Part shown: positions 1-64,000 of the stretch, in pieces | Layout: each line of letters opens with the position of its first letter | Numbering within the stretch: position 1 is the first letter of the stretch | Origin: Psychrobacter coccoides | GTDB taxonomy: Bacteria; Pseudomonadota; Gammaproteobacteria; Pseudomonadales; Moraxellaceae | NCBI RefSeq assembly: GCF_017498085.1 | Contig: NZ_JAGBKM010000003.1 | Coordinates: forward strand, 86,033-150,032 | DNA: 64,000 nucleotides | Direction: 5' to 3' | The notes under the pieces: generated by a model | What the model was told of the DNA's origin: nothing | Seen by the model: the letters and a program-made list of their open reading frames with translations, nothing else | Databases searched by the model: none | Made by a program: the position numbers and the translations under genes

Positions 1-504
1 GCTCTTTTCATGCCAGTGCTTTTTGGCGACGCCGCTCAAATGCAAAGATTCGGCGATTTGCTTAGCGACGGTGTGGAGTGGATTGAGTGCCGTCATCGGT
101 TCCTGAAACACCATACCGATGCGCTGCCCACGGATAGTGCGTAGCGATGCTTCACGCTGTTTATCCCTGATGGTCGATTGAGTAGATTGGGTGATAGGCA
201 AGTGGATCATGCCAGCAGTTTCTGCGAGCTCTACTTCTCCTGTCACAGTCAAACTATCAGGCAACAGACCCAGTAACGCTAGGCTAGCAATCGATTTGCC
301 AGAGCCTGACTCGCCGACGATGGCCAGTGTCTGAGCCTGTCTGAGCGTATACGATAACTCATCCACTAAGGTGACCCCTGTGGCAGTGACGATTTTTAGC
401 TTATTTACCACCAGCATGGGTTGGTTGTGGCCACTACAAGCATGGTTATCTGTCCTGCTGGGAGCAACATCGATCAGGGTATTGTGTACGGTCGTTATGG
501 TCAT
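1..504 (-). CDS. yejF: Yej-type oligopeptide ABC transporter ATP-binding protein, partial (3' end outside window)
   Basis: The ATPase that powers import of peptides (microcin C-type uptake in E. coli YejABEF). Only the first 168 codons lie in the window. The frame runs open to base 1. Visible are the Walker A motif GESGSGKS and the Q-loop segment MVFQEPMTALNP, both typical of the Dpp/Opp/Yej ATPase family. The start at 504 is preceded by GAGG about 10 nt upstream. It begins 1 nt after the yejE stop, so the two genes are translationally coupled. An in-frame ATG at 417 has no ribosome binding site. Full-length YejF normally carries two ATPase domains in tandem; the second would lie outside the window. 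The family call is secure, the exact substrate inferred from the neighbours. Confidence 0.9.
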   Translation of the reverse strand, partial: MTITTVHNTLIDVAPSRTDNHACSGHNQPMLVVNKLKIVTATGVTLVDELSYTLRQAQTLAIVGESGSGKSIASLALLGLLPDSLTVTGEVELAETAGMIHLPITQSTQSTIRDKQREASLRTIRGQRIGMVFQEPMTALNPLHTVAKQIAESLHLSGVAKKHWHEKS

Positions 505-505
505 A

Positions 506-1579
506 TTAAGAACGCCTCGGATCAAAGGCATCACGCAGCGCTTCGCCAACAAAAATAAGTAGAGACAAAATCAAAGTCAAGCTGAAAAACCCTGACAGCG
601 CTAACCAGGGGGCATCGAGATTATTTTTGCCTTGTACCATCAACTCGCCCAGCGATGGTGAGCCAGGCGGTAGGCCATACCCTAAAAAGTCTAGCGCCGT
701 TAAGGCGATGATATTGGCAGTCAAAATAAACGGTAGCTGCGATAAGCTAGACGCTAAAGCATTGGGCAGAATATGCCTGAGCATAATGCGTCGGTCTGAG
801 ACCCCAAGGTTGCGAGCGGCTCGCACATAATCAAAGTTACGGGCCCGTAAAAACTCCGCCCGTACCAAACCAACCAAGCCCATCCAACCAAACAACAGCA
901 TCATGGCAAACAACACAAAAACACTGGGACTAAACAAGCTGACTAAGATAATAATCATAAACAGCTGCGGCATACCGCCCCACACTTCCATAAAGCGCTG
1001 CCCCGCCAGATCCACCCAGCCTCCATAATAGCCTTGTACTGCTCCCACAATGATGCCAATCATGGCGCCTGCTAGCGTCAAGGCGATACCAAACAGTAGC
1101 GATATTCGCATGCCGTACAGTATTCGGGCCAGTACATCACGACCCAGATCATCTGTTCCCAGCCAGTTTTGACTATTGGGCGCTGCCGGATAAGGGATAC
1201 CCAACTCTACGTTTGGGGTCTGATCAGCAAAGGGAATCAGCGGCATGACATAAAAACCCTGCTCATTAATTAAACGTTGCACGGCAGGATCTTTGTAATT
1301 GGTTTCAGTCTCAAACACCCCGCCAAAAGTGGTTTCGGGATAGGCTTTTAGCACAGGAAAATAGTAATCGCCTTGATACTGTACCAACAGCGGCTTGTCA
1401 TTGGCAATCACGTTGGCTGCCATACAAATGACAAATATCAGGACAAAAACAACCAGTGATATAACCCCAAGACGATTGCGACGAAAGCGGCTTAGGCGTG
1501 CCTGCCAAATAGGGTTTAGGCGACGTTTTTTTTCTAGTGAAACAGAAGGTGCGGTTGAAGGTAATGGGTGACTTGACAT
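506..1579 (-). CDS. yejE: Peptide ABC transporter inner-membrane permease YejE
   Basis: 357 residues, close to E. coli YejE (about 340). Inner-membrane permease of the peptide importer. It has one N-terminal membrane segment near residues 36-56, then a periplasmic stretch with the family segment NWLGTDDLGRDVLARILYG near 138-156. The BPD_transp_1 region follows, with several hydrophobic helices and an EAA-like loop (VRAARNLGVSDRRIMLRHILPN) that contacts the ATPase. It lies 3 nt downstream of yejB and 1 nt upstream of yejF in one operon. Assignment to Yej rather than Dpp/Opp rests on the long periplasmic insert and on the accompanying yejA and yejB. Confidence 0.92.
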   Translation of the reverse strand: MSSHPLPSTAPSVSLEKKRRLNPIWQARLSRFRRNRLGVISLVVFVLIFVICMAANVIANDKPLLVQYQGDYYFPVLKAYPETTFGGVFETETNYKDPAVQRLINEQGFYVMPLIPFADQTPNVELGIPYPAAPNSQNWLGTDDLGRDVLARILYGMRISLLFGIALTLAGAMIGIIVGAVQGYYGGWVDLAGQRFMEVWGGMPQLFMIIILVSLFSPSVFVLFAMMLLFGWMGLVGLVRAEFLRARNFDYVRAARNLGVSDRRIMLRHILPNALASSLSQLPFILTANIIALTALDFLGYGLPPGSPSLGELMVQGKNNLDAPWLALSGFFSLTLILSLLIFVGEALRDAFDPRRS

Positions 1580-1582
1580 TAA

Positions 1583-2653
1583 TTAGCGCCCCTCAAAATC
1601 AATACGAGGATCAATGAGGTGATAACTCAAATCACTGATTAATTGTAATAACAACCCGACCAAGGTAAAAATAAACAGAGTGCCAAATATCACGGGATAA
1701 TCTCGCTGCTGAATGGCCTCAAAACCAAGTAGACCTAAACCATCAAGCTTAAAGATAATCTCAATCAGAAAGTTACCCGCAAAGAAAATACCGACAATAG
1801 CCGCTGGAATCCCAGCGATGATAATCAGCATCGCATTACGAAATACGTGACCGTACAACACTTGACGCTCGCTCAAGCCCTTAGCACGTGCAGTAAGCAC
1901 ATACTGCTTACCCAGCTCCTCCAAAAAGCTAAACTTAGTCAGATAAGTCAAACCTGCAAAACCGCCAACCGTACTTGCCAGCAGCGGCAAAGCCAGATGC
2001 CAAAAATAATCTTTTACCTTACCCAAGGTACTTAACTGATCAAAGTTCTCAGAAGTCAGTCCTTGTAGCGGAAAGAGATTCCAGTAGCTACCACCGGCGA
2101 AGAACACCAGTAATATAACGGCAAAGACAAATACAGGTATCGCATGACCAATGGCCAGCAGCATGGCAGTGGCTTTATCAACTCCCGAGCCATGATGCAT
2201 GGCTTTATAGACCCCCAACGGTATCGCTATCATATAAATCAGCAGCGTACTCCACAGCCCAAGCGAGATCGACACAGGTAGCTTTTCAATAATAAGATCG
2301 GTCACGGATTGACCTTTAAAAAACGACTCACCAAAATCAAGCTGGGCGTAATTCTTTAACATCAACCAAAAACGCTCGGGGGCGGACTTATCAAAGCCGT
2401 ACTGAGCATTGATTGCTGCAACCATCTCCTCAGATAAGCCTCGTGTGCCTTGATAGGTGCTGTCATTGCCGCCAGCACTGCCTGCGCCGATATGACCACC
2501 AAGCGCATTGTCTTTTGCGCCTTGCTCGATAAGCGCCAACTGCTGCTCGACAGGGCCGCCGGGTGCGGCTTGGACAATGACAAAGTTCGCCAGCAATATC
2601 AAAAATAGCGTCGGTAATATCAGCAGCAATCTTTTTAAGATATAACGACCCAT
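1583..2653 (-). CDS. yejB: Peptide ABC transporter inner-membrane permease YejB
   Basis: 356 residues against about 364 in E. coli. Partner permease of YejE. It starts with the DppB/OppB-type N-terminus (MGRYILKRLLLILPTLF), followed by a periplasmic region of about 100 residues that is larger than in DppB and typical of YejB. Further hydrophobic helices follow, with the EAA-type loop LTARAKGLSERQVLYGHVFRN. It lies 42 nt downstream of gloB and 3 nt upstream of yejE, which suggests co-transcription with both. Confidence is high from length, topology and operon order. Confidence 0.92.
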   Translation of the reverse strand: MGRYILKRLLLILPTLFLILLANFVIVQAAPGGPVEQQLALIEQGAKDNALGGHIGAGSAGGNDSTYQGTRGLSEEMVAAINAQYGFDKSAPERFWLMLKNYAQLDFGESFFKGQSVTDLIIEKLPVSISLGLWSTLLIYMIAIPLGVYKAMHHGSGVDKATAMLLAIGHAIPVFVFAVILLVFFAGGSYWNLFPLQGLTSENFDQLSTLGKVKDYFWHLALPLLASTVGGFAGLTYLTKFSFLEELGKQYVLTARAKGLSERQVLYGHVFRNAMLIIIAGIPAAIVGIFFAGNFLIEIIFKLDGLGLLGFEAIQQRDYPVIFGTLFIFTLVGLLLQLISDLSYHLIDPRIDFEGR

Positions 2654-2695
2654 AATGACAGCTTCCTAGTTTAATCAAGTATGACAGCGTAGCGG

Positions 2696-3475
2696 TTAGA
2701 AGTTATCTTTTAGCTCACGTAAGGCAGCAAATACAGTCAACGGCTTGTCATCATCGATAGCAACCTGTGATTTTACACCTGCGATGACGGTCGGTTCTTG
2801 CGTGCGTAAAAACACATTGACTGCACGCTCATGCGCTAAGGTGACAGGCAGCGTAGGAACGCCTTGAGCCGTCTGCGCTTCTGCCTGTGCTAGCGTCTGC
2901 TGCATCACTTCATTGGCGGGCTCAATCGTTAGGCCAAAACGCAGATTGCTGGCGGTATATTCATGTGCAGGATACAGCAAGGTCTCAGCTGGTAGCCTGT
3001 TTAAGCGCTCAAAGCTGTCATGCAACTGCTCAATCGTTCCGGTAAAGACACGTCCACAGCCGGCACTAAATAGCGTGTCTCCACAAAAACAATGCTTTTG
3101 CCCATCGATATCTAATATATAAGCCATGTGACTGGCCGTATGACCCGACACATCCCATACTTGCGCCGCACAGCCCCAAGCACTGACTGTACTGCCGTCT
3201 TTAATCGTCTGGTCTTCATCTACTGTGTGCTCGCCATGGGCGACCAGATGTGTCATCGGATAAGCTTCTTGCAGCTCTGCGACCCCGCCGACATGATCAT
3301 AATGATGATGCGTGGTCCATATTGAAGTCAGCTCTAGCTCATTGTCTTCTAAGTAGGTAATGACAGGCTCAGCTTGACCGGGATCGATAACAATGGCTTG
3401 TTTATTGCCTTCGTTGATAAGCGTCCAAATATAGTTATCATTAAATGCTTTAATTGGGTGAATACGAATACTCAT
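2696..3475 (-). CDS. gloB: Hydroxyacylglutathione hydrolase (glyoxalase II)
   Basis: 259 residues, the usual length for GloB. Hydrolyses S-D-lactoylglutathione to D-lactate and glutathione in the cytoplasm, the second step of methylglyoxal detoxification. It has the metallo-beta-lactamase zinc signature THHHYDH at residues 55-61, further metal-binding segments GHTASHMAY and FCGDTLFSAGCGRVF, and the C-terminal HEYTASNLRF substrate-binding segment of glyoxalase II. It is placed inside the yej cluster between yejA and yejB. An inverted-repeat element separates it from yejA. No functional link with peptide import is evident. Confidence 0.95.
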   Translation of the reverse strand: MSIRIHPIKAFNDNYIWTLINEGNKQAIVIDPGQAEPVITYLEDNELELTSIWTTHHHYDHVGGVAELQEAYPMTHLVAHGEHTVDEDQTIKDGSTVSAWGCAAQVWDVSGHTASHMAYILDIDGQKHCFCGDTLFSAGCGRVFTGTIEQLHDSFERLNRLPAETLLYPAHEYTASNLRFGLTIEPANEVMQQTLAQAEAQTAQGVPTLPVTLAHERAVNVFLRTQEPTVIAGVKSQVAIDDDKPLTVFAALRELKDNF

Positions 3476-3533
3476 ATTAAATCCTTACTTGTCATTGTCT
3501 TTATCGCTACTATTTTGTTTGTCTGAGCGCTTT

Positions 3534-3707
3534 TAGGGCTTGTCCTCATTTTAAAAATGGAGATAAAAATGAGATAAATTGCCGCCAAACAAGGAAAATA
3601 GCGCAGATAATATCGGGATATTACCTAGCTATTTAACGCTGTTTGGCAAGATTTAGCCATTTTTAGCCCATTTAGGTATCCTTCGATTGAATTGAGGACA
3701 TGCCCTA
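3534..3707 (+). repeat. R1 inverted-repeat element (MITE-like), copy A
   Basis: A 170-bp core (3536-3705) is flanked by TA on both sides. The ends are inverted repeats of about 15 bp: GGGCTTGTCCTCATTTT at the left, and GGGCATGTCCTCAATTC reading inward from the right. The interior is itself an imperfect foldback: GCCAAACA pairs with TGTTTGGC, and AAAAATGG with CCATTTTT. No ORF. Near-identical copies lie at 45586-45759, 49703-49875 (inverted) and 50671-50844. It ends 4 bp before the yejA stop codon and so sits in the yejA-gloB intergenic mRNA. Confidence 0.85.
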
Positions 3708-3711
3708 GTCA

Positions 3712-5547
3712 TTACTGTCTTAAGTAGCTATCTATGCGTGCTTCTGCTTGTTTATCAACCCACCAATAGTCGATACCGACGGCATTGGTTGGTAGTTTTT
3801 TAGTATGACGGTATTGATTCCAATAAGCGACATTGGTCCCAGATTTGCCATATAACGGCACAACATAGTGCCCTGCTCGCAGCAGTCGATCAAGCACCTT
3901 GGTATACAGTATAATCTCGTCACGATTCTCAGCGTCGCCTAGCGCCGCTACAACCTCATCGATGACAGGGCTTTTGATACCGGCTGTATTTCTATTGCCA
4001 GCTTCATCAGCGGCACTACTGCCCCAAAATGCCGCTTGTTCAGCCCCCGGTGATAGGCTTTGGGCAAATACATCCACCACCATATCATAATCAAAGCGGC
4101 GCATACGCTCATAATATTGTGGCCCGTCTACTTGGCGTAGGGTCGCATCGAACCCCAAGCGCTTGAGATTACGAATATAAGGCAGTAGCACTCGCCCCAT
4201 GGTCTCACCTGTCATCAGCATCTCAATCCGTGCAAGCTGTCCATTGGGCTGATACAGTTTCATGTCATCATAGTAAAACCCAGCATCGAGCAACAGCCGC
4301 CTTGCTTTTAGCAGTCCATCACGATTAAAACCACTGCCATCGCTGGTTGGCAGCTGCCATTTCGCCAATACTGCACGGCGCTGTATCGGTTCAAGACTAG
4401 GCAACAAAGGGGTCAGCACCTGCATCTCAGCAACAGATGGCGTGCCCGTAGCGGCAAGCTCTGAGCCATGAAAGAAGCTTTGAAGGCGCTCATATTGATT
4501 GTGAAATAGCGTTTTATTCATCCATTCAAAGTCATAAGCGGCCGTCAAAGCTTGGCGTACGCGAATGTCTTGAAACAATGGTCGGCGCATATTCATGACC
4601 AATGCTTGCATCGGTACGGGGTTTTGACTGCTGATGCTTTCTTTATTGATAAGGCCCGCCTTTACTGCTGGGAAGTTATAACCCGTTGCCCAGTTAGAGG
4701 CTTTGTTTTCTGGACGAAAGCGATACTGACCAGATTTAAAGCCTTCAAAAGCAATCTCATCACTTTGATAATAGACAAACTTAATCCTATCAAAGTTATA
4801 TCTGCCCCGATTAACCATCAAATCACGTCCCCAATAGTTGGGGTCACGTATATAGTTGACCGAGCGCCCCGCATCGACCCGACCTAGCTGATAAGGGCCG
4901 CTACCCATCAATGGCGTTAAGCTGATCTTTTCAAAGTCAGCCTCGATAGAAGATTTGGCAAACACTGGAAACTGTCCAACGGTGAGCAAGATCTCTTTGT
5001 TATCAGCAGAAGCAAATACAAACTTCACCTGATGCTCGTCGATGACTTGTACCTCTTGGATATCGCTTAAGTAACTGCGAATATACATCGGTCCTTTAGT
5101 CAGAATGGCATCATAAGTGGCTTTGACATCATGGCTGGTCACAGGCGAGCCGTCCCAAAATCGAGCCGCAGGATTGATATGATAGACAATCCAGCTGGTG
5201 TCATCAGGGTCATAAGTCACCTTGCTTGCCAGCTGTGGATACATGGTAAAGGCTTCATTGAGTGAGCCTGTCATTAAGGTATCATACAGATAGTCGGTAC
5301 CGACCATCGCCACCCCCGTGGTCATCCATTTATTGGCCGCATTAAAAGTGCCACGTGCGTCCAGTGAGAGCGTGCCACCTTTAGGCGCCTGTGGATTGGC
5401 ATAAGGCATAAAAGGCACGTCAATATACTCAGTCGGACTATTATGACCAAGCGCCGTCGTGGTAATAGGTGCGGCTATGCTGGCTGGGATCCAACTGATA
5501 GCAACAGCAAACAATACCGCATTTAGCATGGCATTTTTTATTATCAT
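3712..5547 (-). CDS. yejA: Periplasmic peptide-binding protein YejA (extracellular solute-binding family 5)
   Basis: 611 residues, matching YejA/SBP family 5 proteins. The N-terminal signal peptide (hydrophobic LNAVLFAVAISWIPASIAA) is probably cleaved after about residue 26. The family pattern GGTLSLDARGTFNAANKW, YDTLMTGSLNE and the later YERLQSFFHGSELAATGTPS resemble YejA. It captures peptides in the periplasm for YejBEF. It is first gene of the minus-strand cluster yejA-gloB-yejB-yejE-yejF. About 236 bp, mostly R1 copy A, separate it from gloB. Confidence 0.92.
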   Translation of the reverse strand: MIIKNAMLNAVLFAVAISWIPASIAAPITTTALGHNSPTEYIDVPFMPYANPQAPKGGTLSLDARGTFNAANKWMTTGVAMVGTDYLYDTLMTGSLNEAFTMYPQLASKVTYDPDDTSWIVYHINPAARFWDGSPVTSHDVKATYDAILTKGPMYIRSYLSDIQEVQVIDEHQVKFVFASADNKEILLTVGQFPVFAKSSIEADFEKISLTPLMGSGPYQLGRVDAGRSVNYIRDPNYWGRDLMVNRGRYNFDRIKFVYYQSDEIAFEGFKSGQYRFRPENKASNWATGYNFPAVKAGLINKESISSQNPVPMQALVMNMRRPLFQDIRVRQALTAAYDFEWMNKTLFHNQYERLQSFFHGSELAATGTPSVAEMQVLTPLLPSLEPIQRRAVLAKWQLPTSDGSGFNRDGLLKARRLLLDAGFYYDDMKLYQPNGQLARIEMLMTGETMGRVLLPYIRNLKRLGFDATLRQVDGPQYYERMRRFDYDMVVDVFAQSLSPGAEQAAFWGSSAADEAGNRNTAGIKSPVIDEVVAALGDAENRDEIILYTKVLDRLLRAGHYVVPLYGKSGTNVAYWNQYRHTKKLPTNAVGIDYWWVDKQAEARIDSYLRQ

Positions 5548-5594
5548 GAGCCTATTCTAACCCTCTATAGTCGATACACTCTAAACATGTCATA

Positions 5595-5680
5595 GCGTTA
5601 CTGGGATGCTTTCTGTTCAAAATATAGGTTGCGCAGCATCGAAGGTACGCAGCACGCAAGTAAAATCTATACCAGTAGCA
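5595..5680 (-). repeat. R2 short palindromic repeat, copy a
   Basis: On the minus strand it reads GCTACTGGTATAGATTTTAC then TTGCGTGCTG, GCGCAACC and finally GCATCCCAGTAACGC. The same order of blocks occurs at 17151-17241, 22287-22370 and 47297-47388. The ends are inverted (ACTGG at one, CCAGT at the other). Non-coding. Confidence 0.75.
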
Positions 5681-5879
5681 CGTTTAAATCCATAACAGTT
5701 TTACATTCAGCTGACTATATAACACCACTCTTTTGGGCAGCAAAAATTGAAGTGTTGACTAAAAAATAGCCATATCGCAAAATTTTATCATAACAAACTT
5801 CAGTTTTTTAACCTAGCGGTTTGCAGTGTTTAGATTGCGACCGGCGGCACGATTGGTCTGCGCAAACGCCAATACTCAT

Positions 5880-5914
5880 AAAAAAAGACGCAACTTGTAA
5901 GAGCGGCGTCTTTT
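5880..5914 (-). terminator. Rho-independent terminator of serC
   Basis: Arms AAAAGACGC (5883-5891) and GCGTCTTTT (5906-5914) form a hairpin. On the minus strand it is followed by a run of about seven T. It lies 21 bp past the serC stop. Confidence 0.8.
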
Positions 5915-5934
5915 ATTTCCAAGCCTATGATGAC

Positions 5935-7044
5935 TTAAGCATGCTTCTTTTCAAACGCAATCATAAAGTCCACTAGCTTTTGTACCCATTCAAGCGATAC
6001 GGCGTTGTAAATACTGGCACGCATGCCGCCCACATCACGATGACCTTTTAGATTCATTAAACCTGCTGCCTCTGACTCTGCTAAAAACACCTTGTCTAGG
6101 CTGCTGTCGGCCAGCGTAAAGGGCACATTCATGATAGAGCGATATTCAGGTGCCACTGGGTTGTTATAAAAGCTGCTGTCATCAATCGTCTGATACAGCA
6201 AATCCGCCTTTTGCTGATTCACTTTATAAATGGCTTCAACCCCGCCCTGCGCTTCCAACCAATCAAACACCAACCCTGCCAAGTACCAAGAGTACGTCGC
6301 TGGCGTGTTTGACATGGATTCTTTTTCGGCCTGATGCTCATAATTCATCAGCAGCGGGCACCATTCGCTCGCCTGCCCCAACAAGTCTTCACGAATAATC
6401 ACAATAATAAGACCGGCAGGGCCGATGTTTTTTTGCGCACCGGCGTAGATCATGCCAAACTTCGACACATCTATCGGTTGTGACAATATGCAAGAAGACA
6501 TGTCGGCTATCAAGGGCGCATTCACCTGTGGCGGCTCAAATATCTGTAGACCATGAATGGTCTCATTGGCACAGTAGTGAAAATATGCCGCATCTTCACT
6601 AACGCTCCAATCACTTTGGGCAGGCACATCTGTAAAATTACTGTCTTTACCAGTAGCGACCTCATTAACTGTACCAAGACCTAGGTCGGCATAACGTTTG
6701 GCTTCTTTGACCGCTTTACCAGACCAAGCCCCTGTCGTTAGATAATCTGCACGCCCATCCTTTAATAGGTTCAAAGGTATGGCTGAAAACTGTAAGCTGG
6801 CGCCCCCTTGCAAAAACAACACTTTATAATTATCAGGAATATCCATCAATGAGCGCAATTTAGCTTCAGCGTCTTCGGTGATGGCCACATATTCCTTACT
6901 GCGGTGGCTCACTTCCATCACTGACATGCCCCGTCCTTGCCAGTCGAGAAGCTCGTTTTGCGCACGCTCAAGCACGGCGGTCGGGATGGTGGCAGGTCCT
7001 GCTGAAAAATTGGGAACACGGTTAGCGGTGGCATTAGTCGTCAT
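5935..7044 (-). CDS. serC: Phosphoserine aminotransferase
   Basis: 369 residues from the chosen start, normal for SerC (about 360). It converts 3-phosphohydroxypyruvate and glutamate to O-phosphoserine (serine synthesis) and also serves pyridoxal-5'-phosphate synthesis. The N-terminus has VPNFSAGPATIPTAVLERAQ and the PLP-lysine segment is YAGAQKNIGPAGL. The C-terminus has GMRASIYNAVS, typical of the family. The start at 7044 (MTTNATANRV) has AGGA about 10 nt upstream. The frame is open to 7095, but that extension lacks family similarity. Monocistronic, with its own terminator. Confidence 0.95.
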   Translation of the reverse strand: MTTNATANRVPNFSAGPATIPTAVLERAQNELLDWQGRGMSVMEVSHRSKEYVAITEDAEAKLRSLMDIPDNYKVLFLQGGASLQFSAIPLNLLKDGRADYLTTGAWSGKAVKEAKRYADLGLGTVNEVATGKDSNFTDVPAQSDWSVSEDAAYFHYCANETIHGLQIFEPPQVNAPLIADMSSCILSQPIDVSKFGMIYAGAQKNIGPAGLIIVIIREDLLGQASEWCPLLMNYEHQAEKESMSNTPATYSWYLAGLVFDWLEAQGGVEAIYKVNQQKADLLYQTIDDSSFYNNPVAPEYRSIMNVPFTLADSSLDKVFLAESEAAGLMNLKGHRDVGGMRASIYNAVSLEWVQKLVDFMIAFEKKHA

Positions 7045-7239
7045 AGTCTTTATCCTAAATATGATGAAGTCATCGTTGTTATACCTGACTTTCAACTGCT
7101 TATACTACGTTGAGAGTCAGGTTTGTTTTATAAGCGTTAACGGCGCAGTTTTGAACCTGCAGCTGTAAAACCCTTGTATGGCAAGTCATCTTTTTTTTAT
7201 CGGTTTTAATACCTATATATGTAAGCTTTGGCTTGAGCT

Positions 7240-8154
7240 CTAACTCGATATCTGCTCCCACAGTTGCCGCTTAAGATGACTATCAGCAAGCATCTCATCC
7301 AATGTGGGTACAGCTGTCAGCTTAGGGTGTTCAAGACCTTCAGGCAATGCTGTTAGTGCTGCCACTTGGCTGTCTTCGCTGCGAGATATTTTAAATACAT
7401 AACCTGCAAAGCTGGCATTGGCCAACTCAGCGGTGTCCATGCCAGCGCAGATAGGAAATGATGTCGTCTCACAGGCGATAGATAGCGCTTGGGTGATGTT
7501 GTGCCATAGCTTCTGACTGGCTTGATCCAACACCTGAATATCGACCAATATGACCCAGTTGCCGTAGCGCCCACCCTGCAGATCAAAAGGCGCTACTTTT
7601 TTGGCATCCATATCAAGATCATGCTTGGGCGGCTGAGCAGATGGTGTCGCTGTTACCGTATCCACCAGCGGTGCAACGGCCTGTTTGATGGCTTTTGATG
7701 CCTGTTGGCGCTCATCTGGTGCGTCATTGGCGCCGTGATTGCTCAAGCTATCAAAATTATAGCTTACTGGACTTGTTGATGTTGGGCCACGGGCGGTATA
7801 GCCATCACTGTCTGCCGTCTCATCGGGGTGGACTACTGTATGGCTCTCGAATTCATAAGGCTCAGTGACACTTTCAGGGGTATTACTTAATGTGTCAGGT
7901 AACGCACGAGATGCATGCTCATGGCTTGGGTGTTGACTGCTTGTATGACTGTCGCCTTGATTGGATGAGTGTGCTTGGTGGTCATTCACAGTAGAATCAA
8001 TAGCAGCAGAGGCTATATCAGCTGTAGCTATGTCGCTTATAGTGAGTGTCGCAGTATCAGGACGCACCCATTGATCGATGCCCATCATCGCTAGGATTTG
8101 GCGCTGCTGCTTACGGCGTTGCAGTATAATTAGCGGGTCTTGGATATCACTCAT
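7240..8154 (-). CDS. holD: Probable DNA polymerase III psi subunit (HolD-like) with long disordered insert
   Basis: 304 residues, over twice E. coli psi (137). The N-terminus (RKQQRQILAMMGIDQWVRP, residues 14-32) resembles the HolD segment that contacts the clamp loader in pattern (QLQQLGITQW in E. coli). The C-terminal part (about 195-304) has a core strand WVILVDIQVLD and ends in LPTLDEMLADSHLKRQLWEQI-like helices comparable to HolD LTDLRANPTARAALWQQI. Residues 50-190 are Ser/Thr/Asp/His-rich and look disordered. Psi links the clamp loader to chi and SSB. This is pattern recognition by eye, not a search. If wrong, it is a hypothetical protein. It is downstream of the M48 protease gene by 121 bp. 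Confidence 0.6.
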   Translation of the reverse strand: MSDIQDPLIILQRRKQQRQILAMMGIDQWVRPDTATLTISDIATADIASAAIDSTVNDHQAHSSNQGDSHTSSQHPSHEHASRALPDTLSNTPESVTEPYEFESHTVVHPDETADSDGYTARGPTSTSPVSYNFDSLSNHGANDAPDERQQASKAIKQAVAPLVDTVTATPSAQPPKHDLDMDAKKVAPFDLQGGRYGNWVILVDIQVLDQASQKLWHNITQALSIACETTSFPICAGMDTAELANASFAGYVFKISRSEDSQVAALTALPEGLEHPKLTAVPTLDEMLADSHLKRQLWEQISS

Positions 8155-8275
8155 GCGGCTCTACTACCCTACTTATCTAAAAATGAGTTTACCGTTTTTG
8201 TCAACACCATCCCTTAACAACATCAACAACCCGTTAAGGCATTGACGCAGGACGATCATCAGTCCATATATCGCA

Positions 8276-11218
8276 TCAAAAAAGCTGACGCACACCCAGC
8301 CAGCACTCTGAAAGCATCATGAGACAGTCGTATTCATCTTGACTGATTATCGTATCGTGTAACATCACGGTATGCAATGTACCTAGCCATTGCCGATACT
8401 TATTATAGTCCATTTGCCAGTCATACGGTGGCTTCTGTCGACAATTCTCTTTAAATGGCGTCTCTTTAGTCTCAGCCTTGACTGCAGGTATAGTATTAAT
8501 AACAGCCAGCAGCTGTACGCTGTTCAGACGTTGTGCGGTCAATAGTAGCCAGTGTAGATTGACATCACTGACGATCGCCAAATCAATATCAATCAGGCGT
8601 GCATGTCGGCGTAAATCTGTCACATAGTGCGCAGCGCTGTCATTATGATAACCGAGCACCGAGCTATAGACCCGGTTATCTGCGGCCAATACCATCTGAC
8701 CTCTGACATCTTTTGACAATCGATAAGCAAGCAGCGTCAATATGACCCTATGGGCCCCATCAAGGCCATCAAAAACCTGTCCTGAAGGATCAAGCTGCAC
8801 CCATATGTCATCCACGCCTGCCTTTAATAATGGCTGCCACATTGACGGCTGCTCGGTACAATCATCACCTAACACCTCTGCAAGCACAGGCAATAACTGC
8901 TGCAACTGCAGCGCCTGCCATAGGGGTAATATTGATGAAGGCTGATGCGTTAAGCGTGGTGCATGACTCACAGCAGTCGGTACTGATGGCGCATTAACCT
9001 TTGAAGGTTTTTGGTCTGCTAGATTATGGGCAAAGCCGAGCGTCAAATCAGAGGACAAATGCTGGCGAAACAATTCTAAGATACCTTGTTGATAGCGCAG
9101 CAGCATCGTGCGGCATCGTTGTTGCTGCTTATAGGATTGCTGAGCTTGACTGCTGTGGCTGTGCTCACTTTTGAGACGTAACTCATTGATAGTACTTTTT
9201 GATAGCTTATGCTGGCGTAGTTGTTTGAGGGCAAATGCTATCAAAGCGCTGTCCAACCGCCGATCTAGACGGGCCACTTCTATTAACAGCTTAGAATCTA
9301 TAGTGTGTGCTAAAACCTGCTGGCTTCTGACCGTATCTGCTTTTAGACGAGCTTCAGTGCTGTTAGTAGATACGCCATTATCTGTCATACCCATCCAAAT
9401 ATCTTGTAGATCATAAGTCGCAACTGTAGACAGCGCATGCCATTGATGACACAGCATCACCGCCTCAATCAGCGCCTGTACTCCTAATGGGTGATGACTG
9501 TGATTGAGTATACATTGTGATAGTGTGACCTTTGTTAGATCGTCAACGCTTATCAAAACTGCGGATGGCAAATCACTATCAGGCGCTGCTTGCCATGGTT
9601 TTAGCAGCTGATAAGTACCCCTGTCTTCTAGCTGTACCTGCAAACGCCCATCGATAACTACATCTTCCTCTACGACAAATTCAAGTTCTGCATCTGAAGC
9701 TTTATTGTCAATAATTTCATGAGTACTCTCGTTGCTCCTATTATCGGCAGAGTAATGAGCAGATGCGGGTTGAGCTTTGGATATATGAGACTGAGCTGTA
9801 ACCGTTTCTTTTTCGCTGCTTAGGCTATTTGTTGTTATTACACCCCAATCACCCAGCCGACGCTGCTCATATATCTCTTTTATTTTTTGTTGATTAAGGC
9901 GTTTTTCTCGTGCCACCTGTACAGCGAAATCATGATAAGCATTGGCACTGATGGCGCTCATACGCTCGCTTAAGCTAGGATGGGTGGCAAACCACGAGAC
10001 ATCACCTAGATCAGCCCCACTACTAGCAAAGAAGAAATGACTTAGCCCATTGATGTCAGCGATACCTGTCAAGCGTGAGCCAAGTGCATCTTGATGGATG
10101 GCCTTTAGGGTTTCGATAATCGCAGGCGAGCGAGTCAGCTGCACGCTGGTGGCATCAGCGAGCAGCTCACGCTGACGGTTAAAGCTGTGTTTTATCAGCT
10201 GTGCACTGGCCATACTCGAAAAGCTCAGCCCGTGTAACATTAGAGTCCAGACACTACGTGGCGCTTGCCGATCTATGACAGGCCCGCCATGTGACCATCT
10301 CGATTGACGCTTCGCTGATGACTGCTGAGCCTGACTCTGGGTTTGCCAGTATGCCACCCACTCACCATGTGTGGTAAAGCTTGCTGTTTGGCTTTCAGTG
10401 CGACGTGCATGATGGTCAATAGAGCCTTGTGACAGATAAGGCGACAACGTGCCTCGACTTACTGATCCAAAAGCACCATTAGAACGATTGCTGTGATTAT
10501 GATGGTGACGACTGCTCGTGCCGATGGGATCACTCCAGTCATATAATATTTGTAAGCCGGCTAACACCACCATCAGCTGTAAATTAAACTTGGCATCACC
10601 ATGCAAAATATGGCCATACTCATGACCGATAAGCCCATATAGGGCGTCATCAGAAAGCTTATCTAGCGCACCTTGTGTCACCACCAACACCATATCTTGG
10701 CTATGACGACCCGCCACAAAGCCGTTGATACCCTGCTCATCAGGCAGCACATAAAGAATCGGCAGTGGTAAACCTGATGCGATCGCCAACTGCTGAGCGA
10801 TTTCATAATAACGCCGATACACCGGCGGAAAGTCTCGCTCATCACGTACCGCTATATGGTGGTCACTAAAGCGCACTTTTGGGATAGGCTCATGCTGATG
10901 AGCAATGCTGTGACTGTGCGCCCATACGTCTTGGCTCTGATCGATAAACAGACGTACCGCCCCTACACGCTGAGCGATCGCTCGACCACCAGCTCTCAAA
11001 CGTCGATACTCCAAATAACTCCCACCGACAAAACTTGCCAATATCCAAACAACGACCAGTACCAGCGCCCAATAATATATACCACCTGTAAAGACCGTGA
11101 ATAAAAGCCAAACGACAGCGAGCGCCACTGCCATATGCGCAAGGACAATAAGAAAAAACAGTCCATAAAGCAATAGGCTGCGCCGCCTGCGTATTCGCTG
11201 TTCAGCAAAAAAATCCAT
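8276..11218 (-). CDS. M48-family membrane zinc metalloprotease with large C-terminal extension
   Basis: 980 residues; HtpX-type M48 proteases are about 300. Two hydrophobic segments (about 14-40 and 46-66) anchor it in the inner membrane. The peptidase core follows, with zinc motif HEYGH at 199-203 and the third-ligand helix RQRELLADATSVQLTR near 340-360. A region around 225-330 is an insert of low complexity (His/Ser/Gln-rich). The last 500 or so residues are of unknown fold, with no recognisable domain. It lies 33 bp downstream of lemA in the same direction, and LemA/M48 pairing is common in bacteria. Probable role is membrane protein quality control, by analogy with HtpX; substrate unknown. 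Confidence 0.85.
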   Translation of the reverse strand: MDFFAEQRIRRRRSLLLYGLFFLIVLAHMAVALAVVWLLFTVFTGGIYYWALVLVVVWILASFVGGSYLEYRRLRAGGRAIAQRVGAVRLFIDQSQDVWAHSHSIAHQHEPIPKVRFSDHHIAVRDERDFPPVYRRYYEIAQQLAIASGLPLPILYVLPDEQGINGFVAGRHSQDMVLVVTQGALDKLSDDALYGLIGHEYGHILHGDAKFNLQLMVVLAGLQILYDWSDPIGTSSRHHHNHSNRSNGAFGSVSRGTLSPYLSQGSIDHHARRTESQTASFTTHGEWVAYWQTQSQAQQSSAKRQSRWSHGGPVIDRQAPRSVWTLMLHGLSFSSMASAQLIKHSFNRQRELLADATSVQLTRSPAIIETLKAIHQDALGSRLTGIADINGLSHFFFASSGADLGDVSWFATHPSLSERMSAISANAYHDFAVQVAREKRLNQQKIKEIYEQRRLGDWGVITTNSLSSEKETVTAQSHISKAQPASAHYSADNRSNESTHEIIDNKASDAELEFVVEEDVVIDGRLQVQLEDRGTYQLLKPWQAAPDSDLPSAVLISVDDLTKVTLSQCILNHSHHPLGVQALIEAVMLCHQWHALSTVATYDLQDIWMGMTDNGVSTNSTEARLKADTVRSQQVLAHTIDSKLLIEVARLDRRLDSALIAFALKQLRQHKLSKSTINELRLKSEHSHSSQAQQSYKQQQRCRTMLLRYQQGILELFRQHLSSDLTLGFAHNLADQKPSKVNAPSVPTAVSHAPRLTHQPSSILPLWQALQLQQLLPVLAEVLGDDCTEQPSMWQPLLKAGVDDIWVQLDPSGQVFDGLDGAHRVILTLLAYRLSKDVRGQMVLAADNRVYSSVLGYHNDSAAHYVTDLRRHARLIDIDLAIVSDVNLHWLLLTAQRLNSVQLLAVINTIPAVKAETKETPFKENCRQKPPYDWQMDYNKYRQWLGTLHTVMLHDTIISQDEYDCLMMLSECWLGVRQLF

Positions 11219-11251
11219 CAGCTTATCTCACTAGACTCTACGGTTACAACT

Positions 11252-11848
11252 TTAAGCCATATCAACGATGGGCGCTTGAGCAATGACTTCTCTATCTTCA
11301 AAAACCAGTGGGCTGAGAGGACGAAAACCAAAGGTAGTACTCACCAAGTTGTTGGGGAATATCTCCCGATCGTTATTGTAAAACATGACGCTGTCGTTAT
11401 AGTGCTGACGGGCGAAGCCGATGCGGTTTTCGGTATTGGCCAGCTCATCCATCAGCTCTTTGATCATACTGTCTGCCTTTAATTCAGGATACGCCTCCAC
11501 CACCGCTGAAAACTGCCCTAAAGCTTGAGACAGCATACTTTCTGCTTTTGCAAACAACGCCATATGCTCAAGCGAGTCTGGCTGATGCTGATTGGCGTCT
11601 TGCAAACTTTGGGCATGATTACGGGCGCTAATCACACGAGTCAGCGTTTCTTCTTCATGCGTCAAATAACGTTTGGCGGTCTCCACCAAGTTTGGAATCA
11701 AATCATGGCGACGCTTGAGCTGCACATCTATCTGCGCAAAACCGTTTTTTGCTTGATTACGTGACCGTACTAACTTATTGAATATCGATACGCCAAACAC
11801 CACTCCCAATACAGCAATAATGATGAACAGCCAAACAAACATTTTCAT
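11252..11848 (-). CDS. lemA: LemA family protein
   Basis: 198 residues. One N-terminal membrane helix (FVWLFIIIAVLGVVFGVSIFN) is followed by the LemA helical-bundle signature: NKLVRSRNQAKNGFAQIDVQ, LKRRHDLIPNLVETAKRYL, then ELMDELANTENRIGFARQHYND and FPNNLVSTTFGF. The start at 11848 (MKMFVWLF) has a GGGGTG stretch just upstream. The frame is open to 11977, but that part is not LemA-like. The biochemical function of LemA is unknown. It is the first gene of a probable lemA-M48 protease operon. Confidence 0.93.
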   Translation of the reverse strand: MKMFVWLFIIIAVLGVVFGVSIFNKLVRSRNQAKNGFAQIDVQLKRRHDLIPNLVETAKRYLTHEEETLTRVISARNHAQSLQDANQHQPDSLEHMALFAKAESMLSQALGQFSAVVEAYPELKADSMIKELMDELANTENRIGFARQHYNDSVMFYNNDREIFPNNLVSTTFGFRPLSPLVFEDREVIAQAPIVDMA

Positions 11849-11973
11849 AATAACACCCCAAAAACTTTTAGATGAATCGCCTTTATATTTTATACCTATG
11901 TTAACAAAGGTTGCTGTATTGTATTTTAACCTATATTTATAGCTTAAAACGTGAAAATCAGACAAAATACAGA

Positions 11974-12003
11974 CCAAAAAAAACCCTTTATAAAAAAGGG
12001 CTA
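11974..12003 (-). terminator. Rho-independent terminator downstream of the 4.5S RNA gene
   Basis: On the minus strand AGCCCTTT, a short AT loop and AAAGGG are followed by a run of eight T. It lies about 65 bp beyond the 3' end of the 4.5S RNA and would prevent read-through into lemA. Confidence 0.7.
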
Positions 12004-12053
12004 AAAATACATCTCGAGAATCTTTAATCTAATATAAAGGTGTTATCCAGTTT

Positions 12054-12176
12054 TTGGACAAAAAAAAGCGACTCCATCAGCACATCCTCGGCACACATTG
12101 GATCTATTACCGTTGCTACCTTCCGGTCCTGGCGGGATTCATAGTACAATGTTGCGAGGCTACCAATGGAGCCACC
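12054..12176 (-). ncRNA. ffs: 4.5S signal recognition particle RNA (small bacterial type)
   Basis: The minus strand carries the domain IV hallmark CGCCAGGACCGGAAGGTAGC (SRP consensus CAGGUCCGGAAGGAAGCAGC). The RNA starts with GUGGCUCCAU near 12175 and its 3' portion AUGGAGUCGC (12077-12068) pairs with it over 10 bp, closing the rod-like hairpin. Length is about 109 nt to 12068, then a run of eight U to about 12060. The internal arm around GCAACAUUG / CAAUGUGUGC also pairs. It binds Ffh and targets nascent membrane proteins. A promoter is placed exactly for a start at 12176. A 105-codon reading frame over this locus is spurious. Confidence 0.95.
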
Positions 12177-12183
12177 AGAGAAG

Positions 12184-12211
12184 ATTATACAAGAATTTTT
12201 TGGTATTACAA
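12184..12211 (-). promoter_or_regulatory. Promoter of the 4.5S RNA gene
   Basis: Minus strand: -35 TTGTAA (12211-12206), 16-nt spacer, perfect -10 TATAAT (12189-12184), then seven bases to the predicted RNA start G at 12176. Confidence 0.8.
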
Positions 12212-12346
12212 CCCCTAGCGCAAAACAGTTTGATTTATGGGATAAAGAACCCTGTAACTTAAGTGACAAAATTCTCACAGCAGCACGTCTAACTTTTGCT
12301 ATTTTAGTTAAAGTGGGCTGAATAAAATGAGCATCAACCATAAGCT

Positions 12347-12394
12347 GAGCATGAGCATGAGCATGAGCATGAGCATGAGCATGAGCATGAGCAT
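12347..12394 (+). repeat. Tandem hexanucleotide array (GAGCAT)8
   Basis: Eight perfect copies of GAGCAT, 48 bp, between the 4.5S RNA promoter and the SIMPL-protein gene. On the plus strand one frame, from ATG at 12327 to TAA at 12410, would give a 27-residue Met-Ser repeat peptide with no ribosome binding site. On the minus strand it reads Ala-His or Met-Leu repeats. No gene is supported. Confidence 0.95.
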
Positions 12395-12426
12395 AGTCAT
12401 ATCAGTATAAAAACAAGCTCATCACT

Positions 12427-12532
12427 ATAGTCAAGGAACTTTAAAATCGCTACCAGGCGATCGACCGCAGATAGTACACTAAGTACATCTAGGGTGGGTT
12501 ATACCGTAGCGGTTTAAAAGTGCGCCGACTAT
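12427..12532 (+). repeat. R3 inverted-repeat element, copy a
   Basis: 106 bp bounded by ATAGTC and GACTAT. The first ~28 bp (ATAGTC...ACTTTAAAATCGCTAC) and the inverted last ~28 bp (ATAGTC...ACTTTTAAACCGCTAC) are near-matching terminal inverted repeats. A copy of the same length lies at 28522-28627. It ends 49 bp before the SIMPL-protein start, so it lies in or near its promoter. Confidence 0.85.
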
Positions 12533-12581
12533 CTATCCCCTCATATAAATATTAATAATATTATTCCCTTAGGAGACATTG

Positions 12582-13301
12582 ATGAAAACCACTTTATTTA
12601 ATAAAGCCACCTTAGCGACTGGGACAGCTGCTTTACTGCTGACGATGATAGGCAGCAGTGCGCACGCTGAGCCCACAGGCTACAATCAGCTGACGTTTCA
12701 GACAGAAGTAAAAGAAGAGGTTCAAAACGATGAGGTGCGTGCCAGCATGTATAAAAAAGCACAAGCCACCAATGCTAAAGCACTGGCCACGACACTTAAC
12801 ACCGCTATCAATAATGCTATGAAAATCGCCAAGCGCTATCCTAGCGTGACGGTTAGTACAGGCCAGCAGCGCACCTACCCTCGCTATGATAAAAACGATA
12901 AGATCATTGGCTGGACTGGACAAGCCAGCATCGACCTAAAAAGCACCGACTTTACCGCAACCAGTCAGTTGATTGCCGACCTACAAGAAACACTGGTGAT
13001 GCAGAATTTAAACTTTGGGGTCTCAGATGATAAAAAAGACGCCCTTGAACAAAAGCTAATGGCCGAAGCTTCACGCGCCTTTCAACAACAAGCCAAAAAC
13101 CTAACTCGTGCTTGGGATGCCGACGGCTATCGTGTGGTCAATGTCAACCTAAATACAGGCAGCAACTACCCTCGTCCCATGTATAGCAGTATGAACATGA
13201 GAGCAGAGGCAGCGGATGCCTCAGTCCCTAATCAAAGCTTTGAGTCGGGCAACAGCACTATCTCTGTCACTGCCAATGGGACGATTGAGCTGAGCAAGTA
13301 G
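12582..13301 (+). CDS. Periplasmic SIMPL-domain (DUF541) protein
   Basis: 239 residues. The signal peptide (KATLATGTAALLLTMIGSSAHA) is cleaved near residue 29. The mature part matches the SIMPL/DUF541 pattern: YNQLTFQTEVKEEVQNDEV at the start, then VTVSTGQQRTYPRYDKNDKI with IGWTGQASIDLKSTDF, and a C-terminal VSVTANGTIEL-like strand. ATG at 12582 has AGGAG six bases upstream; a TTG directly before it is not needed. The family forms periplasmic or outer-membrane-associated oligomers of unknown role, linked to oxidative stress in E. coli YggE. Monocistronic. Confidence 0.85.
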   Translation: MKTTLFNKATLATGTAALLLTMIGSSAHAEPTGYNQLTFQTEVKEEVQNDEVRASMYKKAQATNAKALATTLNTAINNAMKIAKRYPSVTVSTGQQRTYPRYDKNDKIIGWTGQASIDLKSTDFTATSQLIADLQETLVMQNLNFGVSDDKKDALEQKLMAEASRAFQQQAKNLTRAWDADGYRVVNVNLNTGSNYPRPMYSSMNMRAEAADASVPNQSFESGNSTISVTANGTIELSK

Positions 13302-13348
13302 CTTCTGAACAAATAATTTTTGAGCCAGTTATTTAAGAGCAGTTCAGG

Positions 13349-14131
13349 CTAGCGTGCAACTTTTTTAGCAAAAGCATCGTTAGTCACAGGTTGGCTGTGC
13401 TCTGTTTTTTGCTCATCATTGTCTTTTTGCTGCAGTTTGAGTATCAATTTTTGGTGCCAAGGCAGACGCTCATAAGCCAAAAGCTGTTGGGCAATTTTTT
13501 GATTGTTTTGCAGGGTTTGTGTGTTTTGAATGACATAAACCGTCTGCTCGACTTGCGCAAGCGTTTGCTCTGCCTTATCTTTAACGATGGCCTGAATGCT
13601 GTGTGCACCTGGCATGATATCTACGGTGGCGATCGAGGCGCTAAGCCCTTGCGCTACCTCTGCATCATCTAAATAAATAACCACCCTATCATCAGCTTGT
13701 AGCGCAGGTTGTATTTGCAGCTTTACGTCGATGCTTTGTGCGGGTCGGCGATAGGCACGCTCTTCACTCGGTTCGGTCATGGTCAGCTGATAATTTACGC
13801 TCTGTATGTCGGTGGTCGAGGTGCTTTCTATCGATTTCGTCACGGCTGCGGACGTTGTCATTGGCATCGGTTCTGACGCAGTATGATGACTGGTCACATC
13901 CGTTTGACTGACGTGCTTGCCAGACTTCTGCTCGTAGTTTTGCGGACGGTCGGTAAAGGTCACATGGCCGGTTTTTTCATCGACGACTTTGTAGATAGGC
14001 GCAGCATGGACCATAGGAGCACAAAGGCTCGCTATACCGATGACCAAACCTAGCCATGGCCCGGTTAGCTTATGCTTGTTCAGTGGCAGTATGGGCCAGT
14101 TTTTTATTGCTGTTTGGCAAGTTGGATACAT
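13349..14131 (-). CDS. DUF4124-domain exported protein
   Basis: 260 residues. It has an atypically long signal region: about 20 polar residues, then the hydrophobic GLVIGIASLCAPMVHA. The DUF4124 domain follows at about 44-72 (APIYKVVDEKTGHVTFTDRP). A Ser/Thr-rich linker and an Ig-like beta region follow (about 125-200, VKLQIQPALQADDRVVIYLDDAEVAQG; the last strands LEQTVYVIQ-like). It ends in a charged Gln/Lys-rich tail. It is downstream of glnA on the same strand, a neighbourhood also seen in other Gammaproteobacteria. Function unknown; probably envelope. Confidence 0.75.
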   Translation of the reverse strand: MYPTCQTAIKNWPILPLNKHKLTGPWLGLVIGIASLCAPMVHAAPIYKVVDEKTGHVTFTDRPQNYEQKSGKHVSQTDVTSHHTASEPMPMTTSAAVTKSIESTSTTDIQSVNYQLTMTEPSEERAYRRPAQSIDVKLQIQPALQADDRVVIYLDDAEVAQGLSASIATVDIMPGAHSIQAIVKDKAEQTLAQVEQTVYVIQNTQTLQNNQKIAQQLLAYERLPWHQKLILKLQQKDNDEQKTEHSQPVTNDAFAKKVAR

Positions 14132-14300
14132 AGTCAGTCAACCTAATCAGTGCTTATTATTGATCAATATAATGTTATATATGATAATACTACAAATACC
14201 ATTATGCGGTATTTAACTTATGAAATCAGTAACTCTGTCCTAAAAAACTGATGACAAAATCTGATGATCACCCCTACCCCACTGTGTTTTTGGAAGCACA

Positions 14301-14337
14301 AAAAAACCAGCTAAGCTCAAAACTTAGCTGGTTTTGT
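14301..14337 (-). terminator. Terminator of glnA
   Basis: Perfect 13-bp arms: AAAACCAGCTAAG (14303-14315) and CTTAGCTGGTTTT (14323-14335), 7-nt loop. The minus strand continues with T residues. It lies 34 bp past the glnA stop. Confidence 0.9.
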
Positions 14338-14370
14338 GACACAAAACAATAGCGTGTTTTAACGATACAA

Positions 14371-15780
14371 CTAGCAGCTATAGTACAAGTCAAACTCAAC
14401 GGGATGTACGGTGACATTCACACGTCGAACCTCTTCTTCTTTTAGCGCAATAAACGCTTCTAGCATCTCTTCAGTGAACACATCACCTTTTAATAAGAAT
14501 TCATGATCATCACGCAATGCTTGTAAAGCAACTTCTAAGTTTTCTGCAACCGTTGGGATTTGTGCTTCTTCTTCTGGCGGCAGGTCATACAGGTTTTTGT
14601 CAGCAGCATCGCCTGGGTGCATTTTGTTTTGGATACCATCAAGGCCAGCCATCAGCAGCGCAGCAAACGTGAGGTAAGGGTTCGCCGCTGGATCTGGGAA
14701 GCGTGCTTCAACACGTACCGCTTTTGGACTGCTAACGTGTGGAATACGAATCGATGCTGAGCGGTTTGATGCTGAGTAAGCCAGCTTAATTGGCGCTTCA
14801 TAATGCGGTACCAGACGCTTATAGCTGTTGGTCGATGGGTTGGTAATCGCATTTAAGGCACGGGCGTGCTTGATAATACCGCCGATAAAGTAGAGCGCCG
14901 TCTCAGACAAACCCGCATACTCGTCGCCAGAAAAGGTATTAACGCCATCTTTTGAGATGGACATATGGACATGCATACCTGAGCCGTTATCGCCAACGAC
15001 AGGCTTTGGCATAAAGGTGGCGGTCTTGCCAAACTGATGCGCCACATTGTGTACCACATATTTTAGCTGCTGCACTTCATCGGCTTTACGTACTAAAGTG
15101 TTGAATGCCACACCAATCTCGGACTGACAAGGGGCGACTTCGTGATGATGTACCTCGACACTGCCCTCACCAATGATCTCTTCGATACGCTCACACATGA
15201 CAGAACGCATGTCCTGCGAACTGTCGATTGGTGGTACTGGGAAATAAGCGCCCTTCACACGTGGACGGTGCCCCATGTTGCCCCACTCATAGTCATTGTT
15301 AGTCGACCAAGCGGCCTCTTCAGCGACAATCTTGTGACTAACACCTGACATCTCAACCGACCATTTTACTTCGTCAAAGACAAAAAACTCAGGCTCAGGA
15401 CCGAAGTAAGCGGTGTCACCGATACCCGTTGATTTCAAATACTCTTCAGCACGGCGAGCGATAGAGCGTGGATCACGGTCATAACCTTGTAAGGTTGATG
15501 GCTCAATGATGTCACACGTGACTACCACAGTAACAGAATCAAAGAAGGGGTCAATAAAAGCCGTCTCTGGATCAGGACGTAAGATCATATCTGACGCTTC
15601 GATGCCTTTCCAGCCAGCGATAGAGGAACCGTCAAACATTTTGCCATCTTCCATGACCTCTTCATCTACGCTATGTGCCGGAAAGCTGATGTGCTGCTCT
15701 TTACCGCGAGTATCGGTAAAGCGAAAATCAACCCATTTGGCATTCGATGATTCGATAAGATCCAATAATTTATTCGACAT
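14371..15780 (-). CDS. glnA: Glutamine synthetase, type I
   Basis: 469 residues, the standard GSI-beta length. It condenses glutamate and ammonia to glutamine with ATP in the cytoplasm, as a dodecamer. Motifs: [18 protein letters not shown], the catalytic Glu/His region [28 protein letters not shown], the latch [17 protein letters not shown], and [14 protein letters not shown], which carries the adenylylation tyrosine of GlnE-regulated enzymes. Regulated transcription is indicated by the upstream sigma-54 promoter and two NtrC-type palindromes. A strong terminator follows. Confidence 0.97.
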
Positions 15781-15932
15781 GAATAGTCTCCGTTGTGGTT
15801 ATGATGTTATGACAGTTTAAGGTGCTATACGTACACCGTGCTGGCGCTATTTTAGCAATATCTGAACCATAATGCTGAACTGATATCCGTTTAGTGCCTG
15901 TCGATGGCTATCAGCGCTTACAAAAAACAGGG

Positions 15933-15948
15933 TGCAATCGGTATGCCA
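15933..15948 (-). promoter_or_regulatory. Sigma-54 (-24/-12) promoter of glnA
   Basis: The minus strand reads TGGCATACCGATTGCA. It has the GG at -24 and GC at -12 with the required 10-nt spacing, and one mismatch to TGGCAC-N5-TTGCA. It gives an untranslated leader of about 140 nt before glnA. Confidence 0.8.
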
Positions 15949-16087
15949 AAATATCTGCGTAAATGCTTTTCGTCAGCTGTATCTTTGTTATGAGCTTGAT
16001 AACTATCAATAAAATTGGATAAAACACCATTGCCAATCAGTAACGCTTAACATTCATGCACGATAACACGCCTTTATCTGGATAATT

Positions 16088-16106
16088 TTGCACCAGATAA
16101 GTGCAA
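16088..16106 (-). promoter_or_regulatory. NtrC-type enhancer site 1
   Basis: TTGCAC-N7-GTGCAA palindrome (TTGCACCAGATAAGTGCAA), matching the NtrC consensus TGCAC(C)-N5-(G)GTGCA. Centred about 175 bp upstream of the sigma-54 start. Confidence 0.8.
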
Positions 16107-16117
16107 ACTATTTTTTG

Positions 16118-16136
16118 TTGCACATAATTGGTGCAA
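16118..16136 (-). promoter_or_regulatory. NtrC-type enhancer site 2
   Basis: TTGCACATAATTGGTGCAA, a second palindrome of the same form. It is centred 30 bp (about three helical turns) from site 1, the side-by-side arrangement used by NtrC enhancers. Confidence 0.8.
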
Positions 16137-16334
16137 TACAATACTTCTAGTAGTTGACTGAATAAAGACTGTTACAGACCTCTGCTATTGTCTCTTTTGT
16201 CAGATAAGACGTTGACAGCGCATTGTTGACAATAGTATTAATGAGCCAAAGCCAGTCTGCGTCTCATTTTAGTATCGATTGGCGTATGACATCGGTTATC
16301 TGGTACATTTGATTGCGTTTGTCGTTTTGCAAAT

Positions 16335-16374
16335 TTGCTACGGTGCAAAATAGTGTTAAGATACCAAACTTAAC
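16335..16374 (+). promoter_or_regulatory. Candidate trpG promoter with overlapping palindrome
   Basis: -35 TTGCTA (16335-16340), 16-nt spacer, -10 TAAGAT (16357-16362). The inverted repeat GTTAAG-N8-CTTAAC (16355-16374) covers the -10. It does not resemble the E. coli TrpR operator. Inferred only. Confidence 0.45.
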
Positions 16375-16461
16375 GCTTATCGCTGTTTGGCTATAGCCGC
16401 AAGCGTATACGACAGTGAACCTACATTTAAAACATCGCCACTTCAATAGGTTGAAACCATA

Positions 16462-17085
16462 ATGATTCTGATGATCGATAATTACGACAGTTTTACGTAC
16501 AATATTGTACAGTACTTCGGTGAATTACAGCAGGACATCACCGTCTGGCGTAACGATCAGGCCACTATCGAACAAATCAAAACCTTAGCGCCTGATATCA
16601 TTGTCATTGGTCCAGGACCTTGTGATCCAGATCGTGCTGGTATCTCATTAGAGATAATTGACACCTTTAAAGGCGTCATTCCTATCTTAGGGATTTGCCT
16701 TGGTCATCAAGCGATTGGCCAAGCATTCGGTGGCAAGGTGGTCAAAGCTGGCGCAGTCATGCATGGCCGCCTATCTGACGTTTATCATAATGGACAAGGC
16801 ATGTTTGCTGACTTGCCCAATCCATCAAAAGCCACTCGCTATCACTCCTTAGTGATTGACAAGCACAGCATACCTGATTGCTTTGAGATAACCGCTTGGA
16901 CACAAAACGCAGACGGTAGTATTGAAGAGGTTATGGGGATACGCCACCAAAGCTTTGCTATTGAAGGTGTGCAGTTTCATCCTGAATCTATCCTGAGTGA
17001 AGCCGGCTATCATTTGCTAAATAACTTTTTGCAAACCCACAGATTGGCAGTATTAAGCTCAGAGGAGCTACCACAGGTGGGCTAA
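16462..17085 (+). CDS. trpG: Anthranilate / aminodeoxychorismate synthase glutamine amidotransferase subunit
   Basis: 207 residues. Class I glutamine amidotransferase that supplies ammonia for anthranilate (tryptophan) and probably also aminodeoxychorismate (folate) synthesis. It begins [19 protein letters not shown], with the oxyanion segment [11 protein letters not shown] (50-60), the nucleophile Cys79 in GICLGHQ, and the catalytic His/Glu in VQFHPESIL. It heads trpG-trpD-trpC. The trpE partner is not in the window. Start ATG 16462 has a weak AGG 11 nt upstream; ATG 16471 is an alternative. Confidence 0.93.
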
Positions 17086-17150
17086 CTATTGAGCCACCCT
17101 AAATCGCTATAGTCGATACTAAATAAAATGGATACGTTACTTAATAATGC

Positions 17151-17241
17151 GAAACTGGTATAAATTTTTCTAGCTTGCTGTGCCTACGCCGACAGAGGCT
17201 GCAAAACCAACATTAAAAAACTAAGCATCCCAGCTCCGCTG
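17151..17241 (+). repeat. R2 short palindromic repeat, copy b
   Basis: It starts AAACTGGTATAAATTTTTC and contains TTGCTGTGCC, ACAGAGGCTGC and AAGCATCCCAG in the order seen in the other R2 copies. It lies in the trpG-trpD intergenic gap of 242 bp, so it is probably transcribed within the trp operon. Confidence 0.75.
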
Positions 17242-17327
17242 TATCTTTTTCATATTAGACTGACTATAACACTCATCCAAACATATACCGATAAATACAA
17301 GAGATAATAACAAGCGAGACCATAATA

Positions 17328-18431
17328 ATGACTACTATGACGCCAGAGGATATTGCGCAACTTTCTGATGAAGACATACACAAGCACCTGACCACAGCAT
17401 TAAGCAGAATTTTTCAAAACATCGACTTGACCTTTGATGAGATGTATCAAGTCATGCTGATTATTATGCAAGGCAAATGTAGTGACGCCATGATGGGTGC
17501 TATCTTAACGGGTCTACGCATGAAGGGCGAATCTATCGACGAGATTACTGCATCAGCCAGTGCCATGCGTGACTTAGCAGCCAATATTACCCCCAAGGAC
17601 TGTCACTATCTGGTCGATATCGTTGGTACTGGCGGTGACGGTGCCAACTTGTTTAACGTCTCTACCGCCTCAGCCTTGGTGGCTGCTGCTGCTGGGGCGC
17701 AAGTCGCCAAGCACGGTAACCGCGGTGTCTCAACCAAGTCTGGCAGCTCGGACTTGCTCGAGCAAGCAGGCATCAGTCTGGCGCTCAGTCCAGAGCAAGC
17801 CAAAGCATGTATCGAAAATGAAGGCATTGGCTTTTTGTTTGCGCCCAATCATCATAGCGCCATGCGCTATGCCAACCCTGTACGCCGCGAATTAAAGTCA
17901 CGTACTATCTTCAACATATTAGGCCCACTGACCAACCCTGCCAATACGCCCAATCTGGTTATTGGGGTCTTTACCGCTCAGCTGTGTGAGCCACTGGCCA
18001 AGGTAATGAAGAACTTGGGCGCACGTCACGTCATGGTCGTCGGTGCCAAAGATGGCTTGGATGAAATCAGCCTAGCGACTTCAACGACTGTTGCTGAGCT
18101 AAAAAATGGTGAGATATCTGTCTATGAGCTGATGCCAGAAGACGCCGGTATAGAATCGCAAACGCTTATCGGGCTTGATGTTGACTCGCCTGCGCAAAGT
18201 CTTGAATTGATTCGTACGGCGCTATCAGGCGAAGACACTTACGATCGCTCAGTACTCAAAGCTCGTGACATGATTGCCCTCAATGCAGGGGCAGCGATAT
18301 ATACGGCTGGGCTTGCCAGCAACTATCCTAATGGCGTGAGCCGAGCGCAAAAGATTATCCAAAACGGCGATGCGCTCGCCAAGCTCGAGTCTTTAGCGCA
18401 CTACACCCAGCAGCTGGCGCAACACACTTAA
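17328..18431 (+). CDS. trpD: Anthranilate phosphoribosyltransferase
   Basis: 367 residues (family about 340, extended by some 15 N-terminal residues). Transfers phosphoribose from PRPP to anthranilate. Signature DIVGTGGDGANLFNVST (PRPP loop), VAKHGNRGVSTKSGSSDLLE, and the FLFAPNHHSAMRYANPVRRELKSRTIFN anthranilate-binding region. Second gene of trpG-trpD-trpC. The start ATG at 17328 could also be 17337. No separate promoter was identified after the R2 repeat upstream. Confidence 0.96.
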   Translation: MTTMTPEDIAQLSDEDIHKHLTTALSRIFQNIDLTFDEMYQVMLIIMQGKCSDAMMGAILTGLRMKGESIDEITASASAMRDLAANITPKDCHYLVDIVGTGGDGANLFNVSTASALVAAAAGAQVAKHGNRGVSTKSGSSDLLEQAGISLALSPEQAKACIENEGIGFLFAPNHHSAMRYANPVRRELKSRTIFNILGPLTNPANTPNLVIGVFTAQLCEPLAKVMKNLGARHVMVVGAKDGLDEISLATSTTVAELKNGEISVYELMPEDAGIESQTLIGLDVDSPAQSLELIRTALSGEDTYDRSVLKARDMIALNAGAAIYTAGLASNYPNGVSRAQKIIQNGDALAKLESLAHYTQQLAQHT

Positions 18432-18497
18432 GTTTTTCATACAGCTATCGCCCACTGACTTTTGACCTTTTACCTTTAGACACATTCGGACACCAGT

Positions 18498-19367
18498 ATG
18501 GCCCATTCAGATATACCCTCAGTACTACAACGCATTGTCAAAACCAAACAAGAGGAAGTACAGACTGCTCGTGCAGCACTGTCTCTTGAAGACTTACAAG
18601 CAAAAGTCGCTGCTGATAGCAAACCACGCCGAGGCTTTGCCGCAGCTCTACGAGCTGCCAGTGATCAAAAAAGCGGTATTGGCATTATCGCTGAGATAAA
18701 AAAAGCCTCACCTTCTAAAGGCATCATCAATCATAACTTCGCCCCAGCACTATTTGCTCAGCAGTATGAGCAAGCGGGAGCCAGCTGCTTGTCGGTATTG
18801 ACCGATCGTGATTACTTCCAAGGTGATGACAGCTATCTTATTGCCGCATCTAATGCCGTCAGCTTGCCTATACTGCGTAAGGATTTTATGATTAATGAGT
18901 ATCAAATATATCAATCTTATCTGATGGGTGCAGACTGCATACTGCTTATTATGGCGTGTCTTGATGATCGTCAAGCACATGAGCTGCATGCGCTTAGTAT
19001 TGAATTAGGCATGGATGTATTGATCGAAGTCCATACGCAGGCGGAGCTTGAGCGTGCCCTAAAACTCCCACGCTCAGCGCATAACATCTACGGTATTAAC
19101 AATCGTGACCTCAATACCTTTGACGTTGACCTGCAAACTACGCTCAATCTAAAGAACTTTTTGCTCGAAGCATTGGCTACTGATGCTGATGACACAGAGA
19201 AAAAACCACTTATCGTCACCGAAAGTGGGATTCGTAACAGTGATGATATTATCTTGATGCTAGATCAAGGTATTCAACACTTTTTGATCGGTGAGCAGTT
19301 TATGAAGACCGACCACCCTGGACAAGCGTTACAATCCTTACTTGCAGGCGCAGCAACAGACGAGTAA
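18498..19367 (+). CDS. trpC: Indole-3-glycerol phosphate synthase
   Basis: 289 residues, TIM-barrel enzyme that closes the indole ring of CdRP. Motifs: VLQRIVKTKQEEV (N-terminal helix), IIAEIKKASPSKGII (catalytic Glu/Lys), LSVLTDRDYFQGDDSYL, LPILRKDFMINEYQIYQS, GINNRDLNTFDVDL and VTESGIRNSDDI. Monofunctional: there is no fused TrpF. It is 66 bp downstream of trpD. Confidence 0.96.
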   Translation: MAHSDIPSVLQRIVKTKQEEVQTARAALSLEDLQAKVAADSKPRRGFAAALRAASDQKSGIGIIAEIKKASPSKGIINHNFAPALFAQQYEQAGASCLSVLTDRDYFQGDDSYLIAASNAVSLPILRKDFMINEYQIYQSYLMGADCILLIMACLDDRQAHELHALSIELGMDVLIEVHTQAELERALKLPRSAHNIYGINNRDLNTFDVDLQTTLNLKNFLLEALATDADDTEKKPLIVTESGIRNSDDIILMLDQGIQHFLIGEQFMKTDHPGQALQSLLAGAATDE

Positions 19368-19447
19368 AGTAATTAAAAATGACGTTAGGAGCCGTATAGC
19401 CCTTATTGTTCACAACCCATTCATCAACCAACGATACCTTAACTTTT

Positions 19448-20176
19448 ATGTCAAACTCTCTATTTTCTAAAGAAATGCAAGACCAGCTCAAAGAGCTTAA
19501 AGGCCAACTCAGCAAAGGGCGTGATACCAACTCGCCTGATGGTGAAAACCAAAAGCCAACAGAACCTGTATCACTACCGACCCAAAAACAGGTCAAAAAA
19601 ACAGTCAAGCAGCTAGACAGTGAACATATCGATGACGATAAAGTCTTGTTTATGCAAGCCATGCACGGTGTCAATCCACTAGAAGACAAGAACGTACGCT
19701 CACCAGTAAGCAGCAAAAAAACCAAACCAGATGCTGCCACATTATCTAAGCGTGCGGCGGCTCAAGGTGGCGATGAAACAGATCTGGGTGCGGGTTTGTC
19801 AGATATGCAAGCGCTACTCAATCCTGTCGCTGGTGAGGCGTACTTGTCTTATAAGCACCCTACCCTGCAAAACAAGATTTTTGATCAACTCAAAAAAGGC
19901 CAGTTCCGTTGGTATGATGCGGTCGATATTCATGGCTGTACCATTGAAGAGGCTCGTGTGGCGATGACACAGCTACTGAGCCAAGCCAAAGCAAACAATG
20001 AGACAGTGGTAAAAATCGTCCACGGCAAAGGACAAGAAGCCATTTTAAAAACGTGCGTGAATGGCTGGCTACGTCAAATCCCAGAGGTGCTAGCGTTTTG
20101 CTCTGCACCGCCAAAGGACGGTGGTAATGGCGCTGTATTGGTCTTACTAAAAAAACGTAAAGCAGAAAGCAAGTAG
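19448..20176 (+). CDS. Smr-domain protein (putative endonuclease, SmrA/YdaL type)
   Basis: 242 residues from ATG 19448. The frame is open from an upstream TTG at 19406, which is less likely. The first 120 residues are charged and probably flexible. The C-terminal Smr domain (about 160-240) shows the D-x-HG motif AVDIHGCTIEEARVAM and the HGKG motif VKIVHGKGQEAILK, followed by an AxxxxGGxGAVLVLL strand. Smr domains in this context are DNA or RNA nicking nucleases. The specific role is unknown. It lies 80 bp after trpC and before a bidirectional terminator. Confidence 0.85.
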   Translation: MSNSLFSKEMQDQLKELKGQLSKGRDTNSPDGENQKPTEPVSLPTQKQVKKTVKQLDSEHIDDDKVLFMQAMHGVNPLEDKNVRSPVSSKKTKPDAATLSKRAAAQGGDETDLGAGLSDMQALLNPVAGEAYLSYKHPTLQNKIFDQLKKGQFRWYDAVDIHGCTIEEARVAMTQLLSQAKANNETVVKIVHGKGQEAILKTCVNGWLRQIPEVLAFCSAPPKDGGNGAVLVLLKKRKAESK

Positions 20177-20201
20177 TCTTTGTTGGGTTAAAAGTTGAAT
20201 T

Positions 20202-20246
20202 AAAAAAAGGCCTGAGCTCTGTATGATACAGTGCTCAGCCCTTTTA
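20202..20246. terminator. Bidirectional rho-independent terminator
   Basis: AAAAAGG-CCTGAGC-TCTGTAT pairs with ATACAG-TGCTCAG-CCCTTTT. T-runs on both strands serve the Smr gene (+) and the mscS-like gene (-), whose stops converge here. Confidence 0.8.
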
Positions 20247-20304
20247 GTGATTAGAGCCTGTTCAATGGCTTTTTATGATGTCATTATGAGCACCTCAACA
20301 CGCC

Positions 20305-22230
20305 CTATGGCTGATTCCAAATAGACAAGTTAATGTTTTTGGTGACACGGCGAAACTTTCTTTTTGCCAAAGTATAGTTGCGAGATTTTTTTCTGTGTGT
20401 TTTTCGTCGTACTGCCTTGACCGCTTTAGGTTGAGGCTCTCCCTCTGAGGTACTGGCGTCTTCTGGCGACTCTGTAGGCGCATCATCACTGTGTTCGGTA
20501 GCGTCTGATGCCTCATCGATCGCATCAAGAGCCTCATCTTGATCATTGTTTTCTTTAGCATCATCAGCTTTACCCTGCTCAACGATCAGCTGCTGTGTTG
20601 GTAAGGCATGCTCGACTTTATACTTTTTCACTTTGTTTAATATATCAACCAACAAGGTGTCTTGTTTGCCATAAAACTCTATAACATCAACAGAATTGAC
20701 GTAAGCCCTCAGTTGAATAACATAGCAGTCTTGACGCAGCTCTAAGATATTGGCCTGATTCCACTCTTGGTTGGTCAGCTCATGCTCCTTTAACAACTTA
20801 TCTAAAGCACCTACCATTTTAAACACTTCGTCGATATCAGCGCTCCGCTTGATATACAGCATATGCAAAAACTGAAACATATCACGTGAGGCGAAGTTTT
20901 CAATTTGCATAGATGAAAAGTCCCCATTGGGCACAGTCACCACAGTACGGCTCAGTGTACGCACCCGTGATGAGCGAATACCGATATCGATGACTGTACC
21001 TTCTTGATCACCAAACTTACAGTAGTCACCAATCCGTACGGGAGAATCAGCCACCACCACCACACTACCGACTAAGTTTTCGATGGTTTTTTGTGCACCC
21101 AACGCCAATGCTAAACCACCCACCCCTAATGCGGCGATACCAGTGGTCAAATCAAAGCCTAAATTGCCAAAAATAACAATGACGGCAAATATTAATAATA
21201 GCGCCTTTACAATCTTACGTAGCAAACCTAAGATCGATACTCGTTCAGTGTAGTTCTTTCTATAGCTTAGATTGACCGCACGGGTAAATATGGCATCAAT
21301 TACCCGCAAGAGCAGCCAAGTGACGGCCAGCCAAGACGCAATCTCAGTGATGCGATTGATCGGCTCACGTATGGTGACTGACACGCCAGCAGAGACCATA
21401 ATCTCAGAGAGCATCAATGCCATCACCACCACGGTAAAAGGCAAGATGACTTTATTTGGTAGTGGCAAAGGGACACCGCGCACCCGTGGATAAGCGATTC
21501 TGAGTAAATGATACGCCAGCCACACCACAATATAAGTCAGTACAAACACACCGACAATCATGATGATCGCAGCCGCCAAGTCTGCCAGCTGATAGCCAAA
21601 TAGCTTTTTGCCTTCTAGAGAGTCAATGCTATAACGTGATACCAGAGTCGGCTCGGTATTTTCGATGACCTCTGGTACTAGGCTGAGCGTCTCGGAAGAA
21701 AACTGCCAGTATTGCTCACCTTGCTGTGAGACGACACGCTCAAGTATCAGCGGTATGCTGGTGTCACCCACCTTGATACGGCCGACATTCTCTTGACTGG
21801 GCGGCAGCTGATCGGTCAAATTACCTTCCTGTGCATTACTGATCTGTAGATCAGGTTGAAACCGCCCACCAGCATCAAGCGCTTGCTTGAACTGGCGTAC
21901 TGCTGTGGTTGGGTTATCGGACTTGGATAAGTTTAGATAATTACTTGCCAGCAGATAGTCGTTTTCGCCTAGCGCACTGATAAACCCTTGTACCGTCTGT
22001 CTTGGTGTATCTCGGCCAAACGAGTCTGGTATCGATTCGCGTACGACCTCGCCACTATCATCATTATTATTAAGGCCTAACGCACTCACTTCAGCAGCAA
22101 TGGCGGTGTTTGGTAAAGCCATGCTGCATACCAGTACTACTAAAAGCGCAGTTAGCATTAGCGGTACTTTTATAAATGGTATCAATACTGATGGCGCTGT
22201 ACTGGGGTTAGAATAACGCTGGATAGACAA
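20305..22230 (-). CDS. Mechanosensitive channel of the MscS family
   Basis: 641 residues, longer than E. coli MscS (286). The signal-like hydrophobic N-terminus (ending ALPNTAIAA) is followed by a periplasmic domain of about 150 residues. Four or so membrane helices follow (about 225-390). The pore helix and beta domain read GIAALGVGGLALALGAQKTIENLVG and SPVRIGDYCKFGDQEGTV, with the classic Gly/Ala pore pattern. The C-terminal 100 residues are acidic (Asp/Glu/Ala), then strongly basic (RRKTHRKKSRNY). It releases osmolytes on hypo-osmotic shock. The unusual tail may interact with nucleic acid or membrane, which is speculation. Confidence 0.93.
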   Translation of the reverse strand: MSIQRYSNPSTAPSVLIPFIKVPLMLTALLVVLVCSMALPNTAIAAEVSALGLNNNDDSGEVVRESIPDSFGRDTPRQTVQGFISALGENDYLLASNYLNLSKSDNPTTAVRQFKQALDAGGRFQPDLQISNAQEGNLTDQLPPSQENVGRIKVGDTSIPLILERVVSQQGEQYWQFSSETLSLVPEVIENTEPTLVSRYSIDSLEGKKLFGYQLADLAAAIIMIVGVFVLTYIVVWLAYHLLRIAYPRVRGVPLPLPNKVILPFTVVVMALMLSEIMVSAGVSVTIREPINRITEIASWLAVTWLLLRVIDAIFTRAVNLSYRKNYTERVSILGLLRKIVKALLLIFAVIVIFGNLGFDLTTGIAALGVGGLALALGAQKTIENLVGSVVVVADSPVRIGDYCKFGDQEGTVIDIGIRSSRVRTLSRTVVTVPNGDFSSMQIENFASRDMFQFLHMLYIKRSADIDEVFKMVGALDKLLKEHELTNQEWNQANILELRQDCYVIQLRAYVNSVDVIEFYGKQDTLLVDILNKVKKYKVEHALPTQQLIVEQGKADDAKENNDQDEALDAIDEASDATEHSDDAPTESPEDASTSEGEPQPKAVKAVRRKTHRKKSRNYTLAKRKFRRVTKNINLSIWNQP

Positions 22231-22720
22231 ATCAAACCTCTTAGCTGTTGTATAGTCAGTTGAAAAAAACTGTCATAAGTTCAAAAGCGCCACTGGTATA
22301 AATTTTACTTGCGTGCTGTTATTACAGAGGCTGTGCAACCCATATTCTCAAACTAGCATCCCAGTGGCGCTGTAATGCTTTTAAATTGAATCTGCTATGG
22401 TGTGGCCACTACTCATAAAACCTGCTTATGATAACAATTATTTATCTCCCTAGTGGCTTTGATTGCAGGTTTTTATAGCCATACTTGTGCTTCCTTTTTA
22501 CGTTTAGTTTGCAACAATCATAATAAACCGCTGACATAAATAACAGTCATATCAGTGCTCAAATCCATGGATGGCAATTCGTCATGAAAATAACTCAGCT
22601 TACCGTGAAGAAACATTAAGTTAAATGAGTTTATAAAGGGGCAACTTTTATAGATAATAAGCCCTGCTTTACTCGTTTGTTTCTTTTGGTAATTCTGGCT
22701 TATTAATTCTTGGATGCTTT
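22231..22720. other. Intergenic region upstream of the TonB receptor gene
   Basis: 490 bp with no credible gene. It holds an R2 repeat (22287-22370). I looked for a cobalamin riboswitch (B12 box, GCCACTG and the GGGAA/GGTG core) and a clear Fur box. Neither is convincing. Confidence 0.6.
22287..22370 (+). repeat. R2 short palindromic repeat, copy c (best preserved)
   Basis: 84 bp with perfect 10-bp terminal inverted repeats: GCGCCACTGG (22287-22296) and CCAGTGGCGC (22361-22370). Internal blocks TATAAATTTTACTTGCGTGC and AGAGGCTGTGCAACC match copy a. Non-coding. Confidence 0.85.
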
Positions 22721-24634
22721 ATGACCTTTTTACGTTCTTCTTCGACCATTTATCTTCGCTTAAGTATCTTAAGCGCATTGGGACTATTTGCTGCTAATAC
22801 TGCAATGGCAACTACTGCTAATGCCAGCGACCTGCCTCAAGTCGAGCTTGATAAAATTGTGGTCACTGCGACACGTACACCAACTAAAATCAGCAATACC
22901 ATCGCCCAGACTCGCGTCGTCGATAGCGAAGAATTAAAGCGTTATCAAGGGCAAACGGCATTAGAGGTTCTCAAGCGCCAGCCGGGATTTAGTATAAAGC
23001 AAGATGGTGGTATGGGTAGTAGCAGTAACTTTTATCTACGTGGTTATGATAGCAAGCGTGTATTGATATTAATTGATGGCATACGCTATGGCTCAATGTC
23101 AACCGGTCAGCCTGCTTTAGCTTTATTACCGACCGACCAGATTGATCGTATTGAAATATTATATGGGGCATCAGGCTCTAGTATCTATGGCGCTGATGCC
23201 ATGGGCGGTGTCATTCAAATATTTACTAAAGGTAATGATGTTGCGCAAACTAACTTTTCTGTGACCGCTGGTGTTGGTTCAAACGACCATTATGTCTATG
23301 GTGCAGCCGCTCAGTTTGCCAATGAAGCAGGTGCTAAACTCAGTCTCTCTGCCAGTCGTAACCAAACCGATGGTATCAGTGCTATTAAATACCAAACAGG
23401 TAATAACAAGGACGAAGATGGCTTTGAAAGTAACAACTTTGCTATCAATGCTAGCGTGCCTTTAACTGAAAGTGTCAGTATCGGTGCCACTGGTCTATTT
23501 GCCAAGTCAACCTCTGAATTTGACGACTATACCAATAAGCCTAACGCAGAAATCGATCAAGAAAATGGTGCAGTATCAGCGTTTTCACAATATGAAAATG
23601 ATAAGCTGACAGTTAGATTATCGGCAGGTCAGAGTTTGGATAAGCTTGATAATAAGGTTGGTGATGCGTTTGAAACCAAACAAAAACAAGCAAACTTACT
23701 CAGTACTTATCTCTTACCGTCAGGACAACTACAAGCGGGGGCAGAATGGTTAAAGCAGAAAGTAGATATTACTGATAATACACCTAATAACGGTAACGAC
23801 ACTTACAAAATAAACGACCGTACTATAAAAAGTGGCTTTATTGGTTATCAGCTCAACAAAGACACTTATGATCTGCAAGCCAACGTTCGTTATGATGATA
23901 ACTCACAGTTTGACAACGAAACGACCTATAGTTTAGGTTACGCTGTAAGATTGGCACCTAGTTTACGTCTTGGTACCAGCTTTGCCACTGGTTATAGAGC
24001 ACCGTCACTTAATGACTTATACATCGAAAGTAGTTATTATGTCCCAAATGAAAATTTAGAAGTCGAAAAAAGCAACAACTTAGAAGTGTTTATCGAATCC
24101 AATAGTGAGTTCCAAACCACTCGTCTAACAGGGTTTAACAGTCGTGTCGATAATCTAATTAACAATGCTTATGATCCAGCGACTTTCAAATACCAAGCAA
24201 CTAATATTGATGCAGCAAGATTATCAGGCTATAGCCTTACGTCAGATTGGCAACTCAGTAATGTTTTATTTGGTGGTCAATATACTTATACTGATGCAGA
24301 AGAACGTTCAGGCGAGAATAAAGGCAAGCAGTTGGCTTATCGTCCCGAGCATACTGGACTTATCTATGTAGGCTACCAAGCTTTAGACTTTGACGTTCGC
24401 GCCGAAGCAGAATATGTTGGCAAGACTTATAATGCTCCTGATAACAGCACCTCTATAGACAGCTATACGTTATTTAATATTAGTGGGAACTATTATATCA
24501 ACCCAAATCTTACGCTGAGCAGCCGTATTGAGAATTTAACCAATGAAGACTACACAACCAACGAAGGTTTTGGCACTCGCTATAACCAAAACGGCACCAA
24601 CTTCTTTACCTCACTTACCTATAACTGGTACTAA
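22721..24634 (+). CDS. TonB-dependent outer-membrane receptor, BtuB-like
   Basis: 637 residues. The signal peptide ends near ATTANA (residue 35). The TonB box-like segment LDKIVVTATRTPTK follows, then the plug domain (about 55-165) with VLKRQPGFSIKQDGG, YLRGYDSKRVLILIDGIRYG and GASGSSIYGADAMGGVIQIF, closest in pattern to the cobalamin receptor BtuB. A 22-strand barrel follows, ending in the aromatic residue SLTYNWY with NLTNEDYTTNEGFGTRYN before it. It takes up cobalamin or another small chelate across the outer membrane. No cobalamin riboswitch or transport neighbours, so the substrate is uncertain. Confidence 0.85.
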   Translation: MTFLRSSSTIYLRLSILSALGLFAANTAMATTANASDLPQVELDKIVVTATRTPTKISNTIAQTRVVDSEELKRYQGQTALEVLKRQPGFSIKQDGGMGSSSNFYLRGYDSKRVLILIDGIRYGSMSTGQPALALLPTDQIDRIEILYGASGSSIYGADAMGGVIQIFTKGNDVAQTNFSVTAGVGSNDHYVYGAAAQFANEAGAKLSLSASRNQTDGISAIKYQTGNNKDEDGFESNNFAINASVPLTESVSIGATGLFAKSTSEFDDYTNKPNAEIDQENGAVSAFSQYENDKLTVRLSAGQSLDKLDNKVGDAFETKQKQANLLSTYLLPSGQLQAGAEWLKQKVDITDNTPNNGNDTYKINDRTIKSGFIGYQLNKDTYDLQANVRYDDNSQFDNETTYSLGYAVRLAPSLRLGTSFATGYRAPSLNDLYIESSYYVPNENLEVEKSNNLEVFIESNSEFQTTRLTGFNSRVDNLINNAYDPATFKYQATNIDAARLSGYSLTSDWQLSNVLFGGQYTYTDAEERSGENKGKQLAYRPEHTGLIYVGYQALDFDVRAEAEYVGKTYNAPDNSTSIDSYTLFNISGNYYINPNLTLSSRIENLTNEDYTTNEGFGTRYNQNGTNFFTSLTYNWY

Positions 24635-24676
24635 TCTTACTTAGCAGCACTCAAAACTTAAGTTGTAAATAATTAA

Positions 24677-24700
24677 GGCTATCGATTGATAGCCTTTTTT
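24677..24700 (+). terminator. Terminator of the TonB receptor gene
   Basis: GGCTATC (24677-24683), GATT loop, GATAGCC (24688-24694), then six T. Confidence 0.85.
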
Positions 24701-24776
24701 GTGCCAGTAAATATCATAAACACTTACTATTTATATCATCCAATAGTGACAATCAACGCCTCATCTATTACAATAT

Positions 24777-24887
24777 CCCTCCCGAGAGGTGTTGCACCGC
24801 TGCTGATATTAAGCTGCGTTAGGCTCGGAAAGTTGTCAAAGACCTATTCAGTATAGGGTAATCAAAACCATCTTTGACAGCACAAAC
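24777..24887 (+). promoter_or_regulatory. S-adenosylhomocysteine (SAH) riboswitch
   Basis: In the ahcY leader, CCGAG (24782-24786) pairs with CTCGG (24824-24828). The conserved 5' core CCCGAGAGGTGTTGCACCGC and the 3' strand TTAGGCTCGGAAAG fit the SAH-riboswitch consensus (CCGAGGRGCGYUGCRACC ... AGGCUCGG). A following 9-bp hairpin, TGTCAAAGA (24834-24842) with TCTTTGACA (24871-24879), lies between the core and the ribosome binding site. The class turns on ahcY when SAH accumulates. Context (ahcY-metF) agrees fully. Confidence 0.9.
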
Positions 24888-24940
24888 AACGGCACCTGCG
24901 TTTTTATTCTTTTTATCATCATCAACGATAGGAGCATATT

Positions 24941-26365
24941 ATGGACGCAGTGTCGAACATTCCATCTGTCCATACGATCGACCCCACTTTCACTGACTAT
25001 AAAGTTGCCGACATCAGTCTTGCTGACTATGGTCGCCGTGAAATCACCCTTGCCGAAGCCGAAATGCCTGCCCTCATGGGTTTGCGTCGTCGCTATGAAG
25101 CTGAGCAGCCACTCAAAGGCGCCAAAATCGCTGGCTGTATCCACATGACCGTTCAGACTGCCGTACTCATCGAGACGCTCATTGCGCTAGGTGCCGAAGT
25201 ACGCTGGACATCATGTAACATCTTCTCAACCCAAGACCATGCTGCAGCAGCGATTGCGGCGGCTGGCATTCCTGTGTTTGCTTGGAAAGGCGAAACTGAA
25301 GAAGAGTACGAGTGGTGCCTTCGTCAACAAGTCCACGTCGGCGGCGAAGAGTCAGGCCAGCTATGGGACGCCAACTTAATCTTGGATGATGGCGGTGACT
25401 TGACGGCTTTGATCCACAATGACTATCCACAGCTACTTGATAACATCCACGGCATCTCAGAAGAGACCACCACGGGCGTCCATCGCTTGGTTGAGATGTT
25501 AAACCAAGGCACCCTTAAAGTACCTGCCATCAACGTTAATGATGCCGTCACCAAGTCCAAGAACGACAACAAATACGGCTGCCGTCACAGCTTAAACGAT
25601 GCCATCAAACGTGCTACCGATATGTTCCTTGCAGGTCGTCGTGCACTTGTCATTGGCTATGGTGATGTCGGTAAAGGCTCAGCACAAAGCTTACGCCAAG
25701 AAGGCATGATCGTTCGTGTCTCAGAAGTCGACCCCATCTGTGCCATGCAGGCTTGTATGGACGGCTATGAAGTATTGTCACCATATATCGATGGCGACAA
25801 CACGGGCGGCGCAGACAACATCAACACTCGCCTACTTGAAGACACTGATCTCATCGTCACCACCACGGGCAACTATCACGTTTGTGACAAGCATATGCTC
25901 GCAGCACTAAAGCCTGGGGCTGTCGTTTGTAACATCGGTCACTTTGATACCGAAATCGACACCCAGTTTATGCGTGACAACTGGCGCTGGGTTGAGATCA
26001 AGCCGCAAGTGCATCAAGTTTTCCGTTCAGACGATGAAAACGACTATCTGATTTTGCTTGCTGAAGGCCGCTTGGTCAACCTAGGTAACGCAACCGGTCA
26101 CCCATCACGCGTGATGGACGGCTCGTTTGCCAACCAAGTATTGGCTCAGATGTATCTGTTTGACGAAAAGTTCGCTGACTTACCTGTCGATGAACGCTTT
26201 GACAATTTATATGTCAAGGTGTTACCGAAAAAACTTGATGAAGAAGTCGCCGCAGCTATGGTAGCTGGCTTTAATGGTACGCTGACTAAGCTGACTAAAG
26301 AGCAAGCTGACTACTTAGGTGTGCCAGTCGAAGGGCCGTTTAAGCCTGACGCTTATAAATACTAA
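24941..26365 (+). CDS. ahcY: Adenosylhomocysteinase
   Basis: 474 residues, the usual bacterial length. Reversibly hydrolyses S-adenosylhomocysteine to adenosine and homocysteine with bound NAD. Motifs: [33 protein letters not shown], the [14 protein letters not shown]-binding glycine loop (E. coli lacks this enzyme), [11 protein letters not shown] and the C-terminal KPDAYKY. AGGAG ribosome binding site. The leader carries a SAH riboswitch. It is followed 11 nt later by metF, so the two are co-transcribed. Confidence 0.98.
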
Positions 26366-26376
26366 GGAGCGTGATT

Positions 26377-27225
26377 GTGAGCAAGCCTGCTTTTTCTTTT
26401 GAGTTCTTCCCTGCAAAAACTGAGCAGGGCGGTGAAAAGCTACTGAGTACTTATGATGCGCTCAACCAATTGTCACCAAGCTACTTTTCGGTAACCTACG
26501 GCGCTGGCGGCTCAACCCGTGAGCGCACCTTGGGCATCGTCAAAGCCCTAATCGAGCGTGGAGATACTGAGGTTGCGCCGCATATGTCCTGTATCGGTGA
26601 TGACAAGGTAGAAATCGCAGGACTGCTCGATCACTATAAAGCATTGGGCATCAAGCGCTTGGTAGCGCTTCGTGGCGATCTACCCTCAGGCCAAGTTGGT
26701 ATGGGTGAGCTGCCATTTGCATTAGATTTGGTCAAGTTCATCCGTGAGCATTCAGGCGATCACTTCCGTATCGAGGTCGCCGCTTATCCTGAGATGCACC
26801 CCCAAGCACGCAGCTTTGAGTTTGATGTCGACAACTTGGTCAACAAGTATCAAGCGGGTGCCAACGCATCGATTACGCAGTTTTTTTATAATGCCGATAG
26901 CTATTTATATCTGCGTGATACGTTGCATAAGCGTGGTATCGATACTGTAGCACAGCCTTTGGTAGCAGGGATTATGCCTATTACCAACTCTAGAAATCTA
27001 CTACGCTTTGCTGACAGCTGCGGGGCTGATATTCCACGTTATATCCGCAAGCAGTTGATGGATTTTGGTGATGATCGCACGGCCATACGTGAGTTTGGCT
27101 TTGACGTGGTTTATCGTTTGTGTGAACGCCTCATCGCTGAAGGCGTGCCTGCGATGCACTTTTATAGCATGAATAAGGTCGAGCCAAACAAACGCTTGGT
27201 TGAAGCCTTGGGATTGACTGACTAA
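26377..27225 (+). CDS. metF: 5,10-Methylenetetrahydrofolate reductase
   Basis: 283 residues. FAD enzyme producing 5-methyl-THF for methionine synthesis. It begins SKPAFSFEFFPAKTEQGG; further family motifs are TYGAGGSTRERT, LVALRGDLPSG and the C-terminal FYSMNKVEPNKRL. GTG at 26377 is chosen because AAGGAG (26364-26369) is seven bases upstream; an in-frame GTG at 26371 is too close. Paired with ahcY, it regenerates methionine from homocysteine. Confidence 0.95.
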   Translation: MSKPAFSFEFFPAKTEQGGEKLLSTYDALNQLSPSYFSVTYGAGGSTRERTLGIVKALIERGDTEVAPHMSCIGDDKVEIAGLLDHYKALGIKRLVALRGDLPSGQVGMGELPFALDLVKFIREHSGDHFRIEVAAYPEMHPQARSFEFDVDNLVNKYQAGANASITQFFYNADSYLYLRDTLHKRGIDTVAQPLVAGIMPITNSRNLLRFADSCGADIPRYIRKQLMDFGDDRTAIREFGFDVVYRLCERLIAEGVPAMHFYSMNKVEPNKRLVEALGLTD

Positions 27226-27251
27226 ACGAATCTTGAGTTTATTTATACACG

Positions 27252-27281
27252 ACTGGCGCTCTTAGGAGTGCCAGTTTTTTA
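27252..27281 (+). terminator. Terminator of ahcY-metF
   Basis: ACTGGCGCTC (27252-27261), TTAG loop, GAGTGCCAGT (27266-27275), then a T-run. Confidence 0.85.
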
Positions 27282-27461
27282 TTGCTACCTGATTTATCAC
27301 TTAAGAGCAATCATTCAAAACCAGTCACTCAATATTAAGTCAATCATTCTGACGATGATATAAATGACGCTAATACTAATAACAATACTTTTACCCAATC
27401 AATGCATAGTCTGCTACACTATATAAGTGGATTATTGTTGGGAATATAGGACTGAAATACT

Positions 27462-28349
27462 GTGCGACGTTTTTTTTATGCAACAAGCAATACCATTACC
27501 AATAACAAGAATAACAGCACCAACCACCCTCAACTAAGCAGCTTGCCTATTGGTTCAAGTATCTATCTGACAGAGAGTATCGTACATCACTGGTGCCGTG
27601 TACTGCGTGCAAATGTCGGCGACGAGGGTATCTTGTTCGACGGCTTTGGTGGTGAATATCAAGTACAGCTGCAAACGATCAGCAAAAAACAAGCCACTGC
27701 CACCTTAGTTGCGCATTTAAGTGATGATCGTACTGCTGAAATAGTCAGCAAAATCGGTCTGGTGATGAGCCGTGGTGAGCGTATGGATTATGCGATCCAA
27801 AAGTCCACCGAGCTTGGTGTGACAGCCATTCAACTGCTGACCAGTCAGCATGGCGAGGTCAATCTAAAGCCAGCACAAGTTGAGAAAAAACTATCACATT
27901 GGCAACAAGTGGCGATAGCCGCTTGTGAGCAGTGCGGACTTAATCGGCCACCACTCATCTTTGCGCCTATCTCTATCAATGACTGGTTGGAAACAGCTGC
28001 AGAGCATGGACAGCAGCTGACGGTTAGTCCTATCGTGGCTGAGCTGAGTCAAGAGCCCTATTACCAAGCCCTGCAGCGACCCATTGATTTACGTCTACAG
28101 CTGAGTGTTCCGGCACCAAACCAGCCTGCCATGCCAGCGGCTCTACTGAGCACACTAAGACAGCCAGCGCCTTATATCGAGCTGTTGATAGGCCCTGAAG
28201 GCGGACTGAGCGTCGATGAGTGCCAGCAAGCCGAGGCCGTTGGCTTTCAGCCTTGGCAGATTGGCTCAAGAGTATTACGGACTGAAACGGCACCTGTGGT
28301 TGCTTTGGCCACTTTGCATGCGCATTATCAATCTCAGCAAAGTCGCTAA
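27462..28349 (+). CDS. rsmE: 16S rRNA (uracil-1498-N3)-methyltransferase
   Basis: 295 residues (E. coli 243). It methylates U1498 of 16S rRNA with SAM. GTG start at 27462 gives MRRFFY, the usual RsmE N-terminus; AGGA is about 10 nt upstream. SPOUT-fold motifs: MSRGERMDYAIQKSTELGV, IAACEQCGLNRPP, LLIGPEGGLSVDE and the knot segment LGSRVLRTETAP (here IGSRVLRTETAPVVAL). A short Asn/Thr-rich insert (residues about 8-20) is unusual. Confidence 0.95.
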   Translation: MRRFFYATSNTITNNKNNSTNHPQLSSLPIGSSIYLTESIVHHWCRVLRANVGDEGILFDGFGGEYQVQLQTISKKQATATLVAHLSDDRTAEIVSKIGLVMSRGERMDYAIQKSTELGVTAIQLLTSQHGEVNLKPAQVEKKLSHWQQVAIAACEQCGLNRPPLIFAPISINDWLETAAEHGQQLTVSPIVAELSQEPYYQALQRPIDLRLQLSVPAPNQPAMPAALLSTLRQPAPYIELLIGPEGGLSVDECQQAEAVGFQPWQIGSRVLRTETAPVVALATLHAHYQSQQSR

Positions 28350-28667
28350 TAAACGATTTCTTTATAGTCAACACACGCTAAAAATATAGCACGGCTGGCA
28401 AGCTGTTTTTAATATCAGCTACGTCACCTTTGACAACGCAGCACGCCAGTAACGTTTATCTCAGTAGCAGCTTTACATTTATCTCACAGCTTGATGTTAA
28501 CTGCCTATAGGTTTTGCAGCTATAGACAAGGAATTTTAAAATCGCTACAAGGCGACCGACCGCAGATAGTACACTAAGTACATCTAGGGCGGGTAACACC
28601 GTAGCGGTTTAAAAGTGCTCCGACTATATCTGACTTTGGGCCCCATATTTTATACTTGAGCATTATC
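28350..28667. other. Intergenic region with R3 repeat
   Basis: 318 bp between rsmE and the GGDEF/EAL gene. It holds R3 copy b (28522-28627). Nothing else recognisable. Confidence 0.6.
28522..28627 (+). repeat. R3 inverted-repeat element, copy b
   Basis: 106 bp, same length and orientation as 12427-12532 with about 10 differences. The internal block GATAGTACACTAAGTACATC is identical in both. Ends ATAGAC and GACTAT; one end has a mismatch. It lies 40 bp upstream of the GGDEF/EAL start. Confidence 0.85.
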
Positions 28668-30380
28668 ATGACCACCTTTACCCCGCTATCTTTGTCTACC
28701 AAACAGCAGCTGCTCTCCGAGTTGTGTGAGCATCTAGAAGATGCTGTATTTATCTTAGATGCTCACTTAAGATACCTAACCATTAATAGCGCCTATAAAG
28801 AGATATTGGGTTATAAACAGGAGTTTTTAATTGGGCGGCCACTAGGCATATATGCCAAAGAGTTTCTGTCAGAAAAAGAAAGCGCTTTGTTCAAACATAT
28901 CTCTGATACTCTAACCACTGAGGGCTATTATGAAAACAAGTTTGTGTTGGCCACTCGCTACGGTCAAAAGATTAACTGTCATATTAAGTTTCATAAGACG
29001 ACTGTGGATGGCAATACCTATTACTTAGCCATCGTTCGTGATATCTCTTCCACTGTGAAAGATCGACAGCAGTTGAGTCACTTGCTCAATTACAACCAAC
29101 TGACAGGCCTGCCCAACCGCAAGGTTTTTTTGAGTCAAAGTAATGACTTACTAATAGCGACTGGGCAAAGCGTGGTTTTTACTCGTGCCAATATAGATCG
29201 CTATCGTATTCTCACCAATAGTCTTGGGCAAGACTTGGTCAACGAGCTCATGATAGAGTTTGTCGATCGGGTCAATGAATTAGAACTAAAAAAGTTAATA
29301 TGTTTTGCTCACTTTGGTGGTGATGATTTTGGCCTGCTGTTTGAGGATAATGATACCACTATGATTCATAGTGAGATTGAACGCATTCTACAGATCTGCG
29401 AGCGGCCTTATAGAATAAAGAACAAAAACATCTATCTACAGATATCTATTGGTATCAGCCATTATCCTCGAGATGGTCATGAGGCCACTAACTTAGTTAA
29501 TAAAGCCGAAAAAGCCTTACATTACGCCAAACAACAAGGCGGTCAAGAAGTTCGTCAGTATACGGATAAAATGAATCATATCGCAGTAGATAACTTGCAA
29601 TTAGAGACTGAGTTGCGCCAAGCCATCAATGGCAATCAATTTGAGCCACACTATCAGCCAAAAGTAGATTTAGACACCGGCGCTATCGTCGGCTTTGAGG
29701 CATTGGTACGTTGGCGCCATCCAAGCCGTGGCCTGCTCTCACCAAAACACTTCATCGACGCCATTGTCAAGCATAAAATGTCCTTTGATCTTTTTTGTCA
29801 GATGGCTCTACAAATAGCTGAGCAGCTGTCTGCTTGGCAAAACATGGGCTTTACGCAACATGTCTGTATCAATGCCGATGCGACTGAGTTTGGTAATCCA
29901 CGTTTTTTTGACGTCGTCGACCAGCTCTTTACTCAGTTCCCTATCCATCCTCATCAGCTGCATATCGAAGTCACTGAATCCTCTTTGATGCTGCGCCATA
30001 TCAATATCAAAGAACAACTGTCTGCACTTAAGACGTTGGGGGTTTGCTTGGCGTTAGATGACTTTGGGACTGGCTATGCCTCATTGAGTTACCTACAAGA
30101 GTATCCTTTTGATTTTATCAAAATAGACAAAAGCTTTATCGCTGACATGGTCGACAATCGTACTCAAAAAGCAATCGTTCAAGCAATCTTAGACTTGACT
30201 GTGGCTCTCGATATGAGTGCCATCGCTGAAGGCATCGAAACTGAACAACAACGTGACTTGTTATTACAGATGGGTTGTCAACACGGTCAAGGTTACTGGT
30301 TTGGCCGACCTGTCGCCGCTGATGTGGCCACCAAACTGCTGACCGAGCCCCTCGTTAGTAAACAGACACCTGAACACTAA
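28668..30380 (+). CDS. PAS-GGDEF-EAL cyclic-di-GMP protein
   Basis: 570 residues from ATG 28668; the frame also reads from TTG 28656. Domain order: PAS (about 20-130, LEDAVFILDAHLRYLTINSAYKEILGY), GGDEF (about 140-300) with the catalytic loop as FGGDDFGLLF, then EAL (about 315-560). The EAL domain keeps FEALVRWRHP, IEVTES, DDFGTGYASLSYL, KIDKSFI and EGIE, so it is likely an active cyclic-di-GMP phosphodiesterase. GGDDF differs from GG(D/E)EF and suggests a weak or regulatory cyclase domain. No membrane segment; cytoplasmic sensor. Confidence 0.9.
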   Translation: MTTFTPLSLSTKQQLLSELCEHLEDAVFILDAHLRYLTINSAYKEILGYKQEFLIGRPLGIYAKEFLSEKESALFKHISDTLTTEGYYENKFVLATRYGQKINCHIKFHKTTVDGNTYYLAIVRDISSTVKDRQQLSHLLNYNQLTGLPNRKVFLSQSNDLLIATGQSVVFTRANIDRYRILTNSLGQDLVNELMIEFVDRVNELELKKLICFAHFGGDDFGLLFEDNDTTMIHSEIERILQICERPYRIKNKNIYLQISIGISHYPRDGHEATNLVNKAEKALHYAKQQGGQEVRQYTDKMNHIAVDNLQLETELRQAINGNQFEPHYQPKVDLDTGAIVGFEALVRWRHPSRGLLSPKHFIDAIVKHKMSFDLFCQMALQIAEQLSAWQNMGFTQHVCINADATEFGNPRFFDVVDQLFTQFPIHPHQLHIEVTESSLMLRHINIKEQLSALKTLGVCLALDDFGTGYASLSYLQEYPFDFIKIDKSFIADMVDNRTQKAIVQAILDLTVALDMSAIAEGIETEQQRDLLLQMGCQHGQGYWFGRPVAADVATKLLTEPLVSKQTPEH

Positions 30381-30782
30381 TGTGACTTTTCTTATTTATC
30401 CAATCCCAAACACTAAATAAAATGGTGCACCATACTATGGCATCTACTATTAGATGCCATGTCTATTGGTATAGACCACCTACCTAAAGTAATTTTTGTC
30501 CTACAACGCTGATCGAATAAGGATGCAAGAGGGGTTCATGACTTATCAGTATTATGACTAAACTTGTATAATGCTTAGTGAAAGCCTATCTTTTGTCATG
30601 AATCTACGAGTTACAAATACCGTCATCATTCTGTTATCTCTTCTCAGCATTACCTCATATGACAGATGGTATTGTCTGCCACGAGTGCAGGTAATGACAT
30701 CAAAAAATGATGAGCGACTTAGACAGTTATTACCCTTATCAGGCTGTCGTTATCAATCATATCTAAAAAAGGACAGAAAGTT
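30381..30782. other. Intergenic region upstream of acyl-CoA dehydrogenase 1
   Basis: 402 bp. It contains the 12-bp palindrome ATGGTGCACCAT (30422-30433), a perfect 10-bp hairpin ATGGCATCTA-CTAT-TAGATGCCAT (30437-30460) and a -10-like TATAAT (30567-30572). An 83-codon frame at 30571-30822 overlaps the next gene, has an atypical composition and no ribosome binding site, and is not called. Confidence 0.5.
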
Positions 30783-32576
30783 ATGCAGTACAAAGCCCCA
30801 CTACGTGATATCCAGTTTGTGATGCATGAGTTACTTGACAGTGAAAGCCATTATAAGCGCTTGCCAAAATTTCAAGAAACCGATCGCGAGCTCATGGACA
30901 GTCTGTTTGAGATGGCGGCAAGCTTTGCTGAAAATGAATTGTCACCACTGAACCAAAGTGGGGATGCTGAAGGCTGTCATTTTGACAATGGTACAGTCAC
31001 GACCCCTAAAGGCTTCAAAGAAGCATACAAGCAATACTGTGAGCTTGGCTTCCCTGCACTCTCTGCTGAAGAAGCATTTGGCGGTCAAAATATGCCATTT
31101 TCGCTCTCTACTGTCATCAATGAGATGGTCGGTACTGCCAACTGGTCGTTTTCTATGTACCCTGGCCTGTCGCATGGTGCCATTCAAACCATCGAACATC
31201 ATGGAACTGACGAACAAAAACAAACCTACCTAGAAAAAATGGTCACTGGCGAGTGGTCAGGTACCATGTGCCTGACAGAGGCTCACGCCGGCTCTGATCT
31301 AGGTATCATTCGTACCAAAGCAGAACCCAACGATGATGGTACTTATAGCATCACCGGCCAAAAAATATTTATCTCAGCGGGCGAGCATGATCTGGCAGAA
31401 AACATCATCCATATCGTCTTGGCTCGTTTACCTGGCGCTCCAGCTGGCACCAAAGGCATCTCGCTATTTATCGTACCAAAAGTGGTGGTCAACGAAGACA
31501 ACAGCTTAGGCGAAAACAATAAGGTGACCTGTGGCTCTATCGAGCACAAGATGGGTATCAAAGCCTCGGCGACCTGTGTGATGAACTTTGACGGTGCAAC
31601 AGGCTATCTCATTGGTCCTGAAAACCGTGGTCTACAGTGCATGTTTACCTTTATGAACGTCGCTCGTATCGGTACTGCGGTTCAGGGTGTGACTGCTGCA
31701 GAGTACGCGTTCCAAGGATCGCTGACCTATGCCAAAGAGCGCTTAGCCATGCGCTCACTATCAGGTGTCAAAGCACCGGACAAAGCTGCTGACCCTATCA
31801 TCGTCCATCCAGCAGTTCGCAACATGCTATTGACCGAAAAAGCCTTTGCTGAAGGCGGGCGGGCGCTGGTTTATTACCTCTCTCACTTTGCTGATACTGT
31901 CGCAAAAGGTGAAGGCGATGAGCTAAAGTTTGCAGATCAGATGCTGTCATTATTGACACCTATTGCCAAAGCTTTCTTGACTGAAACTGGCCTTGAAGCG
32001 GCAAACCATGGCGTACAAGTGTATGGTGGTCATGGCTTTATCAGCGAATGGGGCATGGAGCAAAACGTGCGTGATACGCGCATCGCTTGCTTATACGAAG
32101 GTACGACCGAGATTCAGGCACTTGACTTACTAGGTCGTAAAGTACTGGGCTCACAAGGCAAAATGCTGGCAAACTTCATCAATGTCATCCAAAAATTCTG
32201 TGAAGAAAATATAGACAATGATGACATGGGCCAATTTGTCCGTCCCCTTGCCAAACATCTAAAAGAGTGGAGTGATCTGACCGCACGTATTGGTATGCAA
32301 GCCACTGAAAACCCTGATGCTGTTGGCGGTGCTGCCGTTGACTATCTATATTTTAGTGGCTATGTGACCCTCGCCTACTTATGGGCCCGTATGGCACTGG
32401 TCGCTCAGACAGCCATTAATGAAGGCCGTGGCGAAAAAGCATTCTACGATGCCAAGGTGAAAACAGCGCAGTTCTACTTCGCTAAGCTACTGCCACGTAC
32501 GACTACCCACGTGCAGCGTATCAGCACGGGTGTTGAGCCATACATGAGCATGGATGTTGATCAATTTGCTTTTTAA
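30783..32576 (+). CDS. Acyl-CoA dehydrogenase (long, DmdC-like) 1
   Basis: 597 residues, the length of the long acyl-CoA dehydrogenase/DmdC group with extra N- and C-terminal domains. FAD enzyme that introduces an alpha-beta double bond. Motifs: MCLTEAHAGSDLGIIRTKA (FAD/acyl loop), KIFISAGEHD, HKMGIKASATCVMNFDGA and GVQVYGGHGFISEWGMEQ, ending with VRDTRIACLYEGTTEIQALDLLGRK, whose Glu is at the usual catalytic region. AAGGA upstream. Paralogue of 34895-36679. The substrate is unknown: fatty acyl-CoA or 3-methylthiopropionyl-CoA are both possible. Confidence 0.9.
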   Translation: MQYKAPLRDIQFVMHELLDSESHYKRLPKFQETDRELMDSLFEMAASFAENELSPLNQSGDAEGCHFDNGTVTTPKGFKEAYKQYCELGFPALSAEEAFGGQNMPFSLSTVINEMVGTANWSFSMYPGLSHGAIQTIEHHGTDEQKQTYLEKMVTGEWSGTMCLTEAHAGSDLGIIRTKAEPNDDGTYSITGQKIFISAGEHDLAENIIHIVLARLPGAPAGTKGISLFIVPKVVVNEDNSLGENNKVTCGSIEHKMGIKASATCVMNFDGATGYLIGPENRGLQCMFTFMNVARIGTAVQGVTAAEYAFQGSLTYAKERLAMRSLSGVKAPDKAADPIIVHPAVRNMLLTEKAFAEGGRALVYYLSHFADTVAKGEGDELKFADQMLSLLTPIAKAFLTETGLEAANHGVQVYGGHGFISEWGMEQNVRDTRIACLYEGTTEIQALDLLGRKVLGSQGKMLANFINVIQKFCEENIDNDDMGQFVRPLAKHLKEWSDLTARIGMQATENPDAVGGAAVDYLYFSGYVTLAYLWARMALVAQTAINEGRGEKAFYDAKVKTAQFYFAKLLPRTTTHVQRISTGVEPYMSMDVDQFAF

Positions 32577-32645
32577 TTAAATGTTTTAACGCTTGATTCA
32601 GTACTTAATCTTTTAATTGATTGAGAGTTTAGCAACAATATACCT

Positions 32646-32679
32646 ATCGGCAACATACTTCGGTGTGTTGCCGATTTTT
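32646..32679 (+). terminator. Terminator of acyl-CoA dehydrogenase 1
   Basis: ATCGGCAACATAC, TTCG tetraloop, GTGTGTTGCCGAT, then a T-run. The stem has a single G-T wobble. Confidence 0.9.
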
Positions 32680-32756
32680 TTATACGGGGTTGTTAATGAT
32701 ATGCATATTTAAAATTATTTTAAGCCGTTCATGTTTATCTTTATTAAAAACACGAG

Positions 32757-32791
32757 ATTATACTCCATTTGGATTCCATTTGGAGTATAAT
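32757..32791 (+). promoter_or_regulatory. Operator-like tandem palindrome overlapping the RHH promoter
   Basis: Two copies of TCCATTTGGA (32764-32773, 32775-32784) stand 11 bp apart, each near-palindromic (TCCA-N2-TGGA). The whole is a larger palindrome with arms ATTATACTCCA (32757-32767) and TGGAGTATAAT (32781-32791). The right arm contains a -10 TATAAT (32786-32791). Placement 37 bp before the start of a ribbon-helix-helix gene fits autoregulation. Confidence 0.75.
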
Positions 32792-32827
32792 TTCAATTAT
32801 TAGAGGTTTTCTTATAAGGAATATACG

Positions 32828-33250
32828 ATGGCAAATAAGAGTACAGCGCCTATTCGCACTCGTGCAGGCGAAACAGAAAAAGTCACTATCAATCTAGGTT
32901 ATGTCGATCTTGGGCAGGTAGATTTGATGGTGCAAGAAGGCTTTTATTCTAATCGTACTGACTTTATTCGTACGGCGATACGCAATCAGCTCACCAACCA
33001 TGCTGATGTGGTACGTCAAACCGTTGCTCGTAAAACCTTAGAGTTAGGCTTACGTCATTACACCCGCGCCGATCTTGAAGCGGTGCAAGAGCGTAATGAA
33101 AAACTACACATTCAAGTATTGGGCCTAGCGACCATCGCTGCTGACGTGACCCCAGAGCTTGCGGAGGCGACGATCGAAAGCATTACCGTATTAGGTGTGC
33201 TTCAGGCAAGCCCAGAGATAAAAGCCGTATTGGCCAACAAAATGAGTTAA
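32828..33250 (+). CDS. Ribbon-helix-helix transcriptional regulator
   Basis: 140 residues. The RHH fold is at about 17-54: a strand segment EKVTINLGYVDLGQVDLMV followed by helix EGFYSNRTDFIRTAIRNQL, as in CopG/Arc/ParD-like regulators. The remaining 85 residues are a helical C-terminal domain of unknown fold. AAGGA ribosome binding site. It is probably autoregulated through the palindrome at 32757-32791. It lies 55 bp upstream of the esterase gene, suggesting an operon. The ligand, if any, is unknown. No toxin-like partner is adjacent. Confidence 0.8.
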   Translation: MANKSTAPIRTRAGETEKVTINLGYVDLGQVDLMVQEGFYSNRTDFIRTAIRNQLTNHADVVRQTVARKTLELGLRHYTRADLEAVQERNEKLHIQVLGLATIAADVTPELAEATIESITVLGVLQASPEIKAVLANKMS

Positions 33251-33305
33251 GTATCTGCTTTGACAATTACCCTCAAAACTTATAGACATATAACGGAAAA
33301 CACCC

Positions 33306-34619
33306 ATGGATTTTTCAAAATTTAACATCACACCACCGCACCTTAAAGAAGCGATGGAACTGATGAAATCAGGCCGGCTAAAAGAGGCCACTACCCTTAT
33401 TCAAAACAACTTAAGCGGCAACGTATCAGACAGCACTACTCCTGACAACACCAGTAATGCCAACACGATGAAAGATGTCACGCCTGATAGACCCACGCTA
33501 CAAGATAGCGCAACCACAAAAAAATCAAAGCCTACAGAAAAAGCAAAGTCTACAAAAACAGAAAATAGGACTACCCCTGAAGAGCGTGCTAATCAATCAC
33601 CCAACAAGCTGCCTGATAGCATACAAAGTCTTACTGATAAGATTAAGAATTTTAAGATAGACTTGCCATCGATGATAGATATAAATGGCATGAGTGCTGG
33701 ACTTAATACGCATATCGAGCCGACTATTCCTGAGAATGCACAGTTTTTGCAAGGCACGTTTAAGTCCTCTCAAGGCAGTCATGACTACCGACTATATATC
33801 CCCGCAAGCTATACACAAGCGGTAGAACAAGGCTTACACGTGCCTTTGATAGTCATGCTACACGGCTGCACCCAATCCCCAGAAGATTTTGCAGTGGGCA
33901 CAGGCATGAACGAGCTGGCAGAACAGTATCAATGTCTGATTGTCTACCCGGCGCAGCCAGTGTCTGCCAATCCCAATCGCTGCTGGAATTGGTTCAAACC
34001 CACTGACCAACAGCAAGGCCAAGGCGAGCCTGCATGGCTTGCAGAGCTGACTCAATCCATTATCAAAGGCTATGCAGTAGACCCATCACGGGTGTACATT
34101 GCAGGGCTATCTGCTGGCGCTGCCATGGCGGTGATTATGGCTGAGACTTATCCAGAATTGTATGCTGCTATTGGCGTTCATTCGGGTCTGGCTTATCGTA
34201 GTGCGACCAACCTACCCTCTGCATTGATGACCATGCGCAAAGGCAGCACCTCCTCTCCAAATCTGGCGCCGAACCAAAAGTTTGTGCCTATGATTGTGTT
34301 TCATGGCGATCAAGATCAAACGGTAAATATCCGTAATGGGGAGCAGATTGTTGAGCAAGCCAAGCTGCGATTACAAGCACAAAAGATGACATTAGACCGT
34401 CAGCAACATGAGATTGGCTCTAAAAAAAGTTATCGTATTACTCAGCTGAAAGTCATTGACGATAAGGGCCTGAATCAATTAGAGTATTGGAAGATTCATG
34501 GTGCTGGGCATAACTGGGCAGGTGGTAGCAGTGCTGGGTCATATACAGACCCTAAAGGACCTGACGCTTCGAAAGAGATGATGCGGTTTTTTTTGCAGCA
34601 TGAACAGACGACTGGTTAA
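33306..34619 (+). CDS. PHB-depolymerase-like esterase (alpha/beta hydrolase)
   Basis: 437 residues. N-terminal 120 residues are polar and low complexity, with no signal peptide, so probably intracellular. The esterase PHB-depolymerase domain (about 145-435) has VPLIVMLHGCTQSPEDFA, the nucleophile elbow GLSAG (Ser269), VFHGDQDQTVN with the acid residue, and GAGHNWAGG with the catalytic His. It could cleave polyhydroxyalkanoate, oligomers or feruloyl-type esters. No PHA synthase gene is in the window. It follows the RHH regulator by 55 bp and sits between two acyl-CoA dehydrogenases. Confidence 0.85.
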   Translation: MDFSKFNITPPHLKEAMELMKSGRLKEATTLIQNNLSGNVSDSTTPDNTSNANTMKDVTPDRPTLQDSATTKKSKPTEKAKSTKTENRTTPEERANQSPNKLPDSIQSLTDKIKNFKIDLPSMIDINGMSAGLNTHIEPTIPENAQFLQGTFKSSQGSHDYRLYIPASYTQAVEQGLHVPLIVMLHGCTQSPEDFAVGTGMNELAEQYQCLIVYPAQPVSANPNRCWNWFKPTDQQQGQGEPAWLAELTQSIIKGYAVDPSRVYIAGLSAGAAMAVIMAETYPELYAAIGVHSGLAYRSATNLPSALMTMRKGSTSSPNLAPNQKFVPMIVFHGDQDQTVNIRNGEQIVEQAKLRLQAQKMTLDRQQHEIGSKKSYRITQLKVIDDKGLNQLEYWKIHGAGHNWAGGSSAGSYTDPKGPDASKEMMRFFLQHEQTTG

Positions 34620-34894
34620 GTAAAAGACAAACCCGATGGGATAAACCAATAGTATTATTGTTTAAAAGTAACAAATGCTTCTATCAAAACTATATCCCTC
34701 TTGATGCCGTACTTGTCAGACAAAAGTGCTAATATAAACCTGCAAGTATTTGGGTTAACTTTTGGTGTACGCATGATTCACTAAGAGATACACAAGATTA
34801 TTCACTAATTTGCTAAACTTCGTGAGTCATTTACAAAAATACCGTCTCATTAAAAATAAGTTAGTTTTTTTACAGTAAACTCAAAGGAATGTTT

Positions 34895-36679
34895 ATGTCT
34901 GTCTATAATGCCCCGCTCACTGATATGCGTTTTATCCTTAATGATGTGTTTAAAGCGCCTGAGTTTTGGCAAAATAACGAAAGCTTGTCCCATGTCGACA
35001 TAGAAACGGTCGATATGATTTTGGAAGAAATGGCGAAGCTGTCAAAAAATATTTTATTGCCTATCAATCGCACAGGTGATGAGGAAGGAGCAACCTTTGA
35101 AGGGGATGGTGTCGTCACGACGCCGACAGGCTATAAAGACGCCTATAAACAGTATGCTGAGTCAGGTTGGGTTGGCCTAAGTGGCGACCCAGAGTACGGC
35201 GGTCAGGGCTTTCCTAAGATGGTGACCATGTTGGCCGAAGAAATGGTCTTCACTACCAACCAATCTTTTGCTCTCTACCCCAACCTTACCGTTGGTGCAA
35301 CCATCTGCTTAAACGCTGCTGCCTCTGAAGAGCAAAAACAAACCTATCTAGAAAAAATGTATTCAGGTGAATGGTCAGGCACCATGTGCTTAACTGAACC
35401 TCATGCTGGTACCGACTTAGGTATTATCAAAACCAAAGCCATACCTAATGACGATGGCAGCTACGATATCTCTGGTACCAAAATCTTTATCACTGGCGGT
35501 GAGCACGACCTTACTGACAATATCATTCATTTGGTACTTGCCAAAACGCCAAATGCGCCAGAAGGCTCAAAAGGCATCTCGCTGTTTGTGGTACCAAAGT
35601 TCTTGGTCAATGAAGATGGTAGCTTAGGCGAGCGCAATACCTTGGCAGTCGGCTCTATCGAGCACAAAATGGGTATCAAAGCCTCTGCGACTTGTGTGAT
35701 GAACTTTGACAGTGCCAAAGGTTGGATGGTTGGCGCTGAAAACACTGGCTTATCTTCAATGTTCATCATGATGAACTATGAGCGTGTCACCATGGGTCTG
35801 CAAGGGCTTGGTGGCTCTGAGCTTGCTTATCAAAATGCAGCACTGTATGCCAATGAGCGTGGTCAAGGGCGTAGCGACACTCAGATTCAAAGCCCAGAAA
35901 AGCCCGCTGACGCTATCATCCATCATGCTGATGTGCGCCGTATGCTATTGAACGCAAAAGCCAATACTGAAGCCTCTCGTTGTTTTGCCATGTATGTTGC
36001 CAAAAACCTTGATGAAGAGAAGTTTAGTACCGATCCTGAAGCGGCACAAGCGGCAGCCGCTCGTGTTGCGCTGCTAACGCCAGTGGCCAAAGCGTTCTTA
36101 ACGGATAAAGCGCTAGAAGCGACCATTGATTGCCAGCAAGTGTTTGGCGGTCATGGCTATATCCGTGAATGGGGTATGGAGCAGATCGTTCGTGATACTC
36201 GTATCGCCCAGATTTATGAAGGTACCAACGGTATTCAAGCGCTTGACTTATTGGGTCGTAAAGTGGCACGTAATAACGGCAAATATGTCACTCATTTCTT
36301 GGGTGAGATTCGTGATTTTGTCAATAATATGCAAGCAGAGCACGGTATCAAACAAGCCACGCTAGATGCTGCTGATACCATTGAAGAGCTTACCACCACT
36401 GTATTAAACAACATCGGTGAGCGCAAGAGCGAAATCAACGGCTGTGCTGTGGACTATATGCATGCCTTTGGCTACCTCGCCTACTCATACATGTTTGCGT
36501 TGATGGTAGAGGCCGCTAACGGTAAAGAAGGTGAATTTTATACCAACAAAGCCAAGCTCGCTGATTATTTCGTTGGCCGTATCTTGCCACGTATTGATGC
36601 GCATGCTCAGATGGTTAAAGCGGGTAGCGATCCGATGATGAACTTTGATCTTGATTACTTTGATGTGCCTGCCAGCTAA
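34895..36679 (+). CDS. Acyl-CoA dehydrogenase (long, DmdC-like) 2
   Basis: 594 residues from ATG 34895, chosen because AAAGGA (34883-34888) is six bases upstream; an ATG at 34889 would touch it. Same architecture and motifs as the copy at 30783-32576 (MCLTEPHAGTDLGIIKTKA, GTKIFITGGEHD, CQQVFGGHGYIREWGMEQ, IYEGTNGIQALDLLGRK). The two share roughly half their residues by eye, so they are an old duplication. A terminator follows. The substrate is unknown. Confidence 0.9.
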   Translation: MSVYNAPLTDMRFILNDVFKAPEFWQNNESLSHVDIETVDMILEEMAKLSKNILLPINRTGDEEGATFEGDGVVTTPTGYKDAYKQYAESGWVGLSGDPEYGGQGFPKMVTMLAEEMVFTTNQSFALYPNLTVGATICLNAAASEEQKQTYLEKMYSGEWSGTMCLTEPHAGTDLGIIKTKAIPNDDGSYDISGTKIFITGGEHDLTDNIIHLVLAKTPNAPEGSKGISLFVVPKFLVNEDGSLGERNTLAVGSIEHKMGIKASATCVMNFDSAKGWMVGAENTGLSSMFIMMNYERVTMGLQGLGGSELAYQNAALYANERGQGRSDTQIQSPEKPADAIIHHADVRRMLLNAKANTEASRCFAMYVAKNLDEEKFSTDPEAAQAAAARVALLTPVAKAFLTDKALEATIDCQQVFGGHGYIREWGMEQIVRDTRIAQIYEGTNGIQALDLLGRKVARNNGKYVTHFLGEIRDFVNNMQAEHGIKQATLDAADTIEELTTTVLNNIGERKSEINGCAVDYMHAFGYLAYSYMFALMVEAANGKEGEFYTNKAKLADYFVGRILPRIDAHAQMVKAGSDPMMNFDLDYFDVPAS

Positions 36680-36712
36680 TAAGTGATAAATTAACGCTGT
36701 ATACGTTTAAGC

Positions 36713-36743
36713 AAAAGGACAGTTCTATACTGTCCTTTTTTTT
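36713..36743 (+). terminator. Terminator of acyl-CoA dehydrogenase 2
   Basis: AAAGGACAG (36714-36722), 7-nt loop, CTGTCCTTT (36730-36738), then further T residues. Confidence 0.9.
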
Positions 36744-36867
36744 GCCAAAATGACGCTCACAATAACTGCTAACAAAATAATTAACTATCCATGCGTGGTT
36801 ATGATTAGAATAAGCCTGTAAAACTCTTATAACCGTCCGTTAGAGTACTAATAACAAAGGGTACAAT

Positions 36868-39333
36868 GTGTCAGATATAAAACGCATTTTACAGCAAATC
36901 ACTGCCTTAGCTGATGTGCCAGATCCAGCGGTGCTCAAGCGCTTAATATATGAGCTGCGAGCGACAGAAAAGCAGCCTGCCCTTGCCAATCAAAAGATTC
37001 AAGCGTTGATTGACATCATACGCCAGCATCCAGAATATGGCGATGGCCTCGCCAGCTTTGTCTTAAAGCTCATCATTCAATATCGCCAAATCGCCCTTTA
37101 TACCGATACTGGCATTATGTCGGACGAGGGATTTTTTAGTAGCTTACGTCGGCTGGTGGGTCACAGGTTTTTGCCCTTACTACCGCAAGATGACTCTGTG
37201 GTCGAGTTGGTCGGCTACCTATTTGACAAGCCGCAAGATGAGCGGTGGCTGGCAAATGTCGAAAAAGATAAATGGGATACGCTGGTCAATTTGCTAAAAG
37301 TACAAGAAGAACACCTGCATCTGGTAGCGAGTGCTAAAAACAATATTTTGAATGCGATTGTGATTTTGTCTTATCGTATCAGCGGGATTGGTCTGCACCC
37401 AGACCTGATGGAAGCCTACCCACAGATACTCAACTACTCTGCTTCTTTTGTCGCTCAAAACCAAGAGGCAGTATTATTTGTCAACCAATATCGGCAAGCC
37501 CATGAGCTTGATACCTTAACGGACATTACGCCAGAGCACGCTGTCGATCCAGCACCTCTATTAGTCATGCTAGAGCAGTGTGACGATATCGTCGCTACAG
37601 TACGTAAGCGTATCTATAAGACCGGTATCTCGATTCGTCTGACCAACATGATGCTGCGTCTCGATCAAAGCTTACAGCGTATGCGTATCTTGACGGATTT
37701 GGTCGCTGACAAAAGCCCTAATCGGGATAAAGCCATCATAGAGCTGATTCAAACCATTATTACAACGGCTAATCGTCGTTATAGTATTGGTTATTTGATA
37801 GATAATAATACCAAGCTACTGTCACGAAAAGTCACTGAAAATGCCAGCCGTGTCGGTGAGCACTATATCAGCACTGATAGAGCTGGCTATCAAAAAATGT
37901 TCAAAAAAGCTTCGATTGGCGGATTCTTAATTGCCTTTATGGCAACGCTAAAAATACTGGCTTACCACTTAGCGCTTGCTCCGATGGGACGGGCATTTGT
38001 GAACAGTATGATTTATGGTTTAGGCTTTGTGTTTATCCACATCGTGCACGGTACCGTCGCAACCAAACAGCCAGCGATGACTGCCGCTGCTATCGCCTCC
38101 ACCATATCAGATGGCTCTGGCAAGAAATCACATCAACTGACCAAGCTATCGGAGCTGGTAGTCGATATCCTGCGTACTCAGTTCATCGCCATCATGGGTA
38201 ACGTCATGCTGGCCGTGCCAGTCGCCCTGCTCATCTCTTTTGCTTGGATGCAGTACACAGGCGCACCCATGATCGACAGCACCATGGCCGAAAGCCTCCT
38301 GCATGACCTTGACCCTTTTTACTCTTTAGCACTCCCTCACGCTGCCATTGCTGGCGTCTATTTATTCTTATCTGGCCTCATCGCTGGCTATTACGATAAT
38401 TTGGCGGTATACAATAAAATTGGCGCTCGTATTTATCGCCATCGATTACTGCGATATATGATGCCTAGGTCATGGCTCCAACGCTTAAGTCGTTTTGTAG
38501 AGGCCAATCTTGGCGCTATCATGGGTAACTTCTTATTTGGGGTTTTTTTAGGAAGTACCGCCACCATAGGGTTTTTATTTGGCTTACCTATCGATATACG
38601 CCATATTGCCTTTGCTTCAGCCAACCTAGCACACGGACTCTTTAACCTATCAGCATCACAGATGAGCTGGCACTTAATCTTGGTGTCTATTCTTGGCGTT
38701 GTGCTCATCGGTCTCGTCAACCTCATGGTGAGCTTTTCACTGGCTCTAATCGTCGCCTTACGCTCCAAAGACGTGCGCTTCTTTGAGTGGGGTCGCCTTA
38801 CCAAGCTGGTCTTCGGTCATATTGTTAGTCACCCCTCCGACTTCTTTTGGCCACGTGACAAACCGATGAAATACTCACGTATTGACAGTCAAGGCCATAT
38901 GATATTTGACGATACGTCAGCGAAGAAAAACAAGATTTTACCTAGTAATTACGTAGTACGACGCTTGTCTGATGTAAAAATACTGCCTGAGTCTAAGCAG
39001 TCCCATGCACAAAACATTGAAACTGCCACTGACATATATTATGACAATCAGCCCAAAGGACAGCATGAACAAACTCAAGCGCCTCCTACTAAAGTGGCAG
39101 CGCTGGATGAGGCTTCGATAAAGGACGAACTGACCAATGACACATTGGTAAATGAAACGCCCGATAGCATGCCGTACACGGATGATATCCAATATGACAA
39201 GATGACCAAAACACTTGGTGCCATTGGCAACGACAGCCACAGCAATGACGATCGACAGCCTGACACCAAGCGTACAGGAGATGCCAAAACACCACTACCA
39301 AAACCAAAAAAACCGCCTAATCTGCCGAGTTAA
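36868..39333 (+). CDS. Large membrane protein of the COG4389 'site-specific recombinase Gcr' family
   Basis: 821 residues. GTG start at 36868 (MSDIKRILQQ), AAAGGG upstream. The N-terminal 330 residues look helical and cytoplasmic. From about 345 to 650 there are several hydrophobic segments (GGFLIAFMATLKILAYHL, FIAIMGNVMLAVPVALLISF, and so on). The C-terminal 120 residues are polar and low complexity. The family name comes from an old gonococcal report. I see no recombinase active site (no R-H-R-Y or Ser-recombinase signature), and the membrane topology argues against it. Real function unknown. Confidence 0.75.
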   Translation: MSDIKRILQQITALADVPDPAVLKRLIYELRATEKQPALANQKIQALIDIIRQHPEYGDGLASFVLKLIIQYRQIALYTDTGIMSDEGFFSSLRRLVGHRFLPLLPQDDSVVELVGYLFDKPQDERWLANVEKDKWDTLVNLLKVQEEHLHLVASAKNNILNAIVILSYRISGIGLHPDLMEAYPQILNYSASFVAQNQEAVLFVNQYRQAHELDTLTDITPEHAVDPAPLLVMLEQCDDIVATVRKRIYKTGISIRLTNMMLRLDQSLQRMRILTDLVADKSPNRDKAIIELIQTIITTANRRYSIGYLIDNNTKLLSRKVTENASRVGEHYISTDRAGYQKMFKKASIGGFLIAFMATLKILAYHLALAPMGRAFVNSMIYGLGFVFIHIVHGTVATKQPAMTAAAIASTISDGSGKKSHQLTKLSELVVDILRTQFIAIMGNVMLAVPVALLISFAWMQYTGAPMIDSTMAESLLHDLDPFYSLALPHAAIAGVYLFLSGLIAGYYDNLAVYNKIGARIYRHRLLRYMMPRSWLQRLSRFVEANLGAIMGNFLFGVFLGSTATIGFLFGLPIDIRHIAFASANLAHGLFNLSASQMSWHLILVSILGVVLIGLVNLMVSFSLALIVALRSKDVRFFEWGRLTKLVFGHIVSHPSDFFWPRDKPMKYSRIDSQGHMIFDDTSAKKNKILPSNYVVRRLSDVKILPESKQSHAQNIETATDIYYDNQPKGQHEQTQAPPTKVAALDEASIKDELTNDTLVNETPDSMPYTDDIQYDKMTKTLGAIGNDSHSNDDRQPDTKRTGDAKTPLPKPKKPPNLPS

Positions 39334-39529
39334 TACGGCCATTTTAGGGTCTATTGAGCCCAATTAAGGTATCTTCACAACTCCTACCTCACTCAGTAAT
39401 TTCGGTATCCTATTAAGGAGTTGAGCGTTAAGCTCTAGGCTACATGACTTAAGAAAGTAACATAAGTTTTTAGATTAAATCAGTATGCCTCTGAGTGTAT
39501 CCAATATTGCAAAATCACGCTGGCTCATT

Positions 39530-40402
39530 CTATTTCTTCCTGCCTGTCTGAATGAGTAACACGCCACCCAAAATAAGTAGTAAGGCGATAATCTCTACAT
39601 AAGTGATCGCCTCTCCTATAATCGCACCAATAACTACAGCAACAATAGGCGCAATATACGTCGCACCAGCGGCACGTACAGAACCTAGCGTCTCGATGAT
39701 AAAGTAGTAAATTAAGAAAGCAGCACCCGTACCTAATATACCCAATCCTAGCACGGTTCCCCACAGTGCTTGGGCATCTGTCGCTATATGAGTAATACCA
39801 TCAAAATCAATGAGCACGGCAAGCGTCATCACCGCAAGTCCAATCTGCCATGTGGCTAATGCCAATGGGGATAGTTTTAGATGCGATAAAAAACGCCGCG
39901 CATACACGAATGATGCCCCAACGCTCAAAGAACCCGCGAGCATCCATAAAACGCCTATAAGGGATATACTCATGCCGCCTTGCCATGGACGCGTACTCAA
40001 TGCAATACCTGCAAGCCCTAAGGCAACCCCTAGCGCCATCTGTTTGGTAGGTCTCTCATCTGGCAAAAAAAGCGCCGCTCCTAAAAAAGTAAATATCGGT
40101 ATCGAACCACTCAATAACCCTGCAATACTACTAGGTAACAATGCAGTACCAGCAATAAACCCATAATAGTAGAAGGAGGTTGCAAGCACAGACATGACGA
40201 TAAAATGCGGCAAATACGCAAGCTGCTTCCGAGTAATGACTTTATGACGCCATGCGATTAACGCTAAAGGTATAAACCCAAACAACACTCGCAGAAAGAC
40301 AGTTTGAGAAGGCGTTATCACAGCGGTGGCCCACTTCATAAAAATAAAGTTAGACCCCCAAATCACACCAAGTAATACTAGCGCTGTATAGGCTCTAAAC
40401 AT
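39530..40402 (-). CDS. DMT-superfamily (EamA) transporter
   Basis: 290 residues with about ten hydrophobic helices in two EamA repeats. It starts MFRAYTALVLLGVIWGSNFIFMKWA and its second half includes AGGATYIAPIVAVVIGAIIGE-like helices (SVRAAGATYIAPIVAVVIG). Probably an exporter of a small metabolite or amino acid. Its start lies 14 nt after the SDR stop (40417), so the two form a unit divergent from the LysR gene. Substrate unknown. Confidence 0.88.
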   Translation of the reverse strand: MFRAYTALVLLGVIWGSNFIFMKWATAVITPSQTVFLRVLFGFIPLALIAWRHKVITRKQLAYLPHFIVMSVLATSFYYYGFIAGTALLPSSIAGLLSGSIPIFTFLGAALFLPDERPTKQMALGVALGLAGIALSTRPWQGGMSISLIGVLWMLAGSLSVGASFVYARRFLSHLKLSPLALATWQIGLAVMTLAVLIDFDGITHIATDAQALWGTVLGLGILGTGAAFLIYYFIIETLGSVRAAGATYIAPIVAVVIGAIIGEAITYVEIIALLLILGGVLLIQTGRKK

Positions 40403-40416
40403 AGTATTGGCCTTTA

Positions 40417-41121
40417 TCAGACAGAGTGCGTCACACCGCCATCAACGCGTATACTCTGACCCGTAATATATCCAGCCGCTTCTGATAATAAAAAGGCAAT
40501 CGTTGCAGCAACTTCCTCAGCTTTACCATAACGTTCCATCGGAACATTCTCACGGCGCTCATCAACCTCCGGTAAGCTATCAATCCAGCCAGGTAAGATA
40601 TTATTAATGCGAACACCTTGTGACGCATAGTCATCAGAGAAAATCTTAGTAAAAGCACCAAGACTGGCTCGAAACGCTGTCGAGGTTGGGAAGGTGGCTG
40701 TCGGCTCTGATACCCAAGTCGTGGAAATATTGACAATAGCGCCGCCGCCTTGTGCCACCATAATTGGTGTCACAAGGCGGATCGGACGCACCGCACTGAG
40801 AAAATAAACCTCCATCCCTTGATGCCAATCGTCATCGGTAATCTCTAAAATAGGCGCACGTGGACCGTGACCGGCAGAGTTTACCAGCGCATCGATACGG
40901 CCCCATTTCTCCATTGCTAGGTCAACTAAGCGCTGTACATCAGCATCGACTAAGTTAGAACCGGTGACACCAACGCCGCCCAGCTCTTTTGCTAAGGCTT
41001 CCCCTCTGCCTGAGGACGATAAGATTGCGACCTTATAGCCATCTTGAGCAAGCTTACGCGCTGCCGCTGCACCCATACCTGAGCCACCTGCCATAATAAG
41101 CGCAACTTTTTCTATAGTCAT
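40417..41121 (-). CDS. Short-chain dehydrogenase/reductase
   Basis: 234 residues from ATG 41121, chosen because GGAG is seven bases upstream; an earlier ATG at 41133 overlaps that site. Rossmann loop MAGGSGMGAAAARKLA (classic TGxxxGxG, here AGGSGMG) and NSAGHGPRAPI near 85-95, followed by the C-terminal GQSIRVDGGVTHSV. The catalytic YxxxK is not evident: the expected region reads TAFRASLGAF, with Phe in place of Tyr and Ser in place of Lys. That makes catalysis doubtful or atypical. Confidence 0.85.
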   Translation of the reverse strand: MTIEKVALIMAGGSGMGAAAARKLAQDGYKVAILSSSGRGEALAKELGGVGVTGSNLVDADVQRLVDLAMEKWGRIDALVNSAGHGPRAPILEITDDDWHQGMEVYFLSAVRPIRLVTPIMVAQGGGAIVNISTTWVSEPTATFPTSTAFRASLGAFTKIFSDDYASQGVRINNILPGWIDSLPEVDERRENVPMERYGKAEEVAATIAFLLSEAAGYITGQSIRVDGGVTHSV

Positions 41122-41170
41122 GATTTTCTCCATTAGTGATTGACTTATCTATCATAACTAATGGCTGTAG

Positions 41171-41186
41171 ATATCTCGCATGATAT
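41171..41186. promoter_or_regulatory. Candidate LysR-type operator
   Basis: ATATC-N6-GATAT inverted repeat in the 122-bp gap between the divergent SDR and LysR genes. It fits the interrupted dyad of LysR-type binding sites. Confidence 0.5.
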
Positions 41187-41243
41187 TAAAAGGTGTTAGA
41201 CTGTAGAAAATCTATCGTCAAATATATTGTCTAAGGAATGACT

Positions 41244-42119
41244 ATGACAAGCGCTTATCGCACTTTACCCTCTTTAAATGCCTTACGTGCATTTGAAGCA
41301 GCAGGGCGTCATTTGAATTTTCGTGCGGCTGCCGATGAGCTTTTTGTGACCCAAGGAGCTGTCGCTCAGCAGGTGCGTGCCTTAGAAGAACACATGGGAT
41401 TTGCGCTGTTTCAAAGGCTGCCAAAGGGTGTAGCTCTGACGGCTCAAGGCGCAATCTACTTTGCAGAAGTCACACGGGCGTTTGATATTTTAAAAAAGGC
41501 CACCACTCAAGTACTCAAAGAACCTAAAACAGTAACCATTAGCGTGACACCGACATTTGCTACTAAGCTGTTACTGCCCAATCTTTCGGCGCTAACAACT
41601 GCGGTTCCTGACGTTGACTTACGTACTGTCGCTACTGAATCTATTGCAGATTTCGACCGTGATCAGGTAGATATAGCGGTACGGCTCACCCGTCCACCAT
41701 TTTCTTCCTCTTTTGATACGCAGTTATTGTTCAAACAAAAACTGGTCGCCGTGGCCAATCCTTATTTTGTCGCTGACATCACGCTTCCTATGTCGCTTGA
41801 ACAATTAAAAGAGATGCCACTGCTACATGATTCACATAACCATTGGCCACGTTTTCTTAACACGACAGATAAGCTGCCAGGCGCCGTATTTAACCAAACT
41901 GCGCTGGCGTTAGATGCGGCTTTAGCAGGACAAGGGATTGCGATTGCTTGTCAGGCGTTTGTAAAAGCAGATTTGTCTGCGGGGCGTTTGCTACAAGTCA
42001 GTGAATTAGAGTTAACCGTTGAGCCTGATTACTACCTTATTCGTAAACGCACATCGGTATCACGACCTGCTGTCGATGCGGTATGGGAGTGGTTTATTGA
42101 AAACTTAGCTATTGGTTGA
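41244..42119 (+). CDS. LysR-family transcriptional regulator (GcvA-like)
   Basis: 291 residues from ATG 41244; AAGGA (41233-41237) is six bases before it, whereas ATG 41238 would abut it. N-terminal helix-turn-helix: NALRAFEAAGRHLNFRAAAD, ELFVTQGAVAQQVRALEEH, LFQRLPKGVALTAQG. The substrate-binding domain resembles the GcvA group. Divergent from the SDR-EamA pair, which it probably controls. Confidence 0.93.
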   Translation: MTSAYRTLPSLNALRAFEAAGRHLNFRAAADELFVTQGAVAQQVRALEEHMGFALFQRLPKGVALTAQGAIYFAEVTRAFDILKKATTQVLKEPKTVTISVTPTFATKLLLPNLSALTTAVPDVDLRTVATESIADFDRDQVDIAVRLTRPPFSSSFDTQLLFKQKLVAVANPYFVADITLPMSLEQLKEMPLLHDSHNHWPRFLNTTDKLPGAVFNQTALALDAALAGQGIAIACQAFVKADLSAGRLLQVSELELTVEPDYYLIRKRTSVSRPAVDAVWEWFIENLAIG

Positions 42120-42267
42120 TTAGTCTGTAATGACTATAACCTAAAAGAACCACCTAAAAACCTCTAAAAATCAATTAATAGACCACTCAAGATAGATTGC
42201 TATAACAGAACTACTTAAAACAGTCCATTTATCTAGCCTTATATATCAAGGTCAGCTATAAACATCA

Positions 42268-43104
42268 TTATGAGTTTGGACAATGCGCACTTGAGCTAAT
42301 CACTTTACCATCGCTTAGACGGTATGCTAATAAAGCATTGCCCCAAACACAGCCACCATCTAGCGCCTTTGCATTTGGTAGGTCCACTTGACCTCTTAGA
42401 GCTGCCCAATGACCAAATAATATCTTGCGTGAGCGTGGTACCTGCCAAGCAAACCAAGGCAAAAATCCCTCTGGCATATGTTCATCTAGACTTGAAGTAA
42501 AGCTAAACTCAAGCGTGCCATCCTCTTTACATAAGCGCATGCGGGTGAAATAGTTAGATATTGCCCGCAGTTTAGTGAAACCGTCAATATCGTCATGCCA
42601 GTGATCAGCAGTCTTGCTGTATAGATTCGGTAGCAGTTTATCAAGCTGTTTTAAGCTGCCTTGTAGCTGAGCCTCCAACTGACGGGCATACTGTTCGGCC
42701 TCGTCAATGCTCCAGTGCGGCGGTATGCCCGCATGCACCAATACCGTGTGCTCATCAGGATAAGCTAAAATCGGCTGCTGGCGTAACCACTGTAGGAGGG
42801 CCTCGCCATCATCAGCAGCAAAGATAGCCGCCGTCTTGTCTTTTTTCTTAATCTTAGCGGCGCCGCGCCATACGGCCAACAAGTTCAAATCATGATTACC
42901 AAGCACAGTTGCGGCAGCGCCCTGCTCACATAACGCTTTGACATGGCGTAACGTACTTAACGAATCTTCACCACGAGCGACTAAGTCCCCAGCAAACCAT
43001 AATTTATCTTGCTTGGGATCGAAGTCTATGGTCTTAAGAAGCTTTTGATACGCAGCATAACACCCTTGCAAGTCACCGATGACATATTGGTGGCGAAAAC
43101 TCAT
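42268..43104 (-). CDS. apaH: Symmetrical diadenosine tetraphosphatase
   Basis: 278 residues. Hydrolyses Ap4A (and uncaps Np4-RNA) in the cytoplasm. Calcineurin-like metallophosphatase motifs: VIGDLQGCYAAYQKLL, WFAGDLVARGEDSL and VLGNHDLNLLAVW; then VHAGIPPHWS and FGHWAALRG. Third gene of the pdxA-rsmA-apaH block, as in many Gammaproteobacteria; 80 bp after rsmA. Confidence 0.95.
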   Translation of the reverse strand: MSFRHQYVIGDLQGCYAAYQKLLKTIDFDPKQDKLWFAGDLVARGEDSLSTLRHVKALCEQGAAATVLGNHDLNLLAVWRGAAKIKKKDKTAAIFAADDGEALLQWLRQQPILAYPDEHTVLVHAGIPPHWSIDEAEQYARQLEAQLQGSLKQLDKLLPNLYSKTADHWHDDIDGFTKLRAISNYFTRMRLCKEDGTLEFSFTSSLDEHMPEGFLPWFAWQVPRSRKILFGHWAALRGQVDLPNAKALDGGCVWGNALLAYRLSDGKVISSSAHCPNS

Positions 43105-43184
43105 AAACCCTCAATCTTTACTTAAATAATCTATTCAAAATCTATTAATTGCTATGACTGTTATTCACAGAAAGTAAGCAAAAC

Positions 43185-44048
43185 CTAAACCTCGACACGC
43201 TTAGACTGATTGCTTAGTGCCACAAAGTCACTGACACTGAGCGTCTCAGGACGTGCCTGCGGATCGATACCGCACGCAGCAAAATCTTCTTCGCTCAAAG
43301 TTGGCAACAGTCCTGATTGCTTAAAAATAGCACGCAGTGTTTTGCGTCTATGATTAAAGGTCTCACGCACCACGATAGCAAAGTAATCTTCATCTTCTGC
43401 CACGATAGGTTTATTGACATGCGGCGTCAGTCGAAACACAGCACTGGTGACTTTTGGCGGTGGATTAAAGGCACCACGAGGCACTGTCAGTAGATAGTCA
43501 GTCTCACAGTGATACTGCATAATTACTGATAGACGGCCATAGGTTTTACTCCCGACATCAGCAGTAATGCGTTCGACCACTTCTTTTTGTAGCATAAAAT
43601 GCATGTCTTGAATGACATCAGCGAAGCTCAGTAAATGAAAAAGTATGGGTGTTGAGATATTATAAGGCAGGTTTCCCACCACTCGTAGCTTGCCACGATC
43701 GCTGCTATAAAACTCACGATAGTCGACATTCATGGCATTGTCTTTGACAATGGTAAAGTTGGGATGACTGTTTGCACCGATACGAATGCGTAGGCTGTCT
43801 GCCAAATCACGATCCAGCTCGACGACTGTCATGGCATCAACTTCTGCCAATAGCGGCTCAGTCAGGGCACCCATACCAGGTCCGATCTCCAACAGATTGT
43901 CATCTCGATTAAGATGAATACTATCGACAATCTGGCGAATCACACTGCTGTCATGCAAAAAGTTTTGACCAAAGCGTTTTCGCGGTTGGTGCTTGGCAGT
44001 TCGCAAGCTGGCAGCCAGTTTTTGGGCATCAAACGAGTTTGTGGACAT
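43185..44048 (-). CDS. rsmA: 16S rRNA (adenine-1518/1519-N6)-dimethyltransferase
   Basis: 287 residues (KsgA). Dimethylates A1518 and A1519 of 16S rRNA using SAM. Motifs: [52 protein letters not shown] (the NLPY catalytic motif) and the C-terminal [13 protein letters not shown]. About 140 bp downstream of pdxA. Confidence 0.97.
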
Positions 44049-44189
44049 AAAATATTCTTAATCAATGAAAAATTAAATACAGTCAAAGCGACGTGCTAAG
44101 GCGTGCCAGATTATACCATAGCTGGTGTTTGGCTGTATTATCACATTAGGTCATATTGATAAAAACCTAGCGCCTATTTACGTCTAAAC

Positions 44190-45281
44190 TTACGCCTTAT
44201 CTGCCATCTCATTTGCCATGACCAGCGCTTGATACAAGCTACTCGCACTCGCTCCGCCCTTACCAGCCAAGTCTAGCGCCGTACCATGATCAACTGAGGT
44301 ACGAATATAAGGCAACCCTAGAGTTAAATTGACCGTATCACCAAAGCCGTGTGACTTGAGCACAGGCAGACCTTGGTCATGATACATGGCGATGACGGCA
44401 TCACAGTTTTTTAGATGCTGGGAAGTAAACAAGGTATCGGCTGGCATCGCTTCAGAAATATTCACACCTTTAGCGATAAACTCATGCAAGACTGGATTGA
44501 TAATCTCAATCTCCTCTACGCCCAAGTGCCCCCCTTCACCAGCATGCGGGTTCAGGCCACAGACCAATATCCGTGGTTGTTCTATACCAAATTTTTCTCG
44601 CATCTCATCAAGGACAATCTGCACCGTCTGTCGCACATTATCTTTAGTCACCACATTAGGCACTTCTTTTAGGGGCACGTGGGTCGTGACCAAGGCGACT
44701 TTCATGGCTTGATTGGCCAGCATCATCACTACTTTATCGCAGCCGCTTTTTTGCATAAAAAACTCGGTATGACCACTAAACATGGTGCCATCGAGCAGCT
44801 TAATATTGGCATCGATGAGCGCTGACTTTTGTAATGGCCCTGTGACGATAGCGGCGACGATACCTCTAACCGCCAGCTGATGTGCAATCTCTAACTGCCT
44901 GGCCACCATGATGGCATTGTTGATATCAATACGACCTGCGACCACAGGCGCACCGCAATTTACCTCGAGCAAAGTAAAGGCATCAGGAGAATTGCCGTTT
45001 TCATTATCAACCTTTTTATCAGCAGTCGTTTGATCTGTCATTTGCCGAGCAAACTCGTCAATATCCATAGGCGCCGCTATGGTTTGCCAAGTAGGACGGT
45101 TTTTTAGCACACCAGCAGCAACAAGCTCATCGGCTCGTGCCGACATGGCCTCATGCTCAGCAAGCACCCAGATAGGCCGAGCGAAGTCTTGCAGTTTGTC
45201 TTCTGCTGCCAGTAGTAGCACCACATCCATACCGATACCAGCAGGCTCACCTGTGGTGATTAACAAGGGTTGTTGTTTCAT
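44190..45281 (-). CDS. pdxA: 4-Hydroxythreonine-4-phosphate dehydrogenase
   Basis: 363 residues (usual about 330). Oxidises 4-phosphohydroxy-L-threonine in pyridoxal-5'-phosphate synthesis. Motifs: ITTGEPAGIGMDV, HVPLKEVPNVVT, CGLNPHAGEGGHLG, AMYHDQGLPVLKSHGFGDTVN and IRTSVDHGTALDLAGKG. A charged insert at about residues 75-110 (ADKKVDNENGNS region) accounts for the extra length. It precedes rsmA and apaH. Confidence 0.96.
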   Translation of the reverse strand: MKQQPLLITTGEPAGIGMDVVLLLAAEDKLQDFARPIWVLAEHEAMSARADELVAAGVLKNRPTWQTIAAPMDIDEFARQMTDQTTADKKVDNENGNSPDAFTLLEVNCGAPVVAGRIDINNAIMVARQLEIAHQLAVRGIVAAIVTGPLQKSALIDANIKLLDGTMFSGHTEFFMQKSGCDKVVMMLANQAMKVALVTTHVPLKEVPNVVTKDNVRQTVQIVLDEMREKFGIEQPRILVCGLNPHAGEGGHLGVEEIEIINPVLHEFIAKGVNISEAMPADTLFTSQHLKNCDAVIAMYHDQGLPVLKSHGFGDTVNLTLGLPYIRTSVDHGTALDLAGKGGASASSLYQALVMANEMADKA

Positions 45282-45838
45282 TTTAACTAACTTCCTTATT
45301 TTAGTCTTAGAATCTGATTAAACATCAGATATTATTATGTTTTTTATAAGAGACAGTGTGGTTAAGTATAACATCTCAATAGTAGATAGCACTTGAAGCC
45401 CTGCTGATCTGTACACAGATAATACAGACAGCGTGACTGATGCGCTGATGATTGTCACTAAAAAAATGCCGGAATGTGCTACACTTTCGCATCCGATTGC
45501 AGCAGCAACTGATATCTTAATGGGGCTTTTTTGTCGCTGCGATTTAGACCGTGTGAGCCGCAGCCCGTTTAAAAGACCGCTTTACTAGGGCCTGTCCTCA
45601 TTTTAAAAATGGCGATAAAAATGAGATTAATCGCCGTCAAACAAGGAAAGTAGCGCAGATAATATCGAGATATTAGTCAGCTATTTGACACCGTTTGGCC
45701 AGATTTAGCCATTTTTAGCCCATTTAGATGGCTATCGATTGAATTGAGGACACGCCCTAGCGTTCGCACGTCTTATGAGCAACCGCTCGTATCAATGTTG
45801 ACATACCCTATACCGACTTTTGGAAAATCTAAGCACTC
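45282..45838. other. Intergenic region between pdxA and dnaB
   Basis: 557 bp between divergent genes. It holds R1 copy B (45586-45759). No ORF or RNA gene recognised. The dnaB promoter would lie in the last 80 bp, but I could not assign it. Confidence 0.6.
45586..45759 (+). repeat. R1 inverted-repeat element (MITE-like), copy B
   Basis: 170-bp core (45588-45757) between TA dinucleotides. Same orientation as copy A. Ends GGGCCTGTCCTCATTTT and, read inward from the right, GGGCGTGTCCTCAATTC. Ends 79 bp before the dnaB start. Confidence 0.9.
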
Positions 45839-47242
45839 ATGGCAGAATCAAGCACAACCGAAGACATACTCAATCAGCAGCCGCCTCATAATATTGATAT
45901 TGAAAAGGCACTCCTGGCTTCTTTGATGAGTATCGAAGAAGCCTATGACAAGATTGCTGACATCGTTACCAAAGATGACTTTTACGCTGGACGTCATCAG
46001 CATATTTTTGATGCCATTGCGCACTTAGCAGCGGTCAATGAGCCTTACGACACTGTTATGGTACATGATTGGCTGGAGGCACAAAAGCTCCTTAAATCTG
46101 CAGGGGGTGACAGTTACTTGGCAGACATTTTAAGCCAAAGCCCTGCGACACTCTTTAACTTGACCGCTTATGCTCAGCGGGTTCGAGAGCTGTCTACCCT
46201 GCGCCAGCTTATTACCACTGGCAATGATATGCTGAGCTTGGCATACAACCCTAAGGACCAGACAGTCAGCGATATCTTGGATAACGTTGAGGGCAAAATA
46301 TTCAGCATCAATGAGCAGCATAATAAACGTGCCGAGCAGCGTGGTCCTGTGGGGATTACCTCGGTATTGACCAATGTCATTGATCAGATTCAGGAGCTTA
46401 AATCCAATCCTGATGGTATGATTGGCTTGCAGACGCCATTCGTTGAACTCAACAATAAAACCCAAGGCCTGCAAGCCGGCGACTTAATCATCGTCGCTGC
46501 CCGCCCTTCTATGGGTAAAACCACCTTTGCCATGAACTTGGCTGAAGGCGTTTTATTTAATGAAGATTTGCCTGTGGTGGTGTTTTCGATGGAAATGCCC
46601 GCAGAGTCTATCGTCATGCGTTTGCTGTCATCTTGGGGCGCCATCAACCAAACCCACTTACGTTCAGGACAAATGAACGAAGATGAGTGGGCAAAAATGA
46701 TGAATGCCATTCAGCACCTACAATCTAAGCACTTATATATTGATGACAGTACGGCATTGCCACCGTCTGAGCTACGCTCACGCTGTCGCCGCATCGCCAA
46801 AAACCATGATGGCAAGCTGGGTGCTATCGTTGTCGACTATTTGCAGCTGATGAAGGTTCCTAGTCTCGACGGCAACCGTGTGGGCGAGATTTCTGAGATT
46901 TCCCGCAGCTTAAAAGCATTGGCACGTGAGCTTGAATGCCCTGTTATCGCTCTATCACAGCTCAACCGCAGTCTAGAAAACCGCCCTAACAAGCGCCCCA
47001 TCATGTCAGACTTACGTGAGTCAGGAGCGATTGAGCAGGACGCTGACTTGATTATGTTCATCTACCGTGATGAGGTCTATAATGAAAACTCAGACCTAAA
47101 AGGCGTGGCTGAAATCATTATTGGTAAACAGCGTAACGGCCCTATTGGGACGGTGCGTTTGGGCTTTGAAGGGCAGTTTACTCGCTTTATCAACCTAACC
47201 CCTGAATACTATCAAAATGTCAGTTTTGAAAATGATGAATAA
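45839..47242 (+). CDS. dnaB: Replicative DNA helicase
   Basis: 467 residues, hexameric 5'-3' helicase of the replisome. N-terminal collar (about 15-120: PPHNIDIEKALLASLMSI), RecA-type motor with Walker A ARPSMGKTTFAMN, Walker B VVDYLQLM, and the DNA-binding LRESGAIEQDADLIMF. No intein. It is directly upstream of alr, as in E. coli (dnaB-alr). Confidence 0.98.
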   Translation: MAESSTTEDILNQQPPHNIDIEKALLASLMSIEEAYDKIADIVTKDDFYAGRHQHIFDAIAHLAAVNEPYDTVMVHDWLEAQKLLKSAGGDSYLADILSQSPATLFNLTAYAQRVRELSTLRQLITTGNDMLSLAYNPKDQTVSDILDNVEGKIFSINEQHNKRAEQRGPVGITSVLTNVIDQIQELKSNPDGMIGLQTPFVELNNKTQGLQAGDLIIVAARPSMGKTTFAMNLAEGVLFNEDLPVVVFSMEMPAESIVMRLLSSWGAINQTHLRSGQMNEDEWAKMMNAIQHLQSKHLYIDDSTALPPSELRSRCRRIAKNHDGKLGAIVVDYLQLMKVPSLDGNRVGEISEISRSLKALARELECPVIALSQLNRSLENRPNKRPIMSDLRESGAIEQDADLIMFIYRDEVYNENSDLKGVAEIIIGKQRNGPIGTVRLGFEGQFTRFINLTPEYYQNVSFENDE

Positions 47243-47296
47243 GCAAAGCTTGGTATAATCAGTAAGACATAAAGTCAGTCCAATATAAAACAGACA

Positions 47297-47388
47297 CAGT
47301 GAAACCGGTATAAGTTTTACTGGCCTGCTGTGCCAACGAGGACTGCATAATCACAACTTAAAAAAGCAGCCCAGTCCTGTGGTACTGT
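47297..47388 (+). repeat. R2 short palindromic repeat, copy d
   Basis: It contains ACCGGTATAAGTTTTACTGG, CTGCTGTGCC, GAGGACTGCATAA and AGCAGCCCAGT in R2 order. Outer ends ACAGTG and TACTGT are inverted. Located in the dnaB-alr gap. Confidence 0.65.
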
Positions 47389-47475
47389 TAAAGTGAATGA
47401 GCGCCACCTCTTTACCCTAACCATTTGCTAACCATTTGTTTTATTACAACAACCTTGCCAACACAGAACCCCATT

Positions 47476-48582
47476 ATGCGTACGATTACCATCAAACCAG
47501 AAGCTTTAACCCATAACCTCACTCAAGCCAAACAACGGGCCCCAAACGCTAAAGTACTCGCTATGGTAAAAGCCAACGCTTATGGCCATGGCGTGGCGAT
47601 GGTGCTGCCGGCTTTGCAGCAAGCAGACGGGATTGGGGTGGCCACTATTGATGAAGCTTTAGAAGCAAGACAGCTTGGCTGGCATAAAACCATCGGTTTA
47701 GTCGAAGGCGCATTTAGTGCTGATGAATGGCAAACCGCCATTACACACGATATCAGCTGTGTGATTCATCATGCGCCACAACTAGACTGGGCCCTAAGAC
47801 TTCTGCCGCCTACCGACAGTGCTGCAGGTGTGGTTTGGCTAAAATACAATACTGGTATGAATCGTTTAGGTTTTGACGACAATGCGATTGTAAAAGCGGC
47901 GCAGCGTTTACATGATGCTGGTTACCAGCTCATTCTCACAACACACTTTGCCAATGCCGATGATCGCAGCCACCCTTTAAATGCGATACAGATACAGCGG
48001 TTTTCAGACATGCTCAATCATTTGCAGAGTCATGTCAGTCCCGATATTCAGGGTTCGTTGTGTAACTCGGCTGGCCTCGTCAACTTCCCAGAGCATCATA
48101 ATGATTGGGTGCGCCCAGGCATCATGCTTTATGGCAGCTCTCCTATCATTGATCAGTCAGCTGAGGACTTAAACCTACAGCCTGCGATGGAGTTTTGCGC
48201 ACAGATTATGGCCATACAGACGGTCAAGGCCGGTGAAGGCATTGGTTATGGTAGCCGCTGGATCGCTCAACAAGACACCAAGACGGCGCTGGTAAGTATT
48301 GGTTATGGCGACGGCTACCCTCGTGTCATCAGTGATGATGCTTATGTCTGCGTCATCGATACAACAAACCACAGCAGCCATGCCTGCCCAGTCCGAGGGC
48401 GGGTTGCGATGGATATGATCGTCATTGATTTGAGCGCGGTGCCAGTAGATGTTGCCCTTGATAGTACAGTCGTGCTTTGGGGCAGCTCGCCTACTGTCGA
48501 CGAAGTGGCCTCTCATGCCGGTACGATTGGTTATGAGCTATTATGCAGGCTCAGCCAACGCCCCACACGCAAACTTGGTTAA
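47476..48582 (+). CDS. alr: Alanine racemase
   Basis: 368 residues. Supplies D-alanine for peptidoglycan. From ATG 47476 (MRTITIKPEALTHNL); the frame is open to 47425, but the upstream part lacks similarity. PLP-lysine at K32 in AMVKANAYGHG, the Tyr-containing GEGIGYGSRW (catalytic base region), GYGDGYPR and VRGRVAMDMIVIDL. Fold type III barrel plus C-terminal domain. Follows dnaB. Confidence 0.96.
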   Translation: MRTITIKPEALTHNLTQAKQRAPNAKVLAMVKANAYGHGVAMVLPALQQADGIGVATIDEALEARQLGWHKTIGLVEGAFSADEWQTAITHDISCVIHHAPQLDWALRLLPPTDSAAGVVWLKYNTGMNRLGFDDNAIVKAAQRLHDAGYQLILTTHFANADDRSHPLNAIQIQRFSDMLNHLQSHVSPDIQGSLCNSAGLVNFPEHHNDWVRPGIMLYGSSPIIDQSAEDLNLQPAMEFCAQIMAIQTVKAGEGIGYGSRWIAQQDTKTALVSIGYGDGYPRVISDDAYVCVIDTTNHSSHACPVRGRVAMDMIVIDLSAVPVDVALDSTVVLWGSSPTVDEVASHAGTIGYELLCRLSQRPTRKLG

Positions 48583-48612
48583 AACACTTAAACTATTTTA
48601 GAAAATTTGGCG

Positions 48613-48640
48613 TTTACATTAAAGGTAATTACGCTATACT
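48613..48640 (+). promoter_or_regulatory. Promoter of argF
   Basis: -35 TTTACA (48613-48618), 16-nt spacer, -10 TATACT (48635-48640), about 95 bp before the argF start. No ARG box was recognised. Confidence 0.65.
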
Positions 48641-48739
48641 AAAAGTTTGTTGTCGCCATGGCTTAGTAGCTGTTTATCACTAATGAGCCATTGACGGCGG
48701 ATAACGTTTCATTGACCGTGATCGACTGCTAGGATTGCT

Positions 48740-49663
48740 ATGAGTTTGCGCCACTTTTTAACCCTATCTGATTTAACCAAACAAGAATTACAAAACCTTA
48801 TTAAACGCGCAAGCGAGCTGCGTAAAATGCAACATGCAGGCGAGATCTATCAACCTTTTGTTGGACGTACGCTTGGCATGATTTTTGAGAAATCATCGAC
48901 CCGTACTCGTATCTCATTTGAAACCGGCATGGGACAGTTTGGGGGCAGTGCGATATTTTTGTCACCTAATGATACTCAGCTTGGACGTGGCGAACCATTA
49001 GAAGACTCCGCTCGTGTCATCTCTAGTATGGTTGATATCATCATGATTCGTACCTTTGGTCATGAAAAAGTCGAAACCTTTGCAGAATACTCTAGCGTGC
49101 CTATTATCAACGCTTTAACCGATGATTTTCACCCCTGTCAGCTGCTTGCTGATATGCAAACCTATCACGAGCACCGAGGCAGTATCGAGAATAAAATCGT
49201 CACCTGGGTCGGTGATGGCAATAACATGTGTGCGTCTTTTATGCAGGCAGCAAATCAATTCGGTTTTGAGCTGCGTGTGGCAGCGCCTTATGGCTTTGAG
49301 CCTGACCCAAAACTGATGGAGCGCTTCTCTCACTGCGTGAGTTTGGTCGAAAACGTACAGGATGCGGCAAAGGATTCTAACCTGATTGTCACTGACGTCT
49401 GGGCAAGTATGGGACAAGAGTCTGAGCAAAATACCCGTGCTCGCCGGTTTGCCCCTTATCAAGTCACGCCATCTTTACTCGACAAAGCAGATCCAGATGT
49501 GCTGTTTATGCACTGCTTGCCAGCGCACCGTGGTGAGGAGATTTCGCACGATATGCTTGATGATCCACGCTCTGTCGTCTGGGATGAAGCCGAAAACCGC
49601 TTGCATGCACAAAAAGCACTGATGGAGTTTTTGCTAAAAGATAAGATCAAACTGCCTGCTTAA
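48740..49663 (+). CDS. argF: Ornithine carbamoyltransferase
   Basis: 307 residues. Transfers carbamoyl phosphate to ornithine to give citrulline (arginine synthesis). Motifs: the carbamoyl-phosphate loop [27 protein letters not shown], and the ornithine-binding [13 protein letters not shown]. Ending KDKIKLPA. Free-standing gene after alr. An R1 element follows 40 bp downstream. Confidence 0.96.
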
Positions 49664-49984
49664 TAAGCTATCGCTGTTATACAGAAAGGCAGATTACATG
49701 TATAGGGCGTGTCTTCAATTCAAATGATGATATCTAAATGGGCTAAAAATGGCTAAATTTTGTCATACTGCGTCAAATAACTGGTTAATATCCCGATATT
49801 ATCTGCGTTATTTTCCTTGTCTGACAGCAATTTATCTCATTTTTATGACCATTTTTAAAATGAAGACACGCCCTAAGTAATCTGCCTTTTTATATGCTCA
49901 AGATTTAAGATTATATCAAACCCAGCTTTTGTAGGGTGCGCCCAGCGCACCTGAAAGTCTGCGAATGGTTTAATAATAATTACT
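49664..49984. other. Intergenic region between argF and rpiA
   Basis: 321 bp between convergent genes. It is dominated by R1 copy C (49703-49875). No standard terminator is visible; the R1 foldback could act as one. Confidence 0.55.
49703..49875 (-). repeat. R1 inverted-repeat element (MITE-like), copy C
   Basis: 169-bp core (49705-49873) flanked by TA, in inverted orientation to copies A, B and D. Ends GGGCGTGTCTTCAATTC and, from the other side, GGGCGTGTCTTCATTTT. Both carry TCTTC where the other copies have TCCTC, so the two ends changed in step. Confidence 0.9.
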
Positions 49985-50644
49985 CTAACGCATGATTGTC
50001 TCAACGCCATTATCGCCAGCTTTTAGCAGCACATCAGCTTGGTTGGCTGCAAAAATACCATTGCACACCACCCCAACGATATTGTTGAGCTCTTTTTCTA
50101 ATGCGATAGGATTACTCACATCCAAGTCATAGACATCTAAAATGACATTGCCATAATCAGTGACAAAACCTTCACGATATACTGGCTCTGCACCCATTTC
50201 CGCAAGTTGCCTTGCCACGTAAGAACGTGCTTGTGGCAACACTTCAATTGGTACTGGAAAATTTCGGCCCAATATATCGACACGTTTGCTATTGTCCACC
50301 ATACAAATAAACTTTTTGGAAGCGGCAGCGACGATTTTTTCTCGAGTAAGCGCTCCACCACCACCTTTGATCAATTGTAGGTGTTCATTGACTTCATCTG
50401 CGCCATCAATATAGACATCAAGCGTGCCAGCAAAGTTTAAATCAACCACATCAATCCCAAGTGCTTTTAGTCTATCTTCAGTGACTTGCGAGCTGGCAAC
50501 CGCACCTGCTAGCTTGACGGTTGGTAACAGCTCAATCAAACAGTTCACCGTGCTACCCGTCCCTACGCCCAGTATCATGCCATCTTCGATGTACTGTAGG
50601 GCTGCTTTGGCAGCAGATTTCTTTTGTGTTTGCTGATCACTCAT
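49985..50644 (-). CDS. rpiA: Ribose-5-phosphate isomerase A
   Basis: 219 residues. Interconverts ribose-5-phosphate and ribulose-5-phosphate. Motifs: [59 protein letters not shown] 50644 (MSDQQTQKK) with AAGGA upstream. The frame continues to 50725 into the R1 element, which is spurious. The gene is bracketed by two R1 copies, in opposite orientation. Divergent from ilvA. Confidence 0.96.
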
Positions 50645-51127
50645 TATAAATCCTTGGCAACGTAAAATATTAAGGCGTGTCCTCATTTTAAAAATGAAGA
50701 TAAAAATGAGATAAATTGCCGTCAAACAAGGAAAATAGCGCAGATAATATCGGGATATTACCTAGCTATTTAACGATGTTTGGCAAGGTTTAGCCATTTT
50801 TAGCCCATTTAGGTATCCTTCGATTGAATTGAGGACACGCCCTAGAGCATGCTGAATATTAAGGTCTATGTATGACCACTTATAGCGGCCATACCTGCTA
50901 TTAATGCGCCGCTATTATAACCGATGGCCCTCATGGTGTCAGCGCTGTATTTTGACAAAAAGACATCTGACTTTATCTAGAGTGTTTTCTATGAATTCAA
51001 CCGGGATTCATGCTCTGTTATAAAAACCACTGTAAAATTTGCAATTGAGCCTTGCAAGATAAGCAAAATCAGCATAGGCTAATCTATTTCATTTTTATCT
51101 CCACTTACTGCCTATTTAGGAATTATT
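50645..51127. other. Intergenic region between rpiA and ilvA
   Basis: 483 bp between divergent genes. It holds R1 copy D (50671-50844), 27 bp from the rpiA start. The remainder has no clear promoter match. Confidence 0.55.
50671..50844 (+). repeat. R1 inverted-repeat element (MITE-like), copy D
   Basis: 170-bp core (50673-50842) flanked by TA. Left end AGGCGTGTCCTCATTTT, one mismatch to the family. Same orientation as copies A and B; interior nearly identical to copy A. Confidence 0.9.
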
Positions 51128-52681
51128 ATGCTATCACGTTGGGTACGAGCCATCTTACAAGCCACTGTCTACGACGTTGCCATTCAGACGCCACTTGAAG
51201 CGGCCCCCAAGTTGACCCAACGTTTTGCTAACGACATTCGTCTAAAACGTGAGGATCTACAACCCGTCAAGTCTTTTAAATTGCGTGGCGCTTATAACCG
51301 CATCAGTCAACTGTCCGATGAACAAAAATCTCGTGGGGTCATCTGCGCCTCAGCCGGTAATCATGCGCAAGGCGTCGCCTACTCAGCTCGCAAGCTTGAC
51401 CTTAATAATATTATCGTCATGCCTACCACCACACCAGACATCAAGGTCAATGCTGTCAGAGCGCTGGGGGGCAATGTCGATCTGCATGGTGATAGCTTCG
51501 ATGAAGCCAACCGCTATGCCATCGAGCGTGCTGAACGTGAAGGCTTGACGTTTATCCCTCCTTATGACGACGAGCTGGTCATTGCAGGCCAAGGCACGAT
51601 TGGTCTTGAGCTGACTCAGCAGTGGCGCAACATGGATTATGTGTTTGTCGCTGTCGGTGGTGGCGGTTTGATATCAGGTGTGGCGGCGTTTTTGGGAGAA
51701 GTGGCGCCACATGTCAAAGTCATTGCTGTAGAAGCTGAACAAGCCGCTTCCTTAAAGGCCGCTATGGAAACAGGCACACGTGTCAAACTTGAGCAAGTTG
51801 GGTTGTTTGTCGATGGGGTTGCCGTTGCTCAAATTGGTGCGCTGCCATTTGAGGTTCTTCAAACGCAAAAGAGCGATGGCTCGGGTACTATCATCGAACC
51901 TGAGGTGGTAACTTGTACCAACGATGAGGTCTGCGCGGCCATAAAAGATGTCTTTGAAGAAAACCGTAGTATTGTTGAGCCTGCTGGTGCGCTATCTATT
52001 GCTGGTATGAAAAAGTATATTCACGCCAATAATTTACAAGGCAAAAACTGCGTCGGTATTGTCTGCGGTGCCAACATGAACTTTGATCGTCTGCGTTATA
52101 TCACTGAACGTACCGAGATTGGTGAGAAAAAAGAAGCCATCTTTGCCGTGACTATTCCAGAGCAAACAGGTGCATTTTTAGACTTTTGCCGCAGCCTACA
52201 AGGCCGTAATATCACTGAATTTAACTATCGAGCAGACAATCAACTGTCACCTGATTCGATGGAGCCTGCTTCGATATTTGTAGGTATCGGACTCAAAGAA
52301 GGCGATAAAGAGCGTCAAACCATCAGTGATCAGCTGGCCAAAGATGGCTATACGGCTTATGACTTAACTGATGATGATATTGCAAAATCACATATCCGTC
52401 ATTTGATTGGTGGCCACGCTCATGTGGAAAATGAGCAATTACTAAAAGTGGTTTTCCCTGAGCGTCCAGGTGCCCTACTGAGTTTCTTAGAAAAGCTGGG
52501 TGATGATTTTAATATCACATTATTCCACTATCGCAACCACGGTGCTGCAGAAGGCCGAGTACTGGTGGGGTTACAAGCTTCTGAGCAAAACTCACGTCAA
52601 TTGCAAGATGCCCTGCTGGATATTGGTTATGATTGTACGATGCTCAATGACAATATTGGTTATCAGCTGTTTTTAAAATAA
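51128..52681 (+). CDS. ilvA: Threonine ammonia-lyase, biosynthetic
   Basis: 517 residues. Deaminates threonine to 2-oxobutanoate, the first step of isoleucine synthesis. PLP domain with KREDLQPVKSFKLRGAYNRI (PLP Lys51), CASAGNHAQGVAYSAR, VGGGGLISGVA and GANMNFDRLRY. Two C-terminal ACT-like regulatory domains at about 340-420 and 430-510 (VVFPERPGALLSFLEKLG) indicate allosteric control by isoleucine, as in the E. coli enzyme. Adjacent, divergent, to rpiA. Confidence 0.97.
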   Translation: MLSRWVRAILQATVYDVAIQTPLEAAPKLTQRFANDIRLKREDLQPVKSFKLRGAYNRISQLSDEQKSRGVICASAGNHAQGVAYSARKLDLNNIIVMPTTTPDIKVNAVRALGGNVDLHGDSFDEANRYAIERAEREGLTFIPPYDDELVIAGQGTIGLELTQQWRNMDYVFVAVGGGGLISGVAAFLGEVAPHVKVIAVEAEQAASLKAAMETGTRVKLEQVGLFVDGVAVAQIGALPFEVLQTQKSDGSGTIIEPEVVTCTNDEVCAAIKDVFEENRSIVEPAGALSIAGMKKYIHANNLQGKNCVGIVCGANMNFDRLRYITERTEIGEKKEAIFAVTIPEQTGAFLDFCRSLQGRNITEFNYRADNQLSPDSMEPASIFVGIGLKEGDKERQTISDQLAKDGYTAYDLTDDDIAKSHIRHLIGGHAHVENEQLLKVVFPERPGALLSFLEKLGDDFNITLFHYRNHGAAEGRVLVGLQASEQNSRQLQDALLDIGYDCTMLNDNIGYQLFLK

Positions 52682-52756
52682 GCAGGCGCTGCAACCTTTT
52701 AATTTACAAAAAAACCGCCATTACTATCTTATATAATTGATACCTATGAGGTTTTG

Positions 52757-53197
52757 ATGAAAAAGGTAAACAAAAACCACAATCAGCCCAGTCATAGTCA
52801 GCCAGATACTGTACGTATGCGTCTGGACAAATGGTTGTGGGCGGCACGGTTTTATCGTACTCGCACCCTAGCCAAAGAAGCGATCGAAAGTGGCAGAGTG
52901 CACTATGCAGGTAGCCGGGTAAAGACCAGCAAAGAGATTGCCGTGGGCGATGAGCTCGATATCCGTCAAGGCTCTGCGACAGCGATGACCGAAAAAACCG
53001 TTATCGTTGAGGCTTTATCTGCCCAACGTGGCAATGCCACTGCTGCCCAGCATCTCTACTCAGAGACTCAGGAGAGCATCGAGCGCCGCGCTTACTATGC
53101 TGAACAGCGTAAGCTTGCTAATCTTGCTCGTCCTGATCATAGACCCAATAAGAAACAGCGCCGTGACTTACAGCGCTTTAAAAACAAGCAAGGGTAA
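52757..53197 (+). CDS. hslR: S4-domain RNA-binding heat-shock protein, Hsp15-like
   Basis: 146 residues (E. coli Hsp15, 133). S4 domain at about 20-75: VRMRLDKWLWAARFYRTRTLAKEAIESGRVHY, typical of Hsp15. The basic C-terminal tail ends RPNKKQRRDLQRFKNKQG. It binds stalled 50S subunits with nascent chain in E. coli. ATG 52757; an in-frame TTG sits directly before it. 75 bp after ilvA. Confidence 0.9.
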   Translation: MKKVNKNHNQPSHSQPDTVRMRLDKWLWAARFYRTRTLAKEAIESGRVHYAGSRVKTSKEIAVGDELDIRQGSATAMTEKTVIVEALSAQRGNATAAQHLYSETQESIERRAYYAEQRKLANLARPDHRPNKKQRRDLQRFKNKQG

Positions 53198-53470
53198 AAC
53201 ACAGTTAGCATCGCTACGTTTTTGAGCATTTAAAACCTAATGACTACTGACTGCGTGATGAGCCCCAACATTTAAATGCATCCCTTGTTATTTACACCAT
53301 TAAACGTTACGCTAAACCTTTAATGCTATATGCCTGATACGCTTATAGCATTTATCTATTTATTCTAATTTTATCCAACCAACCACATGCTAGTGAGCCG
53401 CATTATAACTGCTGGTTTTTATAGCATGTTTTTTTATTGTTAAATGTAAATTTTCATAAAGGGTCATATT

Positions 53471-53968
53471 ATGCAAATTAAAGCGTCTACACCTTCGTCA
53501 GTACTGTTGGTTTGTCTGGGCAATATTTGTAGATCACCCACAGCAGAAGAGATATTTCGTCAGCAAGCGGCTGTCGCAGGGCTGTCAATAAAGATAGACT
53601 CAGCCGGTACCAGCGATTGGCATATCGGTAAAGCTCCTGACCCTCGCTCGCAGCGCCATGCCAAAAGTCAGGGCTATAACCTGAGCAAGCTAGTGGCGCG
53701 GCAAGTCAGTGCAGAAGATTTTTATAATTTTGATCTCATCTTAGCCATGGATGCGCAAAACCTAGCTGATTTGCAAGCGATCAAAGACAGCCTACCAAAT
53801 ACGGACAATAAGCTGGCTAGACTGGCATTGTTTAGCGAAGAAGATCCTAATTATAGTGGCGATGATGTTCCTGATCCCTATCAAGGCGATAATGACGACT
53901 TTGAAGAAGTGATCGAACGTATCGAATCGAGTGTCCAAGGTTGGATTGAGAGCTGGAATGCCATGTAG
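53471..53968 (+). CDS. Low-molecular-weight protein tyrosine phosphatase
   Basis: 165 residues. P-loop C-X5-R as VCLGNICRSPTAEE (Cys15, Arg21). The acid loop is DVPDPYQGD, with the general-acid Asp in DPY. Cytoplasmic phosphatase of the LMW-PTP family. No capsule or polysaccharide genes nearby, so the target is unknown. Start ATG 53471. Confidence 0.93.
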   Translation: MQIKASTPSSVLLVCLGNICRSPTAEEIFRQQAAVAGLSIKIDSAGTSDWHIGKAPDPRSQRHAKSQGYNLSKLVARQVSAEDFYNFDLILAMDAQNLADLQAIKDSLPNTDNKLARLALFSEEDPNYSGDDVPDPYQGDNDDFEEVIERIESSVQGWIESWNAM

Positions 53969-54138
53969 TCGTGTCAATCGCTGCCTCTTATACTCAGGCT
54001 TTACTTTATTATGCACATAAGCCTAGCGGTTTTATCTGATTTTATGTTGTGTATAGCCTATAATAATGAGCGTGTTAGAACTTAATCTCCCATCATGGCT
54101 CTAACCACGCTCAACTATTTGCCACATAGACCTTCTTT

Positions 54139-55236
54139 ATGACTACAAATCTGTGCTTTGACAACGATACTCGCTATCAATCTTTGGCTGACCTTTCTCA
54201 CGCAAATACTATGGCGCTCTCTTGTGTCGCTGATACGGTAGTGACGCTCACCGATGAGTCTCAGCTAGACGACTTTATGGCCAATACTGCTGACAGTCAG
54301 CCGCTGTTTGTATTATCTGGTGGTAGTAATGTTTTACTTCCCGAGCAGCTACAGGCCACAGTACTACGGCCACAGATGCGTGGTATCACTATAACCGCTC
54401 AAACTGAAGACTATGTAGACATCGAAGTCATGGCAGGTGAAAACTGGCATGACTTAGTCACACATACTGTCAATAAAGGCTGGTATGGGCTCGAGAATTT
54501 GGCGCTAATTCCAGGTCTGACAGGGGCAGCTCCGGTACAAAATATCGGAGCCTATGGTGTCCAACTAGAGGACTCTATGCGCTATGTGCGTGCGTATCAT
54601 CTCCCGAGCAAAACCTGGCACCAACTAACGACCATAGACTGTCAGTTTGGCTATCGAGACAGCCTCTTTAAACGGACGCCTAATACTTGGCTCATCAGCC
54701 GTGTTGGTTTTAGATTGCATACCAATCAAACACACATATCTGCTGATTATGGTGATGTACAGGCCGTCGCTCAATCCTATGCAGAGCAGCATGGACATAC
54801 CCAGCCAACACCAATCGATGTAATGAACGCCATCATTGATATCCGTAAACAAAAACTACCAGACCCAAAGCAACTGCCAAACTGTGGCAGTTTTTTTCAA
54901 AACCCCATCATTACTCACGATCAGTTTTCATTATTACAAGCGACTTATCCTCATATTGTTGGCTATCCGATGCCTGATTCAATGGTCAAAGTCGCTGCGG
55001 GTTGGCTGATAGAACACGCTGGATTAAAGGGTGGCGGCATAGAGCCGATTATTACCCACAAAAAGCAAGCGTTGGTACTAACCAACCACGCCCCTTATCA
55101 AGCGACTCAAACCGATGTCATCACGGCCCAAAACCATATCGCCAAGTGCATTTATGATACCTTCGCCATTACCCTGTACCGTGAGCCTGTTTGGGTAAAT
55201 ACTGACGGTACGGTTGGATACGAGTATGCGGCCTAA
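54139..55236 (+). CDS. murB: UDP-N-acetylenolpyruvoylglucosamine reductase
   Basis: 365 residues, type I MurB. Reduces UDP-GlcNAc-enolpyruvate to UDP-MurNAc (peptidoglycan) with FAD and NADPH. Motifs: LFVLSGGSNVLLPE, LALIPGLTGAAPVQNIGAYGVQLED, FGYRDSLFKR, and PNCGSFFQNPI with the catalytic Ser. The following gene begins before its stop. Confidence 0.96.
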   Translation: MTTNLCFDNDTRYQSLADLSHANTMALSCVADTVVTLTDESQLDDFMANTADSQPLFVLSGGSNVLLPEQLQATVLRPQMRGITITAQTEDYVDIEVMAGENWHDLVTHTVNKGWYGLENLALIPGLTGAAPVQNIGAYGVQLEDSMRYVRAYHLPSKTWHQLTTIDCQFGYRDSLFKRTPNTWLISRVGFRLHTNQTHISADYGDVQAVAQSYAEQHGHTQPTPIDVMNAIIDIRKQKLPDPKQLPNCGSFFQNPIITHDQFSLLQATYPHIVGYPMPDSMVKVAAGWLIEHAGLKGGGIEPIITHKKQALVLTNHAPYQATQTDVITAQNHIAKCIYDTFAITLYREPVWVNTDGTVGYEYAA

Positions 55237-55996
55237 ACGACCGTGGGCCAAACGGCTGTGGCGTCATTACTTACGCTCAGCTGAGCGCTTGATCAAATTG
55301 GTTCGTATTATCAATCTGACCTTTTTATTGGGCTCAACGATGGTCATTTTAACCATCGTCAGTTTGTTTACACCACTGTTTTCTCAGGTGGTGGTTTATA
55401 TGTTTCAGCACCTACCGCTACCTCAGACATCACAGACAGCGACAAGCTCTCCGCCGACTGCCTATGTGGTCCTAGGCGGTGGCCTTACCAACGACAACAA
55501 CAACCAAATCATTCTTAATGGCTATAGTCTAAACCGTGTGCGTACTGCTGCGACAGCCTATCACGACCAGCCACTGCCTATCGTACTCAGTGGCGCTGAA
55601 GCGCCTTGGATGGATCAGTGGCTGATTGAGCATGGTATCGAAGAGTCAATCAGTGAAAACGCCAGTATGAACACCTGTGAAAACGCACGCTTTATTACCA
55701 AGCGCATCGCCTTACAGCATGTCTACTTGATAACGGACAGTTACCATATGGCACGATCACGCAGACAACTGGCCTTAAACGGTATCAACACCACCCCACT
55801 GGCGGCCCCCTTACCAGTCAAACGTGACTGGATGGAACCGGCGCAAAACCTGAGCCACTCTAGGCGTGCTGTTTATGAAATAGCCGCTTATCTGCGTGAT
55901 GTTTTACGTCCACAATCAGATTGTCGCCGTGCTGAAGATGTCACCATTGAACAACTATCGACACCCAGAGGTCAGGCAGTAAAAACGTTTGATTAA
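55226..55996 (+). CDS. DUF218 (YdcF/SanA-type) membrane protein
   Basis: 256 residues from ATG 55226, overlapping murB by 11 nt, so translationally coupled. One N-terminal membrane helix (LTFLLGSTMVILTIVSLF). The DUF218 domain (about 75-230) reads AYVVLGGGLTNDNNN, LPIVLSGAEAP, ENARFITKRIALQHVYLITDSYHMARS. The family is implicated in envelope integrity (SanA, ElyC). The role is unproven here; coupling with murB supports a cell-wall function. Confidence 0.88.
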   Translation: MRPKRPWAKRLWRHYLRSAERLIKLVRIINLTFLLGSTMVILTIVSLFTPLFSQVVVYMFQHLPLPQTSQTATSSPPTAYVVLGGGLTNDNNNQIILNGYSLNRVRTAATAYHDQPLPIVLSGAEAPWMDQWLIEHGIEESISENASMNTCENARFITKRIALQHVYLITDSYHMARSRRQLALNGINTTPLAAPLPVKRDWMEPAQNLSHSRRAVYEIAAYLRDVLRPQSDCRRAEDVTIEQLSTPRGQAVKTFD

Positions 55997-56089
55997 ATGA
56001 AAACAGCCACTCAAAGTAACCATTTACTTGCAAAACCTATGACATCAAACGATGTATAATATAGGTAATTGCTATTTAAGAGGTGTATC

Positions 56090-56368
56090 ATGCTCAGTAT
56101 TTTTTTATTAATTCCTTTGAGTCTGATGCTGTTTGTGGTGGCTATTTGGGCGGTGCGTTATGCCGTAAAATCCAACCAGTTTGAAGACTTAGACAATGCG
56201 TCACAGCGCATCATATTGGATGATCGTCAGGAGCGGCGCCAAGTATTACAGGCTCATGAGTCACGCAAGGCTCCTGAACCCTCTGAGACTTTAGCCACTA
56301 CCGACCATGAAGAGGTCAGCCCAGACACTAGCGTCAACGCCTCGGACGCTGACAATCACAAAACCTGA
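56090..56368 (+). CDS. ccoS: cbb3-type cytochrome oxidase assembly protein CcoS
   Basis: 92 residues from ATG 56090 with GAGG about 7 nt upstream. N-terminal membrane helix LSIFLLIPLSLMLFVVAIWAV, followed by the conserved FEDLDNASQRIILDD motif of CcoS (required for insertion of cofactors in cbb3 oxidase). The polar C-terminal tail is longer than usual. The frame is open to 56069 but without homology. Adjacent to the SafE-like gene, a typical cco neighbourhood. Confidence 0.88.
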   Translation: MLSIFLLIPLSLMLFVVAIWAVRYAVKSNQFEDLDNASQRIILDDRQERRQVLQAHESRKAPEPSETLATTDHEEVSPDTSVNASDADNHKT

Positions 56369-56431
56369 CGATCACAACACATCATCACATCATAAGTTTG
56401 TATGTCGTATATATTTTAGGAGACACTCTCT

Positions 56432-57289
56432 ATGACCACAGCGCTATTGGTTGCGGCATTTTTAATGGGATTTTTGGGTTCGCCGCATTGCTTAGGCATG
56501 TGCGGTGGCTTAGTTGCGGCATTTAGCTTATCTATGCAAGATGTCAGTCCTGCCAAACGCAGGCGTTTAATCGCTACTTATCACTTTGGCCGCTTAGTCA
56601 GCTATTCTGTCTTAGGTTTAATTGCCGGGGTGATTGGCACCACTGTTTTAGAGCCATTGATGAAAGGAAACAGCACACCACGTATCTTGCTTGGTCTGGT
56701 GCTGGTCTTTGTCGGCGTGACCATGCTAGGTATGCCGTTTTTAAATAAACTTGAACGTGTGGGCATGCGGTTTTGGCAGTATCTTAGCCCCATTCGCCAA
56801 AAAGTATTCCCGCTCAATACTTATCCACGCGCATTGGCTGCCGGACTGTTATGGGGCTACTTACCATGTGGACTGGTGTATGGTGCGCTACTGATTGCGG
56901 TGGTAGCACACAACCCTCTAGGCGGTGCTGCCTTGATGTTTGTTTTTGGCTTAGGAACGGTACCCATGCTGGTGGCTACGCATGAGACAGTAGGCTGGCT
57001 ACGTGAAAAAATTGGACGTTTTCGCTTACGTCAGTTAAATGGCGTGCTGATGGTACTCTCAGGCATGGCAGTGATTTTTGTGCCTATGATTATGATGGCC
57101 ATGCATGGCGGTCACGGTGATCATGATGCACATGGCGATCATACACAGATGAGTCACAGCAGTCCTTCTGTTATGGTATCTGACGCAGGCAACTTAAGTC
57201 ATCACGGCACAAGCCCAATGACTGATGCTCCACACGACAGCCTGCATAGTACCGACGAGCACTCAGAAACTATGGCGCATGCTCAATAA
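56432..57289 (+). CDS. Sulfite exporter TauE/SafE-family (COG2836) membrane protein
   Basis: 285 residues. GSPHCLGMCGGLVAAFSLS near 15-33 is the family's conserved Cys/His segment. About six hydrophobic helices, including YPRALAAGLLWGYLPCGLVYGALL. C-terminal 60 residues are rich in His and Asp (HGGHGDHDAHGDHTQMSHS), probably metal-binding. In other bacteria the family accompanies cco genes and is proposed to help copper handling or cytochrome assembly. The link to ccoS, 63 bp upstream, supports that. Confidence 0.88.
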   Translation: MTTALLVAAFLMGFLGSPHCLGMCGGLVAAFSLSMQDVSPAKRRRLIATYHFGRLVSYSVLGLIAGVIGTTVLEPLMKGNSTPRILLGLVLVFVGVTMLGMPFLNKLERVGMRFWQYLSPIRQKVFPLNTYPRALAAGLLWGYLPCGLVYGALLIAVVAHNPLGGAALMFVFGLGTVPMLVATHETVGWLREKIGRFRLRQLNGVLMVLSGMAVIFVPMIMMAMHGGHGDHDAHGDHTQMSHSSPSVMVSDAGNLSHHGTSPMTDAPHDSLHSTDEHSETMAHAQ

Positions 57290-57298
57290 TGTGCTCTG

Positions 57299-57369
57299 TG
57301 CTACTGGCATGAGTTTTACGCTGTCTTTGTCAGTGAAGTACAGCGCACAAAAAATTAGTACCAGTAGCA
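57299..57369. repeat. Probable degenerate R2 repeat / foldback
   Basis: GCTACTGG (57300-57307) and CCAGTAGC (57361-57368) are perfect inverted ends. The inner block CTACTGGCATGAGTTTTAC resembles the R2 start ACTGGTATAAATTTTAC. The central part (ACGCTGT ... ACAGCGC) pairs. It sits between convergent genes and may serve as a terminator. Confidence 0.45.
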
Positions 57370-57464
57370 GCACGACCATATAAAGATATTGATTTTAGTG
57401 CTCGCTGCCTGAACACAGTCAATGACAATTGATGTCTTGAAGGCTTTGTTATACTTGCTCTTGT

Positions 57465-58619
57465 TTATTCTTGCCACTGCTGAAGAGCAAACTTAGTATC
57501 TAAATGCTTTTCCAGCGCTGGCAGATTAAAGGCATCATCTTCACTAACGAAGCTGATACTGACCCCAGTTTGCCCTGCTCGCCCAGTACGACCGATACGA
57601 TGCACATAGTCATCAGGTTGATCCGGCAAGGTATAATTGACCACATGACTGATATCATCAACATGGATCCCGCGTCCTGCCACATCGGTCGCTACTAAAA
57701 TAGAAGCGTGACCGTCTTTGAATTTTTGTAAGTACTTCTCACGCTTTTGCTGAATTACATCACCTGATAGCATGACAACTTTGTGCTGTTGACGCAGCTT
57801 GTGATATAGGCGCTTGACTTGATCCTTACGGTTGGCAAATACAATGACTTTATCCACCTCTGCATCGGCCAAAATACCTTGTAGCGCCTCTAGTTTTTGC
57901 TCCTCTGTCAACAAGTAAAAATGCTGATCCACCAGCTCACTGGTCTTGTGCTCAGGTTCAATCTCGACAAACTGCGGCTCGTGTAACCAGCGGTAGGCAA
58001 GGTTCATCACATCTTGATTGAAGGTCGCTGAGAACAACAGACTTTGACGATCAGTGTTTGGCGGCATACGACCCACCAATCGTTTGATATCAGGGATAAA
58101 CCCCATATCAAGCATACGGTCTGCTTCATCCAGCACCAATACCTCTACACGATCTAGATAGACCATACCTTTGTGCATCAGGTCAATCAATCGACCAGGC
58201 GTGGCAATCAAAATATCGACATAATCACGCTCAAGCTCATGCTGCTGCGTTTCGTAGTTGGTACCACCCATGATACAAACACTATGCAATGACGTGTATT
58301 TGGTCAATGCGACACAATCATCAAATATCTGCTGTGCAAGCTCACGTGTTGGCGCCATGACGACTGCTCGTGGCTCCCCCAAAAAACGTAACTCATCAGC
58401 GGCAAAAGGACGCTTTAACAGGGCTTCCATGATAGTAAGCAAAAACGTGGCTGTTTTACCCGTCCCTGTTTGTGCCTGTCCAATGGCATCTTGGTTGGCT
58501 AGTGTGTGGGGTAGTATTTGTGCTTGAATAGCGGTCAGTTCCGTAAACCCCAAATCACTGACTGCTTTTAGGGTTGGTTCTGAAAGTGGTAAATCAGTAA
58601 ATGTATTAAAATTACTCAA
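57465..58619 (-). CDS. DEAD-box ATP-dependent RNA helicase, RhlB-like
   Basis: 384 residues, short of a C-terminal tail. Full helicase set: Q motif, AQTGTGKT (I), PTRELAQQI (Ia), DEAD (II), SAT (III), VFANRKDQV (IV), VATDVAGRGIHVDD (V), HRIGRTGRAGQ (VI). Closest in pattern to RhlB (TPGRLIDLM, FSATFNQDVMNLA). Probable role is RNA unwinding in decay or ribosome assembly. Monocistronic. Confidence 0.9.
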   Translation of the reverse strand: MSNFNTFTDLPLSEPTLKAVSDLGFTELTAIQAQILPHTLANQDAIGQAQTGTGKTATFLLTIMEALLKRPFAADELRFLGEPRAVVMAPTRELAQQIFDDCVALTKYTSLHSVCIMGGTNYETQQHELERDYVDILIATPGRLIDLMHKGMVYLDRVEVLVLDEADRMLDMGFIPDIKRLVGRMPPNTDRQSLLFSATFNQDVMNLAYRWLHEPQFVEIEPEHKTSELVDQHFYLLTEEQKLEALQGILADAEVDKVIVFANRKDQVKRLYHKLRQQHKVVMLSGDVIQQKREKYLQKFKDGHASILVATDVAGRGIHVDDISHVVNYTLPDQPDDYVHRIGRTGRAGQTGVSISFVSEDDAFNLPALEKHLDTKFALQQWQE

Positions 58620-58810
58620 AAAGTCATCCTTTTATTTTTAAATCAAATTAGCCATAACGTGCCAATTAAACAGCCTGTGTCCGATGCTGCAGTACAGACT
58701 CGTACACACGAAAAAGCCAAGCCTTATGCCTGATCTGTACCAACATATTGCAACACGCTCAATAGTGGTAAGCTCTGACTGGCTTGACTCAGTAGTATAT
58801 CAGTAGTGGT

Positions 58811-58838
58811 CATGACGTTGTCGTTAAACAACGTCATG
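58811..58838 (-). terminator. Perfect hairpin downstream of csp gene
   Basis: CATGACGTTGT (58811-58821), CGTTAA loop, ACAACGTCATG (58828-58838): an 11-bp perfect stem. No following T-run, so it may protect mRNA ends or be rho-assisted. It lies 10 bp past the csp stop. Confidence 0.5.
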
Positions 58839-58848
58839 ATCATGCTGG

Positions 58849-59064
58849 TTATTCGTCTATTTTTCTAACTTCTTCAGCCTGTAGGCCTTTTTGACCTTCA
58901 ACCACACTAAACTCCACTTTCTCACCATCTTTTAAAGAACGATAGCCATCGCCTTGAATAGCGCGAAAATGGACAAAAATATCTTCGCCGCTATCACGTT
59001 GAATAAAGCCAAAGCCTTTTGAGTCATTAAACCACTTAACGATACCTTGTTCACGAGCTGACAT
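58849..59064 (-). CDS. Cold-shock domain protein
   Basis: 71 residues, one cold-shock domain. RNP1 KGFGFIQ and RNP2 DIFVHFRAI are intact. It binds single-stranded nucleic acids; likely an RNA chaperone. AGGA about 9 nt before ATG 59064. The leader of about 140 nt is typical of csp genes. Confidence 0.95.
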
Positions 59065-59398
59065 AATTGTGTTTCCTAAAAAGTGCGATTAGACCCAAAT
59101 TCCTTTGCAACATTGCATATAAACGGGTGCTAAAATCATAATATAAACGGGATGTTAAAATACCAAAAAAAGTATTTGTAACAAGCTTGCAATATTTATT
59201 GCATAAAAAATATCATACCACGGGTTTTTAGTAACACAAAGCCTTTTAACATGCTTAAGGCCGCTTAGGTGGTGTTTTTATGTAATTTTTTTATAACTTG
59301 GTGGTCAAGCTGCTATTATAAACTCGATTGTATCTTACTCTGGCTTTAACACATCTTTTTTACCAAATTTTTGTTTTTATCTACCAAAAGAGAAATTT
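59065..59398. other. Region between csp and aroQ: csp leader, both promoters
   Basis: 334 bp between divergent genes. It carries a csp promoter candidate (59212-59239), two 11-bp direct repeats ATATAAACGGG (59117-59127, 59141-59151) in the csp leader, and the aroQ promoter region, not assigned. Confidence 0.6.
59212..59239 (-). promoter_or_regulatory. Candidate csp promoter
   Basis: Minus strand: -35 TTGTGT (59239-59234), 16-nt spacer, -10 TATGAT (59217-59212). RNA start near 59205 would give a leader of about 140 nt. Confidence 0.55.
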
Positions 59399-59947
59399 AT
59401 GAGTGTACTCTCTCCCCCATCAAACACCACAACATCAGATTTGGCTCACACAACAGCAACACCATCACTGACTCGCAAAGTCCTATTGGTCAATGGTGTC
59501 AACTTAAACCTACTCGGCAAGCGTGAGCCTGAAATTTATGGTCACACAACACTTGCAGATATCGAAGCCAAGCTCTCAGCTCATGCGGCCAAGCATGATG
59601 TCACGCTGATTTGTATTCAGTCAAATCACGAAGGGCAGCTGATTGACGACATTCAACATTATGGGCTATTGGCTGATGCTGCCATGCAGGTCGATGCGAT
59701 TATTATCAACCCTGCTGCTTTTACTCACACCTCAGTGGCGCTACGTGACGCCTTATTGGCCACTCAAAAACCGTTTATCGAGGTACATTTATCCAATGTT
59801 CATAGTCGTGAACCGTTTCGTCATCACTCCTACTTAAGTGACATCGCTGTCGGTGTCATTTGTGGCTTAGGTCACCTAGGGTATCAAATGGCACTTGATT
59901 ATTGGTTAACCAATACATATAACACTCCTATAGAGTCCTGCAAATAG
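59399..59947 (+). CDS. aroQ: 3-Dehydroquinate dehydratase, type II
   Basis: 182 residues, about 30 more than usual because of a Ser/Thr-rich N-terminal extension (residues 1-25). Dehydrates 3-dehydroquinate in the shikimate pathway. Motifs: [20 protein letters not shown] (catalytic Tyr), [30 protein letters not shown] and [20 protein letters not shown] (catalytic His). A GAGA ribosome binding site is upstream of ATG 59399. Confidence 0.95.
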
Positions 59948-60041
59948 TTGGACCTCTCACAATCTATATCTACTGGCTAAGTGAACGATACTTAGCTGGA
60001 ATAAAGATCAATGAAAACAACCTTAATATACGGTGATATGA

Positions 60042-61343
60042 ATGGCAAAATCGTCCGGAAAACGCTTTATGAAACTTGCTGGCATGACTGCAAGCATTGC
60101 AGGAAAAGCGGCTAAAAACTCATTTAAGCACCTGTCTAGTGACGAAGAAAAACGTCTGCAAGCTCGTTCTGAGATGATGCAAGATGTGGGCATTCAGATT
60201 GCTGAAACATTAGGTGAGATGAAAGGCGCAGTCATGAAAGTGGGGCAAATTGCGTCACAGTACAAAGATGTCTTTCCGCCGGAGGTCGCAGCTGCTCTAG
60301 AGAGGCTACAAAAAGACGCCCCGCCCATGCCGTATAGTCAAATCAAAGCGCAAGTTGAGCGTGAGCTAAAAGCGCCTATTTATGAGCTGTTTGCAGAGTT
60401 TGAGGAAGTGCCGTTTGCTGCCGCCTCTATAGGTCAAGTTCATAGAGCCACTCTACTTTCTGGACAAAAAGTCGTGGTCAAGGTGCAGTATCCTGGCGTT
60501 GATGAAAACTGCGACAGTGACCTGAAGCAAGTACGCATGGCCTTAAAGATTGCTGGCGTGCTCAATATGAGTCGTGAATTGCAAGATCAGCTATTTAATG
60601 AGATACGCCAAAGCTTATATGATGAGCTTGACTACGTTAAAGAAGCGCATAACCTACTGGTATTTGGTGCCTTCCACGCCGATGATGAAGGTATTATTAT
60701 CCCTAAAGTCATCGGCAGCCACTCCTCCAAGCGCATTTTAACTCTGACTGAAGAAATCGGAGAAACGCTAGCGACGGCCGCCACATGGGACAATGAGATC
60801 AAGCAAAAAATAGCCAAGCGCCTGTTTCATTTTAGTGCCGGTCAACTGTTTGGCCTGTACCGTATGCACTGTGACCCGCATCCTGGCAACTTTGCTTTTC
60901 GTGCTGATGGCAGTGTCGTTGCCTATGATTTTGGCGGTATTCGAAGTTACAGCGACAATGAAGTGCAGCTGTTTCGCAGATTTGCCAAACATGCGGTAAA
61001 AGGCGATACCACAGCGCTTGAACAGGATTTAATCGCCTTGGGTATCCGCCGTGACGACGACAAGGACATTCCAGGTGAGTTTTATGAGCAGTGGCTGGCG
61101 ATTGGTCTCAAGCCCTTATCTATACCGCCCTACCATGAAGGCGTTTTTGACTTTGGCAATAGCCAAGTCCATCACGAAGCCATCACCCAGATGCGCACGT
61201 CATTAAAATACTTTGGTCAATTTCAACCTTCTGCAACCACCATGATGCTGGATCGTACGGTATCAGGACAATACTGGAACTTGGTCAATTTGGGCGTTGA
61301 GATAGACTTTTTGCCCTTAGTACAAGAGTATTTAGAACTCTAA
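60042..61343 (+). CDS. ABC1/UbiB-family atypical kinase-like protein (AarF domain)
   Basis: 433 residues. GAVMKVGQIASQYKDVFPPEV (KxGQ motif of ABC1 proteins) at about 67-87, AAASIGQVHRA, VVKVQYPGV, LDYVKEAHN, CDPHPGNFAF and VAYDFGGIRSYS (catalytic-loop equivalents). No C-terminal membrane helix like UbiB, so it is not simply UbiB. The family is linked to ubiquinone and lipid homeostasis. The exact role is unknown. Convergent with the ion-channel gene. Confidence 0.88.
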   Translation: MAKSSGKRFMKLAGMTASIAGKAAKNSFKHLSSDEEKRLQARSEMMQDVGIQIAETLGEMKGAVMKVGQIASQYKDVFPPEVAAALERLQKDAPPMPYSQIKAQVERELKAPIYELFAEFEEVPFAAASIGQVHRATLLSGQKVVVKVQYPGVDENCDSDLKQVRMALKIAGVLNMSRELQDQLFNEIRQSLYDELDYVKEAHNLLVFGAFHADDEGIIIPKVIGSHSSKRILTLTEEIGETLATAATWDNEIKQKIAKRLFHFSAGQLFGLYRMHCDPHPGNFAFRADGSVVAYDFGGIRSYSDNEVQLFRRFAKHAVKGDTTALEQDLIALGIRRDDDKDIPGEFYEQWLAIGLKPLSIPPYHEGVFDFGNSQVHHEAITQMRTSLKYFGQFQPSATTMMLDRTVSGQYWNLVNLGVEIDFLPLVQEYLEL

Positions 61344-61390
61344 AATAACTGTAAAGCCCAGTGAGCTATGTAGGGCGTGCCTTATCTGAA

Positions 61391-62221
61391 TTATACGTGC
61401 AAAGCATGGCCACAGCGGTCACAAAACGTCGCTCCAACCGCATGGCCAAACTTGCCGCAGTTCGGACAAGTAATTGGATTGAGCTGTGGACGCATGTTAC
61501 GTGCCAGCTCGGAGGTAAAAATCCCTGTCGGTACAGCAATGATCGAATAACCGGTAATCATGACCATGGTTGCAATCGCCTGACCTAGCGGTGTCTTCGG
61601 TGACATATCACCATAACCAACCGTCGTCATCGTCACAACTGCCCAATAGATAGACAGCGGAATACTGGTAAAGCCATTTTCTGGCCCTTCCACCACATAA
61701 ACAACAGAACCAAATATCGTCACCAACAATACCAATGATAAGAAAAACACGGTGATTTTTTGTTGGCTGGTTCTTAGGGCCGATGCCAAAAATCCTGCTT
61801 GCTGCATATACGCCTTGAGCTTGAGCACTCGGAAGACACGCAAAATACGCAAAATACGTATCACCAGCAGATACTGCACGCCCACAAACATCAAGCTCAG
61901 GTAACTTGGCAACACTGAGAGCAAATCAACAATACCAAAAAAGCTAAACACGTAACGCAAACGATTGGGCGCTGAAAACAACCGCAAAAGATATTCGATG
62001 GTAAATAAAATGGTAAAAAACCATTCTGCATAAAAAAATATCGTACCGTACTGCAGACGCATGTATAACACACTATCAAGCATTACGACGGCCACGCTGG
62101 TCAAAATAGCGATGAGCAGTACGATATCAAACAGCTTACCCAATCGAGTGTCTGTGCCTTCAATAATAATATGAATGCGGTTACGTAAATGAGTAATGGC
62201 TTCAGCGGTTGGTTGCTTCAT
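61391..62221 (-). CDS. Voltage-gated-type potassium channel protein with C-terminal zinc ribbon
   Basis: 276 residues. Six membrane segments in the Kv arrangement: S4-like RILRILRVFRVLKLK and selectivity filter TTVGYGDMSP. At the C-terminus, CPNCGKFGHAVGATFCDRCG is a four-cysteine zinc ribbon (C-x2-C ... C-x2-C). Similar proteins occur widely as annotated 'ion transporters'. Ion selectivity is predicted from the filter. Confidence 0.92.
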   Translation of the reverse strand: MKQPTAEAITHLRNRIHIIIEGTDTRLGKLFDIVLLIAILTSVAVVMLDSVLYMRLQYGTIFFYAEWFFTILFTIEYLLRLFSAPNRLRYVFSFFGIVDLLSVLPSYLSLMFVGVQYLLVIRILRILRVFRVLKLKAYMQQAGFLASALRTSQQKITVFFLSLVLLVTIFGSVVYVVEGPENGFTSIPLSIYWAVVTMTTVGYGDMSPKTPLGQAIATMVMITGYSIIAVPTGIFTSELARNMRPQLNPITCPNCGKFGHAVGATFCDRCGHALHV

Positions 62222-62629
62222 AGATGCAGTAGGCTCATAAAATCAATGGTTGCATAGCGTCGAATGGCTTGACGTGATATGGATAAGCGCAGGTTAGTAA
62301 TCATACGCAGAAGTGGTTTATAATATCTGTCACTTGAGAGGCTCATCATGACACATAATTTGTCACAGTGTAGCAAAAAACGGCTCCTAGCGACATACTA
62401 TTCATCAGCTTGGGCGGGTGGTTATGCTATCTAAGGGCCGTAGCTGATGAGACTTCCACTGATGATTAATACTTATCTGATGAGTGTTCGCTGCATTTAT
62501 TTAGAGACGCAGGATAGCACTTGGTTATTCTGATAATATACGATTCTGACAACATATAATCACTATCAAGATGTGCGACTGATATTCAGTCTATATTTAT
62601 TAATAGATAAAATTTAAGGACATAACAAC
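62222..62629. other. Intergenic region upstream of the yebC-family gene
   Basis: 408 bp. Holds a possible 27-codon ORF at 62348-62431 (MTHNLSQCSKKRLL...) preceded by GAGAGG, a TATAAT box at 62319-62324, and a 9-bp inverted repeat TCATCAGCT (62402-62410) / AGCTGATGA (62442-62450) overlapping the end of the small ORF. Function not evident. Confidence 0.4.
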
Positions 62630-63379
62630 ATGGCAGGTCATTCAAAATGGTCAAATATCAAACATCGTAAAGCCCGTCAAGATGCGGTACGCGGCAAAAT
62701 ATTTACCAAAGTGATTCGTGAGATTGTCTCAGCGGCCAAGCAAGGCGATCCTGATCCTGATAAAAACCCTCGCTTGCGTGCTGCTATCGAAAAGGGCTTG
62801 TCTGTTAACATGACGAAAGACACCATCAACCGGGCTGTCGAACGTGGTGCAGGTGGTGGCGACAACGATAACATGGACGAGATTAACTACGAAGGCTACG
62901 GCGTCGGCGGCGTGGCCGTCTTGGTCGAGACCATGACAGACAATGTCAATCGGACGGTCAGTGAGGTGCGCCATGCCTTTACCAAGCATGATGGCAATCT
63001 TGGCACATCAGGGTCAGTCGCTTATCTGTTTACCAAACGTGGAGAGATCGTCTTTGATGACATCAGCCTAGAAGATGAGGTCATGCTTGCTGCCTTAGAT
63101 GCAGGCGCTACCGATATCGAAAATGATGGCGAGAGCTTGATTGTGGTTACTGAGGTCGATAACTTTGGACAAGTTAAAGATGCGTTAAACGCCGCAGGAC
63201 TAGAGTCTGACAATGCTGAGGTGACGATGTCACCCTCGACACAGGCTGAAATCGATAATGTTGATGACGCCGAAAAGGTCATGAAAATGATTGATATGTT
63301 AGAGGATTTAGACGATGTACAAAACGTCTATAGCAACGTCAGCTTTACCGATGAGGTGATGGCAGCGCTTGAAGCCTAG
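62630..63379 (+). CDS. YebC/PmpR-family transcription or translation regulator
   Basis: 249 residues, complete family length. N-terminal [25 protein letters not shown] is the YebC signature, followed by [31 protein letters not shown] and [19 protein letters not shown]. YebC proteins have been reported as transcription regulators and, in recent work, as helpers at polyproline stalls. The ribosome binding site is AAGGA (TTAAGGACATA) before ATG 62630. Confidence 0.95.
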
Positions 63380-63411
63380 CTCAGATGCAGTACAGCCTAA
63401 TAACAAATAAT

Positions 63412-63450
63412 AAAAAAGCCAAACGTCTTGTATAGCGTTTGGCTTTTATT
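63412..63450. terminator. Bidirectional terminator between the yebC-family gene and ogt
   Basis: AAAAGCCAAACG (63414-63425) and CGTTTGGCTTTT (63436-63447) form a 12-bp stem with T-rich flanks on both strands. Confidence 0.9.
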
Positions 63451-63498
63451 ATGGCTGTCCATCTAATTATTCAACAAGAGTATGCATACTCATTGCCG

Positions 63499-64000
63499 TT
63501 AAAGCCGGCACGTCTCCTTTTCTAATGCTAATAAATACTGCTTTTTATCTATCCCGCCTGTATAACCACCAAGTCTGCCATCACTAGCGATGACACGGTG
63601 ACACGGAATAACAATACTAAAAGGGTTTTTTCCATTGGCATTGGCCACGGCTCGATAGGCCGTTGGCTGACCGATATTAGCCGCCAGCTGCGCATAACTT
63701 ATGGTTTCCCCATAGGGTATTTCTTGCAAAGCTGCCCATACTCTTTGTTGAAACTCAGTACCTAGTGACAACTCTAGCGGCAGAACAAAAGATTTTCGCT
63801 GACCCTCCGCATACTCTTTAAATTGTTGAATCGTATTTAAAAGCAGCGCTTGCGTTGGATCATTTATACTTAGGCTATTTTTATCCATGAACTCAAAGTC
63901 TTCGTCACTGACTGCATAATGTCTTTTGAGCAGATTTAGAGACTTTGACTCTTGCCATGTCTGTGCAGCCGCTAGCCAGTCAATACTAACCAGTCTTGGG
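63499..64000 (-). CDS. ogt: Methylated-DNA--protein-cysteine S-methyltransferase, partial (5' end outside window)
   Basis: The frame is open from the window edge at 64000 to 63499 (167 codons visible). Repairs O6-alkylguanine by transferring the alkyl group to its own Cys. The catalytic motif is PCHRV (in IVIPCHRVIASDGRLGGY). A helix-turn-helix region reads FQQRVWAALQEIPYGETISYAQLA and the Asn-hinge YRAVANANGKNP is present. An in-frame ATG at 63888 would drop about 38 residues of N-terminal domain, so the true start is most likely beyond 64000. Confidence 0.92.
   Translation of the reverse strand, partial: PRLVSIDWLAAAQTWQESKSLNLLKRHYAVSDEDFEFMDKNSLSINDPTQALLLNTIQQFKEYAEGQRKSFVLPLELSLGTEFQQRVWAALQEIPYGETISYAQLAANIGQPTAYRAVANANGKNPFSIVIPCHRVIASDGRLGGYTGGIDKKQYLLALEKETCRL

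Follow-up and report, generated by a model that had tools for sequence, protein, structure and literature searches.

R1, a genus-wide family of TA-flanked foldback MITEs in Psychrobacter with a probable autonomous partner in the IS427 group

R1, a repeat present in four copies in the DNA analysed here (the window, 64,000 nucleotides of Psychrobacter coccoides), is very probably a MITE moved by the transposase of an IS427-group IS that has the same 15-bp ends, and inserting at Y-TA-R, that is, at a TA preceded by C or T and followed by A or G. Its make-up is that of a MITE: it is short and contains no transposase gene, it is bounded by 15-bp terminal inverted repeats with a TA duplication, as observed at four elements of relatives, and it has its ends in common with an autonomous transposon, an IS427-group IS ending in TAGGGCGTGTCTTCAATT. 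The shared ends and the pairs of empty and filled sites thus support the reading of the initial annotation, which had taken R1 for a non-autonomous, TA-duplicating MITE. R1 is a real, genus-wide MITE family, newly recognised, of a kind of element already known; in the open subset of PubMed Central, no title or abstract start among the matches listed describes this MITE. The ends, the target and the gene plan point out its probable autonomous partner.

All four copies in the window lie where the initial annotation had placed them (Table 1); the length of 169-170 bp given there leaves out the flanking TAs, with both of which the copies measure 173-174 bp. Copy 3 belongs to a different subfamily and has the opposite orientation, its identity to copy 1 being that obtained after turning. 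Copy 1 is flanked by two co-directional ORFs on the minus strand, the stop codon of one of them (3712..5547) lying 4 bp beyond the end of the element, and copy 4 overlaps the start of a mechanically listed ORF (49985..50725). A scan of the window for the end motif TARGGCNTGTCYTCA, allowing up to two mismatches, returns the eight ends of the four copies, all with 0 mismatches, and a single unpaired two-mismatch site at 18950; there is no further exact end motif in the window, and ten Markov-simulated windows contain no exact match at all. The four-copy repeat far exceeds chance. That the window holds no matching transposase, as had been remarked, stands as well: neither DDE_3 (18 genome matches, all 21 candidates scored) nor IS427-type matches (40 of 57 genome candidates scored) fall inside it.

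Table 1. Position of the R1 copies in the window and of the terminal inverted repeats of copy 1.
Feature	Position	Strand	Remarks
R1 copy 1, CCTCA end type	3534..3707	+	174 bp including both TAs
Left terminal inverted repeat of R1 copy 1, TAGGGCTTGTCCTCA	3534..3548	+	
Right terminal inverted repeat of R1 copy 1, TAGGGCATGTCCTCA	3693..3707	-	
R1 copy 2, CCTCA type	45586..45759	+	174 bp; 88-89% to copy 1; divergent intergenic
R1 copy 3, CTTCA type	49703..49875	-	173 bp; 87% to copy 1; between convergent ORFs
R1 copy 4, one end TAAGGC	50671..50844	+	174 bp; 96% to copy 1; divergent intergenic

The genome (3.05 Mb in 85 contigs) yields at least 41 BLAST matches to copy 1 at 40 places, one copy being split in two; these counts are a floor, from the 40 candidates scored out of 85. 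Apart from the two pieces of the split copy, the matches are 85-100% identical to copy 1. Genome-wide, TARGGCNTGTCYTCA occurs 94 times, against 0 for a reversed control. In the genome stretches examined, the pairing of ends yields 51 R1 elements (lone or truncated ends, and elements stopping at contig ends or N gaps, are excluded from this set): 45 are 172-175 bp long, another measures 164 bp, and the other five are short forms (39, 40, 51, 61 and 63 bp). Among 25 genus genomes, the present one counted, 22 have BLAST matches to R1, as against none of 13 genomes from other genera of the order; the named hosts of the transposases nearest to the candidate IS agree with the genus being Psychrobacter. 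The end motif is present in 99 of 105 genus genomes, with 0 to 263 matches each, and the reversed control has no match in any of the 105. Two R1 half-copies are joined to other sequence by 50-N scaffold gaps (L031, 2472-2521; L041, 2447-2496), the partner across the gap in L031 being an IS630 copy; such joins could mislead annotation.

When the joined flanks of 101 elements are probed against the loci examined, 24 give a spanning match, 15 of these only at their own locus. The remainder comprises four clean orthologous empty sites, two sites that are diverged or carry indels (window copies 1 and 3), one without a TA (L080, where the site in relatives of 79-82% identity is not TA), and the probes of L021 and L022, which matched another repeat family and not an orthologue. 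The four clean sites are filled in G107 and empty in G082, G073 and G044 (98% over 162 bp); filled in G079 and empty in G075 and G080 (95% over 162 bp); filled in G022 and empty in the present genome (91% over 158 bp); and occupied by a 45-bp short form in G077 and empty in G022, G103 and G069 (90% over 155 bp). All four have a single TA when empty and two when filled. The initial annotation had staked its reading on empty TA sites in related strains and on an IS with matching ends in the genus; both exist, the empty sites at family copies other than the four of the window. At copies 1 and 3 the spacers of relatives lack the insertion, but are too diverged for a clean empty site at the nucleotide level or contain indels: for copy 1, 15 of 29 relatives' loci can be aligned, none of which has this insertion and three of which carry an R1 copy with other flanks, and for copy 3 the relatives share the terminator-like flank hairpin without R1, with indels. 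The joined-flank probes of copies 2 and 4 have no spanning match.

The candidate parent emerges from a long-distance scan for end pairs, run on genomes with few R1 copies. In G046, G063 and G100, ends are paired 844-847 bp apart and enclose an IS of the IS5 family, IS427 group, whose ends are TAGGGCGTGTCTTCAATT and whose genes are orfA (DUF4096) and orfB (DDE). In the copies of G046 and G063, two frames overlap at a T9 run, a plan that agrees with the one described for ISPssp5 of the IS427 group (PMC6514802); the TA target and the ISPssp5-like ends also assign the element to this group. Of G100, two copies were read, one with a T8 and one with a T9 run, and their frames are placed differently. 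The two genes are presumably expressed as a fusion through frameshifting on the T run. Of the G063 genes, orfA has a match to PF13340 (E 9e-23) and orfB one to PF01609 (E 2e-21); against NCBIfam NF033580 (IS5 family), orfB scores 186.8 bits, above the cut-off of 110, and orfA 84.6, below it. Matches to this IS at E<=1e-20 occur in at least 48 of 105 genomes, with four candidates scored per genome and fragments and diverged relatives down to 71% identity taken in. Three lineages of the IS can be told apart by their ends: the first has CTTCA at both, with some variants, and is 91-100% identical to the query; the second has CCCTA on the left and CCTCA on the right (82-83%); the third has CCCTA at both (about 74%).

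R1 and the IS are identical only over the terminal 15-20 bp or so, and R1 is thus not derived by simple deletion from any of the IS examined. In the present genome the only IS match is an 81-bp end fragment (C67:23602-23682; 40 of 57 candidates scored), and G101, the most end-rich genome with 263 end matches, has no IS match among the four candidates scored. Among the full-length R1 copies here, 24 of 42 are of the CCTCA type and 11 of the CTTCA type; the best-preserved IS lineage is of the CTTCA type, and among the IS ends CCTCA is confined to the right end of a lineage that is more diverged. From the sequences we infer that an IS427-group transposase moves R1: it would recognise R1 by its inverted repeats and place it at Y-TA-R, duplicating the TA, and amplification in this genome would have used an IS that has since been lost, leaving the end fragment, or that is missing from the draft assembly.

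The initial annotation had left the transposase open between an IS630/Tc1-like and an IS5-type enzyme; the ends bear out the latter, in the form of the IS427 group, and speak against the former, whose ends are different. An IS630 element is nonetheless a tempting parent, as it also duplicates TA, as the genome has 18 DDE_3 (IS630-type) matches, and as one R1 half-copy abuts an IS630 copy. However, that abutment is the 50-N scaffold gap, the IS630 ends in L087, L092 and L095 are TATAGTCAGTTC and do not match those of R1 (GGGCNTGTCCTCA), and the 15-bp ends of R1 are those of IS427-group elements; an IS630/Tc1-type parentage of R1 is thus hardly credible. The 7-bp motif TATAGTC of the IS630 ends is itself found in the window in inverted pairs 154-266 bp apart (5566-5719, 17108-17268, 28363-28628) and as single sites, for example at 22251. 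Some of these may belong to a further repeat family; 7 bp are few enough to recur by chance. The R1 copies in L021 and L022 sit in sequence resembling window 17096-17201, and the copy in L025 is interrupted by an insert with similar ends.

Among the named IS met in this work, the closest to the IS427-group candidate is ISPssp5, described from plasmid pP32BP2 of Psychrobacter sp. DAB_AL32B as an IS5/IS427 element of 837 bp with the ends GGGTGTGTCATCAATTA (IRL) and GGGCGTGTCATCAATTA (IRR) and a TA direct repeat (PMC6514802). It has two overlapping ORFs, ends of the form GGG(T/C)GTGTCATCAATTA and a TA duplication, like the candidate IS, but ATCA where R1 and the candidate have CTCA, TTCA or CCTA; it is autonomous, unlike R1, and the comparison is one of described ends and plan (PMC6514802). 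Close Moraxellaceae transposases, at 79% identity to orfB, are assigned by their sources to the IS1301 family; these IS5 elements of Neisseria and Moraxella are autonomous, unlike R1, their likeness being one of names and protein identity. IS1301 prefers AYTAG targets. Multicopy intergenic repeats that are short and flanked by TA are also known from Neisseria (Correia elements) and from Streptococcus pneumoniae (RUP), with ends and parents other than those of R1. In the Moraxellaceae, MITEAba12 of Acinetobacter and one Moraxella osloensis, 113 bp long, is described with GGCTTTGTTGCACAAA ends and a 9-bp duplication, and is, like R1, identical to its proposed IS (ISAba12) only at the ends (PMC6382973); R1, with its own ends and its TA duplication, is not of this family.

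The target is narrowly defined. Y-TA-R flanks surround 46 of the 51 elements of this genome and 47 of 50 at the loci examined in relatives; of the 971 intergenic TAs in the window, 229 are of this form (counted with gene coordinates from the mechanical ORF list). The rule holds for all 17 IS copies of which both ends could be resolved, 13 further rows with variant or missing ends being left out; MITE and IS thus have a common target preference. With ORFs of at least 90 aa called on virtual empty sites, none of the 51 elements lies inside an ORF: 23 are between tandem, 21 between divergent and 7 between convergent genes. The classes largely track intergenic length in the window (4933, 3658 and 1181 bp, respectively), with no further preference for gene orientation. 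The window has 630 coding and 229 intergenic Y-TA-R sites, so that even insertion over these would put most copies in genes, and selection or site choice therefore keeps R1 intergenic. In five of the 51 (L007, L009, L247, L248 and L250), the TA is part of a stop codon; because R1 begins with TAG, the stop would be re-created on insertion. Copy 3, which has convergent ORFs on either side, lies within the loop of a strong hairpin resembling an intrinsic terminator (49680-49900; -22.1 kcal/mol for the joined flanks), and a G107 copy (L148) sits likewise in a hairpin loop (-23.0 kcal/mol). These two hint at a preference for terminator hairpins, which the flanks overall do not show (mean energy -5.75, against -5.63 when swapped, sd 0.33).

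The interior, noted as a foldback in the initial annotation, folds in copy 1 into one long, strongly stable hairpin, both as DNA (-39.4 kcal/mol, z -8.2) and as RNA (-65, z -6.9); in neither case does any of 200 shuffles reach this stability. Such a hairpin could be selected for a function in the host, which might use R1 as a terminator, as an mRNA-end hairpin or as a carried regulatory site. The conservation of the pairing agrees with this: in 82 distinct copies, 93.2% of 5,551 cells are paired, against 27.8-49.2% with slid partners, and 23 of 68 pairs show double changes, against 11-18 when slid. This test projects the single-sequence structure of copy 1, which it favours, because RNAalifold returns only a partial hairpin of 24 pairs from the 82-sequence alignment. 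The retention of the core between genera and the lack of insertions in called ORFs point in the same direction. On the other side, the context classes follow intergenic length, the flanks have no hairpin preference, R1 sites turn over between species, and R1 matches no Rfam family at the gathering threshold; use by the host is thus very unlikely to be what maintains the foldback. The one gathering-level Rfam match in the window is the bacterial small SRP RNA (RF00169, 72.3 bits, 12072-12168, minus strand).

Paired elements of 39-92 bp number 17, five here and 12 in relatives. The simpler reading is that they arose by deletion in place, and all 17 have been fitted as internal deletions, three of them poorly (8-12 mismatches). 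They might instead form a separate, independently mobile family, as the 51-bp forms of G040 and G101, although at separate loci, are identical, with similar ones in G043 and G063, and as the 45-bp form of G077 sits at a TA that in G022, G103 and G069 has no insert. Microhomology at the best-fit junction is 0-1 bp in 4 of the 17, but 2-7 bp in the other 13 (at least 4 bp in 8 of the 17), a TGAG/CTCA repeat recurs in four of the six 51-bp forms, and insertion of a full-length copy followed by its shrinkage would account for the G077 site equally well. Independent mobility is thus rather unlikely, and deletion in place is preferred.

The full-length elements carry one conserved core with three end types (CCTCA, CTTCA and CCCTA), usually alike at both ends; all three types recur on one or both ends of some IS427-group IS. 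Of 110 full-length candidates chosen by their ends, 94 keep the core motif and 16 were dropped; the 94 comprise 42 from this genome, 47 from relatives and 5 of the Moraxella type. End positions 11-15 are alike at both ends in 83 of the 94, where a fraction of 0.537, or about 50, is expected; the free end position 7 is alike in 67, close to the expected 0.681, or about 64. Conversion between the arms is not favoured as the origin of the matched ends, since the excess is seen at positions 11-15 and not at the free position 7; much of it is accounted for by common descent within a few subfamilies. On a tree built from the interior only, the end class changes at least six times, against a mean of 19.07 and a minimum of 16 in 200 label shuffles (the 11 mixed elements were ignored, and many nodes are weakly supported). 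Three plasmids of Moraxella osloensis carry R1 relatives of 75-77% identity, and those read end in CCCTA; on pMOXF1, an IS5 element annotated as IS1301 family lies about 23 kb from the R1 relative, with CCCTA on the left and CCTCA on the right. CCCTA at both ends is also found within the genus (L264, L269, L274 and L287), two of these elements having passed the core filter. An R1-type element at 2080-2253 of BMPS01000033.1 (L294) is 98% identical to a Moraxella osloensis plasmid copy; the contig is titled Streptomyces cinereus, has 39.6% GC in 8 kb and is probably a contaminant.

Repeated, concerted switching of both ends on a conserved core is supported by these patterns but unproven, shared descent, recombination between copies and selection by the transposase being unseparated. 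As a tentative extension, on balance doubtful, the foldback core could act as a reusable scaffold that changes both ends together and may be moved by different IS427-group transposases. For a repeat very common in the genus, with its motif in 99 of the 105 genomes, a candidate mover can now be named, and the sharp Y-TA-R rule for insertion gives a testable target. If the scaffold reading is true, the matched end types would provide a natural system in which to see how non-autonomous elements follow changing transposases.
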